From NCBI GenBank assembly GCA_020053795.1, contig JAGVMN010000026.1, positions 1 through 64,000 of the forward strand: a stretch of 64,000 nt of DNA, read 5' to 3'. A model generated the notes under the pieces. The model searched no databases, was not told the origin of the DNA, and saw only the letters and a list, made by a program, of their open reading frames with translations. The stretch's first letter is position 1. The number at the start of each line of letters is the position of its first letter. Of this stretch, positions 1 to 64,000 are shown piece by piece. The translations under genes were made by a program, and so were the position numbers. This DNA is from Bacteroidia bacterium (lineage in GTDB: Bacteria > Bacteroidota > Bacteroidia > NS11-12g > UBA9320).

Positions 1-91
1 AATGTTTTTAAATTACTACTTCAAAGTACTGTATTTCAGTAATATGCATGGCCTTTTTTCTTTTTATTTGTTAACAATTTAATCCACTTAA

Positions 92-571
92 CGGGTTAGA
101 AATAGAATTAGCGTAGCAAGTCATTTAGGTTTAGTCGGAAAATTCAAAAAAGGATTTTACTTAACGGAACTTGGTGAGAAATTTAATTCATCAAATGATA
201 AGTTAGATGACAGATTGAATGAAAATCAAAAAGCAATTATACAAAGTTTCGTAAAAGAAAGCCCGTTCTACTCATCTATCACCTACAGCATTTTTTCAAT
301 TATAGAAACTGTTTTTGTTCTTTCTAAAAACTCATATCCTGTTCCTAAAAATCAGGTTAAAGATTATTTTGTAAAATCAGTAGGCAAGTCGGGAACATGG
401 AGTGCTGAAAAATCAAAAGAAACAGCTACATACATTTTCTCCAACTACGCAATTGAATTAGATTTTCTTGCTATAGTTGATAACGAATTTTTTATCACAC
501 CAACAGGAATTCAAGCAATACTTCTTCTTCAACTAAATCGTTCAATAAAACTAATTGAAAATAAATCATAG
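92..571 (+). pseudogene. C-terminal part of a winged-helix-like protein; apparently 5'-truncated or decayed
   Basis: The listed ORF begins at TTG 215, but the same frame stays open upstream to a TAA at 89-91 (RVRNRISVASHLGLVGKFKKGFYLTELGEKFN...) without an ATG. 'GFYLTELGEKF' and 'FFITPTGIQAI' look like the ends of two wHTH modules. Confidence 0.4.
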
Positions 572-574
572 AGT

Positions 575-775
575 ATGAATTGGAAAAATATTGAAACAGA
601 AAAACCAAAATCATCAAAACAAATTTTGGTTTTGATTGATAGTAGAGTTGCTTCAGTTGCAAAATATAATGGTGAAAGTTTTACTGATGATGGGTTAGAA
701 ATTGAAGATGTAACACATTAGTGTTATTTACCAGAATTTCCGGTTGAGAGTGCTGTATTTGTGTGTGAGGGATAG
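575..775 (+). pseudogene. DUF551-like small protein interrupted by an in-frame TAG
   Basis: ATG 575 ... MNWKNIETEKPKSSKQILVLIDSRVASVAKYNGESFTDDGLEIEDVTH*CYLPEFPVESAVFVCEG*. The TAG at 719-721 sits where a Trp (TH-W-xYLPEFP) would be expected. Confidence 0.45.
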
Positions 776-840
776 TAGCGAAAATCCTTTTTTTCTTATT
801 CAGAAAATAAGATTGTAGCGGATAGCCCGACCCATAGGGG
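768..840. repeat. Short structured intergenic element with paired GATWGTAGCG motifs
   Basis: GATAGTAGCG (771-780) and GATTGTAGCG (811-820) flank a CTTATT/AATAAG hairpin (795-811). Outer GGG...GCCCGACCC ends. Confidence 0.4.
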
Positions 841-893
841 CACACCTAAATAATTTTCAAAACAGATGGCATAACGCTTATTGGTTTTCAAGA

Positions 894-1883
894 ATGTTAA
901 TCAATAATGACAAGTATGTGGCCGTTGGTAAAGAACCTAAATTACTTTCAATGATTGCAAGTGGTTTGCGACGAATCGGAAAAGAAAGCAAAGGGAAAAA
1001 TACTTTGAGTTTGCAAAAGCAAACTCTTCGTAATATCATTGAAGAACGTTACAAAAAAACTTCTACAAAAGACAATCGGGTTCAGCGAATGTTGAACGAA
1101 CTTGATGAAGAAATCAGAACGCTTGGCGATATGGAAGTTTTCATTCTCACTTGTGAGAACATTATGTTGCCGCTTCACCAAGCCATTGCAAATATTCCAA
1201 GTGACGACAAAGAATTTACACTGAACATTGCAAAAGCATATTTAGATATTCAGGGCGAAGAAGGTTTAGCAACTGTTTTTACACTTTGGGACGATCTTGG
1301 TATCAAAGGTTGTTTGACAGCAGAACGAACAGAAATTGTAAGAGCATTTACGACACTTCGTGTTTTGCTAACCAAAGACAAATCAATTAGTGAAGAAGAA
1401 AGAGACATTGTGCTTACATCATTTACGCAAGAATTTGAAAGACGTGCAGCACAAAAAAGAAAAAAGAGAGCAGGTGGAAGTTTGGAAGATGTAACCGATT
1501 TTATTTTGGGTTACTACAATATCAAAAGGGCTGAAGCACCCTCGCATTTTCAAGCAGACCTTGAAGTAGATAATTGGGTAAAGACCAAAGACGGTTGGCT
1601 AATAGGAATATCATGTAAGCGGACAATTCGTGAAAGGTGGAAAAATGTAAGTAGCAGTAAAGAAATCTACAGCAGGTTTAAGGTAAAATACATTTATCAT
1701 ATCGTAACTTTTGACGAAGATTTATCAGATGATAAACTAACTCTACTTGGAGAGCAACGACAAATTTTTTATTTGCCTGACAACAGCAGACGACTGAAAC
1801 ATGCAAGCGAACATGTGGGATTGAAAAATTATGTGCGACCAATTTCACAATTGATAAATGATTTGCGTAAGCACATCAAATAA
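894..1883 (+). CDS. Type II restriction endonuclease-like protein, PD-(D/E)XK fold
   Basis: 329 aa. C-terminal GGSLEDVTDFIL...FQADLEVDNWVKTKDGWLIGISCKRTIRERWKNV resembles E...D...CK-T-RERW catalytic cores of type II enzymes. Confidence 0.6.
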   Translation: MLINNDKYVAVGKEPKLLSMIASGLRRIGKESKGKNTLSLQKQTLRNIIEERYKKTSTKDNRVQRMLNELDEEIRTLGDMEVFILTCENIMLPLHQAIANIPSDDKEFTLNIAKAYLDIQGEEGLATVFTLWDDLGIKGCLTAERTEIVRAFTTLRVLLTKDKSISEEERDIVLTSFTQEFERRAAQKRKKRAGGSLEDVTDFILGYYNIKRAEAPSHFQADLEVDNWVKTKDGWLIGISCKRTIRERWKNVSSSKEIYSRFKVKYIYHIVTFDEDLSDDKLTLLGEQRQIFYLPDNSRRLKHASEHVGLKNYVRPISQLINDLRKHIK

Positions 1884-2657
1884 ATTTTTGTGCAAACTTT
1901 AGCAGACGGACACCTTGACGGAAAGAAAACGACTACCGCTAACTTGGGTAACCATTTCACAACTCATTTTCAATACAAAAAAGGGCCGGCTGGGCAATAA
2001 AACGACCCAATCAGAGGCTTTCTAATCGAGGTTTGTTTTTAAGCTTTATCAGATTCTTCTGAAAGTCCGGATTGGTTAAGATGGCTTGTTTGAAGCCTCA
2101 AATATGTAAGTGGGGAAAAAGATTTAATCTGGTATTGAACCCAACACAAATCCTCATCCTGCCGTCCACGTTTCAGGCAGGAAAAGAGCATATCCCATCC
2201 TGATAATTAAAAAAAAAACAAGCCGAAAATTTTTACTTTTGCGAAACAAATTATTCCCAAATCCGTTAATACTTTTAAAACTTCAAAATACAAATCAAAC
2301 ATTAAAACACTTATTAAACCGGTCAGTATTCCATTCAAAAGGCTTCATGCTTTTTCAAGTTGGCAAAAAAAGTCAATGGTTTGTTTTAATACATCTACAG
2401 CCGTAATAAGAGGTCAATCCATAAGAAAGTTTAATGCCACATTTAGTGTTGATTAGTTTGGATGCACCATTCATGACAAGTGGAATTTCGGTGATGCTGT
2501 ACATCTTTTTCAAGACTAATCCCATCCATGCAGAATAGACATCCGGAACATATACCATGAAATGGAAAATGATTATCAAAAACATTAAAATCTGGTGAAA
2601 TATCTATATCAATCACAATAAACAAATGCTGATAAAATCAGTAATAAAAAACTACAA

Positions 2658-4157
2658 ATGGAAAGACGAGATTTTATTCGCCTAACAGGAATGGGAACTA
2701 CTGCTTTTTTTATAAGAAGCAGCGTTCCTCTGTTTTTAACTTCTTGCAGGTATGATGGTATGATGATGAATATGAGGGGCCGTCCGGTTTCTGTGATTGA
2801 GGGTTATTTTACAACTTTACTTTCTATTCCTCAAACAATTAACGGGCAAGCAACTTTAACAGCACAACGCACTGCTTACAATATTTTCGAAGGAAAAATT
2901 TCTCAGGTATTGGGTTATCAGTACGGCTCTATTTTAGGGTCTTCTATCATTGTAAATTCCGGTGAGAACATCAATATCAATTTTCAAAACAATTTATCCG
3001 AAACATCTAACATTCATTGGCACGGATTACTAACCCCCGCAAATATGGATGGACATCCTGAAGATGTTGCTCAGCCTGGCCGTTCACTGAATTACAATTT
3101 CACTGTATTACAACGGGCCGGAATGTATTGGTATCATTCGCACCCTGATGGAAACACCGCAAAACAAGTGTTTCTCGGACTTGCAGGTGTATTTATTGTG
3201 AGGGATGATGAAGAAAAATCGCTAAATCTGCCCTTTGGTGAGTTTGAAATTCCTTTGGTTATTCAGGATAAACGGATTTTTCCTGACTATGCTCTGGATT
3301 ATTCTCCCAATATGGGCGAAGTAATGACCGGTTATATGGGACCATATATTACAGTGAATGGTGTTTATTCTCCGTATAAGGATGTCAAGACAAGAAATTA
3401 TCGGCTTCGTGTTCTCAATGGTTCAAACGGTCGCATTTACAATTTAGCATTAAGCAATGGTGATTTTTTTACAATAATTGGTGCTGACGGTGGTTTACTT
3501 GTTTCTCCACAAACCATTACTTCACTAATGCTTGGCCCAGGAGAGCGTGCCGATCTGATCGTTGATTTTTCATCTTACTCCATCGGCACACAATTGTTTC
3601 TTGTGAACAAAACCTTTTCAGCGGGAGCATCGCAGGGAACACAGGAATTTAAGATTATCAAATTTAAGGTGGCACAAAATGAAAAGGATACATTTACACC
3701 TCCCGGCATGTTGTCTGTTATTAAAACAATTCCTGAAAGCAGTGCAGTCAAGACCCGCGTATTTAATATTTTCAATGCAGGCATGGGAGGCGGCGGAAAC
3801 GAAGGAATGTCAATGAGAGGAATGCACCGCATCAATAACAAGACTTATGACAAAAACAGAATAGACGAAACTGTTCAGGCGGGAAGCACTGAAATATGGG
3901 TGTTTGATAATTCTATGGGCGATGAACCGCACCCAATGCACATACATGCTATACAATTTCAGATTTTAGACCGTACAGGAGGCCGAAACAGTTTAATTTC
4001 TTCAGAAAGAGGCTGGAAAGACACGGTAATGTTATTGCCCGGTGAAAAAGTTCGTGTGATTATGACTTTTGGGCAGAACAAAGGGAAATATGTGTTGCAC
4101 TGTCACAATTTGGAACACGAAGACGATGGAATGATGCTGCAATTTGAAATAGTTTAA
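2658..4157 (+). CDS. Multicopper oxidase (CueO/cuprous-oxidase-like), Tat-type lipoprotein signal
   Basis: Copper sites HWHG, WYHSHP, HPMHIH and HCHNLEHEDDGMM. N-terminus MERRDFIRLTG (twin Arg) then FLTSC lipobox. Met-rich segments. Confidence 0.92.
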   Translation: MERRDFIRLTGMGTTAFFIRSSVPLFLTSCRYDGMMMNMRGRPVSVIEGYFTTLLSIPQTINGQATLTAQRTAYNIFEGKISQVLGYQYGSILGSSIIVNSGENININFQNNLSETSNIHWHGLLTPANMDGHPEDVAQPGRSLNYNFTVLQRAGMYWYHSHPDGNTAKQVFLGLAGVFIVRDDEEKSLNLPFGEFEIPLVIQDKRIFPDYALDYSPNMGEVMTGYMGPYITVNGVYSPYKDVKTRNYRLRVLNGSNGRIYNLALSNGDFFTIIGADGGLLVSPQTITSLMLGPGERADLIVDFSSYSIGTQLFLVNKTFSAGASQGTQEFKIIKFKVAQNEKDTFTPPGMLSVIKTIPESSAVKTRVFNIFNAGMGGGGNEGMSMRGMHRINNKTYDKNRIDETVQAGSTEIWVFDNSMGDEPHPMHIHAIQFQILDRTGGRNSLISSERGWKDTVMLLPGEKVRVIMTFGQNKGKYVLHCHNLEHEDDGMMLQFEIV

Positions 4158-4177
4158 CCAACAAAATAAAAATAATA

Positions 4178-4855
4178 ATGATGATTAAAAAAATCGTATT
4201 CATCGTATTCATATTTTGCATTTCGCAAATTCAGGTACTGGCACAGCCAAAATTATATTTTGGGCCTGTTTATTCAATGGGAGCATCCAAAATATTTAAT
4301 ACAAACGCATTGAACCGAATGAATATGGGTAGCGAAATTGACGGCAAAATGGGTGCAAAATTAAATGTAGGTGCCGGATTAAAAGCAGAATATTTCTTTT
4401 CCGAAAAATGGGGAATGTTTTTGCAAACGGGATTTCAGCAACGTGGAACTCTTTTAAATGAATATATGGACGACTACAAACCACGCTATCGTTTAAACTA
4501 TTGGGATGCCATGTTAGGCGGAGCTTTTCGCACTAAAGGACTAATGAAAAAGCATCAGTTCATCATTAATGTGGGCGTAACTCAGCATACTTTGCTTGAG
4601 GCAAATAGAGCGTATGACTTCGGCAGCGACAACATAATGAATGAATTTAATAATGTTGATGTAGGATTGTTTTTAGGGATTGGCGGAAATATTCCCTTAT
4701 CAGGTAAAGATATTTTTCAAATACAATTATTTGCCAATGCAGGGATGCTTCAAACTTTTTCCGGTAATTTTTCTATGAACGGAATGAGCGGAACAAACTT
4801 TCTGACTGGAATTCAAATGGCCTATCTCATTGGAAGATCGGAAAATAAAGAATAA
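4178..4855 (+). CDS. Outer-membrane beta-barrel (PorT-like) protein
   Basis: Signal peptide, then alternating beta-strand pattern (GPVYSMGASK..., KWGMFLQTGFQQRG). Confidence 0.6.
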   Translation: MMIKKIVFIVFIFCISQIQVLAQPKLYFGPVYSMGASKIFNTNALNRMNMGSEIDGKMGAKLNVGAGLKAEYFFSEKWGMFLQTGFQQRGTLLNEYMDDYKPRYRLNYWDAMLGGAFRTKGLMKKHQFIINVGVTQHTLLEANRAYDFGSDNIMNEFNNVDVGLFLGIGGNIPLSGKDIFQIQLFANAGMLQTFSGNFSMNGMSGTNFLTGIQMAYLIGRSENKE

Positions 4856-5353
4856 ACCACCCTTCCATCCATTATTGTCATACATTCAAAGCCAATCACA
4901 TTTTTGCAGGTATTTTACTGAAAAATGATTGTTGAGAATGAGGTAAAAGGAAAAGAATAGCAATGGTTTGAGCGAACTTTAGTGAAAACGGTTTCAGTAT
5001 AGTTGTTTTGCTTATGGACAAGTCTAAAAAGCGATGATGGGCATGCGGAAGTTTAAGGGTTATCAGATGGCAAACAAGGGATAAAAGCAAATCGGGTAAA
5101 CTCAAATAGTTAAACCTGATCGGTTTAAAAAAATCACCACAAAATATCAAAAGCACAAAAACAAGCAGAATATAGGCAGACCATGCAGCCTAAAGCCAAT
5201 CATAGGCCATGACCAGGGCAACACGTTTAAATTAATAGGGAGAAAAGGAAATCAATTACAATGTGCAAACAACTTGATATACTGCTATTTGATAACAGGT
5301 AATAATTTCCTTGTCAATTGCAGTCAATAATATTTTCGATGAGACTGTCGAGC

Positions 5354-5959
5354 TTAGGATTTTGTGAACGCTTTCTTCAAGTGGGCATAGGCCTCATTAA
5401 TCTCCTTGCCAAAATGTTCCCAATTGTCTTTAATATCAGGTTCATTTTTCGCATAGCGATTTTTCAGGTCATCAACGGTATGAAGAAAGTCGGCCTTTTT
5501 TGCCTCAAACTCTTCTTTGGCTTCAACCTTTCCAAGAGTGTACCTCAGTTGAAGGATTTCAAGTTTGATCTTGAATTTTTCAAATTCCGCGTTGAGTTCT
5601 GAATAGAGTTTGGTGGCAGCGTCAGACTTTTTAAACTCATATTCTATCTCATGAAAAGATCTAAGTATCCGTTTCTTTTGCTCTTCAAATATTTCCTTTG
5701 TTTCTGCTTTGCCAAGGGCCAACTGAACCTGGAGTTCTTCCAGTTTAGCCTTTAGTCCATCAGCCTTATGTTTCCCTTCTTGCACCTTACTTTTTATATC
5801 CCTTACAATTTCATTCAACTTATTCTTAGCCTCTTCGTACTTGTCTGAAGCTTCTGCTTTTCCAAGAGAGAGTTGCAGGCGAAACTCTTCGAGTTCTGTC
5901 GCAGCGTTCCTTAAACCACTAATTACGTTGTCCATAAATGATAGTGCCGATGTTTTCAT
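5354..5959 (-). CDS. Coiled-coil protein with three internal repeats
   Basis: Repeats: LEEFRLQLSLGKAEASDKYEEAKNKL, LEELQVQLALGKAETKEIFEEQKKRI, LEILQLRYTLGKVEAKEEFEAKKADF. Confidence 0.7.
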   Translation of the reverse strand: MKTSALSFMDNVISGLRNAATELEEFRLQLSLGKAEASDKYEEAKNKLNEIVRDIKSKVQEGKHKADGLKAKLEELQVQLALGKAETKEIFEEQKKRILRSFHEIEYEFKKSDAATKLYSELNAEFEKFKIKLEILQLRYTLGKVEAKEEFEAKKADFLHTVDDLKNRYAKNEPDIKDNWEHFGKEINEAYAHLKKAFTKS

Positions 5960-6085
5960 AATCCTTTATTAAATTAAACCACAATTTTACAGGTTAAACC
6001 ACAACTTTCTTATGATTATAATCAAAAACCAAAGTGATACAACTCAGTTCTGTCAAGCCATATAATGCCGAAATTAGCAAAATAA

Positions 6086-6862
6086 TTGTTTGGTTTGAAG
6101 ACGAACTATCTCAAAGACTTTCTAAATGATACAGGTGAAGTCGCCCGGTTTTCGGTCAGGTTCTTCAAAGAAGCCTTCAAACCTCGTTTTGAAACGACAG
6201 AATTCCTGAAGCAGTGCTTTTTTATTGGTTACAAATCGCTGCCTTTGGTAACAACAACTGCATTTATAATGGGATTGGTCATTACCATGCAATCACGGCC
6301 TACACTGGTTGAATTTGGTGCAGAGGCATGGTTACCACAAATGATTTCTTTGTCCCTTGTCAGAGAAATTGCACCGGTAATCACTGCCCTCATCTGTGCC
6401 GGAAAAATAGGGTCAGGAATCGGGGCAGAGTTGGGTTCCATGAAGGTAACCGAACAGATAGACGCCATGGAAGTGTCCGGAACCAATCCTTTCAAATTTC
6501 TAGTGGTCACACGAATATTGGCCACAACACTTTTGGTACCCATTCTGGCAATAATAGCAGGTGCTGTTTCTCTATATGGCGGCTATTTGGGTGCTAATAT
6601 TCATGGGGTCGTAAGTTGGGATTTGTTCTGGAATCAGATATTTGAATCGTTATATTATGGCGACGTTGTGCCTTCCATTATTAAAACCTTCTTTTTTGGA
6701 TTCACCATTGGGGCTATTGGTTGTTATATGGGTTTCAGCTCTAATAAAGGCACCGAAGGAGTCGGACGATCTGCAAACTCGGCTGTGGTGATATCATCTC
6801 TGATTGTTTTCATTATGGATTTAATTGCTGTACAAATAGCCGATGTTCTCAAATTGACATAA
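6086..6862 (+). CDS. mlaE: MlaE-family lipid ABC transporter permease (TTG start)
   Basis: MlaE permease signature (GYKSLPLVTTTAFIMGLVITMQS...REIAPVITALICAGKIGSGIGAELGSMKVTEQIDAMEV). Confidence 0.92.
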   Translation: MFGLKTNYLKDFLNDTGEVARFSVRFFKEAFKPRFETTEFLKQCFFIGYKSLPLVTTTAFIMGLVITMQSRPTLVEFGAEAWLPQMISLSLVREIAPVITALICAGKIGSGIGAELGSMKVTEQIDAMEVSGTNPFKFLVVTRILATTLLVPILAIIAGAVSLYGGYLGANIHGVVSWDLFWNQIFESLYYGDVVPSIIKTFFFGFTIGAIGCYMGFSSNKGTEGVGRSANSAVVISSLIVFIMDLIAVQIADVLKLT

Positions 6863-6863
6863 C

Positions 6864-7637
6864 ATGATTGAAGCAATGGAACAAAAAATTGCCCATGTCG
6901 TTCAGGAAAGCTTGCCTGTTATACAAATCAGACATCTTTACAAGTCCTTTGGGGCAAATCAAGTGTTGAAAAATTTCAGCCTTGATCTTATTAAAGGCGA
7001 AACCATGGTAGTTTTGGGAAAATCCGGCTCAGGAAAATCAGTTCTTATCAAATGCATCATTGGTCTTTTAAAGCCCGATTCTGGCACCATCAGTGTTTTC
7101 GGTAAAAACATTCCGGACCTTGACCACGATGAACTGGACAGGGTAAGGGCTAAAGTCGGATTTCTTTTTCAGAGCAACGCTTTGTATGATTCGATGACGG
7201 TAAGAGAAAATCTGGAATTTCCATTGAGAAGACATTGGATAGATCTGTCGAAAGATGAGGTATTTTCTTTGGTTTCGGAAGCATTAACCAATGTCGGTCT
7301 GGCAGATACTTTAGACATGATGCCGGCAGAGTTGTCGGGTGGTATGAGAAAAAGAATTGCTCTGGCAAGAACTTTAATCCTGAAACCGGAAATTATTCTT
7401 TATGATGAACCAACCACAGGACTGGACCCCATCACCGGGCAAGAAATCAGCAGTTTGATGATGGAGTTGCAGAAGAAATACCATACATCCTCTATTATTA
7501 TTTCTCACGATATGAAATGTGTAAAAATGGTGGCTAATAGAATAGCCATGCTCATTGATGGAACCCGCTATGCGTGTGATACCTACAAAGCTTTAGAGGC
7601 ATCTGACGATGATAGAATAAAACAATTTTTTAAATAG
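6864..7637 (+). CDS. mlaF: MlaF-family ABC transporter ATP-binding protein
   Basis: Walker A GKSGSGKSV, signature LSGGMRKRIALART, Walker B IILYDEPTTGLDP. Confidence 0.93.
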   Translation: MIEAMEQKIAHVVQESLPVIQIRHLYKSFGANQVLKNFSLDLIKGETMVVLGKSGSGKSVLIKCIIGLLKPDSGTISVFGKNIPDLDHDELDRVRAKVGFLFQSNALYDSMTVRENLEFPLRRHWIDLSKDEVFSLVSEALTNVGLADTLDMMPAELSGGMRKRIALARTLILKPEIILYDEPTTGLDPITGQEISSLMMELQKKYHTSSIIISHDMKCVKMVANRIAMLIDGTRYACDTYKALEASDDDRIKQFFK

Positions 7638-7639
7638 CT

Positions 7640-8605
7640 ATGAGCAGAGAAATAACGCGAAATATCAGAGTGGGTCTAATAGTCATTACCGGAACCATTT
7701 TTATCATCGGAACGCTTTATACCATTGGCGACAGACAGAATCTTTTCAGTTCTACATTTCAAATTAGTGCACGGTTTTATAATGTCAACGGGCTAATGGA
7801 AGGCAACAATGTAAGACTATCAGGCATTGATGTAGGGACTGTTGAAAGCATCGAAATCATAAACGATTCGGCTGTGCATGTGGTGATGAATATTGAGAAT
7901 GACATCAGGCGGTTTATCAAGAAAAACGCATTGGTGAGTGTAGGTACTGATGGCCTTGTAGGCAACAAACTTGTGAACATTAATTCAGTGCCGGGTTCTG
8001 CAGAAAGTGTTGAAGATGGAGATGTTCTTCAAACCCTCAAACCCATAGAAACAGACGAAATGCTTCGCACCCTCAACACCACCAACGACAATATCAGATT
8101 TATCACTATTGACCTGAAAAACATTACAGATAAAATAAACAACAGTAACTCCGTTTGGAGCCTTTTGGCCGATACCATGGTTGCCGACAATGTAAAAAAC
8201 GCCATACTTCAAATATTGCTCACCGGCAACCGGTCGGCTTCAATTACAGCAGATTTAAGCGAAATAGTTCAGAATGTTAGAACAGGCAAAGGATCTCTTG
8301 GAACACTGCTTACCGATTCATCACTTGCTCATGAAATGGAAAAATCACTGACAGATATTCGATCGGTAAGCCGAAAAATGGCGATTGTTGCCACCGACCT
8401 CGAAAGTTTTCTAAAAGAAATGGAGGCAGGCGATGGAACAGTGAGAAAACTGATGACCGATACTGCCTTTGCAAATAATCTCAATCAAAGTCTTGAAAAC
8501 ATCAAAAAGGGCTCTAAAGGTTTTGAAGAAAACATGGAGGCATTAAAGCATAATGTGTTTTTCCGAAAATACTTCAAAAAGGCAGAAAAGAAGAAATCCA
8601 ATTGA
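7640..8605 (+). CDS. mlaD: MlaD/MCE-family substrate-binding protein
   Basis: N-terminal TM then MCE domain (FYNVNGLMEGNNVRLSGIDVGTVESI). Directly after mlaEF. Confidence 0.9.
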   Translation: MSREITRNIRVGLIVITGTIFIIGTLYTIGDRQNLFSSTFQISARFYNVNGLMEGNNVRLSGIDVGTVESIEIINDSAVHVVMNIENDIRRFIKKNALVSVGTDGLVGNKLVNINSVPGSAESVEDGDVLQTLKPIETDEMLRTLNTTNDNIRFITIDLKNITDKINNSNSVWSLLADTMVADNVKNAILQILLTGNRSASITADLSEIVQNVRTGKGSLGTLLTDSSLAHEMEKSLTDIRSVSRKMAIVATDLESFLKEMEAGDGTVRKLMTDTAFANNLNQSLENIKKGSKGFEENMEALKHNVFFRKYFKKAEKKKSN

Positions 8606-8617
8606 TTCCCTATGAGA

Positions 8618-9250
8618 TCATTGGTTTTTTGATTGCCTTTCTTTCAGCAACCAATACAATCCTTTTAAATCGCTTTCCCATACAGGCAACAAGGCCACCA
8701 GGGTGATCTCTTCTACCATTTCAACGACTGTCGCACAAACAGCCATGTAAAAGAGCCAGAGCAACGGTTCATCGAAGAAAAAAAGGGACAAAAGAAATAC
8801 ACCCATTACCAATGCCGACACCTTGGCAGAATACGTATGAAAACTGCTGACCTTCCGATATCTGATCAGCGAAAAGAACAGTTGAAAAATGTAAAGGCAA
8901 ATGAGTATGATAAAGATCAGGGCATGATCTTTCAGAAAATCAAATTCAAAAATAAAAAGGCCCGCCAGGGCTGAGACCAGCGTCAGGCTATCGCCTACGG
9001 AATCGAGTTTTGCACCCAAAACCGTAACCACCTTGTATCTCCTCGCTAAAAAACCATCAAGTATATCAGTTGAAAAGCTGACAAGCAACAACCAACGAAA
9101 CCATTCCAACTGATTAGCCCATACCAAAACAATCAAAATTGGCGAGGTAACAATCCTGTATATGGACAACAGGTTGACCAATTTCGTATTCAAATTTGCT
9201 TTTGACAACAGGTCTGATATGGTTTCAATTTTAGGTTGTTGATTCATCAT
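8618..9250 (-). CDS. CDP-alcohol phosphatidyltransferase family protein
   Basis: Membrane protein with DILDGFLARRYKVVTVLGAKLDSVGDSLT, matching D-x2-DG-x2-AR-x7-8-G-x3-D-x3-D with one residue differing at the last position. Confidence 0.8.
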   Translation of the reverse strand: MMNQQPKIETISDLLSKANLNTKLVNLLSIYRIVTSPILIVLVWANQLEWFRWLLLVSFSTDILDGFLARRYKVVTVLGAKLDSVGDSLTLVSALAGLFIFEFDFLKDHALIFIILICLYIFQLFFSLIRYRKVSSFHTYSAKVSALVMGVFLLSLFFFDEPLLWLFYMAVCATVVEMVEEITLVALLPVWESDLKGLYWLLKERQSKNQ

Positions 9251-9469
9251 TCAGAAAAGGCATTCTGTTAATTATTAACTTTAAAATGTTCTAATTTCTT
9301 TTAACCGCTCTTTGGGCAAAGTTACATAAGAATTATATTGACACTCGTTCAAATCCAGAGTTTATAGCAAAAGTCTTTACAAGTAAATATTTCATTTGCT
9401 TTCTGAATTAGGAATTATATGCCAATGTTTTATAGTTAAGCGTCCCGGAAAAAGACAAAGGGGTATGCA

Positions 9470-9822
9470 ACAATTGAATTATTGGCAAGCAGTTGCGGGC
9501 TTGGGAATATAAATATAAGGATGAATACTCGGGCATTTATTACTACGCACGTGTACTCATGATAGCCCAATGGTCAGGGGCTTAATAATATGAGTGGCAA
9601 TGTAGCCGAATAGATGGCTGAAAAAGGCCAGCAATGTGAGGCAGTTGGAATTTACCGCCTTACGATTCAAACAACTATGTGGCCGGGGCGTACAATGGCG
9701 ATACTGCCCCACCACCTGTCATGGCACGTTATTATCCCCATTCGTCAAATGTTGTTGTCGTGTTGGTTAAGAGGTCTGATACAAATGCCTGATAATCTGA
9801 CCGACTGTCGTAGGGTCTAATT
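9470..9822 (+). pseudogene. Decayed FGE-sulfatase-domain (GldJ/GldK-like) remnant
   Basis: LNNMSGNVAE*(W->TAG) near 9590-9613, preceded by AWEYKYKDEYSGIYYYAR. A frame change gives YDSNNYVAGAYNGDTAPPPVMARYYPHSS. No intact ORF. Confidence 0.45.
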
Positions 9823-10030
9823 TCTGCAAACAGTAATCCGAAACTTTTTCACAGGTGTTTTAAGTGAAACATCAATCATTTTTTCAAAGTTGTACAAAAG
9901 GTTGACCTTTTTAAACATACCATTTAAACCATGTTAAAAGAAAGTATTATTTTCAAACAAGACATGGACTCCAATTGTCTTATATCAATCGGTCTAAAAG
10001 TTATATTCTGATAAGGTTTAAGTCTTGTGA

Positions 10031-10315
10031 TTACATCCAAACTCCGCTAATCGGTTTGTTAAATGCAAATTGATTTTTTGTCAACGTAAGACAGTATTTC
10101 GCTAATGGGTCAGTTATTAGAAAGCGACCTAAGGCGGAAGAGGTCCATGCTCGTTCGATTATTTGCATATCAAAGAGAAAGTCATCCAATCTCATGTTAT
10201 TGAAGTGGTGGCCGGCCATAGAGTGAAATTTTAAATTCGCTGTTTTTGACATCCTCAAAATATCTTGGTCAATTTTCCGAAAGCAGTTGTCGCTATGCTT
10301 TTCAAGCTTTGACAA
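10031..10315 (-). CDS. Hypothetical protein, 94 aa
   Basis: Only an open frame; no recognised motif. Confidence 0.2.
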   Translation of the reverse strand: MSKLEKHSDNCFRKIDQDILRMSKTANLKFHSMAGHHFNNMRLDDFLFDMQIIERAWTSSALGRFLITDPLAKYCLTLTKNQFAFNKPISGVWM

Positions 10316-10559
10316 GTATTATACGATTATTCCAATTAAATCAGATAAATCTCAAGACTTTCCGATCCTAAATAAGGACACTTCTAAAACCCCTGTTTAA
10401 CATATTTTTTGGCAACCGGTTGAAAAAGGCAGATATTTGTGCCGCCTTGTTTGCCGCACACGGAGTCAGGTGTTACAGTTTGAAGTATATAACTCCTATT
10501 CTGATCATCAACCAAAAGCCCCAAACATGTAGCAACAGTATTTTATTTTTTTTTATTTT

Positions 10560-10901
10560 ATGAACATTTTCGTAGCAAATTTAAATTTTCGCTTGACAAA
10601 TGAAGACCTCCAGGAGGTTTTCGAAAGATTCGGACAAGTTAGTTCCGCAAAAATTATTATGGATCGGGAAACCGGTCGTTCCAAAGGTTATGGCTTTGTG
10701 GAAATGCCCATTGACGCTGAGGCAAACGATGCTATTGCACAACTACAGGGTGTTGAGATTGAAGGTAAGGAAATCAGTGTAAAAGAAGCCCTTCCGCGTG
10801 AACCCCGCGACAACAGCAGGGGCGGATTTCGGCCTAACAATGGTGGCAATCGCGGAGGCTCAAATCGCAGGTTTAACAAAGGTCGGGACTACAACGACTA
10901 A
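10560..10901 (+). CDS. RNA-binding protein with RRM domain and Gly/Arg/Asn-rich tail
   Basis: RNP2 IFVANLNF, RNP1 KGYGFVEM, RGGFRPNNGGNRGGSNRR tail. Confidence 0.93.
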   Translation: MNIFVANLNFRLTNEDLQEVFERFGQVSSAKIIMDRETGRSKGYGFVEMPIDAEANDAIAQLQGVEIEGKEISVKEALPREPRDNSRGGFRPNNGGNRGGSNRRFNKGRDYND

Positions 10902-10913
10902 TCACAATTTTAC

Positions 10914-10939
10914 AAAAACCGGCTCCGGCCGGTTTTTTT
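10914..10939 (+). terminator. Rho-independent terminator after the RRM gene
   Basis: AAAAACCGG-CTCCGG-CCGGTTTTTTT. Confidence 0.88.
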
Positions 10940-11036
10940 GTCTTCTTTTTGATCATCAAACAAAAGCAGTAGAGAACTATCTGAATAAAATGAGAAACGG
11001 ATAACGGATCTTTGCCATTCTAAAATCGAAAACGGT

Positions 11037-12833
11037 TTGACTAAGGTGCTTCGCATTGCTTGGCTCATCGCCTCTCTGATCTTTGGATTGAACTCAGCCA
11101 TCGGTCAACCCTATTCGATGCTATTCAAAGCCACAGAACCAAGGGACAAAGCCATACTTACAAAGTACATTCCGATTGACACCCAGCTATTTCTAACCCC
11201 GGACTTGAGGGATAAGTTTTTTGAAAAACAAAAGTGGCGGCTTTACGCCGTTGGATATTTGTCGGCTGTATTTACCTACAATTCCGCAGATAGTCAACAT
11301 TTAAACATTTGGGTCTGCCCAGGAAAGAAATATCAATATGCCCAATTAAATATTCCGGTTGAATGGAAATCATTGGCTCTCAAGTATAAAATACAATCCG
11401 GAACAACCGTTGAAACCACCAAACTGTCTGCCTATGCCAATGCGGTCATAAGTTATATGGAAAACCATGGCTATCCCTTTGCCACAGCATCGTTACATAT
11501 AAAAGAAGCTACAGACTCAACCATTACGGGTACTTTTGTAACAGACAAGGAAACCTATTTTTCTTTCGACACCTTAACCGTAGAAGGAAATGCTTACATC
11601 AGCAAACGATACCTTGAAAATTATCTGGGAATAAAACCAGATGAGCCATACTCCGAATTGAAAGTTCAAAAGATAGATCAATTATTGGACCGATTACACC
11701 TGATAAAGAGAACCAAGAGTAGTCAGATATACTTTGTCTATAACAAGACCTTTGTCAAACTTTTTATTGATGATCGCAAAACCGATCGTTTCGATGGGAT
11801 TGTTGGGTTTGCACCAAACAGCACCAACTATACAAATAAAGATTTGCTGCTGACAGGTGAGATAAACCTCGATTTGAAAAACATCCAGGGTACGGGAATA
11901 GCGGCATTGGCCGGTTGGCGAAGTTATTTACAGCGATCACAGGAATTAAAATTCGAAAGTCAAATTCCCTTTATATTGAATAGCCCGGTAGTTGCGGGTT
12001 TTTCAGCCAATATCACACGATTTGACTCCCTTTTTCTGAATACCCGTTTCGACATTTCGGCAGGAATTTTTCAGGCCGGAAACAGACAAATCAGTTTTGA
12101 ATACGGGAAATTCATTTCTTCGCTTTTAAACCCCGACACTTCAGCCGTCAGACAAAAAAGAAAATTGCCGGCCAACAATCCTTTTGAAATCAATAATTAC
12201 AGTTTTAACTTATTTTGGAATCAAACCGACCGTATAGCCAATCCCGTAAAAGGGTTTGTCTTGGAAGTAAAAGCCACGCTGGGTAGTCGGATAATAATCA
12301 AAGATCAAAAAATTGATAAGGTTCTTTTTCGATCTCCAAAATTTCCAAATGGTATTTCGGTGTATGATACCGTTCAATTAAAGTCACTGAGGTTTGAAAT
12401 ACAATTCAACCACCAACTTTTTGTTCCCCTGAAGAAGCATTCGACGATTTTAATCGAAGGTCTTGGGAAATATCTATTGGCTTCAAACCTTTTTTTTAAT
12501 GAACTCTATCGCATGGGTGGATTTTCAACACTAAGAGGATTTGATGAACAGTCTATATTTGCCGGCACATTCAGCATGTTGAATTTGGAGTACCGATACC
12601 TTATAAACGAAGCATCATTTGCGGGATTTTTTTTTAACGCGGCTTATTACGAAAACCGGTCAAATATAAGTACCCGTCCAATCGCAGATTTTCCTATTGG
12701 TTTTGGTTTCTCAGGGCAGATAAATACAAGAAACGCCTTGCTTCAATTTGCTTATGCACTCGGCTCACAAAAAAATCAGTCATTGGCATTCAGGACTGCA
12801 AAAATCCATATTGGAATAGTCAATTACTTATGA
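11037..12833 (+). CDS. BamA/TamA-family outer-membrane protein (POTRA plus D15 barrel)
   Basis: POTRA-like N-terminus (VEGNAYISKRYLENYLGIKPDEPY); barrel motif YRMGGFSTLRGFDEQSIF...NLEYRYLI. Confidence 0.8.
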   Translation: MTKVLRIAWLIASLIFGLNSAIGQPYSMLFKATEPRDKAILTKYIPIDTQLFLTPDLRDKFFEKQKWRLYAVGYLSAVFTYNSADSQHLNIWVCPGKKYQYAQLNIPVEWKSLALKYKIQSGTTVETTKLSAYANAVISYMENHGYPFATASLHIKEATDSTITGTFVTDKETYFSFDTLTVEGNAYISKRYLENYLGIKPDEPYSELKVQKIDQLLDRLHLIKRTKSSQIYFVYNKTFVKLFIDDRKTDRFDGIVGFAPNSTNYTNKDLLLTGEINLDLKNIQGTGIAALAGWRSYLQRSQELKFESQIPFILNSPVVAGFSANITRFDSLFLNTRFDISAGIFQAGNRQISFEYGKFISSLLNPDTSAVRQKRKLPANNPFEINNYSFNLFWNQTDRIANPVKGFVLEVKATLGSRIIIKDQKIDKVLFRSPKFPNGISVYDTVQLKSLRFEIQFNHQLFVPLKKHSTILIEGLGKYLLASNLFFNELYRMGGFSTLRGFDEQSIFAGTFSMLNLEYRYLINEASFAGFFFNAAYYENRSNISTRPIADFPIGFGFSGQINTRNALLQFAYALGSQKNQSLAFRTAKIHIGIVNYL

Positions 12834-13675
12834 GAATAAGATTCATCATTGGCATTTTAACAATGGCATTTGCATTTAATGCAAGGCCCGATTCTCTTGA
12901 CAGAAGAAGTGATTCGTTAGTTGTGATTATTGATACGGTTGCCGCTTTGCAAAACGAAACTTCGGCTTTGAGTGAAGCCATAATTGATATACCTTATCCG
13001 GAAATCAGTGATTTGATTGTAAGAAAAAGATATCCGGACAGTTGGTTATTTTTCGTAAGCTGCCTCGCCTTTTTGCTTTATGGATTCAACCGTGTAATTA
13101 ATATAAAAAGACACGACAAATTGGTTTTTGGCAGTCTAAGTGGTTCTTCAACCAAATCTAATGAGGGGGTCTTTTTCGAATTGTCCATCCATCAAATTCT
13201 ATCCCTGCCCATATTGTCTATTATTTTTGCAATGGCCATTTATATTTGGCTGCCCATTCCGGTGAGTTCCGTTTTCAAAAAAGGGATTAACTTCTACCTC
13301 TTCATTGCTTCTATTATTATGCTGGTGTATTGTATAAAGCTCTTTTTCTACTATTTAGTCATCAGTATTCTCAAATTGAAAGAGGTACCTTCTTTTTTCG
13401 TCAACAACATTTTGATGATTACCTATTCTGCCGCCATTTTTGCCTTGCCATTTATTTTACTAAATATTTTCAGCCCTTATGCTGTGATATCTGAGTACGC
13501 GTTTTGGATGAGTATATTCTCATTTGCCGTATTTTTTGTTATTCGTCTGTTTCGAATAACATTAGCCATAGCTTCATCCTTTCCTTATTCTATATTTTAT
13601 TTATTTCTCTATCTTTGCTGCCTTGAAATCATGCCATGGATAGTATTATTCAAAGCATACGGGTTTTGGGTTTAA
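12830..13675 (+). CDS. DUF4271-like multi-pass membrane protein
   Basis: Several TM segments; located between BamA-like and hemD with a 4-nt ATGA overlap, a recurrent Bacteroidetes order. Confidence 0.6.
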   Translation: MRIRFIIGILTMAFAFNARPDSLDRRSDSLVVIIDTVAALQNETSALSEAIIDIPYPEISDLIVRKRYPDSWLFFVSCLAFLLYGFNRVINIKRHDKLVFGSLSGSSTKSNEGVFFELSIHQILSLPILSIIFAMAIYIWLPIPVSSVFKKGINFYLFIASIIMLVYCIKLFFYYLVISILKLKEVPSFFVNNILMITYSAAIFALPFILLNIFSPYAVISEYAFWMSIFSFAVFFVIRLFRITLAIASSFPYSIFYLFLYLCCLEIMPWIVLFKAYGFWV

Positions 13676-13688
13676 GCACAGTATTATC

Positions 13689-14432
13689 TTGAAAGTAAAA
13701 AGTATTTTAATCTCCCAGCCAGACCCTGGTGATAAGAAAAATGCATATTACCCGCTGGCCGAGAAACTGAATCTCAAACTTGATTTCAGGCCTTTTATTC
13801 AGGTAGAACCACTTCCGGGAAAAGATCTTCGAAAAAATAAAATTAACATTCTGGATCACACAGCCATAATTCTCACTTCGAGAAATGCGGTAGATCATTT
13901 GTTCCGCGTTTTGGAAGAGTTGAAAATTGAACCACCTATAACCATGAAGTATTTCTGTATGAATGAGGGAATATCCCTTTATACGCAGAAATATATGGTA
14001 ATGCGGAAACGAAAAATGTTTTTCGGAAGCGGGAACGAACAAGAAATGCTGAGTCTGATCAAACATCACATGAAAGAGCGGTTTTTGTTTCCATGTTCCG
14101 ACATTAGAAAAGATACGATCCCCAATTTTCTTAAAGCGAATTGCATCAATTACTCTGAAGCTGTTATGTACAGAACCGTGAATGCCGATCTTTCTGATCT
14201 TGCCGATGTTTATTATGACATCATCGTATTTTTTAGTCCGGCAGACATCAAATCACTTTTCGATAATTTCCCTGATTTCAAACAAAACAATACCCGAATA
14301 GCCGGATGGGGTAAAACCACTAATGACGCCATAGAACAGGCAAAATTGGTGAACAACATTTCTGCTCCTACAGCAGAATTCCCTTCTATGGTGGCAGCTT
14401 TGGAGGCATACATTAAAAAAGTGAACGCCTGA
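13689..14432 (+). CDS. hemD: Uroporphyrinogen-III synthase
   Basis: TSRNAVDHLF, FPCSDIRKDTIPNFLKA, FFSPADIKSLFDNFPDF, GKTTNDAI. Confidence 0.75.
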   Translation: MKVKSILISQPDPGDKKNAYYPLAEKLNLKLDFRPFIQVEPLPGKDLRKNKINILDHTAIILTSRNAVDHLFRVLEELKIEPPITMKYFCMNEGISLYTQKYMVMRKRKMFFGSGNEQEMLSLIKHHMKERFLFPCSDIRKDTIPNFLKANCINYSEAVMYRTVNADLSDLADVYYDIIVFFSPADIKSLFDNFPDFKQNNTRIAGWGKTTNDAIEQAKLVNNISAPTAEFPSMVAALEAYIKKVNA

Positions 14433-15621
14433 CCTTTGACTTTTTACCATGCACAAAGGTTAGTTCTTTTTTGTTGTCTTTGAAAAAGAACAAGTAGTCT
14501 TCTCCCCCTTCTTTCAGTTTAAAAATTTCTCTGATTTGTGCTACAGACCACGGAAAATCCCTCTTGGTAATATTTGCCTTATCAATCCCCAATTTAGCCA
14601 AATATAATTTCAAAAGTCTGGGTTTATACGCCGATTGACAGACCACTTCAAAAGCCCTGCCTGGAAACTCGGGCCAATGAGTCTTTCCAAAATAAAATGC
14701 TGAATTCATCCCAACCTTTGTAAGTCCTATTTTTTGATACCATTCTTCGCCAATATCTGCTTTTATAAGGGACAGGGCGGGCTCAAAGAAAAGGTTTTCG
14801 CTTAAATGTTCAATGTTAATGTCTAATGGTTGAAAAGCAGAATAAGTATAAGATTTTTCATTTGTTACTATGACCGCCCGCACCTCTTTCAATCCGGATG
14901 AACCCCTTTCTAACAAAGCCAAAATCTCTTTTACTTCGTTGTCAGCCGAAACCACCCAAATCTTTGCTAAATGCCTGAATATTTTACTCAGATGGCTAAT
15001 GTCTGCCAATGGAGAAAACTTAATCAACACTTTTGGTGCAGAAGCCAAAAGTTGTTCTTCGAGCTGAATTACATTTGGTAAAGAATTTTCCGGACGAAAA
15101 TCTTTGGTTGACCCGGACCTGCGATCTGGGTCGGCATATATGAAGTCGAACGAATTGGCTTTTCTTAAAAAGGTCTCAGCCCTGATGCAAACACGAGTAA
15201 CATTATGAATCCTCATTAATTGCAAATTATATTCAGCCAAAAGATGAATTTCCTCATCACAGTCAAGACTGAGAATTGAGGTAAACTTATCGGAAAAGGC
15301 CCAGTCGTCAACTCCCAATCCACCCGTAATGTTCAGCATCTTGTCTCCGGAAAATAAAGTAGATTTAAAAATGGCCAATTTTTCGGAGCTGCATTGCTCA
15401 AAAGATTTATCACTCATTGCGGCATATTTGGATGTGAAACTGGGCAACTTTGTAGTTGATTTCTGAAATAATTGTAAAATTTTCAAAAATATCGAACGCT
15501 TTTGCCTGGGTACATGTTTTAACTGCAGTGCGAGTTCAGAAGGTCGTTTGTTCCAATTTGTCCGTAACCATTCTTTGAACTCTAATGAATTAAGTGTGTT
15601 TATTATTTCGTTACTTTGCAC
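14413..15621 (-). CDS. Class I SAM-dependent methyltransferase, THUMP-like C-terminus
   Basis: NITGGLGVDDWAFS (motif I), DFIYADPDRRS, long C-terminal domain. Confidence 0.75.
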   Translation of the reverse strand: MQSNEIINTLNSLEFKEWLRTNWNKRPSELALQLKHVPRQKRSIFLKILQLFQKSTTKLPSFTSKYAAMSDKSFEQCSSEKLAIFKSTLFSGDKMLNITGGLGVDDWAFSDKFTSILSLDCDEEIHLLAEYNLQLMRIHNVTRVCIRAETFLRKANSFDFIYADPDRRSGSTKDFRPENSLPNVIQLEEQLLASAPKVLIKFSPLADISHLSKIFRHLAKIWVVSADNEVKEILALLERGSSGLKEVRAVIVTNEKSYTYSAFQPLDINIEHLSENLFFEPALSLIKADIGEEWYQKIGLTKVGMNSAFYFGKTHWPEFPGRAFEVVCQSAYKPRLLKLYLAKLGIDKANITKRDFPWSVAQIREIFKLKEGGEDYLFFFKDNKKELTFVHGKKSKVRRSLF

Positions 15622-15663
15622 TAAGTAATAAGTTTGCAGCGTTAAAAATTAAAAAGGAAAAAG

Positions 15664-15798
15664 ATGATAAAGACAATTTCGAGGGTAGTTATCGCATTAT
15701 TTGCCATTGCCCTAATCACTGCTTCTTGTGGAACGAGAAACGGTGACAAGTGTCCCGGTGTAGGGCAAGTCGTTAAAACACAAGATGTCAAAGTATAG
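15664..15798 (+). CDS. Small predicted lipoprotein, 44 aa
   Basis: MIKTISRVVIALFAIALITASCGTRNGDKCPGVGQVVKTQDVKV*. LITASC lipobox. Confidence 0.55.
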   Translation: MIKTISRVVIALFAIALITASCGTRNGDKCPGVGQVVKTQDVKV

Positions 15799-15878
15799 TG
15801 TCATTACGTTTAGCGTTCTGTTCTTTAAGATTAATCCGCAAATTCAAATCACCTGTTGTTTGTTTCACAAGATTAAAA

Positions 15879-16301
15879 TTATTCCCATGCTGTCAAATAT
15901 CGGAATTCTACATTCTGCACAATTTCTGAACTCAGGCTTCTTGCCACTGGACAAGTCAGTGCGGCTATCTCTAAAATTTGTTTCTCTTTGTGCGAAAACC
16001 CGGTGTCATGAATGGCAATAGTTATTTCGACGGCACCTATCCTCCTTGGATTTGAAGCCATAATTTTGGTCACATCGGCTTTTATTTCAGCTAAAACAAT
16101 TTGGTGTTCATTTGCTGCAATTCCCATCAAAGTAAGCATGCAACTACCTAAAGCTGTTGCCACCAGATCGGAAGGTGAAAAAGCAGCCCCTTTTCCCAAA
16201 TTGTCAACAGGTGCATCCGAAACAATAACCTGACCTGACTGCAAATGTGTTGCCTCTGTTCTCAATTCCCCTTGATAAATTATTTGTGATAGTTTAGCCA
16301 T
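15879..16301 (-). CDS. OsmC/Ohr-family protein
   Basis: FSPSDLVATALGSCMLTLMGIAANEH plus conserved second Cys (LEIAALTCPVARSL). Confidence 0.88.
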   Translation of the reverse strand: MAKLSQIIYQGELRTEATHLQSGQVIVSDAPVDNLGKGAAFSPSDLVATALGSCMLTLMGIAANEHQIVLAEIKADVTKIMASNPRRIGAVEITIAIHDTGFSHKEKQILEIAALTCPVARSLSSEIVQNVEFRYLTAWE

Positions 16302-16353
16302 GATAAATCGTCAAGTTTGAATGTTTACAAAGTTAGAATTAATTTTACCGATC

Positions 16354-17082
16354 ATGAAAAATTCACTCCTAATGGTGATGATTGGTCTGTTGACCTTCGG
16401 TCATGTTTTCTCTCAGCAGCCCGGATTGGAGAAATCTCATTTTGGAGGATTTGTGCTTCGCAATAATGGAATCGGATTAATCTATACTAATTATCGGTTT
16501 CAGAATTCAAAGTTCAATAGGATTGTTGAATCGGAAATTGTGAACCATCGCCATCCAAAAGAGGTAAAAATAATAAACACAGTAGCACGGGATCCCAGCC
16601 CTTATGTTTATGGCAAACTTAATAAAATTGCCGTACTTAGGTTAAACGTCGGTATCAATAAGGCATTGTCCGAAATGGATGAGAATGGCAATACAGGCCT
16701 TAGTTTTTCTATTACTTCTGGTGTCGCGGCGGCGATTCTCAAACCTGTTTTCTTAGACATTTATCATCCCAGTATCAAAGGAGACGGCATTGTTTTATCT
16801 GAGCGATACAATCCAGAAAACCAGATAAACCAACAAGATATAATAGGCTATTCAAACTCCAGATTTGGTTGGAATCTTTTAACCTATAGTCCGGCCATCA
16901 ACTTAAAAACTTCACTTGACATTAAGTGGGGTAATTTTTCCAATTCGGTTAAACTTATTAGGATTGGAACCCAGATTGAATTTTTCCCGTTTGGTTTAAA
17001 AGTTATGGCCAATACTTCGAATCCGAAGACCTATTTCTACGGTTTTCTGGCTATATCAATAGGTAGCAAGGCTGAATATTGA
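16354..17082 (+). CDS. Secreted hypothetical protein
   Basis: Internal ATG 16354 gives a clean signal peptide MKNSLLMVMIGLLTFGHVFSQQ. The listed ORF starts at 16321. Confidence 0.55.
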   Translation: MKNSLLMVMIGLLTFGHVFSQQPGLEKSHFGGFVLRNNGIGLIYTNYRFQNSKFNRIVESEIVNHRHPKEVKIINTVARDPSPYVYGKLNKIAVLRLNVGINKALSEMDENGNTGLSFSITSGVAAAILKPVFLDIYHPSIKGDGIVLSERYNPENQINQQDIIGYSNSRFGWNLLTYSPAINLKTSLDIKWGNFSNSVKLIRIGTQIEFFPFGLKVMANTSNPKTYFYGFLAISIGSKAEY

Positions 17083-17181
17083 TTCCCGTTTGTCAATTCT
17101 TTGTTTCCATATATTAATTCTTCTTGTTCTAATTGATTATACGAATAAATTTGCAACCCAATCACCATTATCAAATCAGAC

Positions 17182-19860
17182 ATGAAACAATTTAACAAAA
17201 AATTAATCGGATTAAGTTCCATTCTATCAATGGCCGCAGGTATTTTTTGGTTCTCATCTCATAATGAAGGAACCCTTTATTATCAATCCAGAGTAAAAGC
17301 CAAGTCACAAGTTCAAGGCATAGCGGGAGCAATTGAGTACACCCATTCTTTGAGAATGAATCAAATAACAGGCAAAGTTGACCCAAAAGATGTCAAAGCG
17401 GTTTTGGCTCAAATAGAATCTCAAAAACTTTATAAAGCTGGTCTGCCACTTAATTGGGTAGCTACCGGCCCTGATAATATTGGAGGTCGTACCAGAGCGA
17501 TTCTGATTGACAGAAATAACAATAACATTTTATACGCCGGAGGAGTTTCCGGTGGGCTTTTTAAATCAACCAATAAAGGGGCTTTTTGGAATCCGGTAAA
17601 TGACAAACAAGAGAACCTCGCTGTGGTGTCCATTTGCCAGACTTCAAATGGAACAATATATTATGGAACGGGTGAAGGCCAGTTCGCTCCAAGCGACAAT
17701 GGCTCAGAATTGTCTGCCATTATGGGAGAAGGCATTTTCAAATCAACCGATGGCACTAATTTTCAACAATTGGCCAATACCAAACAATTTACCAGGGTCA
17801 ATTCTATGGCAGCCGATCCGGTTAAAAACATAGTTTATGCCGGAACTCAACAAGGTCTTTATTATAGTGAGAATGATGGAAGTACCTGGAAATTATTAAA
17901 ATCTGGTTCTTGTCGCGAAATCAAAGTGGCCAGCAACGGAAATGTCATAGCGTATGTTGTTCCTTTCGTATATCGCTCCACAAACGGAACAGATGCAACT
18001 AGTTATGTAGCAGGGACAGGCTTTAATACGAACGCGAGAACGGCCATTGCCATTTCTCCTCAAGACCCGAATTACGTCTATGCTTTTGTTGCGGGTGCTG
18101 TTTCAATTGTTACAACTTCCGGCACTGTTAATGTGGCTGACGGAATGGTAGGTCTCTACCAATCTAAAGATGGAGGAATAACTTACTCACAGGTTGTTGG
18201 TAAAGAAACTCAATATTTTGCCATATTGTCTTACCTCAGCTTAGGCTCCAGCCAGGGAACTTATGATTTGGTGGTTGGTGTGCATCCCCGTGATAAAGAA
18301 CGGGTATTTATGGGCGGTATAAGTTGGGCCGAATGGTCTCCTTTGGCCGGACCAAGAATTGTTGGGAATACGTTCAACAGCCCTCTGAATCCTGTCGGTA
18401 TTCATTCCGACAAGCACGCCATAGTTTTTGACACAATGTCTAACCCCATTATCATGTATATTGGTTCTGATGGGGGCATAGCAAAGACAACCAATAACGA
18501 AATGACTACTTATGCTGCCATCAATTTGGGATATGCAACTACTCAGTTCTATGGTATTGCGGCGAGTACAGACGGCCGGGTAATAGGTGGTACACAAGAT
18601 AACAATACCATTTACATTAAGAAAGGCGGGTCGAATCCTCAACGCGGGGTTTCTATTTTAGGAGGTGATGGTTTCAGGAGCGAAATATCAACGATAGATC
18701 CGGATGTCTTTTTTGTTGAAAGTCAGAACGGTAATCTGGCCCGGAGTTTCAATTCAGGAGGCTCTGCAAGCCCTTTTTGGGACAACAGGATTGAACCGAG
18801 TTTCGTAAGTGCTTCTGCACCAAGTGGCATTTTTAATACTCCCATGCGTCTTTGGGAAAATACCACAACGTTAGAATCAAGATTGTTTTACGCCATTGGT
18901 TCACAGGTCTGGATGGCGAAAAACCCAATCAATAGTGGTGGCGGGGATAGTTGGTTCAAAATTGCCAATCTGGGTACTGCAGCTCATATTTTCGAGACGA
19001 GCAAAGACGGCGACCATTTGTTTATTGGTGGTCCTGGAAGAGTTTACAGGGTTGATGGTTTAAATAAGGCAAACTTTGATTCCTCTGAATTGGATTACTT
19101 TGTAGGTGCTAACAAAAAATATGACAAAATAAGCGACAGTCTCTCCTTCTTTGATATCAGAGGTTCCATTCCTGGAGGACGTACCGTAACCGATATTGAT
19201 GTTGATCAAAACAATCCAAACCGTGTTGTTGTAACGTTAGGTAACTATGGCAACCCATCTTACGTATTTATTACTCAGAATGCTTTAGATCCTGTTCCAA
19301 CCTGGACCTCGATTCAAGGAAATCTTCCAAATTTTCCGGTATATGATGTTGAAATAAGCATTAAAGATCCAAATATAATCGTACTCGGAACAGAGTTTGG
19401 GGTTTGGGCAACAACCAATGGACAAGCTGCCTCCCCAACCTGGGTTGAGCAAAACAATAATTTACCGAGAGCAGCAGTTTATGAAATCCGTCAGGTTGAA
19501 GAAAAGCCATGGTCGGGACCTAAACTGTATGCCGGCACACATGGTCGTGGAATATTTGAAACCTCTTCGTTTTTGACCGGTATTAGAGAAACAACAACTT
19601 CAACTTATAATAAACTTAGCGTTTATCCAAATCCGGCTTCAGACTTCACCATGGTGAAAACAAATTACCTCGCCAAAGGATCTGCAAAAATGCTGGTTTA
19701 TGACATAAAAGGAAATTTGATCGAAAGCCGTAATATGGTTGTTTCAGGAAATGCAGACGATATCAGAATTGAAACCTCAGATTACACCAATGGTATTTAT
19801 TTATTGAGCATTGAACAAGGTTCTTATTCCGGCAAAACTAAATTTATCGTGACACATTAA
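17182..19860 (+). CDS. T9SS type A-sorted extracellular protein with BNR/VPS10-like beta-propeller repeats
   Basis: Repeated GGVSGGLFKSTNKG, STDG, SENDGSTW motifs; C-terminal LSVYPNPASDF...GIYLLSIEQGSYSGKTKFIVTH. Confidence 0.88.
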   Translation: MKQFNKKLIGLSSILSMAAGIFWFSSHNEGTLYYQSRVKAKSQVQGIAGAIEYTHSLRMNQITGKVDPKDVKAVLAQIESQKLYKAGLPLNWVATGPDNIGGRTRAILIDRNNNNILYAGGVSGGLFKSTNKGAFWNPVNDKQENLAVVSICQTSNGTIYYGTGEGQFAPSDNGSELSAIMGEGIFKSTDGTNFQQLANTKQFTRVNSMAADPVKNIVYAGTQQGLYYSENDGSTWKLLKSGSCREIKVASNGNVIAYVVPFVYRSTNGTDATSYVAGTGFNTNARTAIAISPQDPNYVYAFVAGAVSIVTTSGTVNVADGMVGLYQSKDGGITYSQVVGKETQYFAILSYLSLGSSQGTYDLVVGVHPRDKERVFMGGISWAEWSPLAGPRIVGNTFNSPLNPVGIHSDKHAIVFDTMSNPIIMYIGSDGGIAKTTNNEMTTYAAINLGYATTQFYGIAASTDGRVIGGTQDNNTIYIKKGGSNPQRGVSILGGDGFRSEISTIDPDVFFVESQNGNLARSFNSGGSASPFWDNRIEPSFVSASAPSGIFNTPMRLWENTTTLESRLFYAIGSQVWMAKNPINSGGGDSWFKIANLGTAAHIFETSKDGDHLFIGGPGRVYRVDGLNKANFDSSELDYFVGANKKYDKISDSLSFFDIRGSIPGGRTVTDIDVDQNNPNRVVVTLGNYGNPSYVFITQNALDPVPTWTSIQGNLPNFPVYDVEISIKDPNIIVLGTEFGVWATTNGQAASPTWVEQNNNLPRAAVYEIRQVEEKPWSGPKLYAGTHGRGIFETSSFLTGIRETTTSTYNKLSVYPNPASDFTMVKTNYLAKGSAKMLVYDIKGNLIESRNMVVSGNADDIRIETSDYTNGIYLLSIEQGSYSGKTKFIVTH

Positions 19861-19878
19861 TTTTCAAAATATTTAACC

Positions 19879-19911
19879 AAAGCCCTGCCTTTAGGTGGGG
19901 CTTTTTTTTTA
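19879..19911 (+). terminator. Rho-independent terminator
   Basis: AAAGCCC-TG-CCTttAGG-TG-GGGCTTTTTTTTT. Confidence 0.88.
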
Positions 19912-19915
19912 TTAT

Positions 19916-20584
19916 ATGACCTTCATTTACAAAATTGTTTCCTATCTTTTCCCTATATCAATATACAAGGGTGGGTCTGATATTAATTCTTGCCTCGAGG
20001 TAACATGGTACAACGGAAAGCTGATGCTCAATTCTTCAAATGCCAATTACTCTTTTGGCAACCTGCACCTCATTTTTCAAATGGCATTCAAAGATTCTAA
20101 GTTAAGTTTCAGGTCTGATGCCAATGTCTTGCTGCTCGGAATGGGCGGAGGTAGTGTAGTGGATATATTAAGAAGAGAATATGATTTTCAGGGGAGAATA
20201 ACGGCCATTGAAATTGATCCACTGGTAATCACGCTATATAAAACCTATTTCGAAAAGGCAAATAGTAACCCGATCGAATTAATTTGTGAAGATGCAAAAC
20301 TTGCTATTGAGAATCTACCTGAAAAATCATTCACCCTTCTCGTTTGCGATCTTTTTGTTGATTTGGAAGTGCCGCTTTTTGTTTGGAGCGAAACATTTAT
20401 TAGATCCATGAATAGGATATTGAGTGCCGATGGAATTCTTTATTTAAATGTCATTCTTCCAAAGGGTGACAATTTGGTTTCCACCAATCAACTCATGGAA
20501 ATATTTTTCAAATATTTTAATGACGTAGTCCGGTTAAATTATCATGAACGCAATCTATTTATTGTGGCAAGAAAGACAAAATGA
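19916..20584 (+). CDS. Spermidine-synthase-like methyltransferase
   Basis: NVLLLGMGGGSVVDILRREY...ITAIEIDPLVITLYKTYF. The ORF-track start (GTG 19895) lies inside the terminator, so ATG 19916 is preferred. Confidence 0.75.
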   Translation: MTFIYKIVSYLFPISIYKGGSDINSCLEVTWYNGKLMLNSSNANYSFGNLHLIFQMAFKDSKLSFRSDANVLLLGMGGGSVVDILRREYDFQGRITAIEIDPLVITLYKTYFEKANSNPIELICEDAKLAIENLPEKSFTLLVCDLFVDLEVPLFVWSETFIRSMNRILSADGILYLNVILPKGDNLVSTNQLMEIFFKYFNDVVRLNYHERNLFIVARKTK

Positions 20585-20679
20585 CACAAAATGGCGATAT
20601 AACACTCACACTATCAGCCATTGTGGCGTTTTTTTGCCTATGGTATCTCGCTTGCTCAGGTCGAATAAAAAAATTATAA
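20581..20679 (+). CDS. Possible 32-aa single-TM small protein
   Basis: MTQNGDITLTLSAIVAFFCLWYLACSGRIKKL*, ATGA overlap with the upstream stop. Confidence 0.35.
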   Translation: MTQNGDITLTLSAIVAFFCLWYLACSGRIKKL

Positions 20680-20683
20680 GACT

Positions 20684-21133
20684 ATGATACCGGTAAAATT
20701 CAAACCAGCAAACCATTTTATGAAAGATGTATTTTTTCCAAGACAATTTCAAAGTCTCTCGGAGCAGTTCTTTGGAGACCAAAGCGAAAACGCAGCCAAT
20801 TCGGGCGTTTTTTTCAGGCCATTATCTGATATTTCAGAAACAGAAAAAAGTTTTGAAATCCACATGGCATTGCCCGGACTTAATAAGGAAGAAATCAAAA
20901 TCGATGTTAAAAATGATGAACTTAGAGTTTCCGGCGAAAGGATGCTCAAAAATGCAAGCAAGACTTCAACTTATCACCTCAGTGAAATTACACAGGGACA
21001 GTTTTCCAGAACATTCTACCTTCCGGAAAATGTGCTAAGTGACAAGATTGAAGCCACTTATGAAAATGGCATTTTATTGATCGCCATACCCAAGGGCGAG
21101 CAATTAAAGCCCAAAAGCATAAGCGTTAAATAA
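20684..21133 (+). CDS. Hsp20/alpha-crystallin small heat-shock protein
   Basis: FEIHMALPGLNKEEIKIDVKNDELRVSGER...ATYENGILLIAIPK. Confidence 0.93.
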   Translation: MIPVKFKPANHFMKDVFFPRQFQSLSEQFFGDQSENAANSGVFFRPLSDISETEKSFEIHMALPGLNKEEIKIDVKNDELRVSGERMLKNASKTSTYHLSEITQGQFSRTFYLPENVLSDKIEATYENGILLIAIPKGEQLKPKSISVK

Positions 21134-21148
21134 GGATGTTTCAAAATG

Positions 21149-21180
21149 AAAAACGGGGTCGAAAGCCTCGTTTTTTTTTT
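21149..21180 (+). terminator. Rho-independent terminator after hsp20
   Basis: AAAACGGGG-tcgaaag-CCTCGTTTTTTTTTT (one G-T pair). Confidence 0.8.
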
Positions 21181-21368
21181 GCTTCTATTTCTGAAAACGT
21201 TATGGCTAACTCACTCATACCCACTCTCTGAATTTAAAATTCCATATATGGCTTTCATTATTGCCATCCTGTAGTTAATATTGAAGCCGCAATGGCACCT
21301 GAGATAAAGTGTTATTCAATAACCATTAGACCATTCAAAACTTACCACTTCATAAACCGGCAAATTAC

Positions 21369-22076
21369 ATGAAATACAAGAGGATTCTTCTGAAACTAAG
21401 TGGGGAGGCAATCATGGGGAAAAAGGAGTTTGGAATAGACTCGGATATTTTAGAACAATATTCCTTGGAAATTAAAGAAGTTTCCGAAGCCGGGGTTGAA
21501 GTTGCCGTTGTTATCGGGGGGGGGAACATATTCCGGGGTGTTCAGCTTTCAAACGGTGGAATGGTCGACAGAGCCCAAGCTGACTATATGGGCATGCTGG
21601 CTACGGTTATTAACGCCATGGCTTTGCAGGCCTCTCTCGAGAAAGTAGGTGTTTTTACCCGACTGCTTTCAGCCATCAAAATGGAACAAATATGTGAACC
21701 ATTTATCAGAAGAAGAGCCATCAGACATTTGGAAAAAAACCGTGTGGTTATTTTAGGAGCAGGTACCGGAAATCCTTATTTTACAACAGACACCGCGGCA
21801 TCTTTAAGAGCAGTTGAAATTGAGGCTGACGTCATTTTAAAAGGTACACGGGTGGATGGTATTTACACTTCCGATCCTGAGATAGACACTGACGCCGTAA
21901 AATTTGATAACATTACTTTTAGTGAGGTTTACCGCTTGGGACTCAACGTGATGGACCTAACTGCTATTACGCTGTGTCGTGAAAATAATCTTCCAATAAT
22001 TGTCTTCAATATGAACCAACCGGGTAATTTGATGCGATTAGTTCAAGGAAACAAGGTAGGAACTTTGGTGAGTTGA
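21369..22076 (+). CDS. pyrH: UMP kinase
   Basis: [56 protein letters not shown]. Confidence 0.96.
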
Positions 22077-22078
22077 TA

Positions 22079-22690
22079 TCATCTCAGAATCAGCCATGCA
22101 CCAAGGGCAATGAACAAACCTCCTATGGTTTTATTCATTATATAAATTGTCTTGTCTTTCAAATGTTTTTTAACTCTGTGGGCAGAATAAGCCAAAAGGG
22201 CTTCCATCAAAAAAATAGCAATCAGACATCCGGCAAAGAAATTGACAAGTTGCCATTTATTAAAATCCAAAGCTGATATTAAATAGGTGTTGATGGCAAA
22301 CCAACTTACAAGATTCACAGGATTAAGAAAATTCAACAGGAACCCCTGTGAAACGAAAAAGGTTATACTTCCTGCTTTGGAAAACCGTTGCACCTTCGAA
22401 ACGCCGCTCTTGCGAACAAGCTGACTAATGCCTAACAATATTACCAGACTCCCTCCTATTGCTTTTATCTGCAATTCGTAACTCTGAATTTTTGGAATAA
22501 ACTGACTACCAAAAATACAGAAGGAAATAAAAATGACATCTGAAATTATAACCCCCACCGCCACAGAAAGACCTGTCTTAAATCCATGATTGACACTGTT
22601 GTTTATCAGGGCAAAGAAAACCGTGCCGAGCATTAAGCTCAGTAACACTCCGGTTCCCATACCCTCAAAAAAGGAAATTATCCCGTTCAT
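22079..22690 (-). CDS. LysE-family translocator
   Basis: Multi-TM protein; NHGFKTGLSVAVGVIISDVIFI and LNFLNPVNLVSW. Confidence 0.8.
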   Translation of the reverse strand: MNGIISFFEGMGTGVLLSLMLGTVFFALINNSVNHGFKTGLSVAVGVIISDVIFISFCIFGSQFIPKIQSYELQIKAIGGSLVILLGISQLVRKSGVSKVQRFSKAGSITFFVSQGFLLNFLNPVNLVSWFAINTYLISALDFNKWQLVNFFAGCLIAIFLMEALLAYSAHRVKKHLKDKTIYIMNKTIGGLFIALGAWLILR

Positions 22691-22726
22691 TCAGGCCTCA
22701 AAGGTAAGAATAAGAAAATGATACGG

Positions 22727-25700
22727 TTATCGCAGCAAATGAATATTACCCGTGAACGTGTACACCTTTTTATCGAGACTAGTTACTGTAACCACATAGA
22801 CATACACATCCTGCTGACACAATTGCCCGTTATATTTACCATCCCAGCCATACTCTACTTTATTGCTGACAAACAACAATTCGCCCCACCGGTTGTAAAT
22901 ATTCAATTCGAACTGATCATAGCCGCTTGAAACAACATTGAAAACGTCATTCTTTTGAGGTCCACCCTCGCCGGGTGTAAATGCATTCGGAATGTAAACC
23001 AATACATCAGGGCCAATAATAACCAATCTCTTCGTACTATCTACACACCCTTGATTGGTCGTTACTTTCAGCCAAACCTCGTAATTAGCTGTATCGCCGG
23101 GATAAAAAAACAAGGGACTAATCATGCTGCTTGTATCATCATCCTTTGCCGGATGGCCAAAATCCCATGCGTAGGATTGAATGAAGCTATTTAATACACC
23201 CGACACTTTTGATTCATTGAAAAACTTAAATTTCGGCAGTGCCGCCGTTGTATAGTTGTTCGGATTTGGGGTAAATGCCGCATCGGGCAACGGATAAACA
23301 TCAATATTTAAGCTCACTGTGGTGTAACAACCCTGTTCGCTTGTCACCTTCAAGGATACTGAATTACTACCGTCTTTTGTAAAAATATGCACAGGATTTT
23401 GAACGGAACTATTGCTACCATCTCCAAAATCCCAGGAATAAGTACTCGTGTTTGGATCAACCTTGTTATTGAAACTTGTTGTGAAAAGTACATTATGTGG
23501 ATTGCAGCCATCCGGATCATCCGGCATGACGGTTAATTTGGGTTTTGGGTGAACCCTGACTGTGAACAAATCATCAACAAAAGGACAGGCATTGCCAGTT
23601 TGGGTTTGAACATAGAGGAGCAAGGTTTCAGAACTGTCAGCAGACGTACTGAAACTCCAATTCAAAGAAGTGCCTGTTGTGCTGCTCAAATTTGTGCCCG
23701 GAGTAAGAGCGGTCCATGTCAATCCGTTAGTATTAGCCATTCTTGCACTGACTCCGATGGTCATTTGAGGACTTCGACATGTGTCAAGATCACTGGTAAG
23801 AACTTCTACTTCCGGAAGAGCTTCTACCCGAATAATCATGGAGTCTGACCCAATGCAACCGGTTAATGGATGGGTATAGGTATATTTCACCTTTATAGAT
23901 ACACCAGCCGGTGCAGAATTTGGCGTAAATCTGTTACCGCTTATTGAACCGGGACGGTCAGATGTCCATACACCTCCCTGTGGAAATGCACTCATGGTGA
24001 TTTCAGGATCGCTCTTACAGAGCAATGCCGGAAGCTTCGTCAAACTTATTATCGGCAAAGGATTTATTACCAGTATTGTGTCTTTCCAAATAGGACAACC
24101 TGATGCAGTATGAAGATAACGCATATCATAAGTAGCCCCTGCAGGGTTAGTTTTCCGGGTATCTAAAATGCTTCCTGTCAAAGCACCGGTGCTGAAACAT
24201 TTTGTTGAGTCTGCACATTTCCAAATTCCATCGTTTGGTGTCACATTGCTCAGGCTTATCAAATCAACAGCCCCTCTGTCCCAACACAAATTCGGGAATC
24301 CTGTAAATGTAATTACCGGCACTTTTACAATACGAAAACTGGTCGTATCTCTTCCCCAACAGCCGGCATTGTCCCTGAAAATAAATTCCAGTTTGATGGT
24401 ATCTTCCGATCTGTTACCCATCGGCATACTCACCTTATCAACATACAAGTAGTAGTCGGTGTAAAAGGCAGAACCACTCTCATTTTTTATAATGACTGCT
24501 TCGTTGAATCCACGACAGTCCACACACTTCCATTGATTGAACTGTCCGGCATTGGGGTTTTTTGGCGAATTCAAATGGTTTTGCAAACGCACTTTGCCGA
24601 CATCCTGGCAATAAGTACCTTGTTTTATATCAATCTTTGGCAATGGGTTGACGGTAATACGGAATGAATCACAAGCGGTGCATCCTGTTACAGGATTTGT
24701 GTAGCAATAGGTCAGATAAACACTTCTTCTAACCGTATCACAAACTTTCGATGTATTAAAAATTCCCGAGGCGTTTGTTGCCTCTGGGAACAGCGAACAA
24801 TACCAGTTTCCACCCAATGGGCCAGGATTAGGGGTTAAAAAATACATATTAATATCTCCCGCGTCACAACAAATACTTTGATCGTCCGGCATTGTTATTA
24901 CAGGAAGTGCATTCACAAAAATCTTTGTAGTATCCTGACTATAACAAGTTGTAGTGTCTTCTGTCACATACAACTCAAGCCAATAATCGGTCGAAGTTTT
25001 TAATGGAAACTTCAATACTGAAGCCGTACCTTTTAAAACCTTTGCCGGGGCCGAAATAGTGATGTCCCACCAGCGATATGTTCCCTTTTTCCCATTTCCA
25101 ACAGTGTCCAGGCCAAGGGCGGTCAATATAAGTGTGTCATTCCAACAAATAATCTGATCGGAACCTGCAATTGCCCTCACTGTGTCGTTTACATATAATA
25201 TTAAAGCATCACTTGCCTTGCATCCAAGGCTATCATAAATGTTTAAATTATAAGTTCCTTTATAACTTGTTTTTAATACCGTATCACCACTGAATGTATT
25301 TCCATTTAGGAGCCATTCATATACAAAAGATGACCCTTGAACTACCCAGGTGGTATCGTTTGTTTTCATTCTGGCCGTATCAATTTTGGGTATAACTACG
25401 ATGGAATTATAGGCACAAATTCTCAAATCCGGCCCTAAATCTACCTTCGGATTTTCTCTTAAAAATATCTGAACTGTATCCCATGCTGTACATCCGGTGG
25501 CATCCTTTATCAACACCGAAACAGAAGTATCTCCTGTTGCCATAACATCCAGATATGACAAGGTGTCTTTTGGGTTGTGATCCACAGGCGTGGCCCAACG
25601 ATAGGTAATATTTCCACTGGCGTTTTTAATATATGATGGCACCCGCAGACTTACACCTCTGCACACAAAAGTGTCGTTACCAATTGTCAAATCCACTTCG

Positions 25701-27322
25701 AGTAACGCAGGAACATCAATCGTATCTTCATACACTGTCGGGCAATTATCGGGCAGACTGTTTATCCGATGTTGAACAATATAACGCCCACCGGTTTTAA
25801 ACTGAATGGTGTCTTTTGCTATCAAACTCAAATAAATTCCGGTACTTTTAAAATGAACTTTTTTTCTGTCGGTGATGATATTTGAGTTTTCATCCATCAC
25901 CAGCCATGAATATTCTGCCGTACCCCTGAAATTGGGATACAACACGCTCTCGACAGAATATCGGCCGCATCCTTCTGGTTTAATGATCCTTTTAGCCAGA
26001 GCTTTTGGTTTTACGAAAACCCTGAAAGACCTTGTAGTACTGGCATTCTTGGGACAAGCATTATCTGTTGCCGTAGCAGTAAATGTATAGGGCAGTGAAT
26101 TGGCGAAACCCACAGGGGGAGTCCAGCAAAACTGGCCGGTCTCATGAAGGGCCCCTTTGTTCGTTATTTTAAAGGTGGCACCCGGAATGCCGCGATTCCA
26201 TGCCAGAAGTACGGTGTCCGGATCAGGTGCTTTAGCGGGTGGCGGCGGAGAAAAGGTCTTATCATCCGTCGTAATGTTGAAACAAATCTGCTCTCCTTCG
26301 CAAGTGGAATAACTAAACTTTGAGTTGGTTATGATTGGTGGGTTATTGTCAGGGCATTGGGTCACAATAAACTGCATATCTCGCCTTGTTATACCTATAT
26401 TTTGATATTTTCCGTTTTTATCCTTTCGCCATTCATCCATTTGCATAACTACTACGGTTACCTGGTTACAATCAACGGGTGTAAAAATGATATCGCCGGT
26501 TTCTGCATCCACATAAATCCCAATTGGAGGATTAGCATTTGGGTTGCTTTGTGGAAATTTTAATGGACTGGGGTAATAAGCAGATATTGGGTTTTGAGGG
26601 GTTCTTACTCCGGTATAGCTATTCGACTGACCACGATTCTGATAGGCTGTGGCAAAAGAGTAGGACAAAGAGTCAAAGTTGGAAGTATCTGTAGCTCCGT
26701 TATTAAAATAATATGGCTGATTGCAACAAAGGATGGCAACGGGATCGTTGGTAAGTGAAGGAGATGAATTGCAGGGTTTGGCACAGGCATCCATTTCCGC
26801 AAAAGTGTAAAATGTTTGCTGACTTTGCCCGGTTGTGATGGCCACATTCCGCACAAATAATTGAACAAAAAGCTCGAAACGACAACAACCATTTCTCATA
26901 GCTGCCCTCAAATCAAGGGTACCTTCAAACACATGCTTTTCAATTCCGTATGGATATGAGGTAGTGCATGGTTGCTGGCACTTGCTTGTTTCTTTTTTAC
27001 AGGTTTTTGTAATATCAACGATCGAGGTTCTGGTCAATGTCAAGGTTCCTACATTTGTATTATTGTCCATACATCGTATTGAAACCGCAGTAGGTGCTGT
27101 TTGAGAACTGTTGCAATTTTCATTTGTACCACATTTTGGTGATTGACTTAATACATAACAACCATTACAATCTCGGTAGAAGTTGAAAGTGACCTTCCAT
27201 ATACTGTCATTCGTTCCGCTGCAACGGTAAGTTAAATCAGATCCGATAATATGGTCGGCGAAACTGTTCCCTGCTGCAACGATCAGTAATAATATCAGTA
27301 CAAAAAGCCTGTTCTGCCTCAT
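22727..27322 (-). CDS. Giant secreted surface protein with Ig/PKD-like repeats and gliding-motility-type (T9SS type B) C-terminus
   Basis: 1531 aa; YSWDFGDGSNSSVQNPVHIFTKDGSNSVSLKV (PKD); C-terminal VYIPNAFTPGEGGPQKNDVFNV...FELNIYNRWGELLFVSN...GWDGKYNGQLCQQDVYVYVV. Confidence 0.92.
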   Translation of the reverse strand: MRQNRLFVLILLLIVAAGNSFADHIIGSDLTYRCSGTNDSIWKVTFNFYRDCNGCYVLSQSPKCGTNENCNSSQTAPTAVSIRCMDNNTNVGTLTLTRTSIVDITKTCKKETSKCQQPCTTSYPYGIEKHVFEGTLDLRAAMRNGCCRFELFVQLFVRNVAITTGQSQQTFYTFAEMDACAKPCNSSPSLTNDPVAILCCNQPYYFNNGATDTSNFDSLSYSFATAYQNRGQSNSYTGVRTPQNPISAYYPSPLKFPQSNPNANPPIGIYVDAETGDIIFTPVDCNQVTVVVMQMDEWRKDKNGKYQNIGITRRDMQFIVTQCPDNNPPIITNSKFSYSTCEGEQICFNITTDDKTFSPPPPAKAPDPDTVLLAWNRGIPGATFKITNKGALHETGQFCWTPPVGFANSLPYTFTATATDNACPKNASTTRSFRVFVKPKALAKRIIKPEGCGRYSVESVLYPNFRGTAEYSWLVMDENSNIITDRKKVHFKSTGIYLSLIAKDTIQFKTGGRYIVQHRINSLPDNCPTVYEDTIDVPALLEVDLTIGNDTFVCRGVSLRVPSYIKNASGNITYRWATPVDHNPKDTLSYLDVMATGDTSVSVLIKDATGCTAWDTVQIFLRENPKVDLGPDLRICAYNSIVVIPKIDTARMKTNDTTWVVQGSSFVYEWLLNGNTFSGDTVLKTSYKGTYNLNIYDSLGCKASDALILYVNDTVRAIAGSDQIICWNDTLILTALGLDTVGNGKKGTYRWWDITISAPAKVLKGTASVLKFPLKTSTDYWLELYVTEDTTTCYSQDTTKIFVNALPVITMPDDQSICCDAGDINMYFLTPNPGPLGGNWYCSLFPEATNASGIFNTSKVCDTVRRSVYLTYCYTNPVTGCTACDSFRITVNPLPKIDIKQGTYCQDVGKVRLQNHLNSPKNPNAGQFNQWKCVDCRGFNEAVIIKNESGSAFYTDYYLYVDKVSMPMGNRSEDTIKLEFIFRDNAGCWGRDTTSFRIVKVPVITFTGFPNLCWDRGAVDLISLSNVTPNDGIWKCADSTKCFSTGALTGSILDTRKTNPAGATYDMRYLHTASGCPIWKDTILVINPLPIISLTKLPALLCKSDPEITMSAFPQGGVWTSDRPGSISGNRFTPNSAPAGVSIKVKYTYTHPLTGCIGSDSMIIRVEALPEVEVLTSDLDTCRSPQMTIGVSARMANTNGLTWTALTPGTNLSSTTGTSLNWSFSTSADSSETLLLYVQTQTGNACPFVDDLFTVRVHPKPKLTVMPDDPDGCNPHNVLFTTSFNNKVDPNTSTYSWDFGDGSNSSVQNPVHIFTKDGSNSVSLKVTSEQGCYTTVSLNIDVYPLPDAAFTPNPNNYTTAALPKFKFFNESKVSGVLNSFIQSYAWDFGHPAKDDDTSSMISPLFFYPGDTANYEVWLKVTTNQGCVDSTKRLVIIGPDVLVYIPNAFTPGEGGPQKNDVFNVVSSGYDQFELNIYNRWGELLFVSNKVEYGWDGKYNGQLCQQDVYVYVVTVTSLDKKVYTFTGNIHLLR

Positions 27323-27420
27323 ATCCTTTTATTTTTCAGAAGAGAGATCAAATCTAATAAAAACGTTGCACTCCTTTGCAAGAAACATCAATTTTATTAA
27401 AGTAATTTCGAAAAATCATC

Positions 27421-28530
27421 TACTGAACAATTAACTTTTCAAACCGACTTACATCCGAACCTCTAACCTCAAATCTATAAAATACCGCGGGCACAGTCTC
27501 TAATACCTGCATTCCTGTTTCATTGTAAATTTCGTTTTTGGAGGCTACCATTTTTCAGGTTAAATCCCATATAATTTAAGAAACAGGCTTCCCCCCGAGG
27601 ATGATAAAATTCAAAACCCAACCTTTTGACAAGGAATATGGCCAGAAGTTTATTTGGCCGATCTTTCGATCATTTTGAGAAATACCTCCTCCGGTAGGAT
27701 CAACCTTAACGTGAACGTTATCCTGATCAAAACAAATGGTGATGTCCTCGTTTGCAAAAAGTTCAACGTGATAATCCCAAATTCTCATTGTTTGAAATTG
27801 CACATTGCCGTATTACCTTTATTTATTCTGTTTCCCGGTATCGTGCTGATATTCCACCACTGATGATCCACAATTTTCGTTATTCTTGCAGAATCGAAGC
27901 CGGAAGTCATTAGTATCAGACTTTCATTCCATTTGTTTGTTTGGTATGGACCGGCTTATATGCTTACGGTGTCTTCCACAAAGAGATTCATACTGTCAGT
28001 GAAAATAAAGCCCTGTTGGCCTTCTGTTAATTTTATGTTGAATTGACCGGCAATAGCAGAAGATTTCGGGTAATTTGCAAAAACTTGCAATTGTGTTCCC
28101 ATTCCGTCTGGACCATATCCTTGTTTCTTTCAGCTTGAGTTCCAGGATCATACATATAAGTCATACTGTCCGATGGATTTAGGCTGGTGTTATCATAAGT
28201 GCATAATCTGGTATCCTGGTCCAAATCCACAAAAAGCATTGGTTTGCATAAATGTTCCGAAATAACGCCATTCCAACCATAGCGTATCACCTTGTTTTAC
28301 AGGATTGTTCACAGAATCTCATCGGTCATCTTACCAGACCAGACTAACCATAGGAACAAAAGTAACAGAATCGTAAGTACACATTCCTAAATCCCGATTC
28401 AGACTGACAAAAAGTGCTGGTTTCACTTGTTCCCTGATGGTATCAGAAACCTTGCATAAGTTCTTGTCTGTAATCGAGACAATAAAGACATGGTCATTCC
28501 TTCCTTATGGAATTTCTAACATTCACCGCT
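27421..28530 (-). pseudogene. Decayed T9SS-secreted Ig-like-repeat surface protein
   Basis: Minus-strand pieces in several frames: HVFIVSITDKNLCKVSDTIREQVKPALFVSLNRDLGMCTYDSVTFVP, KPMLFVDLDQDTRLCTYDNTSL, DITICFDQDNVHVKVDPTGGG, and a terminal KNEIYNETGMQVLE...FYRFEVRGSDVSRFEKLIVQ* sorting-tail remnant. Confidence 0.65.
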
Positions 28531-28568
28531 AAGTATGATAGTCATTTTAACCTATTTTTTTGGCCGTT

Positions 28569-29081
28569 TTATGTAAAATATGGCTGATTATATGAACCCG
28601 ATTTCATCCGTTCAATAATATCGTGTGGAGCCATTATGCTGCCTAAAAAGTACTTTTCAGTTTCCTCACTGAGATTGCCAATTGGTTTCCTGTCATCAAA
28701 AGATTGACCCGCTTGCCATGCTAACCAATCATCTGTTTTACAAAATGTAATCTGTCCTTTTTCAATATGTTTATCTAATGGAACGGTTCTAAAAATAGGC
28801 TGAACTAAATCAGATTCGATAGGTACATTTCCAACCTTTTCCCAGAGACCCATTTGAACGCCCCATTTCAGGAAAACGTGGGCATAAAATTCGATTTCGG
28901 ATTTCGCCACCTTTAACAAATCAGTATTTTCATTTGAGTACTCTTCGTAATTGAAAACTCTAATGACTTGACTATTAAGTTGGGCTGGGTCAAGCATTAC
29001 AAACTGTAAATATTTAAACCTGCCTTTTTCCAAATTGGCTCGGAATACATCACCCTGAATTATTCTAATTCGCTTAATCAT
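28569..29081 (-). CDS. Imm26-like/immunity-type hypothetical protein
   Basis: 170 aa; opening RIIQGDVFRANLEKGRFKYLQFVMLDPAQLNSQVIRVF resembles the Imm26 start. Motif-level only. Confidence 0.4.
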   Translation of the reverse strand: MIKRIRIIQGDVFRANLEKGRFKYLQFVMLDPAQLNSQVIRVFNYEEYSNENTDLLKVAKSEIEFYAHVFLKWGVQMGLWEKVGNVPIESDLVQPIFRTVPLDKHIEKGQITFCKTDDWLAWQAGQSFDDRKPIGNLSEETEKYFLGSIMAPHDIIERMKSGSYNQPYFT

Positions 29082-29281
29082 AATTTACCTCAAGCATGGT
29101 GTTGTCACAACATCTGAAATCTTTACAAAAATAGCCCGTAGTAGCCATAGTAGTTTGATTGGTTGAAGAAAACCTCCAACCGCAGGCTTAAAGATAAAAA
29201 AGGCATCATTGCGGCAAAATCTTCTTGTAACATTAAGAAAGCAACAACTAAATCCGTTAATAAATTACTTTTGGAGCACCA

Positions 29282-30190
29282 ATGGATTTCAAAAAATTTG
29301 TAGCCGACTATTTCAATTTCACCCTTCAGGAAAGACGTGGCGTCCAAATCCTTTTGATTTTGTTGCTGATCGTTGTTGGAATAAGGGTGTACTTCATTTT
29401 TTGGCCGGGTTCAACGTCAAAACTTTCTCTGGCATTCATGCCACTGGCTGTTGAAAGCGATTCTTTTAATAATTTCGGGGAAAACAGACAAACAGGGTAT
29501 TCTTTTTCCGAATGGAACAAACCGGATTCTGTTAACCCAAATACTTCATCATACAGGGATATGGTGGCTGTCGGATTTCCTGAACGGCTGGCAAAAACCA
29601 TTATCAAATACAGGGGCTCAGGCGGGCGATTCAGAAAACAAACAGATCTTTTCAGAATCCATAACTTTGATAGCGGAACCTTTTTCAGGGTGAAACCATT
29701 TTTACAACTTCCGGAAAATGACCGGCCACAGTTTGCCATCAAAAAAGAATCCATACCTGCTGAGGCCCCTGCTAAAACTTATAAGGAGGTTCGCATGATC
29801 GAAATAAACACTTGCGACACGAGTGATTTGATAGCCCTAAGAGGGGTAGGTTCTTTTTTAGCCAACAAAATTGTGGACTACCGAACTAAACTTGGCGGAT
29901 ATCATTCCCTAAACCAGCTTTTAGAAGTTTGGAAAATGTCCCCAGAAACTTATGATCTCATTGTTCAGAGATTGACAATTGATTCAACCTTGATTTCGAG
30001 AATAAATGTCAATACCGGTTCCATCAGTGAATTAGCTGTTCACCCATACATCAGAAAGACATTGGCTGAAAATATTGTCAACTACCGAAATATGCATGGT
30101 AATTACAAGACATGGAGCGACTTCGAGAAACTATATTTCTACAAAAAAACTACTTTCGAAAAATTGAGACCATATCTGAGTCTCGAATAA
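29282..30190 (+). CDS. Helix-hairpin-helix (ComEA-like) protein with N-terminal TM
   Basis: IEINTCDTSDLIALRGVGSFLANKIVDYRTKLGGYHSLNQLLEV and similar HhH units. Confidence 0.85.
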   Translation: MDFKKFVADYFNFTLQERRGVQILLILLLIVVGIRVYFIFWPGSTSKLSLAFMPLAVESDSFNNFGENRQTGYSFSEWNKPDSVNPNTSSYRDMVAVGFPERLAKTIIKYRGSGGRFRKQTDLFRIHNFDSGTFFRVKPFLQLPENDRPQFAIKKESIPAEAPAKTYKEVRMIEINTCDTSDLIALRGVGSFLANKIVDYRTKLGGYHSLNQLLEVWKMSPETYDLIVQRLTIDSTLISRINVNTGSISELAVHPYIRKTLAENIVNYRNMHGNYKTWSDFEKLYFYKKTTFEKLRPYLSLE

Positions 30191-30260
30191 TGAGGAAAAT
30201 ATTACACACCCTGAGTCAAGTTTAATTATTTTCGCGACACCTATTTAAGAACCATTATTT

Positions 30261-31412
30261 ATGACCGGATACAACTTTGAAGAAACGGAAAATCAAAAGA
30301 TGATCAAGGAGATGATCAGAGATTTCGCCCAAAAACATATCCTGCCCGATATGATGGTTTGGGATGAAAATCAGACTTTTCCGATGGATGTGTTTAAGAA
30401 ATTGGGGGAACTTGGTCTGATGGGTGTTTTGGTTCCGCAGGAATATGGTGGCACAGGTTTTGGATATTTCGAATATGTAACAACCATTGTCGAAATATCC
30501 AAAGTCTGCGGATCAATTGGATTGTCAGTGGCCGCCCATAACAGCCTTTGTACCGGGCATATCATGCAGTTTGGCTCTGAAGCACAAAAGCAAAAATGGT
30601 TACCTAAATTAGCCACGGCGGAATGGATAGGGGCATGGGGATTGACCGAACCCGTAACAGGATCCGATGCCGGGGGGATGATGACCACCGCCGTTCGCGA
30701 AGGAGATCATTGGGTTTTGAATGGTTCCAAGAACTTTATTACACATGCCATTAGTGGCGATGTGGCCGTGGTTATTGCCAGAACCGGAGAAAAAGGAGAT
30801 TCCAAAGGAATGACAGCTTTCGTTGTTGAGAAAGGAACACAAGGTTTTTCGTCAGGAAAGAAAGAAAACAAATTGGGAATGAGAGCCAGTGAAACAGCCT
30901 GTCTATTCTTTGATAATTGCAAAGTTCCACATGCCAACATGCTTGGTATGGAAGGCCAGGGATTCATTCAGGCGATGAAAGTTTTAGATGGCGGAAGAAT
31001 TTCCATTGCTGCATTGGCTTTGGGCATTGCAAAAGGTGCTTATAAAGCCGCCTTGAAATACTCGAAAGAACGCGAGCAATTCGGAAAGCCCATCAGTTTC
31101 TTTCAGGGAATTTCATTTAAACTGGCAGATATGGCCCTCAAAATAAGCGGCTCCGAGGCCATCATTAACTATGCCTGCTGGCTGAAAAACAACAATATGA
31201 AATGTACCAAGGAAGCGGCAATGGCAAAATATTATGCATCAGAAGCATCGGTAGTCATTGCAAATGAGGCTGTTCAGGTTTTTGGAGGATATGGTTACAC
31301 TAAAGATTTTCCGGTCGAAAAATTCTACAGAGATGCCAAATTGTGTACCATCGGTGAAGGAACGACAGAAATTCAGAAATTAGTAATCGCCCGCAATATT
31401 CTGGAAGCCTAA
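30261..31412 (+). CDS. Acyl-CoA dehydrogenase
   Basis: WGLTEPVTGSDAGGMMTTA, RISIAALALGIAKGAYKAALKYSKEREQFGKPI, QVFGGYGYTKDFPVEKFYRDAKLCTIGEGTTEIQ. Confidence 0.96.
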   Translation: MTGYNFEETENQKMIKEMIRDFAQKHILPDMMVWDENQTFPMDVFKKLGELGLMGVLVPQEYGGTGFGYFEYVTTIVEISKVCGSIGLSVAAHNSLCTGHIMQFGSEAQKQKWLPKLATAEWIGAWGLTEPVTGSDAGGMMTTAVREGDHWVLNGSKNFITHAISGDVAVVIARTGEKGDSKGMTAFVVEKGTQGFSSGKKENKLGMRASETACLFFDNCKVPHANMLGMEGQGFIQAMKVLDGGRISIAALALGIAKGAYKAALKYSKEREQFGKPISFFQGISFKLADMALKISGSEAIINYACWLKNNNMKCTKEAAMAKYYASEASVVIANEAVQVFGGYGYTKDFPVEKFYRDAKLCTIGEGTTEIQKLVIARNILEA

Positions 31413-31471
31413 AAAGATTTGTTTGAGAAGATATTTTTTATGATATTTGCGGCCCTTTTAAGGTATTAAAC

Positions 31472-31660
31472 ATGCTTATTATTAACATCAAAGAAAACGA
31501 CTCGGTTGACAAGGCTCTTAAAAAATTCAAAAAGAAATTTGAAAAAACCGGAGTTATGAGAGAATTACGTGACCGTCAGGCATTTATAAAGCCTTCAATA
31601 AAAAGGCGTATGCAAGTAATAAAAGCTCGCTATCGTCAACAACAACAAGCGGATTTATAG
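31472..31660 (+). CDS. rpsU: 30S ribosomal protein S21
   Basis: MLIINIKENDSVDKALKKFKKKFEKTGVMRELRDRQAFIKPS. Confidence 0.95.
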   Translation: MLIINIKENDSVDKALKKFKKKFEKTGVMRELRDRQAFIKPSIKRRMQVIKARYRQQQQADL

Positions 31661-31686
31661 AATCCAAAGCACTTCCTTATGAGGTC

Positions 31687-32574
31687 ATGTCTGCGAATCT
31701 AATATCAGACTTTTTAAACTATTTGTCCTTTCAAAGAAAGTACTCAGATCACAGTATAATTTCATACGGTTCGGACTTACGACAATTTCTTGCCTATCAA
31801 AACTCTGAGTTTGAGACTGATTCTTTGTTAGAAACAAATCGCGAAATGATCAGAAGTTGGTTGGCTGAACTGAACGCTGAAGGCATGAAACCAACCACTA
31901 TCAAAAGAAAGGTTTCCTCATTAAAATCGTTTTATACCTATTTAATCAGAGAAGGAACCATTGGCGACAATCCAGCATCGCGGTTGTCCACTCCTAAAAA
32001 CCAGAAAAGGCTTCCGGTTTATGTTAATAAATCTGAAACAAATCGGATGTTGGATGGTTTAGAATTAACAGGTTCTTATAAAGAAATAATTTCTGCAGTG
32101 ATTATTTTCACATTGTACCATACCGGAATCAGATTAAGTGAATTATTGAATTTAAAAACAGAAAATGTTGATTTTGTTCGAAACACTTTGAAAGTTCTGG
32201 GCAAAAGAAACAAAGAAAGAATCATTCCTTTCGGGATAGAACTTCATGTGGTTTTGCAGCGACTTTCTGAAATAAAAGAGGAAAAACAACTGACCGGTGA
32301 TTATCTGCTATGCAATGAAAATGGATCCAAACTTTATCCTGTTTATATTTACCGCGTAGTAAACACTATGCTGAGAGCAAACACCAGTGCCACAAAAAAG
32401 AGTCCGCACGTTTTGAGACATTCGCTTGCCACACATCTATTACATAACGGGGCTGACCTGAATTCAATAAAAGAGCTTCTCGGGCATAGTCAGTTGACAG
32501 CCACCCAAATATATACCCACAACAATATCGAAGAATTGAAAGCAACCTATAAACTCGCCCATCCAAAATCATAA
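31687..32574 (+). CDS. xerC: Tyrosine recombinase XerC/D-type
   Basis: TGIRLSELLNLK, HVLRHSLATHLLHNGADLNSIKELLGHSQLTATQIYTH (R-H-R-H-Y). Confidence 0.9.
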   Translation: MSANLISDFLNYLSFQRKYSDHSIISYGSDLRQFLAYQNSEFETDSLLETNREMIRSWLAELNAEGMKPTTIKRKVSSLKSFYTYLIREGTIGDNPASRLSTPKNQKRLPVYVNKSETNRMLDGLELTGSYKEIISAVIIFTLYHTGIRLSELLNLKTENVDFVRNTLKVLGKRNKERIIPFGIELHVVLQRLSEIKEEKQLTGDYLLCNENGSKLYPVYIYRVVNTMLRANTSATKKSPHVLRHSLATHLLHNGADLNSIKELLGHSQLTATQIYTHNNIEELKATYKLAHPKS

Positions 32575-32584
32575 AAAACCGCTA

Positions 32585-32887
32585 ATGAAAACTGAAATTC
32601 AATCCATTCATTTTAAAGCCGATCAGAAATTGGTTGACTATATAGAGAAGAAACTGCGAAAACTCAAAACATACTATGATGGTATTATTGATGCCAAGGT
32701 CTTTTTGAAATTAGACAACAACAATTCAAGGGATAACAAGCAAATAGAGATTAAGATACACGTTCAAAATCAAAGCATTTTCAAAACGCAAACTTCTCAA
32801 AGTTTTGAAGCCGCTACAGATATGTGCATTGATGCTCTTAAAACTCAAATAAAACGTTACAAAGAGAAGCTCTCCGGGGTTTTATAA
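32585..32887 (+). CDS. hpf: Ribosome hibernation-promoting factor/RaiA-like
   Basis: IQSIHFKADQKLVDYIEKKLRKL..., position between xerC and the tRNA/tuf cluster. Confidence 0.85.
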   Translation: MKTEIQSIHFKADQKLVDYIEKKLRKLKTYYDGIIDAKVFLKLDNNNSRDNKQIEIKIHVQNQSIFKTQTSQSFEAATDMCIDALKTQIKRYKEKLSGVL

Positions 32888-32902
32888 TTTTTTTGCGAAA
32901 CA

Positions 32903-32934
32903 TTTGTTAGGAACAAAAAAAACCCATACTTTTG
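32903..32934 (+). promoter_or_regulatory. Bacteroidetes-type promoter for the tRNA-tuf operon
   Basis: TTTG (32903-32906), 20-nt spacer, TACTTTTG (32927-32934), matching TTTG/TAnnTTTG. Confidence 0.6.
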
Positions 32935-33005
32935 CCAACCCTAAAAAATGAGGGTTAGGCTATCGGAACCAATGCCATTAAAAAGACCTCATTTTCAAGG
33001 CAAAA

Positions 33006-33078
33006 GCCACCTTAGCTCAGTTGGTAGAGCAGCTGATTTGTAATCAGCCGGTCATTGGTTCGAGTCCGATAGGTGGCT
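33006..33078 (+). tRNA. tRNA-Thr (TGT)
   Basis: GCCACCT...AGGTGGCT cloverleaf, anticodon loop TTTGTAA, GGTTCGAGTCC T-arm. Confidence 0.96.
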
Positions 33079-33086
33079 CTTGGCGG

Positions 33087-33167
33087 GGGGAGTTACCAGA
33101 GTGGCCAAATGGGACAGACTGTAAATCTGTTGCGAAAGCTTCGGTGGTTCGAATCCACCACTCCCCA
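33087..33167 (+). tRNA. tRNA-Tyr (GTA)
   Basis: GGGGAGT...ACTCCCCA, anticodon GTA in GACTGTAAATCT, long variable arm. Confidence 0.95.
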
Positions 33168-33200
33168 CTTGGCTTTGTAGGTAACGCTACTTTGAAAAAT

Positions 33201-33273
33201 GCGGGAGTAGCTCAGTTGGTAGAGCGACAGCCTTCCAAGCTGTAGGTCGCGGGTTCGAGCCTCGTCTCCCGCT
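33201..33273 (+). tRNA. tRNA-Gly (TCC)
   Basis: GCGGGAG...CTCCCGCT, anticodon loop CTTCCAA. Confidence 0.96.
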
Positions 33274-33378
33274 CGAAAGAGCAAAATTGAGCGACTACTC
33301 AATTTGAAAACGAAGAAGAAGGTTGGCGGATTTGTTCCAGACAGCCTCAGAAAGGTTTTTAGCTCTCAAAAGGTAGAG

Positions 33379-33450
<72 letters not shown>

Positions 33451-33524
33451 CAGGGCCTGTTTGGCACAAATGAAATTGAAAGTTATTGTTCAACTTATTA
33501 TAACAGTTTAAAAGAAGCACAAAA

Positions 33525-34712
33525 ATGGCAAAAGCAACATTCGACCGTTCCAAACCACATGTAAACATTGGAACCATTGGTCACGTAGACCACGGTAAAA
33601 CCACCTTAACTGCTGCGATCACCTACGTTCTCGCTAATCAAGGTCTTGCCGAAAAGAAAGATTTCGATTCTATTGACTCTGCTCCGGAGGAAAAAGAACG
33701 CGGTATTACAATTAATACAGCTCACGTTGAGTATCAGACAATAAACAGGCACTATGCTCACGTTGATTGTCCGGGTCATGCTGACTATGTGAAAAACATG
33801 GTTACTGGTGCCGCTCAAATGGATGGAGCCATTCTTGTAGTTGCCGCCACTGACGGGCCAATGCCACAAACTAAGGAACACATTCTGCTGGCTCGGCAGG
33901 TTGGTGTACCACGTTTGGTTGTATTCATGAACAAAGTGGATATGGTTGACGATGAAGAGTTGTTGGAAATTGTTGAGATGGAAATCAGAGATTTATTGGC
34001 ATTCTATGGATTCGATACCGATAATACACCAATCATACAGGGTTCTGCCCTGGGTGCCTTAAACGGTGAACCTAAATGGGTTGATTGTGTAAACCAGTTA
34101 ATGAAAGCTGTTGATGAGTGGATTCCAATTCCACCAAGGTTAGTTGATCAGCCATTTTTGATGCCTGTTGAAGACGTATTTTCTATCACAGGAAGAGGTA
34201 CTGTTGCAACAGGTCGTATTGAGCGTGGTGTTATCAATGTTGGAAACCCCGTTGACATCATTGGGTTGGGTAATGAAAAACTAAGTTCGGTTGTAACCGG
34301 AGTAGAAATGTTCCGTAAACTACTTGACAGAGGAGAAGCCGGAGACAATGCAGGGATTTTGTTGAGAGGTATTGAGAAAACAGACATCAGAAGAGGAATG
34401 GTAATTTGTGCTCCTAACTCTGTGAAACCTCACAAAAAATTCAAAGCTGAAGTCTATATTCTGAGTAAGGAAGAAGGCGGGCGTCATACCCCATTTTTCA
34501 ACAAGTACCGTCCGCAATTCTATTTCAGAACCACGGACGTTACAGGTGAAATTATGCTTCCTGCCGGAACAGAGATGGTGATGCCAGGAGATAACCTTAC
34601 TATCGAGGTAGATTTAATCACAGTAATTGCTATGGAAAAAGGATTGAAATTCGCTATCCGTGAAGGTGGCAGAACGGTAGGTGCCGGACAGGTAACAGAA
34701 ATATTAGATTAA
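33525..34712 (+). CDS. tuf: Elongation factor Tu
   Basis: [33 protein letters not shown]; full length. Confidence 0.99.
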
Positions 34713-34728
34713 AATATAAACGGCATAT

Positions 34729-34801
34729 ACGGGTGTAGCTCAATTGGTAGAGTAGTGGTCTCCAAAACCATTGGTTGTAGGTTCGAGTCCTGCTACCCGT
34801 G
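34729..34801 (+). tRNA. tRNA-Trp (CCA)
   Basis: ACGGGTG...TACCCGTG, anticodon CCA in TCTCCAAAA. Confidence 0.95.
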
Positions 34802-34810
34802 CTAAACAAT

Positions 34811-35008
34811 ATGGAAAAGCTAAAAGAAATCTGGCGTACAACTGTAGACGAACTCATGAACAAAGTGAGCTGGCCTACTTTTGAAGAGTTGAGAAGTAGT
34901 ACTTTCATTGTGTTGATTGCCTCAATAATATTTGCTCTTACAATATATGTAATAGATCTGAGTTTTGGCTTTGTAACCAATACTTTATACGATTTACTTA
35001 AGGGATAA
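34811..35008 (+). CDS. secE: Preprotein translocase subunit SecE
   Basis: MEKLKEIWRTTVDELMNKVSWPTFEELRSSTFIV. The track start 34799 overlaps tRNA-Trp, so ATG 34811 is used. Confidence 0.93.
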   Translation: MEKLKEIWRTTVDELMNKVSWPTFEELRSSTFIVLIASIIFALTIYVIDLSFGFVTNTLYDLLKG

Positions 35009-35017
35009 CCAGAATTA

Positions 35018-35578
35018 ATGACTCTTATGATGGAACAACCATCCGGCGATTTTAAGTGGTATGTAGTACGGGCGATTACCGGTCAGGAAAAGAAGGTAAA
35101 GGCGATGATTGAGTCGGAATTATTCAGAGACAAACTGACGGACTATGTTCCGGAAATATTGATACCGACACATAGGGTCTACGAAATAAAAAAAGGAAAA
35201 AAGACTTCTAAAGAGAAGAGTTATTTCCCCGGATATATTTTGATTCAGGCCAATTTGGTCGGAGAGGTATTGCCGACTATAAAGGCAATTAACGGGGTGG
35301 TTGGTTTTCTTGGCACCGCCGGTGAGCCTATCCCACTCCGTCAATCTGAAGTGAATCGAATTCTCGGACAGGTTGACAAATCTTCTGAAGAGGGGGAAAG
35401 TCATCTGGAGCCATTTATAGTTGGAGAGTTTGTCAAAGTGAATGATGGCCCATTCAGTGGATTCAGCGGAGTAATAGAAGAGGTGAACGAAGAAAAGAAA
35501 AAACTGAAGGTCATGGTTAAAATATTCGGGCGAAAAACGCCGCTTGAATTGAATTACGTACAAGTAGAAAAAGAATAA
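35018..35578 (+). CDS. nusG: Transcription termination/antitermination protein NusG
   Basis: [16 protein letters not shown]...FPGYILIQ...[18 protein letters not shown]. Confidence 0.97.
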
Positions 35579-35582
35579 TATA

Positions 35583-36026
35583 ATGGCCAAACAAGTCACA
35601 GGTTACGTTAAATTACAGATCAAAGGTGGTGCAGCTAATCCTGCCCCTCCAATAGGACCGGCTTTAGGTTCGAAAGGGGTTAATATTGTTGATTTTTGCA
35701 AACAATTTAACGCCAGAACTCAGGAAAAAGGTGGCAAATTGCTGCCTGTTTTAATTACGGTATATGCTGATAAGTCATTTGACTTCATTATTAAAACTCC
35801 ACCTGTCGCCGCACAGCTTTTAGAATATTCCGGAGCTAAGGCCGGTTCTGCAGAGCCAAATAGAAAAAAAGTTTCAACGGTTTCCTGGGATCAGATAAAA
35901 ACCATTGCACAGGAAAAAATGCCAGACCTTAATTGCTTTACTGTAGAATCTGCCATGAGAATGGTAGCAGGTACCGCAAGAAGTATGGGTATTTCGGTTA
36001 CCGGAACCTTTCCGGGAGATAATTAA
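35583..36026 (+). CDS. rplK: 50S ribosomal protein L11
   Basis: [37 protein letters not shown]. Confidence 0.98.
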
Positions 36027-36046
36027 AAATTATCGAAAATAATATT

Positions 36047-36745
36047 ATGACGAAGATAACAAAGAAGCGAAAAGCATCTCTGTCAAAGTTTGACCGCACC
36101 AAGACTTACAGTCTGTCAGATGCAAGCAAACTTATTAAGGAGATTTCCTACACCAAGTTCGACGCAGCTGTTGACATGGATGTAAAATTGGGAGTTGACC
36201 CAAGACAAGCCAATCAGATGGTGAGAGGAACAGCAGTTCTGCCACATGGAACAGGTAAAGACTTAAAGGTTTTGGTTCTCTGTACTCCGGACAAGGAAGT
36301 TGAGGCCAAAGAAGCCGGTGCCGACTATGTAGGTCTGGATGATTATATCGAAAAGATAAATGGTGGCTGGACTGATGTTGATGTGATTATTACCATGCCT
36401 GCAGTGATGGCAAAATTGGGAAGACTTGGAAAGATTCTTGGCCCAAGAAACCTGATGCCAAACCCAAAATCCGGAACAGTAACCATGGATATTGGCAAAG
36501 CGGTAACAGAAGTAAAGGCTGGTAAAATTGATTTTAAGGTTGACAAAACCGGCATCATACATACATCAGTAGGAAAGGTATCTTTCACCAATGATAAGAT
36601 TGTTGAGAATGCTTTAGAACTGATGCATACACTTTCAAAGCTGAAACCATCTTCATCAAAGGGCACTTACTTTCAAAGCGTAACTATTTCAAGTACCATG
36701 AGTCCCGGTATCAAGATAGACGTAAAATCCATACCAGGTATTTAA
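36047..36745 (+). CDS. rplA: 50S ribosomal protein L1
   Basis: [26 protein letters not shown]-type region; [21 protein letters not shown]. Confidence 0.98.
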
Positions 36746-36755
36746 TCACAAAAAC

Positions 36756-37277
36756 ATGACACGTCAGGAAAAAGACCAACTCATAAACGAATTAGCAGCG
36801 GAAATAAAGAACCATCAGTTTGTTTACGTAACTGACAGTTCTAACATGACCGCCGGAAATAATAATGCTCTCAGAAGAATTTTATTTCAAAACGGAATAA
36901 AAATGAAGGTAGCAAAAAACACTCTTATTGAGAAAGCCCTTGAGCGTTCTAATATAAATTGGGGTGAATTAACAGATACATTTAAAGGAACAACGGCACT
37001 TTTATTTGCCACCGACCCAAAAGCACCTGCAAAAGCCATAAAAAGCTTCCGTAAGGCTGGCGACAGACCGCTTTTGAAAGGAGCATATATAGAATCAAGT
37101 GTGTTTATAGGTGATGACAAACTCGACATGTTGGTTGATCTTAAATCACGCGAAGACCTGATAGGTGATATCATTGGTCTTCTTCAGTCTCCGATCAACA
37201 ATGTTATTGGTGCCTTGCAATCGGGTACCAATAATTTGGCCGGTATTCTCAAAACATTATCAGAAAAAGAAAATTAA
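36756..37277 (+). CDS. rplJ: 50S ribosomal protein L10
   Basis: L10 pattern MKVAKNTLIEKALE...FKGTTALLF; between rplA and rplL. Confidence 0.96.
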   Translation: MTRQEKDQLINELAAEIKNHQFVYVTDSSNMTAGNNNALRRILFQNGIKMKVAKNTLIEKALERSNINWGELTDTFKGTTALLFATDPKAPAKAIKSFRKAGDRPLLKGAYIESSVFIGDDKLDMLVDLKSREDLIGDIIGLLQSPINNVIGALQSGTNNLAGILKTLSEKEN

Positions 37278-37301
37278 TTTTAAACATTAACATCATTAAA
37301 A

Positions 37302-37685
37302 ATGGCAGACGTTAGAGCAATTGCAGAACAATTGGTAAATCTTACCGTAAAAGAGGTAAATGAATTAGCCGGTGTTTTGAAAGATGAGTATGGTATCCAA
37401 CCGGCAGCAGCACAGGTAGCTGTTGCAGCAGCAGGACCCGCTGTAGGTGCAGATGCCCCTGTGGCTGAAGAGAAAACTGAATTTACAGTTTTGCTTAAAT
37501 CGGCAGGACCTTCAAAACTTCAGGTAGTAAAAACCGTTAAAGAACTTACCGGATTAGGCTTGAAAGAAGCCAAAGAATTAGTTGACGCAGCTCCAAAAGA
37601 ATTGAAGGAGAACGTTTCTAAAGAGGAAGCAGAAATGTTGAAAGCTAAACTCGAAGAAGCAGGAGCTGAAGTTGAGCTTAAATAA
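37302..37685 (+). CDS. rplL: 50S ribosomal protein L7/L12
   Basis: [49 protein letters not shown]. Confidence 0.98.
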
Positions 37686-37705
37686 AAATACTTACCCGAA
37701 TTAAT

Positions 37706-37740
37706 CCAATAGACCCCAGAGTAATCTGCGGGTCTATTGG
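37706..37740 (+). promoter_or_regulatory. Strong hairpin in the rplL-rpoB intergenic region (attenuator or processing site)
   Basis: CCAATAGACCC-CAGA-GTAA-TCTG-C-GGGTCTATTGG: 11 bp, a bulged C, 4 bp, GTAA tetraloop. Confidence 0.75.
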
Positions 37741-37794
37741 TGTTGGGTGTATTTATTCTTCCTTTTTTTGAGTCTGAACTTAATATTTACAGCC

Positions 37795-40700
37795 TTGTCT
37801 ACAAAAAATAACCATTCAGAACGTATCAGTTTCGCTTCCATAAAACAGGTAATAGATTATCCTGATTTTTTGGACGTACAGGTAAAATCATTTAAGGAGT
37901 TTTTCCAATTGGATACTCCTTCGGAAAATCGCCGTAACGAAGGCCTTTTTAAGGTTTTCAGCGAGAACTTCCCAATAACCGATACCAGGAATATTTTTGT
38001 TCTTGAGTTCTTGGATTATTTTGTTGATCCGCCAAGATACACGATCGAAGAGTGTATTGATCGCGGTTTAACTTATGCCGTTCCTTTGAAGGCAAAACTC
38101 AAACTTTCCTGCAATGATATCGAACATGAAGATTTCGAAACCATTGTTCAGGATGTTTATTTGGGTACCATTCCTTACATGTCTCCAAGCGGGTCGTTTG
38201 TAATCAATGGTGCAGAAAGGGTCATTGTTTCGCAATTGCACCGTTCGCCGGGTGTATTCTTTGGTCAAACCTACCACACCAATGGTACGAAGCTTTATTC
38301 TGCCCGGGTAATCCCATTCAAAGGAAGCTGGATCGAATTTGCAACTGACGTGAACAATGTGATGTATGCTTACATTGACAGAAAGAAAAAATTTCCTGTA
38401 ACCACTTTGCTCAGAGCCATCGGATTTGAAACCGACAAAGACATTCTTGATATTTTTGGCCTGGCCGAAGACGTCAAAGTGAGCAAAAGCGGTTTGAAAA
38501 AACTGGTTGGTCGGAAATTGGCCGCCAGGGTACTTCGCTCTTGGATAGAAGATTTTGTGGATGAAGATACCGGGGAGGTTGTTTCTATTGAAAGAAATGA
38601 GATTATCATCGAAAGAGATATCATCTTGGAGGACAGTCATATGGATCTCATTATTGACTCAGGTGTTAAATCTATTATTATCAGCAAAGAAGATGATAAA
38701 AACGATTATGCCATTATTCATAACACACTTCAAAAAGATACATCTAATAACGGAAAGGAAGCTGTTGAGGTCATCTATCGTCAGTTGAGAAACACTGATC
38801 CGCCGGATGAGGAAACCGCCCGCGGAATTATTGAGCGATTGTTCTTTTCGGATAAGAGATATGATCTTGGAGAAGTGGGGCGATACAGGATCAATAAAAA
38901 GTTGAAACTGAATATTCCGGATGAAACCAAAGTTCTAACAAACGAAGATATTATTAGTATTATCAAATATCTCATCGAACTGAGCAACTCAAGAACCGAC
39001 GTTGATGATATAGATCACCTGAGCAACAGACGTGTGAGAACGGTTGGGGAGCAGTTGTATTCTCAGTTTGGTGTTGGGTTAGCTCGTATGGCTCGCACCA
39101 TTCGAGAGCGAATGAACATTCGAGACAATGAAGTTTTTACGCCTGCAGATCTGATTAATGCAAGAACACTCTCCTCAGTTATTAACTCCTTCTTTGGTAC
39201 GAACCAACTTTCTCAGTTTATGGATCAAACGAATCCATTGGCAGAGATTACGCACAAAAGACGTATGTCTGCACTTGGCCCCGGTGGTCTTTCAAGAGAC
39301 CGTGCAGGATTTGAGGTGCGTGATGTTCACTATACACACTACGGAAGACTTTGTACCATTGAAACACCGGAGGGGCCAAACATTGGTTTGATTTCTTCTT
39401 TGTGTGTTCATGCTACCATAAATAGTATGGGCTTTATAGAGACTCCATACAGAAGAGTGAAAGACAGCAAAGTTCAGATTAACGATGCAGTGGTATATTT
39501 GAGTGCGGAAGAAGAAGACGAAAAAATTATTGCTCAGGCAAATGCCCCTATTACAGACAAAGGTGAGTTTCTGACCAACGAAATAAAAGCAAGGTTTGAA
39601 GGCGATTTCCCGATTGTCGAGCCAAAAGCGGTTCACTTTATGGATGTTGCTCCAAATCAAATCGTTTCTATTGCGGCATCTTTGATTCCATTTCTGGAGC
39701 ATGATGATGCAAACAGAGCCCTGATGGGATCGAACATGCAACGTCAGGCAGTGCCTTTACTGAGACCGCAGGCCCCTGTTGTAGGAACAGGTCTTGAAGG
39801 AAAAGTTGCCCGCGATAGCCGCAACCTTATTGTGGCCGAGGGCAATGGAATTGTAGATTATGTTGACTCTTCAGAAATAAGAGTGCGTTATGACCTCAAC
39901 GCCGATCAACAAATCATCAGCTTTTCAGGTGAATTAAAGACTTATAACCTGATCAAATTTCAAAGAACCAATCAGAACACCTGCGTAAATCTTAGACCTA
40001 TCGTCAAAAAAGGCGAAAAGGTTAAGGTCGGTCAGGTACTTTGTGAGGGATATGCCACTGAAGGTGGCGAACTGGCCCTCGGAAGAAACCTGAAAGTGGC
40101 ATTCATGCCATGGCAGGGTTACAACTTCGAGGATGCCATTGTTATCTCCGAGAGAGTTGTGAAGGATGACTATTATACATCGCTTCATATAACAGAGTAT
40201 CAACTTGAAGTTCGTGACACCAAACGCGGTGAGGAAGAACTCACAAACGATATTCCAAATGTCAGTGAAGAAGCCACCAGAAATCTGGATGAAAACGGTT
40301 TGATCAGAATCGGAGCACGAGTGAAAGAAGGCGATATTCTGATTGGTAAAATAACACCAAAAGGAGAAACCGAACCATCGCCGGAGGAGAAGCTTTTAAG
40401 AGCCATCTTCGGAGATAAAGCGGGAGATGTGAAAGATGCATCACTTAAAGCACCTCCATCTACTGATGGAATTATCATTGAAAAAAAACTCTTTTCACGC
40501 TCCAAGAAGGACAAAATGTCAAGAGGTGATGACAAGAACAAATTGACCAGGTTGGAAGCAGAACATGAAAAAGAAATGATCAAACTCAAGGGTATTCTCT
40601 GCGACAAGCTTTTCGAAGTTCTGAATGGCAAGAGTTCGGCCGGAGTAATCAATGTCTTCCATGAAGAAGTGATCAGCAAAGGTTCAAAGTTCAACCTGAA

Positions 40701-41604
40701 GAACCTTTTGGAAATAGACTATGCAAACGTTTCATACCTCAATTGGACCTCAGATGCTGAAAAGAATTCGATGGTCAATGAGATTCTAAATCACTACAAA
40801 CAACGCCAAAATGAAGTCATCACCGAGTTCAAACGTCGTTATTTTGCTGTGAGTGTGGGCGATGAACTGCCAACCGGAATACTGCAACTTGCCAAAGTTT
40901 ATATTGCCACTAAGCGAAAGCTGAAAGTTGGCGATAAAATGGCCGGTCGGCACGGTAACAAAGGTATTGTAGCCAAAATAGTTCCGGAAGAAGATATGCC
41001 TTTTCTGGAAGATGGAACTCCGGTGGACATTGTGTTGAATCCGTTGGGCGTACCTTCCCGTATGAACCTGGGCCAGATTTACGAAACAGTTCTGGGTTGG
41101 GCAGGGGTTGAATTGGGCTTGAAATTTGCAACCCCGATTTTCGATGGTGCAAAAGAATCAGATATTCAAAAATATGTCGATCAGGCTGGCATTCCAACCA
41201 ATGGTCAGACCTATTTATACAACGGGTTAACGGGTGACCGATTTGATCAAATGACAACTGTAGGCATTATCTATATGTTGAAACTTGGGCACATGGTTGA
41301 TGACAAAATGCACTCACGTTCTATCGGGCCCTATTCACTTATCACACAACAACCTTTGGGTGGCAAGGCACAATTTGGAGGTCAACGTTTTGGAGAGATG
41401 GAGGTTTGGGCACTTGAGGCATTTGGTGCGGCAAATATTCTTCGTGAAATTCTGACAGTTAAATCAGATGATATCATCGGCAGGGCCAAGGTTTATGAAG
41501 CCATCGTAAAAGGTGATAACTTCGGTGAACCAGGACTTCCTGAATCATTCAATGTATTGCTTCATGAGCTAAAGGGATTGGGTCTTGACGTTACGTTTGA
41601 TTAA
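37795..41604 (+). CDS. rpoB: DNA-directed RNA polymerase subunit beta
   Basis: Full-length RpoB. TTG 37795 ([29 protein letters not shown]) fits RpoB N-termini better than the track start 37747. Confidence 0.97.
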
Positions 41605-41627
41605 TTTTAACCTTAAAACAACATTAA

Positions 41628-44600
41628 ATGACTTACACAAAAAAGGAACAAAAGATAAAAAGTAACTTCACCTCCATGAGAATAGGATTGGCCTCACCGG
41701 AAACCATCCTGCAACGTTCCTTCGGAGAAGTTACCAAACCCGAAACTATCAATTACAGGTCTTATAAGCCTGAAATGGGTGGCCTGTTTTGCGAAAGAAT
41801 ATTCGGACCTGTTAAAGATTATGAGTGCCATTGTGGCAAATACAAACGTATTCGCTATAAAGGTATTGTCTGCGACAGATGCGGGGTTGAAGTGACCGAG
41901 AAAAAGGTAAGAAGAGAACGCATGGGTCATATCGAATTGGTAGTACCTGTTGCACATATCTGGTATTTCAGAACCCTGCCGAATAAAATCGGGTATTTGC
42001 TTGGCTTACCAAGTAAAAGGCTCGAGATGATTATTTACTACGAAAGATACGTTGTGGTACAGGCTGGCGTTAAAGAGGCCGATGGTCTTCAATACCTCGA
42101 TTTTCTGACAGAAGAAGAATACCTCGACATTTTGGATTCGTTGCCAAAAGAAAACCAATACCTTGATGATAAGGACCCATCAAAGTTCATAGCAAAAATG
42201 GGTGCTGAGGCATTAACAGATTTACTTTCAAGACTTCAGTTGGACGAATTGTCTTATAGTCTAAGACATCAAGCAGCTAACGAAACCTCTCAACAACGGA
42301 AAAACGAAGCACTCAAAAGATTAAAAGTAATTGAGAGTTTCCGCGATGCCAACAGCCGTTTCGAAAACAAACCGGAATGGATGATCATGAAGATATTGCC
42401 AATCATCCCACCAGAATTAAGACCTTTGGTTCCTCTGGAAGGCGGAAGATTTGCAACATCAGATTTGAATGACCTTTATCGCCGGGTTATTATCCGTAAC
42501 AACCGTTTGAAGCGTTTGATTGAAATTAAAGCTCCTGACGTTATTTTGAGAAACGAGAAAAGGATGTTGCAGGAAGCTGTAGATTCATTACTGGACAATA
42601 CCCGTCGTGCAAATGCTGTAAAGGCAGATGGCAACAGGCCGTTAAAATCTTTGAGCGATATGCTGAAAGGTAAGCAAGGTCGTTTCCGTCAGAACCTCTT
42701 AGGAAAAAGAGTTGACTACTCCGGACGTTCGGTTATTGTTGTGGGCCCGAAACTGAAATTACACGAGTGCGGTTTGCCAAAGAATATGGCGTCCGAGCTT
42801 TTCAAACCTTTTATCATCAGAAAACTGATAGAAAGAGGAGTTGTGAAAACCGTAAAATCAGCTAAGAAAATTGTTGACCGCAAGGATCCCGTTATTTGGG
42901 AGATACTTGAAAATATCCTAAAAGGACATCCTGTGTTGCTTAACCGTGCTCCAACACTTCACAGGTTGGGTATTCAAGCTTTTCAACCAAAACTGGTTGA
43001 AGGAAAAGCGATACAACTTCACCCTTTGACCTGTACCGGATTTAACGCAGATTTTGACGGTGACCAGATGGCGGTACATTTGCCGTTGGGAAATGCGGCT
43101 ATTCTTGAAGCACAATTATTGATGCTGGCTCCACACAATATTCTGAACCCTGCAAATGGAGCTCCAATTGCCGTTCCTTCTCAGGACATGGTTTTGGGAT
43201 TGTATTATCTCACCAAGCAACGCAAATCCACTCCTGATGAAAAGATCATTGGAGAAGGACTGACTTTCTATTCTGCTGAAGAAGCCGTCATAGCCCATAA
43301 CGAAGGACGAGCAGAATTGCACGCCATAGTTAAGGTAAGAACCACAGTAAAAGAAAACAACGAACTGGTTCACAAAGTAATTGAGACTTCGGTGGGCAGA
43401 ATTATTTTCAATCAATTTGTTCCTCCTACGACGGGTTTCATCAATCAATTGCTTACCAAAAAGAATCTCCGTGAAATTATTGGAACCATGGTTAGAGAAA
43501 ACGGTTCTGACACTACTGCCGAGTTTCTTGACAATATCAAAGACCTTGGATTTAATTACGCCTTCAAGGGAGGTTTGTCTTTTAACATCAATGACGTCAT
43601 TGTCCCTGATGAAAAGGACCATCTGATTCAACAAGCAAAACAAGAGGTAGAAGAAATCTGGTTTAACTACAACAACGGTTTTATTACGAATAATGAAAGA
43701 TACAATCAGGTGATTGACATCTGGACACGTATCAATTCCCGGGTTTCAGATGCTCTTATAAAAAGAATTACCGAACACAACCAGGGTTTTAACCCCATCT
43801 TTATGATGCTGGACTCTGGTGCAAGAGGTTCGAAAGAGCAGATCAGACAGTTGGGCGGAATGAGGGGCCTTATGGCCAAACCTCAAAAGAAATCAGGTGG
43901 CGGAACAGGTGAAATTATTGAAAACCCGATTCTTTCAAATTTCCGTGAGGGACTATCCATTCTTGAATATTTTATATCTACACATGGGGCTCGTAAAGGT
44001 TTGGCCGATACCGCATTGAAAACAGCAGATGCCGGTTATTTGACACGTCGTTTGCATGATGTGGCTCAGGATGTTGTTGTCAATTCTGAAGATTGCAATA
44101 CACTTCGAGGCATTGAAATTCAAGCTCTGAAAGAAAACGAAGAAATTGTAGAAAGTCTTTACGACAGAATTCTTGGACGGGTTTCCCTCTATGATGTTAT
44201 TCATCCTGAAACCCTTGAGGTGTTGGCCGAAGAAGGTGTTGAGATGAATGAAGAAATGGCTAAAGCCATTGAAGACTCAGGAATTGAATTTATGGAGATC
44301 CGCAGCGTTCTCACTTGCGAAGCCAGGCAAGGTGTTTGTGCAAAATGCTATGGCCGAAATCTGGCCACAGGCCGAATGGCACAAAGAGGAGATGCAGTCG
44401 GAGTTATTGCAGCCCAATCCATCGGTGAACCTGGAACTCAGTTGACATTGCGTACCTTCCACGTTGGGGGAACTGCATCTAACATCGCTCAGGAATCTGG
44501 ACTTAGGGCCAGATTCGAAGGCATACTTGAATTTGACGAAGTTCGTACGGTACAAAGGGTAAATGATGACGGCGAAGCTGTCCATGTGGTCCTTGGACGT

Positions 44601-45959
44601 TCCAGTGAAGTAAAAATACTAAACACAAAAACCAAAGAGGTTATAGCTAATTTAAATCTTCCTTACGGGTCGTATCTAAAAGTTACAGATAGTCAAAAAG
44701 TGAAGAAAGGTGACACTATTTGTACTTGGGACCCTTATAATGCCGTGATTCTTTCGGAGCAAGACGGAAAAGTTGAATTCAAGGATATTGTAGAAGGTTT
44801 GACTTTTCGTGAGGAGATTGATGATCAAACCGGATTTAAAGAAAAAGTCATAATAGACACCCGTGACAAACGTTTGGTTCCCGGAATTCATTTGATTGGA
44901 AAAGGCGGCGAAATCATTCGTGAATATAACGTTCCGGTTGGTTCGCATCTTCAATTGAACCACAACGACAAGATAAAAGCCGGTACCATTATCGCGAAAA
45001 TTCCGAGGGTTATTGGCAAAACCGGTGACATTACCGGGGGGTTGCCAAGGGTTACAGAACTCTTCGAAGCACGTAATCCATCCAATCCTGCAGTAGTCTC
45101 TGAGATTGACGGAGTTGTTTCATACGGTGGAATCAAACGTGGAAACAGAGAAATATCAATTGAGTCAAGAGACGGCATGGTTAAAAAATATCTGGTTTCA
45201 CTTTCCAAACATATTTTGGTTCAGGACAGTGATTATATCAAAGCAGGTACATCACTCTCCGACGGATCAATCACACCACAGGATATTTTAGCCATTGAAG
45301 GGCCAAGTGCTGTTCAGCGTTATGTATTGAATGGTATTCAGGAAGTATATCGTTTGCAGGGGGTAAAAATAAACGATAAACACATCGAAGTTATTGTGCG
45401 TCAAATGATGCAAAAGGTTACCATTGTTGATCCCGGTGATACAAGATTCCTTGAAGGTGAAGCAGTTGAAAAGGTCAATTTTAAAGAAGAAAATGACTGG
45501 ATTTATGATATGAAGGTGGTAGTTGATCCCGGTGATTCTAACGATATGAAGGCCGGTCAGATATTAACCCTCCGCAAGTTGCGTGACGAAAATTCAGTTC
45601 TGAAACGAAAAGACCTGAAGACCGTTGAAGTGCGTGATGCCATACCGGCAACTTCTGAACCTTTATTAATGGGTATTACCCGCTCATCACTGGGAACCCA
45701 AAGCTTTTTATCGGCAGCATCTTTCCAGGAAACAACGAAGGTTCTGAACGAAGCTGCTATTGCCGGTAAAATTGACCGTATGGTTGGACTGAAAGAAAAC
45801 GTCATTGTTGGACATTTAATCCCTGCCGGAACAGGTAGAAGAGACTATGAAAACATCATAGTTGGTTCTCAGGAAGAGTATGACTTGCTTATGTCGTCAA
45901 AAGAAGATGACGAAAGTGACTCTGAGGTGTCAGTTGGAACAGCAGAGGTTTCGTACTAA
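41628..45959 (+). CDS. rpoC: DNA-directed RNA polymerase subunit beta'
   Basis: [15 protein letters not shown], zinc finger [20 protein letters not shown]. Confidence 0.99.
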
Positions 45960-45991
45960 GTTTTAACTCCCTTCATAGTTGAACAATAATC

Positions 45992-46018
45992 AAAGGCAGT
46001 CTGTCGGCTGCCTTTTTT
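45992..46018 (+). terminator. Rho-independent terminator after rpoC
   Basis: AAAGGCAG-tctgtcgg-CTGCCTTTTTT. Confidence 0.9.
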
Positions 46019-46484
46019 GTTTTTAATAAATTCAACAAGAAAAAGATAATCAACAAAGAAATGTTGGCTGTATATTAAGCATCTTTATTCTTGTGGTTAT
46101 TGTTTGTATAATAATTTTCAATTGCACAGTACTATACCGTTACCACATATCCGTAATATTTACAAAAAAAAACGGATTAAAAATGACAAGAATAATGTAA
46201 CAGAGATAACCGGAGTATTGGTGGGATAATGGCTTTTGTATTTTTGGTAAGCATTCAAGAAAAACAGTGGTGCGGCGGATATGGCTAAGCCATCCGCAAG
46301 CGAAGCAGCTCGGATTGAGGGGAAAAATGCTATTTGTAGAATTCAACAAAAAATAAATAGCCTTGACTTTCCCTTGCTTCGTTTTTTTTTTAGAAGAATA
46401 AATGACCTGGGTTAAAGGGCAATGCCCTTTGCATTGTCCGTATAAAAGTACTTCAGGTATATTTAAGGGTAAACAGATTTCCGT

Positions 46485-47153
46485 TTGATGATTAAGTACC
46501 TCCGTTTATCAATTGAGATTGACCTTTTGTTTTCTGCAATGAAAAAATCATTAGGTTTGAGCGTGCTTAGAACTTGCATGCATATGGGATTGATAGAAGC
46601 AGGATGTGATGAGGCCGGACGTGGTTGTCTGGCCGGTCCGATATGTGCGGCAGCTGTTGTCCTTCCGCCCGATTACAAGAACAAGTATTTGAATGACTCG
46701 AAAAAGGTCGGTTACAAATTGCGTGGGATGTTGCGTAAAGAAATAATGAAAGATGCTTTGGCATTCTCCGTAGCATTTGTTGATGAAACTGAAATTGACA
46801 GAATCAATATTCTCAATGCCAGCATATTGGCCATGCACATGGCATTGTCCCGGCTAAAGATAAAACCGGAGCATATTTTAATAGACGGCAACAGGTTTAT
46901 ATCATTTCAGAAAATTCCATTTACTACCGTTGTAAAAGGTGATGGGATATTCATGAATATTGCCGCTGCCAGCATACTGGCAAAAACCAGTAGAGATCAG
47001 TTTATGGAATACTTGCACCTTAAGCATCCGGTTTACAATTGGAAACAAAACAAAGGCTATCCAACGGCAGAACACAGGCAAGCGTTTTTATTCCATGGGC
47101 CATCCGAATTTCACCGAACGAGTTTTATAATTAAATCTGACCAATTAAAATAG
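46485..47153 (+). CDS. rnhB: Ribonuclease HII
   Basis: EAGCDEAGRGCLAGPICAAAVVLP, ILIDGNRF, AAASILAKTSRDQFM. The true start may be internal (MHMGLIEAG). Confidence 0.93.
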   Translation: MMIKYLRLSIEIDLLFSAMKKSLGLSVLRTCMHMGLIEAGCDEAGRGCLAGPICAAAVVLPPDYKNKYLNDSKKVGYKLRGMLRKEIMKDALAFSVAFVDETEIDRINILNASILAMHMALSRLKIKPEHILIDGNRFISFQKIPFTTVVKGDGIFMNIAAASILAKTSRDQFMEYLHLKHPVYNWKQNKGYPTAEHRQAFLFHGPSEFHRTSFIIKSDQLK

Positions 47154-47188
47154 ACATCGTAAGTGATTGAATATCGAATAACCATTAC

Positions 47189-47956
47189 ATGAAAAAAATC
47201 CTGTTGCTTTTACTTTTTGCTTGCACTGTCATTCTGACTTTTGCCCAAAAGGAGTGGTACGGCGGCATAGACATTGGGCCTAAGTACGACCTTTTCCGGG
47301 TCATAAAAATGGGGAACTCTGCCGGCAATGCCAAGCTGAAAATCATTGGAGATGTAGCCGCTATTGCCGGTCTGAAACTGGGGGTGAACCTTGATAAAAA
47401 ATACACCTTTCAAACCGGCATTTATAAGAACGATTACAAGGTGAAATTTGACTTAATCAGTTCTAAAAACAATCTCCTTTTTGATAACGAATTGGTCAAT
47501 ACACTGAACACATATATGATTCCAATCAATCTGATGCGAAGATATCCCTTGTCAAACGAGAAGCAGGTGTTTACCGTTGGCTTTGGGTTTTCATTTCTTG
47601 TAAACGAAAAAACTGATTTAACCGGACAACGACAATCGGATATACAGACGGTTGAAAACAATGGGATTGTGATTGATGAAATGAAATACAGGCTTTACAA
47701 GCATGCCCTTGCCGGTGGCATTTTTACAGGAAATCTTTTCGCCGGGTTGGACATTGCCCTGTTTGAACGTATGTTCTTCAGTATTGAAGTATGCGGAAGA
47801 CTAGGATTGTCGGGCAATGATGAATTCAGCATAGATGCAGTCGAGACAAAGGATATTGCTGATGAAACAACAACATTTAAAATCTCCAACAATGGAGGAG
47901 CCGTTCAATTTGTTCTCGGATTCAAGTATTTTTTTAAAACAAACACCGAAGAATAG
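47189..47956 (+). CDS. Outer-membrane beta-barrel (PorT-like) protein
   Basis: Signal peptide MKKILLLLLFACTVILTFAQ, alternating beta-strand pattern. Confidence 0.55.
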   Translation: MKKILLLLLFACTVILTFAQKEWYGGIDIGPKYDLFRVIKMGNSAGNAKLKIIGDVAAIAGLKLGVNLDKKYTFQTGIYKNDYKVKFDLISSKNNLLFDNELVNTLNTYMIPINLMRRYPLSNEKQVFTVGFGFSFLVNEKTDLTGQRQSDIQTVENNGIVIDEMKYRLYKHALAGGIFTGNLFAGLDIALFERMFFSIEVCGRLGLSGNDEFSIDAVETKDIADETTTFKISNNGGAVQFVLGFKYFFKTNTEE

Positions 47957-47982
47957 ACTTATCAATTTTAAGGACCCGATCA

Positions 47983-48056
47983 CCAAATTCCAAGTCCCAA
48001 ATTTGAAAATAATAAACACATATTTTAGAGTTTGAGACTTGGGACTTGAAACTTGG
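47983..48056. repeat. Near-perfect 18-nt inverted repeat from an ACTTGG-type heptamer
   Basis: CCAAATTCCAAGTCCCAA (47983-48000) versus TTGGGACTTGAAACTTGG (48039-48056), 16/18 complementary; 3' arm lies in AGACTTG-GGACTTG-AAACTTG. Confidence 0.6.
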
Positions 48057-48093
48057 ATTATAAGATTGTAACTTTTGTAAGTAAGTTTGCGGC

Positions 48094-48690
48094 ATGTTCA
48101 CAGGTATAATTGAAACTACCGGAGTCATCAGATCTTTGACACATGAAGGCGGAAATCTTCAACTGGCGGTTAGTTCTTCGCTATCCAATGAATTGAAAGT
48201 GGATCAAAGTGTTGCCCATGATGGTATTTGCCTCACCGTTGTTGGCCTTGGCAAGGGATACCATTTGGTCACCGCCATAGAAGAGACTTTGCAACGAACC
48301 AACCTCGGAACGCTAAAAGTTGGCGATGTAATGAATTTAGAGCGTTGCCTTTCAGTGAACGGGCGTTTCGACGGGCATATTGTTCAAGGACACGTGGATT
48401 CAGTGGGTACTTGTGAAAGCGTTGAGGATCATAATGGCAGTTGGGTTTTTTATTTCAGATACGAGAACTCAAATAATATCACCGTTGAAAAAGGTTCTAT
48501 TGCCATTAATGGGGTTAGCCTTACCGTTGTAGATTCTAAAGAAAGCTCTTTTTCGGTTGCTATTATTCCCTATACCTTTGCAAACACCAACTTCAAAAAC
48601 CTGAAAGTGAACAGTCTTGTGAATCTTGAATTTGATATTGTGGGAAAATATTTGGCAAGAATGTTCGCCGCTTCGGGTCGGAAAATTTGA
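48094..48690 (+). CDS. ribE: Riboflavin synthase alpha chain
   Basis: MFTGIIETTGVI, DGICLTVV, GRFDGHIVQGHVD, GVSLTVVD. Confidence 0.95.
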   Translation: MFTGIIETTGVIRSLTHEGGNLQLAVSSSLSNELKVDQSVAHDGICLTVVGLGKGYHLVTAIEETLQRTNLGTLKVGDVMNLERCLSVNGRFDGHIVQGHVDSVGTCESVEDHNGSWVFYFRYENSNNITVEKGSIAINGVSLTVVDSKESSFSVAIIPYTFANTNFKNLKVNSLVNLEFDIVGKYLARMFAASGRKI

Positions 48691-48739
48691 AGATTGGCCA
48701 CTGTAAAATTATAAACTAAAACGCTTCAGCCTTATTCCC

Positions 48740-49612
48740 ATGAACATCATTATACTTTCAGCCAACAGCAAACTCTATTCAACCAAAAGATTGGTAGAGG
48801 CGGGAGAGAAAAGAGGTCACCACATGCGGGTAGTAGATCATACTAAATGCGACCTTGTGATAGAGAGGCACAAACCATCCATCATTTATTACGGGGATGA
48901 GCTGAAGGATGTGGACGCGGTTATTCCCCGCATCGGAGCATCCGTCACCTTTTTCGGGACCGCCGTAGTGCGTCAATTCGAAATGATGAAAGCGTTCACT
49001 GCCGTTGAATCACAGGCATTAGTTCGGTCTCGCGACAAACTGAGAAGCCTTCAGATATTGGCCCGTGCCGGATTGGGATTGCCCAAAACCGTTTTCACAA
49101 ACCATTCGAGAGAAGTTGACAAGGTTATTGCAAAAGTTGGCGGTGCACCCTTGATCATCAAGTTATTGGAAGGAACGCAGGGATTAGGTGTTGTATTGGC
49201 TGAAACATTCAAAGCTGCTGAATCAGTTTTGGAAGCTTTCAACGGGCTTAAAGCCAGAGTCATCATTCAGGAGTTTATAAAAGAATCTAAAGGCTGCGAT
49301 GTGCGGGCATTTGTGGTTGACGGTCATGTGGTGGGTGCCATGAAAAGAACAGCCAAAGAAGGGGAATTTCGTTCCAATCTTCACCGTGGCGGTTCGGCTC
49401 AGTTGATAGAATTGACACAAGAGGAAGAAATTACTGCCATAAAAGCGGCCAAGGCTTTGGGTTTGGGAATTGCCGGGGTAGATATGCTCCAATCTGAAAG
49501 GGGTCCACTGATTTTGGAGGTGAACTCGTCTCCGGGACTGGAAGGAATAGAGGGTGCTACAAAAAAGAATATCGCAGGTGAAATTATCAAATATGTAGAA
49601 AAAAACGCCTGA
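48740..49612 (+). CDS. rimK: RimK-family ATP-grasp ligase
   Basis: [71 protein letters not shown]. Confidence 0.93.
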
Positions 49613-49613
49613 G

Positions 49614-50141
49614 ATGAGTCAGACCCTGAAGTTTGTAGGTCTTTTTTTTATATTTATGTTCACGGGAGTTTTGATTACAGGTTTGGTGATGGGATCCCTA
49701 AACACGATAAAAACATTCGAGGCAAAAACGACTCCGGATATTTGTCAGAAATACTTAACCGACACTGCTCATCTGAGACATTGGATGATTAATTTTGAAT
49801 CGTTGACCAACGCATCAGCCAACAATAATTACAAACTGACATTGAACAATGGCAAAGGGCAAAAGGGCAATTTTGATTTGGAAATACGCAGTGACAGTTC
49901 CAAACACAACCTGGTTTATGAACTTAACAACAGGGGATCAAAACTCGAGATTAATTTTAACTTTGATTCAATAAAATCCGGAACAAGACTGCTGATAGAA
50001 CACGAAGTCAAGGGGAAAGGAATAGCCAATAAATTGGTTATTGCCATGCTTCATAAATCCCTTAAGAAACAATACGAACTGGAAACAAAAAGGATTAAGG
50101 CGTTGTTGGAGCAGAGTGAAATTAATCTGATTGATGACTGA
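49614..50141 (+). CDS. SRPBCC-like membrane-anchored hypothetical protein
   Basis: N-terminal TM then SRPBCC-like fold pattern; directly follows rimK. Confidence 0.45.
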   Translation: MSQTLKFVGLFFIFMFTGVLITGLVMGSLNTIKTFEAKTTPDICQKYLTDTAHLRHWMINFESLTNASANNNYKLTLNNGKGQKGNFDLEIRSDSSKHNLVYELNNRGSKLEINFNFDSIKSGTRLLIEHEVKGKGIANKLVIAMLHKSLKKQYELETKRIKALLEQSEINLIDD

Positions 50142-50153
50142 GCGGAGTCGAAG
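50138..50153. repeat. CTGAGCGGAGTCGAAG 16-mer, copy 1
   Basis: Exact reverse-complement match to 62251-62266. Confidence 0.8.
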
Positions 50154-50202
50154 TCAGCTATCAGATGGGAAAAGGCCGTTCCTCAGCCTGACAAAACGAA
50201 TA

Positions 50203-50297
50203 AAAAAAGGCCGGTATCGCACCGCTACAACCTCCTGCCCTTGCTGTCTTCCGACCCTGGGGGATTCAAAGGGAGCAAGTCGTACCGACCCGGCTGC
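50203..50297 (-). ncRNA. ffs: Signal recognition particle RNA (small, 4.5S-type)
   Basis: Minus strand CAGGGTCGGAAGACAGCAAGGGCAGG is the SRP domain IV core; outer stem GCCGGGTCGGTACGAC...GTGCGATACCGGCC, then a T run. Confidence 0.88.
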
Positions 50298-50418
50298 AAA
50301 TATAGATTTTTAGACAGAAATACTGTTATTAATTGAGACATTTGAAGAACTTTTATAACCCAGAGATTGAACCATGTGGCAGTGAAAACACTGATAAAGC
50401 CATGAAGCCAGAAACATT

Positions 50419-51075
50419 ATGAATTTGCAATCATTCACCTTTAATCCTTTTAGTGAAAACACCTATGTTCTTTGGGACGAAACCATGCAATGTGCAATTG
50501 TGGACCCCGGATGTTACACCCATTCTGAGCAGCAGGAACTGCAAAATTTTATTGAAAACAACGAACTGGCCCCGGTGCTTCTGCTTCAGACACATGCCCA
50601 TATAGACCATGTTTTTGGAACCGCATTTGTATGCCGCACATGGGGTCTAAAACCACTCCTTCACAGAAATGAAAAATTGGTTTATGATTCTGCAACCATA
50701 GTTGGGATGCAATACGGCGTACCCATCACAGACTTGCCCAAAGCCGACTACATTTTGGAAGAAGAAAAGAATGTTTCTTTTGGCCATTCTACTTTGCAAG
50801 TTCTTTTCACTCCCGGCCATTCACCCGGTTCGGTTTGCTTTTTTAATGAAAAGGACAGAGTAGTACTGGCCGGTGATGTCTTGTTTTTGGGAAGCATAGG
50901 TCGAACAGATTTACCCGGTGGTGATTACCAAACCCTTATCAATTCTATCAAAACAAAGTTGCTTCCATTAGGCGATGAAGTGACCGTTTACAGCGGTCAT
51001 GGGCCAAAAACCAAAATCGTTTTCGAAAAGTTGCACAATCCGTTTTTGAATGAATCACGTCGTTACGGAGAGTGA
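50419..51075 (+). CDS. MBL-fold (glyoxalase II-like) hydrolase
   Basis: THAHIDHVFG, FTPGHSPGSVCFF, AGDVLFLGSIGRTDLPGGD, YSGHGPKT. Confidence 0.92.
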   Translation: MNLQSFTFNPFSENTYVLWDETMQCAIVDPGCYTHSEQQELQNFIENNELAPVLLLQTHAHIDHVFGTAFVCRTWGLKPLLHRNEKLVYDSATIVGMQYGVPITDLPKADYILEEEKNVSFGHSTLQVLFTPGHSPGSVCFFNEKDRVVLAGDVLFLGSIGRTDLPGGDYQTLINSIKTKLLPLGDEVTVYSGHGPKTKIVFEKLHNPFLNESRRYGE

Positions 51076-51079
51076 ATTT

Positions 51080-51475
51080 TCAACCGGCCTTTTGTATGCT
51101 CTTAAATGCCTTTCGGGCATCTTTTCTGTAGATCCAAAGTATCAGAGTACAACATACAAAGACAATGACGGCCAAGCCGAACAACAACCCATTGTCGCCC
51201 ATCACTTCAAGACCAATGACCTTGAAATGAGCATGCAATGCCCCTGAAATTACGGCAAGTCCACCGACAGCACCAAGCCAAACTGTTTTTCGGAAAATCA
51301 GGAATATGGCAATTACAAGTTCGGCCATTCCTGTACCGATTCTTCCCCAGGGTTCCATATTCATGGCTGTAAAAACATAAATGCTTTCAGCAATTCCGCT
51401 GAATTTAAAAAACAGCATTTGAATCAGAATCAATGCTGTTATCCAACGAAGAATTATTGACAACTTTTCTTTCAT
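51080..51475 (-). CDS. DoxX-like membrane protein
   Basis: Four TM segments; FFKFSGIAESIYVFTAMNMEPWGRIGTGMAELV. Confidence 0.7.
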   Translation of the reverse strand: MKEKLSIILRWITALILIQMLFFKFSGIAESIYVFTAMNMEPWGRIGTGMAELVIAIFLIFRKTVWLGAVGGLAVISGALHAHFKVIGLEVMGDNGLLFGLAVIVFVCCTLILWIYRKDARKAFKSIQKAG

Positions 51476-51597
51476 TAAAAAATTTATCCGAAAATAGAGA
51501 AAGTAATTCGAGTTTCAAAAGGCATTGTTGTATCATTATACGACAGGCAGATGTTCTGTATCAACTTGCTTTCGGAATATATATATTTGCCCCAGGA

Positions 51598-52917
51598 ATG
51601 CAGAAATCAGTAGCCTTTTATACCTTGGGATGCAAATTAAACTTTGCCGAAACCTCAACTATCGGCAGGCAAATGACCGAACATGGGTTAATAAAAAAGG
51701 AGTTTACACAAGGAGCGGATATTTATTTGATCAATACTTGCTCCGTCACCGATAATGCAGATAAAAAGTGTCGTAAAGTAGTGAAGGAAGCCTTGAAGTA
51801 TAATAAATCGGCATTCATAGTGGTGGTGGGTTGCTACGCACAGTTGAAACCCAAAGAAATTGCAGGAATCGAGGGCGTGGATTTGGTTTTGGGGGCCGCC
51901 GAAAAATTTAATCTAATCCAACATCTTGGCCAGGCTGCAAAACTTCCTTCAGCAAAAATATTCAATCAGAACATCAAGGAGACCAACATATTTGTGCCTG
52001 GATTTTCAGTGGGCGACCGAACCCGATCTTTTATGAAAATACAGGATGGTTGCGATTATTTCTGTTCTTTTTGTACCATTCCGTTGGCCAGAGGCGAAAG
52101 CAGAAGTGCTCTCATTGCTGACACAACGGCTTTGGCACGAAGAGTAGCTGAAACCGGAGTAAAGGAAGTCGTTTTAACAGGAGTAAACATTGGCGATTTT
52201 GGCTCACAGAGAGGCGAAACGTTTATAGATCTGATACGAGATCTTGATGAAATTGAGGGTATCGAACGGTATAGAATATCCTCCATAGAACCCAATTTGC
52301 TCAGTGATGAAGTGATTGAATTTGTGAGTAAATCCCGAAAGTTTGTGCCGCATTTCCATATTCCTCTGCAGAGCGGGTCCGATAAAATTCTTAAACTCAT
52401 GCGTCGCCGTTACAATAGGGAACTTTATGCAAACAGGGTTGCCCGCATCAAATATTTGATGCCAAATGCGGCCATTGGAGTGGATGTCATCGTAGGGTTT
52501 CCACAGGAAGAGGAGGAAGATTTTTTGGAAACGTACGATTTTATAAGAGAATTGAATATTAGTTATCTTCATGTATTCCCATATTCTGAAAGGGCCAACA
52601 CCACCGCAAGAAAAATGACCGGCAAGGTGCATGAAACCGTCAAAAACCAACGCAGCAAAATGCTCCGGATTCTGTCGGAGAAAAAACGGCGAAGTTTCTA
52701 TGAGGAAAATATGGGTGAAGCTTTGACGGTGCTTTTCGAGGGTGAACAAAGCCATGGAAGTATTTTTGGCTTCACCGAAAACTATATCAAAGTAGAAATG
52801 CCTTATGACCCGCTGTTGGTTAACGAACTGGTGAAGGTGCAATTAGAGAGCATTAATGAGAATGGTTGCGTAAATGGGTTGGAAGTTGAAGGGGATTTGG
52901 CTTTAAGGGTTAGTTAG
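51598..52917 (+). CDS. mtaB: tRNA (N6-L-threonylcarbamoyladenosine(37)-C(2))-methylthiotransferase
   Basis: MQKSVAFYTLGCKLNFAET, NTCSVTDNADKKCRK, DGCDYFCSFCTIPLARG (radical SAM). Track start 51433 is too far upstream. Confidence 0.92.
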   Translation: MQKSVAFYTLGCKLNFAETSTIGRQMTEHGLIKKEFTQGADIYLINTCSVTDNADKKCRKVVKEALKYNKSAFIVVVGCYAQLKPKEIAGIEGVDLVLGAAEKFNLIQHLGQAAKLPSAKIFNQNIKETNIFVPGFSVGDRTRSFMKIQDGCDYFCSFCTIPLARGESRSALIADTTALARRVAETGVKEVVLTGVNIGDFGSQRGETFIDLIRDLDEIEGIERYRISSIEPNLLSDEVIEFVSKSRKFVPHFHIPLQSGSDKILKLMRRRYNRELYANRVARIKYLMPNAAIGVDVIVGFPQEEEEDFLETYDFIRELNISYLHVFPYSERANTTARKMTGKVHETVKNQRSKMLRILSEKKRRSFYEENMGEALTVLFEGEQSHGSIFGFTENYIKVEMPYDPLLVNELVKVQLESINENGCVNGLEVEGDLALRVS

Positions 52918-52978
52918 TCCAATTTCAGTTGCGGTAGTTTTCAGATGTTTCTGCCTGACATCAAAACCAAATGGATGT

Positions 52979-53128
52979 TTACTTTTCTTCATTAATATGA
53001 TTATACGGACAATGCCTGCAATTCGAACCGCAACAGTAGCCCCTTTTAAGAAGGTATTCGCGTGTGAAAACAACCAAAGTCCCTTCGTAGTAAAAGTCCG
53101 GAAGTTCTCTGTCTTTGAGTTGATCCAT
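52979..53128 (-). CDS. DUF5522-like Cys-rich small protein
   Basis: MDQLKDRELPDFYYEGTLVVFTREYLLKRGYCCGSNCRHCPYNHINEEK. Confidence 0.7.
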   Translation of the reverse strand: MDQLKDRELPDFYYEGTLVVFTREYLLKRGYCCGSNCRHCPYNHINEEK

Positions 53129-53144
53129 GAATATATGCCTGATC

Positions 53145-54074
53145 TTAATTTTTCTCAGGTATTTGTTTGGTGATTTGTATAATGCCCTGTTTATAAGATG
53201 TCGTTTTAAAATCGAAATGCTTGTCAAACTTACTGCAATCAAACAGATAGTCATTCTCAAACTGATATATCATCTCACTGAATTCTGAGATTACGGGGTT
53301 AAAGATTCCAGCCATAGTTAGCATCCATCTTTTAAGAACAATATAGTCAGGGTCAATGTCAAAAATTTCCGAAAAAAGGTTGATGAATTCTTCTCCGCTC
53401 ATCACATTTTTATCTGTTGGCAAATGCCATATCTGATTATAAGATGATGGGGTATTTCCGAGAAGGGCAGTAGCCGATCCCGCATCCCGGGTATAAGTGA
53501 AGGAGTGTTTCACCTGGTCATTAATCAACCATTGGGCTCTCTTGTTTCTAATCAAATTTCGTAAAATGAGCAAGTTGATAAAACTCTTGCGGGCATTCGG
53601 GCCATAATAATCAGCACAACGTGCAATGAGTACTCTTAGTTTTCCGGATTCAACCAAGTCCATTAGATTGTCAACCATTCTCGCTCTCAAAAGGCCTTTT
53701 TCACTGTTTGGGTTCATTGGTGTTTCTTCTGTCATCCATCCCTGAACCCTACCATACATATAAACGTTGTCAAAAAATACCAGACTTGCATTGGTTTGAA
53801 AACAAGCCTCGGCCACGTTTTGGATAATTAAAGGCCAATCTCTTTGCCATATTTCGAGGTTGTATCTTAGGCCAACGGTAAGATAAACAACCTCAGACCC
53901 CTCAACTGCTGCCATTGTTTGTGCAAAGTCTGTTAGGTCTGCTACAAAAAGCTCGTCACCAGGGTTAACCGGCAAAGGGTTACGGCTGACCAACCTTATT
54001 TCAGAAGTATATTGAGTTAAACTTCCGGCCAGTTCTGTGGCTATAATGCCATTAGCTCCTAAAATGGTTTGCAT
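53145..54074 (-). CDS. NAD-dependent epimerase/dehydratase (extended SDR)
   Basis: QTILGANGIIATELAGSL, VYLTVGL, DNVYMYGRVQGWMTEETPMNP. Confidence 0.85.
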   Translation of the reverse strand: MQTILGANGIIATELAGSLTQYTSEIRLVSRNPLPVNPGDELFVADLTDFAQTMAAVEGSEVVYLTVGLRYNLEIWQRDWPLIIQNVAEACFQTNASLVFFDNVYMYGRVQGWMTEETPMNPNSEKGLLRARMVDNLMDLVESGKLRVLIARCADYYGPNARKSFINLLILRNLIRNKRAQWLINDQVKHSFTYTRDAGSATALLGNTPSSYNQIWHLPTDKNVMSGEEFINLFSEIFDIDPDYIVLKRWMLTMAGIFNPVISEFSEMIYQFENDYLFDCSKFDKHFDFKTTSYKQGIIQITKQIPEKN

Positions 54075-54230
54075 TAAATTATTTTGATGGGCGAAAATAA
54101 GGTTAAAAAGCTTTTGACGAATTGAAGTTGAAATTGAGATAACAGAAATTAGGGTTTTGCCAGGTTAGTATCAGGTGAAAGATGAATGAATGCAATTACA
54201 AAAGTTAAAAATAAGAATTTAAGCCTATCG

Positions 54231-55469
54231 CTATTCATCCCTCAAAGCATCCACTGGCTTAATGCGAACCGCCCTTTGGGCCGGAAGAATTCCGGCTAAT
54301 ACGCCACAAACAACTAAAATGACCAATGAAGTAAAAGCCGTTTTTAATGCCACTTCCGGATTTTGAAAAAACTGACTGCCAATGCCCATTGAACTGACCG
54401 CCGCCAATAACCAAATGCCTAAAACCATGCCCAGATAGCCAGCCAATGTGGTTAGGGTAACGGATTCCAAAATAACCTGAATAATGATGGACCATGGTTT
54501 TGCCCCTATTGCCCTTTTAATCCCAAATTCCTTAGTACGTTCTTTGATCACCACCAACATAATATTACTCACTCCGATGACCCCTGCCAGCAAAGTCATC
54601 AATCCCACAAACCAAGCCACAAAGTTTACCGCTTTGAAAACCATTTCCATGCTCGAAAATTTCTCATCGGCATTGAAACTTCCAAAGGCCCGGTCATCAT
54701 CCGGATGAACCTGATACTTTCGGGCTAATACCGTTCGGATCTTTGATTCTACCACTGCTCCACTTGAGTTTGGCCTACAAGTTAAAGCGAACCATCCGAT
54801 TTCATTACCCATATTAAAAGCTCTCTGAAAGGTGGAAAAAGGTATGAAAATAGTCTGTTCATCCCTTTCGGCCTGATCACCTGATTTTTTCGTATGAAAC
54901 TTACCTACCACCTGAAAATATACCCCATTAATTTTAATGTTTTTTCCAAGACAGGTTTCTCCCTCAAAGAGCACATCGGCCACTCTTTTACCGATAATGG
55001 CTATCTTTCTACTGAGATCTATGTCGTTGTTGTTGATGAATCGGCCGGTGTCTATAAATACCTGATTGATCAATTGAATTTCGGGGTAATCGCCGTTAAC
55101 AGAAAAGGCTCCGGTCTTATTGTTATATGTGACATTGTTGCCACCCATATAGCCACCCAATTGATTTCGAGGAGCCATCACATCAATTTCAGGCACCATG
55201 CGTCGCAGAAAATCTATATCAGCATTTTCGAAACTCATTCTTCGCCCTTTGGGCAAACCCTTATATGGCATAGAGGTAGCCTGTCCCCATAGATACACGC
55301 TGTTGGTTGCGAAACCGGTAAACATTCCCCGAACACCATTTTCCAATCCGCGACCTGAACCCAAAACAATCATGAGCATCAGCATGCCCCAACCCACGCC
55401 AAATGCCGTAAGGAAAGTTCGCAAAAGGTTTTTCCTCAGAGTATGATATATTTCGTTGATGCGATCCAA
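54231..55469 (-). CDS. MacB/FtsX-family ABC transporter permease
   Basis: LRKNLLRTFLTAFGVGWGMLMLMIVLGSGRG, GVIGVSNIMLVVIKERTKEFGIKRAIGAKPWSI, GILPAQRAVRIKPVDALRDE. Confidence 0.93.
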   Translation of the reverse strand: MDRINEIYHTLRKNLLRTFLTAFGVGWGMLMLMIVLGSGRGLENGVRGMFTGFATNSVYLWGQATSMPYKGLPKGRRMSFENADIDFLRRMVPEIDVMAPRNQLGGYMGGNNVTYNNKTGAFSVNGDYPEIQLINQVFIDTGRFINNNDIDLSRKIAIIGKRVADVLFEGETCLGKNIKINGVYFQVVGKFHTKKSGDQAERDEQTIFIPFSTFQRAFNMGNEIGWFALTCRPNSSGAVVESKIRTVLARKYQVHPDDDRAFGSFNADEKFSSMEMVFKAVNFVAWFVGLMTLLAGVIGVSNIMLVVIKERTKEFGIKRAIGAKPWSIIIQVILESVTLTTLAGYLGMVLGIWLLAAVSSMGIGSQFFQNPEVALKTAFTSLVILVVCGVLAGILPAQRAVRIKPVDALRDE

Positions 55470-55835
55470 AGCGGGCGTAAATGTACTTCGTCGGAAAATT
55501 AATCAGAATGGTTCTCGACCAACGTGATTGCTGTTTTGTTGTATTTTCTTAAACCATCAGCTTATTCCGGAGAATATTTAAACCCATTTTCATGTTGGTG
55601 TCATCTGTTTCAGAGGAATAAAGTACAGATTGATGAAAAGAAAATCGCTTCTGCCCATATTTATTAATGGTCTGATGTTCTATGTGGAATCTAGTGCAAA
55701 TACCAGACCGTAAAAAAGAGCATGATTGGAATCTTTGTGTGTTTCATCCCGACCATCAATGTTATTTACTTTCAGGCTGAAATACCCCGGTGCATCTTAG
55801 TATTTAAGGACAAACAAAAAATAATGAGTTGAATT

Positions 55836-57083
55836 TTAAACATTCACAGCCGTCAGTTTCTCGGCGTAATATTCACCTGCTTTCAGTTTGGTGGAAATTT
55901 CCTTGAAAGCCTGTATGGTTTCGGCCACATCTTTCAGTGTGTGAACCGCAGTCGGGATCAATCGGAGCATGATAACACCTTTTGGGACAACCGGATACAT
56001 CACTATCGAACAAAAGATGTGATAATTTTCCCTGAGATCGAAAGTGAGGTTGGCGGCTTCTGCCACAGTACCACTCAAAATTACAGGGGTAACCGGAGAT
56101 CGGGTAGTGCCGAGATTAAATCCCGCTTCGCGAAGACCACTTTGAAGAGCATTGACAATTTTCCAGAGATTTGCCTTCAATTCCGGACGTGTCTTTAGAA
56201 GCTCGAGTCTCTTTATTGCACCTACAACCAAAGGCATGGGTAGTGACTTCGCAAAAATCTGAGACCGCATATTGTATCTCAGGTAGTCAATTACATTCTT
56301 GTCCGAACTGATGAATGCCCCGATGCTTGCCATAGATTTGGCAAAGGTGGAGAAGTAAATGTCTATACCTTCCTGAACGTCTTGCTCTTCACCCGTTCCC
56401 GCACCTGTCTTACCCATAGTGCCAAAGCCATGGGCATCGTCCACCATCAATCTGAAATTATATTTCTTTTTCAGGTCAACAATCCCTTTCAGGTCACCCT
56501 GATTTCCACTCATTCCAAATACTCCTTCGGTGATCACAAGTATGGCACCCCCTGTTTCTGTAGCCATTTTGGTGGCTCGGCTCAATTGCTTTTCGAGGTT
56601 TTCCATGTTGTTGTGGGCATAGACGAATCTCTTGCCCTGATGTAAACGAACGCCATCAATAATGCAGGCATGTGATTCGGCATCGTAAACTATAATGTCA
56701 CGTCTGTCAACAAGGGCATCTATGGCAGACAAAATTCCCTGATAACCGAAATTCAGCAGAATGGTGTCCTCCTTATGTTCGAATTCTGAAAGTTCTTTTT
56801 CGAGTTGTTCGTGCAGGTCGGAGTTTCCGCTCATCATTCGGGCACCCATGGGGTATGCCAGACCATATTGGGCTGAAGCATCGGCATCGGCTTTCCGCAC
56901 CTCGGGGTGGTTGGCCAGGCCTATATAATTGTTAAGGCTCCAGGTGAGTCTTTCTTTTCCTCGGAACATCATTCTTGGAGCAATTTCTCCTTCCAGTTTT
57001 GGAAAGGTAAAATACCCGTGGGCTTCTTTGGCATGCATTCCCAAAGGCCCCATGTTCTTCACAATTTTCTCAAAAAGATCCAT
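55836..57083 (-). CDS. Alpha-oxoamine synthase family PLP enzyme (serine palmitoyltransferase/KBL-like)
   Basis: NNYIGLANHPEVRKAD, LMVDDAHGFGTMGKTGAGT, DIYFSTFAKSMASIGAF. Start at ATG 57083 (MDLFEK). Confidence 0.85.
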   Translation of the reverse strand: MDLFEKIVKNMGPLGMHAKEAHGYFTFPKLEGEIAPRMMFRGKERLTWSLNNYIGLANHPEVRKADADASAQYGLAYPMGARMMSGNSDLHEQLEKELSEFEHKEDTILLNFGYQGILSAIDALVDRRDIIVYDAESHACIIDGVRLHQGKRFVYAHNNMENLEKQLSRATKMATETGGAILVITEGVFGMSGNQGDLKGIVDLKKKYNFRLMVDDAHGFGTMGKTGAGTGEEQDVQEGIDIYFSTFAKSMASIGAFISSDKNVIDYLRYNMRSQIFAKSLPMPLVVGAIKRLELLKTRPELKANLWKIVNALQSGLREAGFNLGTTRSPVTPVILSGTVAEAANLTFDLRENYHIFCSIVMYPVVPKGVIMLRLIPTAVHTLKDVAETIQAFKEISTKLKAGEYYAEKLTAVNV

Positions 57084-57343
57084 TTCTAAAATTTTCGGCA
57101 AAAGTAGATAAAGGGAATTAGGCAATCAAGTGACAATATCCTAAAGAATTCAGAAATTGTCCATGCCAGATTGAAATTGGGTTTGATGTTAGAGAATTGA
57201 TATGGCTGCTTCCCAATATACAAGATGTTTTAATGACTTTCCTTTAAGTGCTTTCTTTTTTCTTGATGTTGGGAAATGGTACATTGGCATTTTGTGTCCA
57301 CAATTCTCCGTGCCTCCGTGAGAAAAAAAACCGTCAAATTTCT

Positions 57344-58168
57344 CTAACGAATCAAGTTTCCGCTCATTAGTTTTTTTTGCAAACCGGTGGGCAACAACCG
57401 CCAGAAAATAGAATCGAAAAACGAAAGCAATCTTCCGTTGATGGTCTTTGCGTCAGCCAAACTTTTCTGTTCTCTAAAATATTCCTTCAGGTCTCCCGAC
57501 ATCCGATCAGGATGGATGCGTGCACCGGAGAGATATTGGTCGAGCATCCAAAGTTTGTATTTTGTGGCAAAGCTTTTCCAGATTAAGAAATCGCCGGCCA
57601 TTTGACATTTTCTCAGGTCTTCAAAATTTAAAGCCTGCAAAAGATTGCTTCGCCAAAAAGTTGATTCCTGTTGTATGAAAGGCAGGACTGGACCGTAAAA
57701 TCCTTGTTTGATTAATGAGCTTCTATACGGCCCGGGCATTTTGTTGTAATAAACTGTTCCGTCAGGCCTCAAAGATTGGGGTATTCCTGTGAGCCAATTG
57801 ACATCCGGTTTGGAATCAAAAACCTTGCTGACTGCTTCAAATGCACCCGGGGAAAATAGATCATCAGCATTGAGGTAACAAACGATGTCACCCGTCACCT
57901 GTGAAAAACCATTTGCCAGTGCATCATACATGCCGCTGTCCGACTCCTGATAAACGATTAGTGTAAGAGCGTTGCAGTTTATTTTGAATTCACCGGTTTG
58001 CAATTGTCTCTGATATTCCAGGGCCAGTTCGTAGCTGCCATCTGTACTTCCGCCATCCATCACGAGGAATTCTATTTCGAAATTCCCACTCTGACTCAAA
58101 ATGGATTCAATACAATGTTCAAACCATGCAATCCCATTTATAACGGGCGTAATGACGCTGCATTTCAT
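57344..58168 (-). CDS. Family 2 glycosyltransferase
   Basis: CSVITPVINGIAWFEHCIESILSQ, FLVMDGGSTDGSYE, YLNADDLFSPGAF. Confidence 0.92.
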   Translation of the reverse strand: MKCSVITPVINGIAWFEHCIESILSQSGNFEIEFLVMDGGSTDGSYELALEYQRQLQTGEFKINCNALTLIVYQESDSGMYDALANGFSQVTGDIVCYLNADDLFSPGAFEAVSKVFDSKPDVNWLTGIPQSLRPDGTVYYNKMPGPYRSSLIKQGFYGPVLPFIQQESTFWRSNLLQALNFEDLRKCQMAGDFLIWKSFATKYKLWMLDQYLSGARIHPDRMSGDLKEYFREQKSLADAKTINGRLLSFFDSIFWRLLPTGLQKKLMSGNLIR

Positions 58169-59061
58169 GATTCTTTCAAGTCTAAAAAAGCTCCCTGATT
58201 CATCATTACCTTTCGATTACCGGCAATCACAGGCCAAAGGTAAATCAGTCTGAAGAAGGAATATCCATAAACAAAACCTTCGCGAAACTTACCCCTGATG
58301 GTGGCAACCAGAATGCTTTTTATCAATGAGAAAAGCACCGATGTAATATTTTCTGGATGCTCGGGATGCAGGCATTTGGTCAGGCAAAAAGACGAAGTCA
58401 CACGACCCCATTTTGTCAGGTTGGATTGATAATCGCCTTCAGGCTTATTGTGTATGACTGAAGCTTTGGTTGAAATACCGATTTTGTAACCCTGATGAAT
58501 GGCTCTTTGGCAATAGTTCAAATCTTCGCCGTACATAAAAAAGATGGGGTTGAATCCGCCAATCTCTTTTACCGCTTTAAGATTCATAAGCCAGCAGGCT
58601 GCGTTGACAAAAGGAACTTCAATCAATCCCTGATCTTCGGTCAAAGAAATATTCAGCCGATCACAATTCTTCTTGAATTCATATTCAAGGTTACCATTTG
58701 CAGTTTTGTGTAATGGTGAAACCAAAGCAAGTCTTGGATTTTCGATAAAACATGCTATTAATTCTGAAATCATGTCGGCATTGATCTCTGTATCCTGATT
58801 AAGCAAAAACAAATAGTTTATGTTTTGCCGTATCGCTTCTTCAATCATTTGATTGGCAGCTACACCGAATCCTTTGTTTCCGTAACTGATAATCAACTTA
58901 ACGCCTCTTGGTGTTTCTAAAAGCCAATCCTTAGTTCCATCTTTTGAAGCATTATCGGAAACCATGATATCTGTGATTCCCGCCTTCCTTACCGATTCAA
59001 TACAATCTTTGAGGAAAGAAAGCCCGTTGTGCGAAACTATAGCCACTCTCAGTTTTTTCAT
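58165..59061 (-). CDS. Family 2 glycosyltransferase (rhamnosyltransferase-like)
   Basis: VSHNGLSFLKDCIESVRKAGITDIMVSDNASKDGT, LLNQDTEI, FFMYGEDLNYCQRAIHQGYKI. Confidence 0.92.
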   Translation of the reverse strand: MKKLRVAIVSHNGLSFLKDCIESVRKAGITDIMVSDNASKDGTKDWLLETPRGVKLIISYGNKGFGVAANQMIEEAIRQNINYLFLLNQDTEINADMISELIACFIENPRLALVSPLHKTANGNLEYEFKKNCDRLNISLTEDQGLIEVPFVNAACWLMNLKAVKEIGGFNPIFFMYGEDLNYCQRAIHQGYKIGISTKASVIHNKPEGDYQSNLTKWGRVTSSFCLTKCLHPEHPENITSVLFSLIKSILVATIRGKFREGFVYGYSFFRLIYLWPVIAGNRKVMMNQGAFLDLKES

Positions 59062-59975
59062 AGCATGTTAATGGCCATATAAAAAAAATCCTTCCATCCG
59101 TTTAAGGTCTTCCACTCACTAAGTCTGAACCACATGGAGGCAAACTTCGTGAAATAATTTATCGCCCATTTATTCTCCTGAATCATTCCCTTCAAAAATG
59201 CCCTGAAATGGAGATATCTGGCCTTTTCTATTTCAACAAACCACTTAGACCCAAAGTGCTTTTTCATGGCCTCATATAGCCTTTCATGGTATTCATAAAT
59301 TTTCTCGGGAGTGTTTGTTTTGGAAATACTGCCACGATGTATCCTATAAACCGAAAACATCTGATCGAAACAATAAACAGGGCCATTCTGAGCTAAGAGT
59401 GTGTAAACGATTTTGTCGTTGGAAATGGTTCCCTTGAAAATGTCGGGAAGTGGTTCCAGAGCCGATCTTCTAAAAACCAGCGTTCCGATCTGAAAAGGCG
59501 GAACGCCAAATAAGTCCTTCAATTCATAATCGGTCTTTGGAAGTTTGTTATAGTCACCTTCAAACTTTTCAGTTTCTTCATTATAGACTTTCGAAAGTCC
59601 GGCACAAGCCACATAGTTTTCATGAATTTGAAGAAAATCAATTTGCATTTTGAGTTTCTCAGGGTGATTCCAATAGTCATCCCCTTCCAGAATGGCTATA
59701 TATTCGGCAGTGCATTTGGCCATGATATTTTGAAGTGAACCATAGGTGTCTAAATTCGTTGGATTTCGATGATGAGATATTCTATCCGGATATTTTTGAA
59801 TGAACCCTTTTATTAATTCGCCAGTGGAATCAGTTGATGCATCGTCGGAAACCAATACCCGAAACGCCATTTCATTTTTTTGCTCCAAAACACTTTCGAT
59901 TGCCTGAGCGATATACTTTTCGGCATTGTAGGCAAGGATAACAACATCTAAGGTGGCTAGTGTTTTTAAGGTCAA
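59058..59975 (-). CDS. Family 2 glycosyltransferase
   Basis: DVVILAYNAEKYIAQAIESVLEQ, VLVSDDASTDSTGELI, AILEGDDYWNHPEKL. Confidence 0.93.
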   Translation of the reverse strand: MTLKTLATLDVVILAYNAEKYIAQAIESVLEQKNEMAFRVLVSDDASTDSTGELIKGFIQKYPDRISHHRNPTNLDTYGSLQNIMAKCTAEYIAILEGDDYWNHPEKLKMQIDFLQIHENYVACAGLSKVYNEETEKFEGDYNKLPKTDYELKDLFGVPPFQIGTLVFRRSALEPLPDIFKGTISNDKIVYTLLAQNGPVYCFDQMFSVYRIHRGSISKTNTPEKIYEYHERLYEAMKKHFGSKWFVEIEKARYLHFRAFLKGMIQENKWAINYFTKFASMWFRLSEWKTLNGWKDFFYMAINML

Positions 59976-60019
59976 TGGTTCTAAAAAAAGAATCTGTGCG
60001 AAAATAGTGGAATGGATTG

Positions 60020-60362
60020 GTTAATGGTTAATGGTGAATGGTTAATGGTTAATGGTGAATGGTTAATGGTTAATGGTGAATGGTGAATGGTTAATGGTGA
60101 ATGGTGAATGGTGAATGGTGAATGGTTAATGGTTAATGGTGAATGGTGAATGGTTAATGGTTAATGGTGAATGGTGAATGGTTAATGGTTAATGGTTAAT
60201 GGTTAATGGTTAATGGTTAATGGTGAATGGTTAATGGTTAATGGTGAATGGTGAATGGTTAATGGTTAATGGTGAATGGTGAATGGTTAATGGTGAATGG
60301 TTAATGGTTAATGGTGAATGGTGAATGGTGAATGGTGAATGGTTAATGGTGAATGGTTAATG
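60020..60362. repeat. 49-unit perfect heptanucleotide tandem array with two alternating variants (GTTAATG/GTGAATG)
   Basis: 343 bp = 49 x 7; 26 GTTAATG and 23 GTGAATG units, no other variants and no indels. Confidence 0.98.
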
Positions 60363-60725
60363 GAAAGGCGTTCGAGCTATTTGAAAAATCTGATCTTGGT
60401 CTTATTATTATGGTCACCGTATTATTGTTAAAGCCGATCAAGGTCTATGAACTTGGTTTTTTTGGTACTTAATTTTCGCCACACCACTTTTCCGTGATTG
60501 ACTTACAATCAAATTACTGGTCTTTAAATCATTCAAAATTGATCATAGGCTTTTGTTTCTTTAAAATTCCGAGAATTGTCAAATTGAACAATAAAGATTA
60601 ATGAGGATCATCAGTCCGATAAAATTTCATGGCCAGAATCACATGTTATATTTCTCAACAAATATTTTTCATCATATTGAGGATAGCAGAATTTTTATAG
60701 CTTCGCGACCAAATAAAAAAAAGCC

Positions 60726-61832
60726 TTGATTCTCGGAGTTCTTAAAGAAACAAAAGCCCACGAAAACAGAGTTGCCCTGACACCAACAGCAGTGAAAACC
60801 CTTTGCGGAAAAGGATACAACTGCCTAGTGCAAAACGGAGCCGGAGAAGCTTCCTCGTTTTCGGATACTGACTATGCAGATGCAGGTGCCAAAATGGTTT
60901 CCAATGCGGATGGAGTGGTAAAAGAAGCAGCAGTCATTCTAAAAATCAACCCGCCTGACAACACTGAAATAGGTTTGTTGTCCAATGGAAAAACGTGGAT
61001 CAGCATTTTGCAGCACCGTATCAATGGGGAACTCATTTCTCAGATTGCTGCTAAAGGTTCTACCGCCATTTCTATGGATGCCATTCCGCGTATTTCAAGG
61101 GCACAAAGCATGGACGTGTTGAGTTCTCAGGGAAATCTTGCCGGTTATAAAGCCGTTATCCTCGGAGCCAACGAAATGCCGAAAATATTCCCGATGCTGA
61201 TGACCGCCGCCGGAACAGTAAAGCCAGCCAGGGTTTTAATTTTTGGTGTGGGTGTAGCGGGCTTGCAGGCCATTGCCACCGCCAAAAGACTCGGAGCTAT
61301 TGTAGAGGCGACCGACGTAAGAATGGAAACCAAAGAACAGGCAGAATCACTCGGAGCAAAGTTTATCACGGTTGAAGGAGAAGGTGTCAGCACAGCAGGC
61401 GGATATGCAACTGAAGTATCGGCGGATTATCTTCAAAAACAGAAGGAAGCCGTCAACAAATCATTGCGATTGGCAGATTTGGTAATCACCACGGCTCAGG
61501 TTCAGGGTAAAAAAGCCCCGGTGCTCATATCGGAAGAACAGGTTGCCCTGATGAAAATGGGCTCTGTGATTGTAGATATGGCTGTTGAGCAAGGCGGAAA
61601 TTGTGCTTTGAGCGAACCCGGAAAAAACATCATTAAAAACGGTGTTAAGATAGTCGGACCGATTAATCTGCCCTCAACTTTAGCCAATAATGCCAGTGAA
61701 CTGTACGCCCGAAACCTGATTACGTTCCTCACACATATTTCAACCTCGGAATGCTTCTCCTATAACATGGAGGACGAAATTATCCGGGAAACACTCATTA
61801 TCCGCGACGGCAATATTCTAATTAACAGCTAA
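60726..61832 (+). CDS. pntA: NAD(P) transhydrogenase subunit alpha, part 1 (TTG start)
   Basis: GVLKETKAHENRVALTPTAVKTL, RISRAQSMDVLSSQGNLAGYKAVI, VLIFGVGVAGLQAIATAKRLGAIVEATDVR. Confidence 0.94.
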   Translation: MILGVLKETKAHENRVALTPTAVKTLCGKGYNCLVQNGAGEASSFSDTDYADAGAKMVSNADGVVKEAAVILKINPPDNTEIGLLSNGKTWISILQHRINGELISQIAAKGSTAISMDAIPRISRAQSMDVLSSQGNLAGYKAVILGANEMPKIFPMLMTAAGTVKPARVLIFGVGVAGLQAIATAKRLGAIVEATDVRMETKEQAESLGAKFITVEGEGVSTAGGYATEVSADYLQKQKEAVNKSLRLADLVITTAQVQGKKAPVLISEEQVALMKMGSVIVDMAVEQGGNCALSEPGKNIIKNGVKIVGPINLPSTLANNASELYARNLITFLTHISTSECFSYNMEDEIIRETLIIRDGNILINS

Positions 61833-61837
61833 ACATT

Positions 61838-62146
61838 ATGAACCAGATATTAGATTTTTTAGGCGAGAACATGGAGATGATTTACATCCTCATTCTTTCC
61901 ATATTTGTCGGGGTGGAAGTGATTGGTCATGTGCCATCTGTGCTTCACACGCCATTGATGTCCGGTGCCAATGCCATACACGGTGTGGTCATCATCGGTG
62001 CTATTATCGTCATGCAGAATGCAGAACCCGATAATGTCACAGCCATCACTCTCGGTTTCGTGTCGGTCTTTCTTGGCACCTTAAATGTGGTCGGCGGATT
62101 TGCCGTGACTGACCGAATGCTGGAAATGTTTAAGAAGAAGAAGTAA
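61838..62146 (+). CDS. NAD(P) transhydrogenase subunit alpha, part 2 (membrane)
   Basis: VGVEVIGHVPSVLHTPLMSGANAIHGVVIIGA. Confidence 0.94.
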   Translation: MNQILDFLGENMEMIYILILSIFVGVEVIGHVPSVLHTPLMSGANAIHGVVIIGAIIVMQNAEPDNVTAITLGFVSVFLGTLNVVGGFAVTDRMLEMFKKKK

Positions 62147-62147
62147 T

Positions 62148-62184
62148 CAATTTGAAAATGTGGCAATTTGAAAATTTGAAAATG
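62148..62184. repeat. TTTGAAAAT-type short direct repeats
   Basis: CAATTTGAAAATGTGGCAATTTGAAAATTTGAAAATG. Confidence 0.75.
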
Positions 62185-62250
62185 AAGGATTCTGTTAAAA
62201 CCCGTCATACGTATAACACCCAATCAACTTGTCAACTCAACTTCGACTTC

Positions 62251-62266
62251 CTTCGACTCCGCTCAG
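62251..62266. repeat. CTTCGACTCCGCTCAG 16-mer, copy 2
   Basis: Exact reverse complement of 50138-50153. Confidence 0.8.
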
Positions 62267-62289
62267 GAAACACCGCTCAGTTATCGCAT

Positions 62290-62353
62290 TCAACTCGTCA
62301 ACTTATCAACTCATCAACCAATAAACCTATCAACTAATAATCCTATCAACTCT
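62290..62353. repeat. Degenerate octamer tandem array (TCAACTNA-like, 8 units)
   Basis: TCAACTCG TCAACTTA TCAACTCA TCAACCAA TAAACCTA TCAACTAA TAATCCTA TCAACTCT; two more units at 62224-62239. Confidence 0.8.
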
Positions 62354-62364
62354 AAATAAGAAAC

Positions 62365-63801
62365 ATGAACCCATATTGGTTAGACATTATATACCTCTTT
62401 AGCTCTGTAACATTTATACTGGGTCTTAAAATGCTGAGCAATCCGGAGAAAGCCCGTAAAGGCAATCTCTATGCAGCCTTCGGAATGACAGTGGCTATCT
62501 TCGGAACCATCTTTTTGCATGAAACTGAACATGAGGTTCAGCCTGTGAATTACATACTGATTTTCGCGGCGTTGGCTCTGGGAACTGTGGTTGGGCTGGT
62601 AACCGCCAAAAAAGTGCAGATGACCCGCATGCCCGAACTGGTGAGCATTTTCAACGGAATGGGTGGTGCCTGTGCAGCTTTGATTTCAATTATTGAGGTC
62701 AACCACATGATTGAGCAAATGGACAATGACCCGATTGCCCAACTACCCGAAACAGCAGGTGCGATGACCGGAACTATTCTTGCCATTCTCGCGGGTCTCG
62801 TCATTGGTTCAGTTTCTTTTTCCGGAAGTATCATCGCTTTTTTGAAGTTGAAAGGCACCCTGAATAAACCCATCCGCCTTCCAAAGTACAATATCCTGAA
62901 CACCGCCATCATGATTATCATCTTTGCTTTTGCTGCATGGATATTACTCGGTGGTCAGGAATTGAGTATGGTTTATATATATGCCTTGTTCGCAATGGCT
63001 TTGATTTATGGCGTGATGTTCGTTTTGCCCATTGGCGGAGCAGATATGCCGGTGGTTATTTCATTGCTAAACTCGTTTACAGGTTTGGCTGCAGCCTTTG
63101 GCGGTTTTCTATACGACAATCAGGTGATGTTGACCGGAGGTATTTTGGTTGGATCAGCAGGAACGCTCTTAACAATTGTCATGTGCAAAGCTATGAACCG
63201 TCCTTTGAGCAATGTGATCTTCGGAGCATTTGGAGAATCCGGAAGTGCAGCAAGTCGCGAAGTTTCCGGCAATATCAAAGAAATAAGTGTGAGTGACGCT
63301 GCGGTTTTGATGAACTATTCAAGCAAGGTCATCATCGTTCCGGGTTACGGATTGGCTGTGGCTCAGGCTCAACATGTCATTCACGAACTGGAAAATATTA
63401 TGGTTGACCGCGGTGTTGAAGTGAAATATGCCATACACCCCGTTGCCGGACGTATGCCCGGTCACATGAACGTACTTCTGGCAGAGAGCAATGTGGCCTA
63501 CGAAAAACTGGCCGAAATGGAAGAAGTAAACCCTGAATTTGCCAATACGGATGTTGTGCTGGTGGTTGGGGCCAATGACGTTGTAAATCCCGCCGCCCAT
63601 AACGATCCTTCAAGTCCGATATTTGGCATGCCAATTCTCGATGTGGAGAATGCCAAGCACATCATCGTCAACAAGAGAAGCATGAGTGCCGGGTATGCGG
63701 GTATTGAAAACGAATTGTTCTACAACCCCAAAACTTCCATGCTTTTTGGTGATGCCAAATCTGCCCTGACCAAGCTGCTGGAAGAACTCAAAGCCCTTTA
63801 A
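62365..63801 (+). CDS. pntB: NAD(P) transhydrogenase subunit beta
   Basis: FNGMGGACAALIS, IIVPGYGLAVAQAQHVIHEL, HPVAGRMPGHMNVLLAE, VVGANDVVNPAA. Confidence 0.96.
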   Translation: MNPYWLDIIYLFSSVTFILGLKMLSNPEKARKGNLYAAFGMTVAIFGTIFLHETEHEVQPVNYILIFAALALGTVVGLVTAKKVQMTRMPELVSIFNGMGGACAALISIIEVNHMIEQMDNDPIAQLPETAGAMTGTILAILAGLVIGSVSFSGSIIAFLKLKGTLNKPIRLPKYNILNTAIMIIIFAFAAWILLGGQELSMVYIYALFAMALIYGVMFVLPIGGADMPVVISLLNSFTGLAAAFGGFLYDNQVMLTGGILVGSAGTLLTIVMCKAMNRPLSNVIFGAFGESGSAASREVSGNIKEISVSDAAVLMNYSSKVIIVPGYGLAVAQAQHVIHELENIMVDRGVEVKYAIHPVAGRMPGHMNVLLAESNVAYEKLAEMEEVNPEFANTDVVLVVGANDVVNPAAHNDPSSPIFGMPILDVENAKHIIVNKRSMSAGYAGIENELFYNPKTSMLFGDAKSALTKLLEELKAL

Positions 63802-63802
63802 T

Positions 63803-64000
63803 TTGAATTTGTTCTATTCATCCGATCGCCGCGATGATCATCTATGGCTCGACGATGAAGAAACCGCTCATATAAGAGTTTTACGGCTGAAACCCGGTGA
63901 TGAAATTCATGTTACCGACGGGTTAGGAAATCTATACACCACCCAGATTTCTGAATCGGCTAAGAAAACAGCGACAGCCAGAATCATCAGCACGGAAAGT
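63803..64000 (+). CDS. rsmE: RsmE-type 16S rRNA (uracil-N3)-methyltransferase, N-terminal part cut by the window edge
   Basis: TTG start: MNLFYSSDRRDDHLWLDDEETAHIRVLRLKPGDEIHVTDGLGNLYTTQI... Confidence 0.75.
   Translation, partial: MNLFYSSDRRDDHLWLDDEETAHIRVLRLKPGDEIHVTDGLGNLYTTQISESAKKTATARIISTES

Follow-up and report, generated by a model that had tools for sequence, protein, structure and literature searches.

The short tandemly repeated repetitive (STRR) sequences of cyanobacteria are tandem heptamers, some of them with a degenerate position. Among the long simple sequence repeats with units of 5–11 nt of Mrazek et al. 2007, as that work is presented in PMC4679880 and PMC4692102, heptanucleotides are commonest and slippage was proposed; heptanucleotides of Calothrix are likewise cited in PMC4692102. 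Rehm et al. 2015 described the intergenic heptamers GGGAATC in Xanthomonas and GGGGA(T/C)T in Nostoc PCC7120 (PMC4692102). GGGAATC arrays lay nearer to the ORF 5′ of the G strand than to the other (28 nt vs 160 nt on average), convergent inverted pairs were found, and no function was assigned (PMC4692102). MacGregor 2015 reported TAACTGA heptamers in Beggiatoaceae, Cyanobacteria and Bacteroidetes, with up to 43 copies in some Bacteroidetes and 7-nt copy steps between strains; in BOGUAY they occur mostly as short sets just upstream of start codons, in sense orientation (PMC4679880).

The window analysed here, a stretch of 64,000 nucleotides from a Bacteroidia genome, holds an array of GTKAATG/CATTMAC units that is a member of this known class, the intergenic heptamer repeats of many bacteria: as in heptamer long simple sequence repeats, its tandem length is beyond chance and its location intergenic. 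With the Rehm-type repeats it shares the period of 7, the mostly intergenic location, the nearer ORF 5′ of the G strand and the association with all gene classes, and with those of Nostoc PCC7120 the two-variant units. It differs from them in unit sequence, in phylum, in size (49 units vs their 26) and in the absence of GGG tracts, and so of a classical G-quadruplex; tandem GTKAATG has no G-tract of three or more, only GG doublets. Like the TAACTGA repeats it consists of intergenic direct heptamers in a long array with stops in all frames, though the unit is another. The cyanobacterial STRR sequences, offered as an analogue by an earlier sequence-only reading of this DNA, are a fair comparison as tandem heptamers with some degenerate positions, but differ in unit sequence and in host phylum, here Bacteroidota. 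The repeats of Mrazek et al. 2007 represent the general class, not GTKAATG specifically. Six two-unit strings of the unit had no occurrence in the open-access literature searched. The window array adds a very long new example to a repeat class that is poorly explained.

The array and its genomic setting

The source genome is a draft of 2.3 Mb in 76 contigs, 74% complete, with 102 matches to type IX secretion (T9SS) sorting domains, which are typical of Bacteroidota. To the left of the array lie three family 2 glycosyltransferase genes on the minus strand, and to the right pntAA-pntAB-pntB on the plus strand; domain matches agree with the divergent glycosyltransferase cluster and pntA named in the sequence-only reading. 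The array is intergenic, between the PF00535 gene and pntAA:

59058–59975, minus strand: family 2 glycosyltransferase gene (PF00535, E=8.9e-27), the boundary 5′ of the array's G strand
59976–60019: gap between glycosyltransferase start codon and array, 44 bp
60020–60362, plus strand: heptamer array of 49 units, G-rich strand plus
60363–60725: spacer between array and pntAA, 363 bp
60726–61832, plus strand: pntAA, NAD(P) transhydrogenase alpha subunit, N and C domains (domain matches)

The 343 bases of the array are 49 × 7, made up of 26 GTTAATG and 23 GTGAATG units, and direct reading of the sequence found no indel and no third variant among the 49. The earlier description had coordinates, unit number, variants, order string and absence of indels exactly right. 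TRF placed the repeat at 60018–60363 (49.4 copies, score 531), by far the top tandem repeat of the window. The array is unusually long and genuine in sequence, and its length is far above chance expectation. Both units contain a stop codon, TAA in GTTAATG and TGA in GTGAATG, which with the period of 7 closes all three plus-strand frames, so the array is indeed non-coding on that strand, as had been proposed.

Order of the two variants and growth of the array

The T and G units form 25 runs, against 25.5 expected under permutation, and the order is thus near random. Lempel-Ziv complexity and tandem squares of the order fell inside the shuffle range, and autocorrelation at lag 4 was not significant. 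The word TTGG occurs six times, a count reached or exceeded in 251 of 10000 free permutations (nominal) but in 2237 of 10000 run-length-preserving shuffles, and is not significantly enriched against the latter. The 28-bp higher-order unit that recurrent TTGG blocks had seemed to indicate is not supported by these shuffles, nor by the lag-4 autocorrelation and Lempel-Ziv results.

Simulated slippage of single units from one founding variant gave about two runs, against the 25 observed. Block duplication and deletion starting from one G unit matched runs, G content, Lempel-Ziv complexity and squares, provided that the mean block was at least three units. The sequence-only reading had favoured multi-unit slippage or recombination over point decay; the simulations support this, while the 28-bp TTGG unit on which it was based is not supported. 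The order contains 24 T/G switches and no third variant, although each unit could undergo 20 other single substitutions, and so cannot be the product of independent point mutations. Frequent recurrent T/G flips would also fit, yet other substitutions should then be expected.

We consider it likely that the array is neutral, or nearly neutral, satellite DNA grown by block slippage or recombination. It would be an intergenic, minisatellite-like heptamer simple-sequence repeat that expanded several units at a time, through replication slippage, unequal recombination or both. The two spellings would go back to a single ancestral T/G exchange at the third base of the unit, and repeated duplication and deletion of blocks would have produced the near-random order and purged other variants. 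Loops of 7 nt are too large for MutS. The array has no demonstrated function and probably lacks a dedicated one as well.

Block events are more openly visible in two other two-variant arrays. In stretch L304 (genome G452), GGGTTTGGGTTT contains a duplicated six-unit block, and the AGTTAAA/AGTTAGA units of stretch L325 are over-alternating, with 21 runs vs 14.4 expected (P=0.006). The two-variant array of L304 (942–1030) seems to end a four-helix-bundle (S23-like) frame and stands 4 bp before the start codon that follows, both gene identities being assigned by eye only.

Recurrence of the unit

A scan of GTDB species genomes returned at least 119 stretches with at least seven GTKAATG units; among the matches listed, these came from Bacteroidota, Rhizobiales, Gammaproteobacteria, Chloroflexi, Acidobacteria, Lentisphaerae, Desulfobacterota-type organisms and others. 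The first 80 loci yielded 78 arrays with seven or more consecutive units (41 G-only, 36 T-only and 1 mixed). The arrays collected here with period 7 and at least about 12 units, whatever their sequence, number 63; 13 of them are two-variant, and the window array exceeds all the others in length and in intermixing.

In a viral collection, GTKAATG was found in 18 stretches and two permuted control heptamers in 4 and 3, an excess that suggests some sequence preference; TAACTGA gave 30 stretches and GGGGAYT 7. On these few controls, GTKAATG is one of several favoured heptamers. The reversed control GTAAKTG, another heptamer family, formed arrays in two genomes of one genus (G068 and G073) in the phylum sample.

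The source genome itself has further arrays of similar kind, on contigs C45, C9 and C3 (75471–75607). The one on C45 (L031 3222–3278) is a second GTTAATG array, with eight units and no G variant. A gene judged by eye to be ppx/gppA-like ends within the first of these units, which provide its stop codon.

Position and strand rule

Gene boundaries were taken from crude, approximate ORF calls. By these, 62 of 76 GTKAATG arrays had their nearer gene 5′ of the G strand (p=2e-8). The proportion was 34/42 for T units, which are closed on both strands and so free of antisense-ORF bias, and 28/34 for G units, where some contrary cases may be masked by an open frame on the antisense strand; between convergent neighbours it rose to 23/24. 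Where a period-7 array had a stop codon on its 5′ side, this was within 15 bp in 61 of 71 cases, and the array often began at the stop codon itself. Of 83 right flanks, 23 contained an inverted period-7 array, and of 83 left flanks none did; a terminator hairpin is frequently visible between array and partner.

The source genome, sampled through about 395 kb of stretches and pattern searches, gave 14 intergenic arrays with periods of 7, 8, 14 or 16, of which 13 keep the rule (p=0.002). The window array follows it, with 42–44 bp on the 5′ side of its G strand vs 362–363 bp on the other. No inverted partner was found for it near pntAA; partners are optional in the class. The same operon does contain an inverted pair with outward G strands, in the gap between pntAB and pntB (62147–62364):

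62149–62183, plus strand: degenerate AATTTGAA array, starting 2 bp after the pntAB stop, G strand away from pntAB
62298–62351, minus strand: degenerate GTTGAT-type array (C strand TCAACTAATAAACCTA on plus), ending 13 bp before the pntB start

The array C3:75471–75607 (L354 9471–9607) is built of octamers, GTTGATAA and then GTTGATGG, and is two-variant in blocks. It lies 40 bp from a gene start, and an inverted ACTTACGCCTTACA-type partner lies 9 bp from the stop of the next gene. The position rule is in part already known; the present analysis extends it to octamers and, across phyla, to GTKAATG.

Relatives and turnover

Among 57 genomes from the host's family and order, none had a run of four or more GTKAATG units. 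Twenty-nine relatives retain the pnt operon, and in its fetched flank, at most about 1.5 kb with two loci ending near pntAA, none of them has any of the three glycosyltransferase genes. Upstream of pntAA in these relatives, no period-7 array was found except one weak stretch (L256). As far as can be seen from these comparisons, the array is specific to the host lineage.

Orthologous sites could be compared in other genera. Three Halomonas species share a locus with alignable flanks, where their GTGAATG arrays have 9, 7 and 8 intact units. In the genus of genome G227, of the same phylum as the host, the site after the stop of an orthologous gene holds a GTTAATG-type array in G227, 31 two-variant AGTTAAA/AGTTAGA units in a relative at 92% protein identity, and no array in twelve others at 79–92% identity. 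The two occupied sites are:

L324 2928–3042: GTTAATG-type array
L325 2937–3154: AGTTARA array

One site can thus hold different heptamers. Judged by such orthologous sites of congeners, which have no array or another heptamer, array turnover is fast. Turnover of unit and copy number is seen directly in these other genera; for the window array itself we infer copy-number change, and likewise its neutrality.

Alternative explanations

Polarity and inverted partners are not explained by neutral slippage alone. Selection on mRNA ends, whether as tolerance or as function, would set the polarity at the RNA level, a reading we regard as unlikely. G-strand units after a stop codon would bring stops in all frames and a hairpin, and C-strand units before a start codon an unstructured, ATG-free leader. 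The predicted folds of the window array agree: plus-strand RNA would fold through G-U pairing (−89 kcal/mol, z=−19), no fold is predicted for minus-strand RNA, and no stable structure for either DNA strand. The closeness of stop codons on the 5′ side also fits, subject to the crudeness of the ORF calls. However, G-type units fold weakly, and the window array, with its divergent neighbours, follows no stop codon.

Polarity could also arise in the DNA, through a process that lengthens G-rich 3′ ends away from the edges of genes, or because a small mobile intergenic element has the arrays as its inverted ends. A polarity shared by T and G units and by both start and stop edges, the inverted partners on the far side, and the like anatomy of GGGAATC in Xanthomonas (PMC4692102) speak for such an origin. 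Yet no shared core and no target-site duplication were seen between partners, which often differ in unit sequence; array flanks likewise had no shared core, their shared 9-mers being inverted arrays and a few AT-rich words. No enzyme has been identified, and the window array has no clear partner beside pntAA. We therefore think this origin improbable. Its widest form, one polar process laying heptamer and octamer arrays bacteria-wide via C-poor 3′ strands, or a minimal mobile element doing so, is a long shot; if true, inverted pairs would be left around terminators, and few readable records of the process would be longer than the window array. The common polarity beside genes, the inverted pairs and the unit swaps make the bacterial preference for 7 bp a testable question.

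A regulatory or contingency locus, in which copy number in the leader or promoter region switches or tunes the glycosyltransferase operon or pntA, is similarly doubtful. The array starts 44 bp away from a glycosyltransferase start codon, genes for surface glycans are classic contingency targets, and slippage yields heritable copy changes in the literature (e.g. uspA2). The sequence-only reading had proposed that copy number alters promoter spacing. Sigma-70-like sites at the locus were not in excess over shuffles. In relatives, a TAnnTTTG-like box can be made out by eye a short way upstream of pntAA, and candidate boxes in the window were placed accordingly:

60006–59999, minus strand: weak TAnnTTTG-like box TATTTTCG within the 44-bp gap, putative, by eye
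60698–60705: candidate TAnnTTTG-like counterpart TAGCTTCG, placed as the box of the relatives, by eye

The second, the best counterpart of the relatives' box, is about 335 bp from the array. With the first as −7 box of the glycosyltransferase gene, the −33 region would fall in fixed proximal units. The array would then lie outside the −33/−7 spacer of either operon, and copy number would alter neither, which leaves the spacing proposal unsupported. In addition, the C-strand leader is predicted to be unstructured, the heptamer class adjoins all sorts of genes, and Rehm et al. 2015 detected neither a functional bias nor a role in regulation (PMC4692102). The locus, including the 363-bp spacer, has no Rfam match, and the spacer has no terminator; the sole terminator-like match sits inside pntAA and is unremarkable.

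A wrong unit number or order from short reads is very improbable: the assembly is a draft of 76 contigs, and of the 129 arrays collected, 41 are no more than 400 bp from where the fetched stretch stops, in many cases at a contig end, but the longest exact repeat at the locus is 76 bp, so that k-mers of 77 or more are unique, and T/G mixing lets the array be assembled. Assembly of the array is plausible in this light, and its record length may come in part from mixed arrays assembling where pure ones do not. The two spellings allow assembly where pure arrays of equal length tend to break contigs, and long pure arrays may therefore be under-counted in databases. The T/G order is also a built-in barcode for the sizes of the blocks duplicated or deleted.
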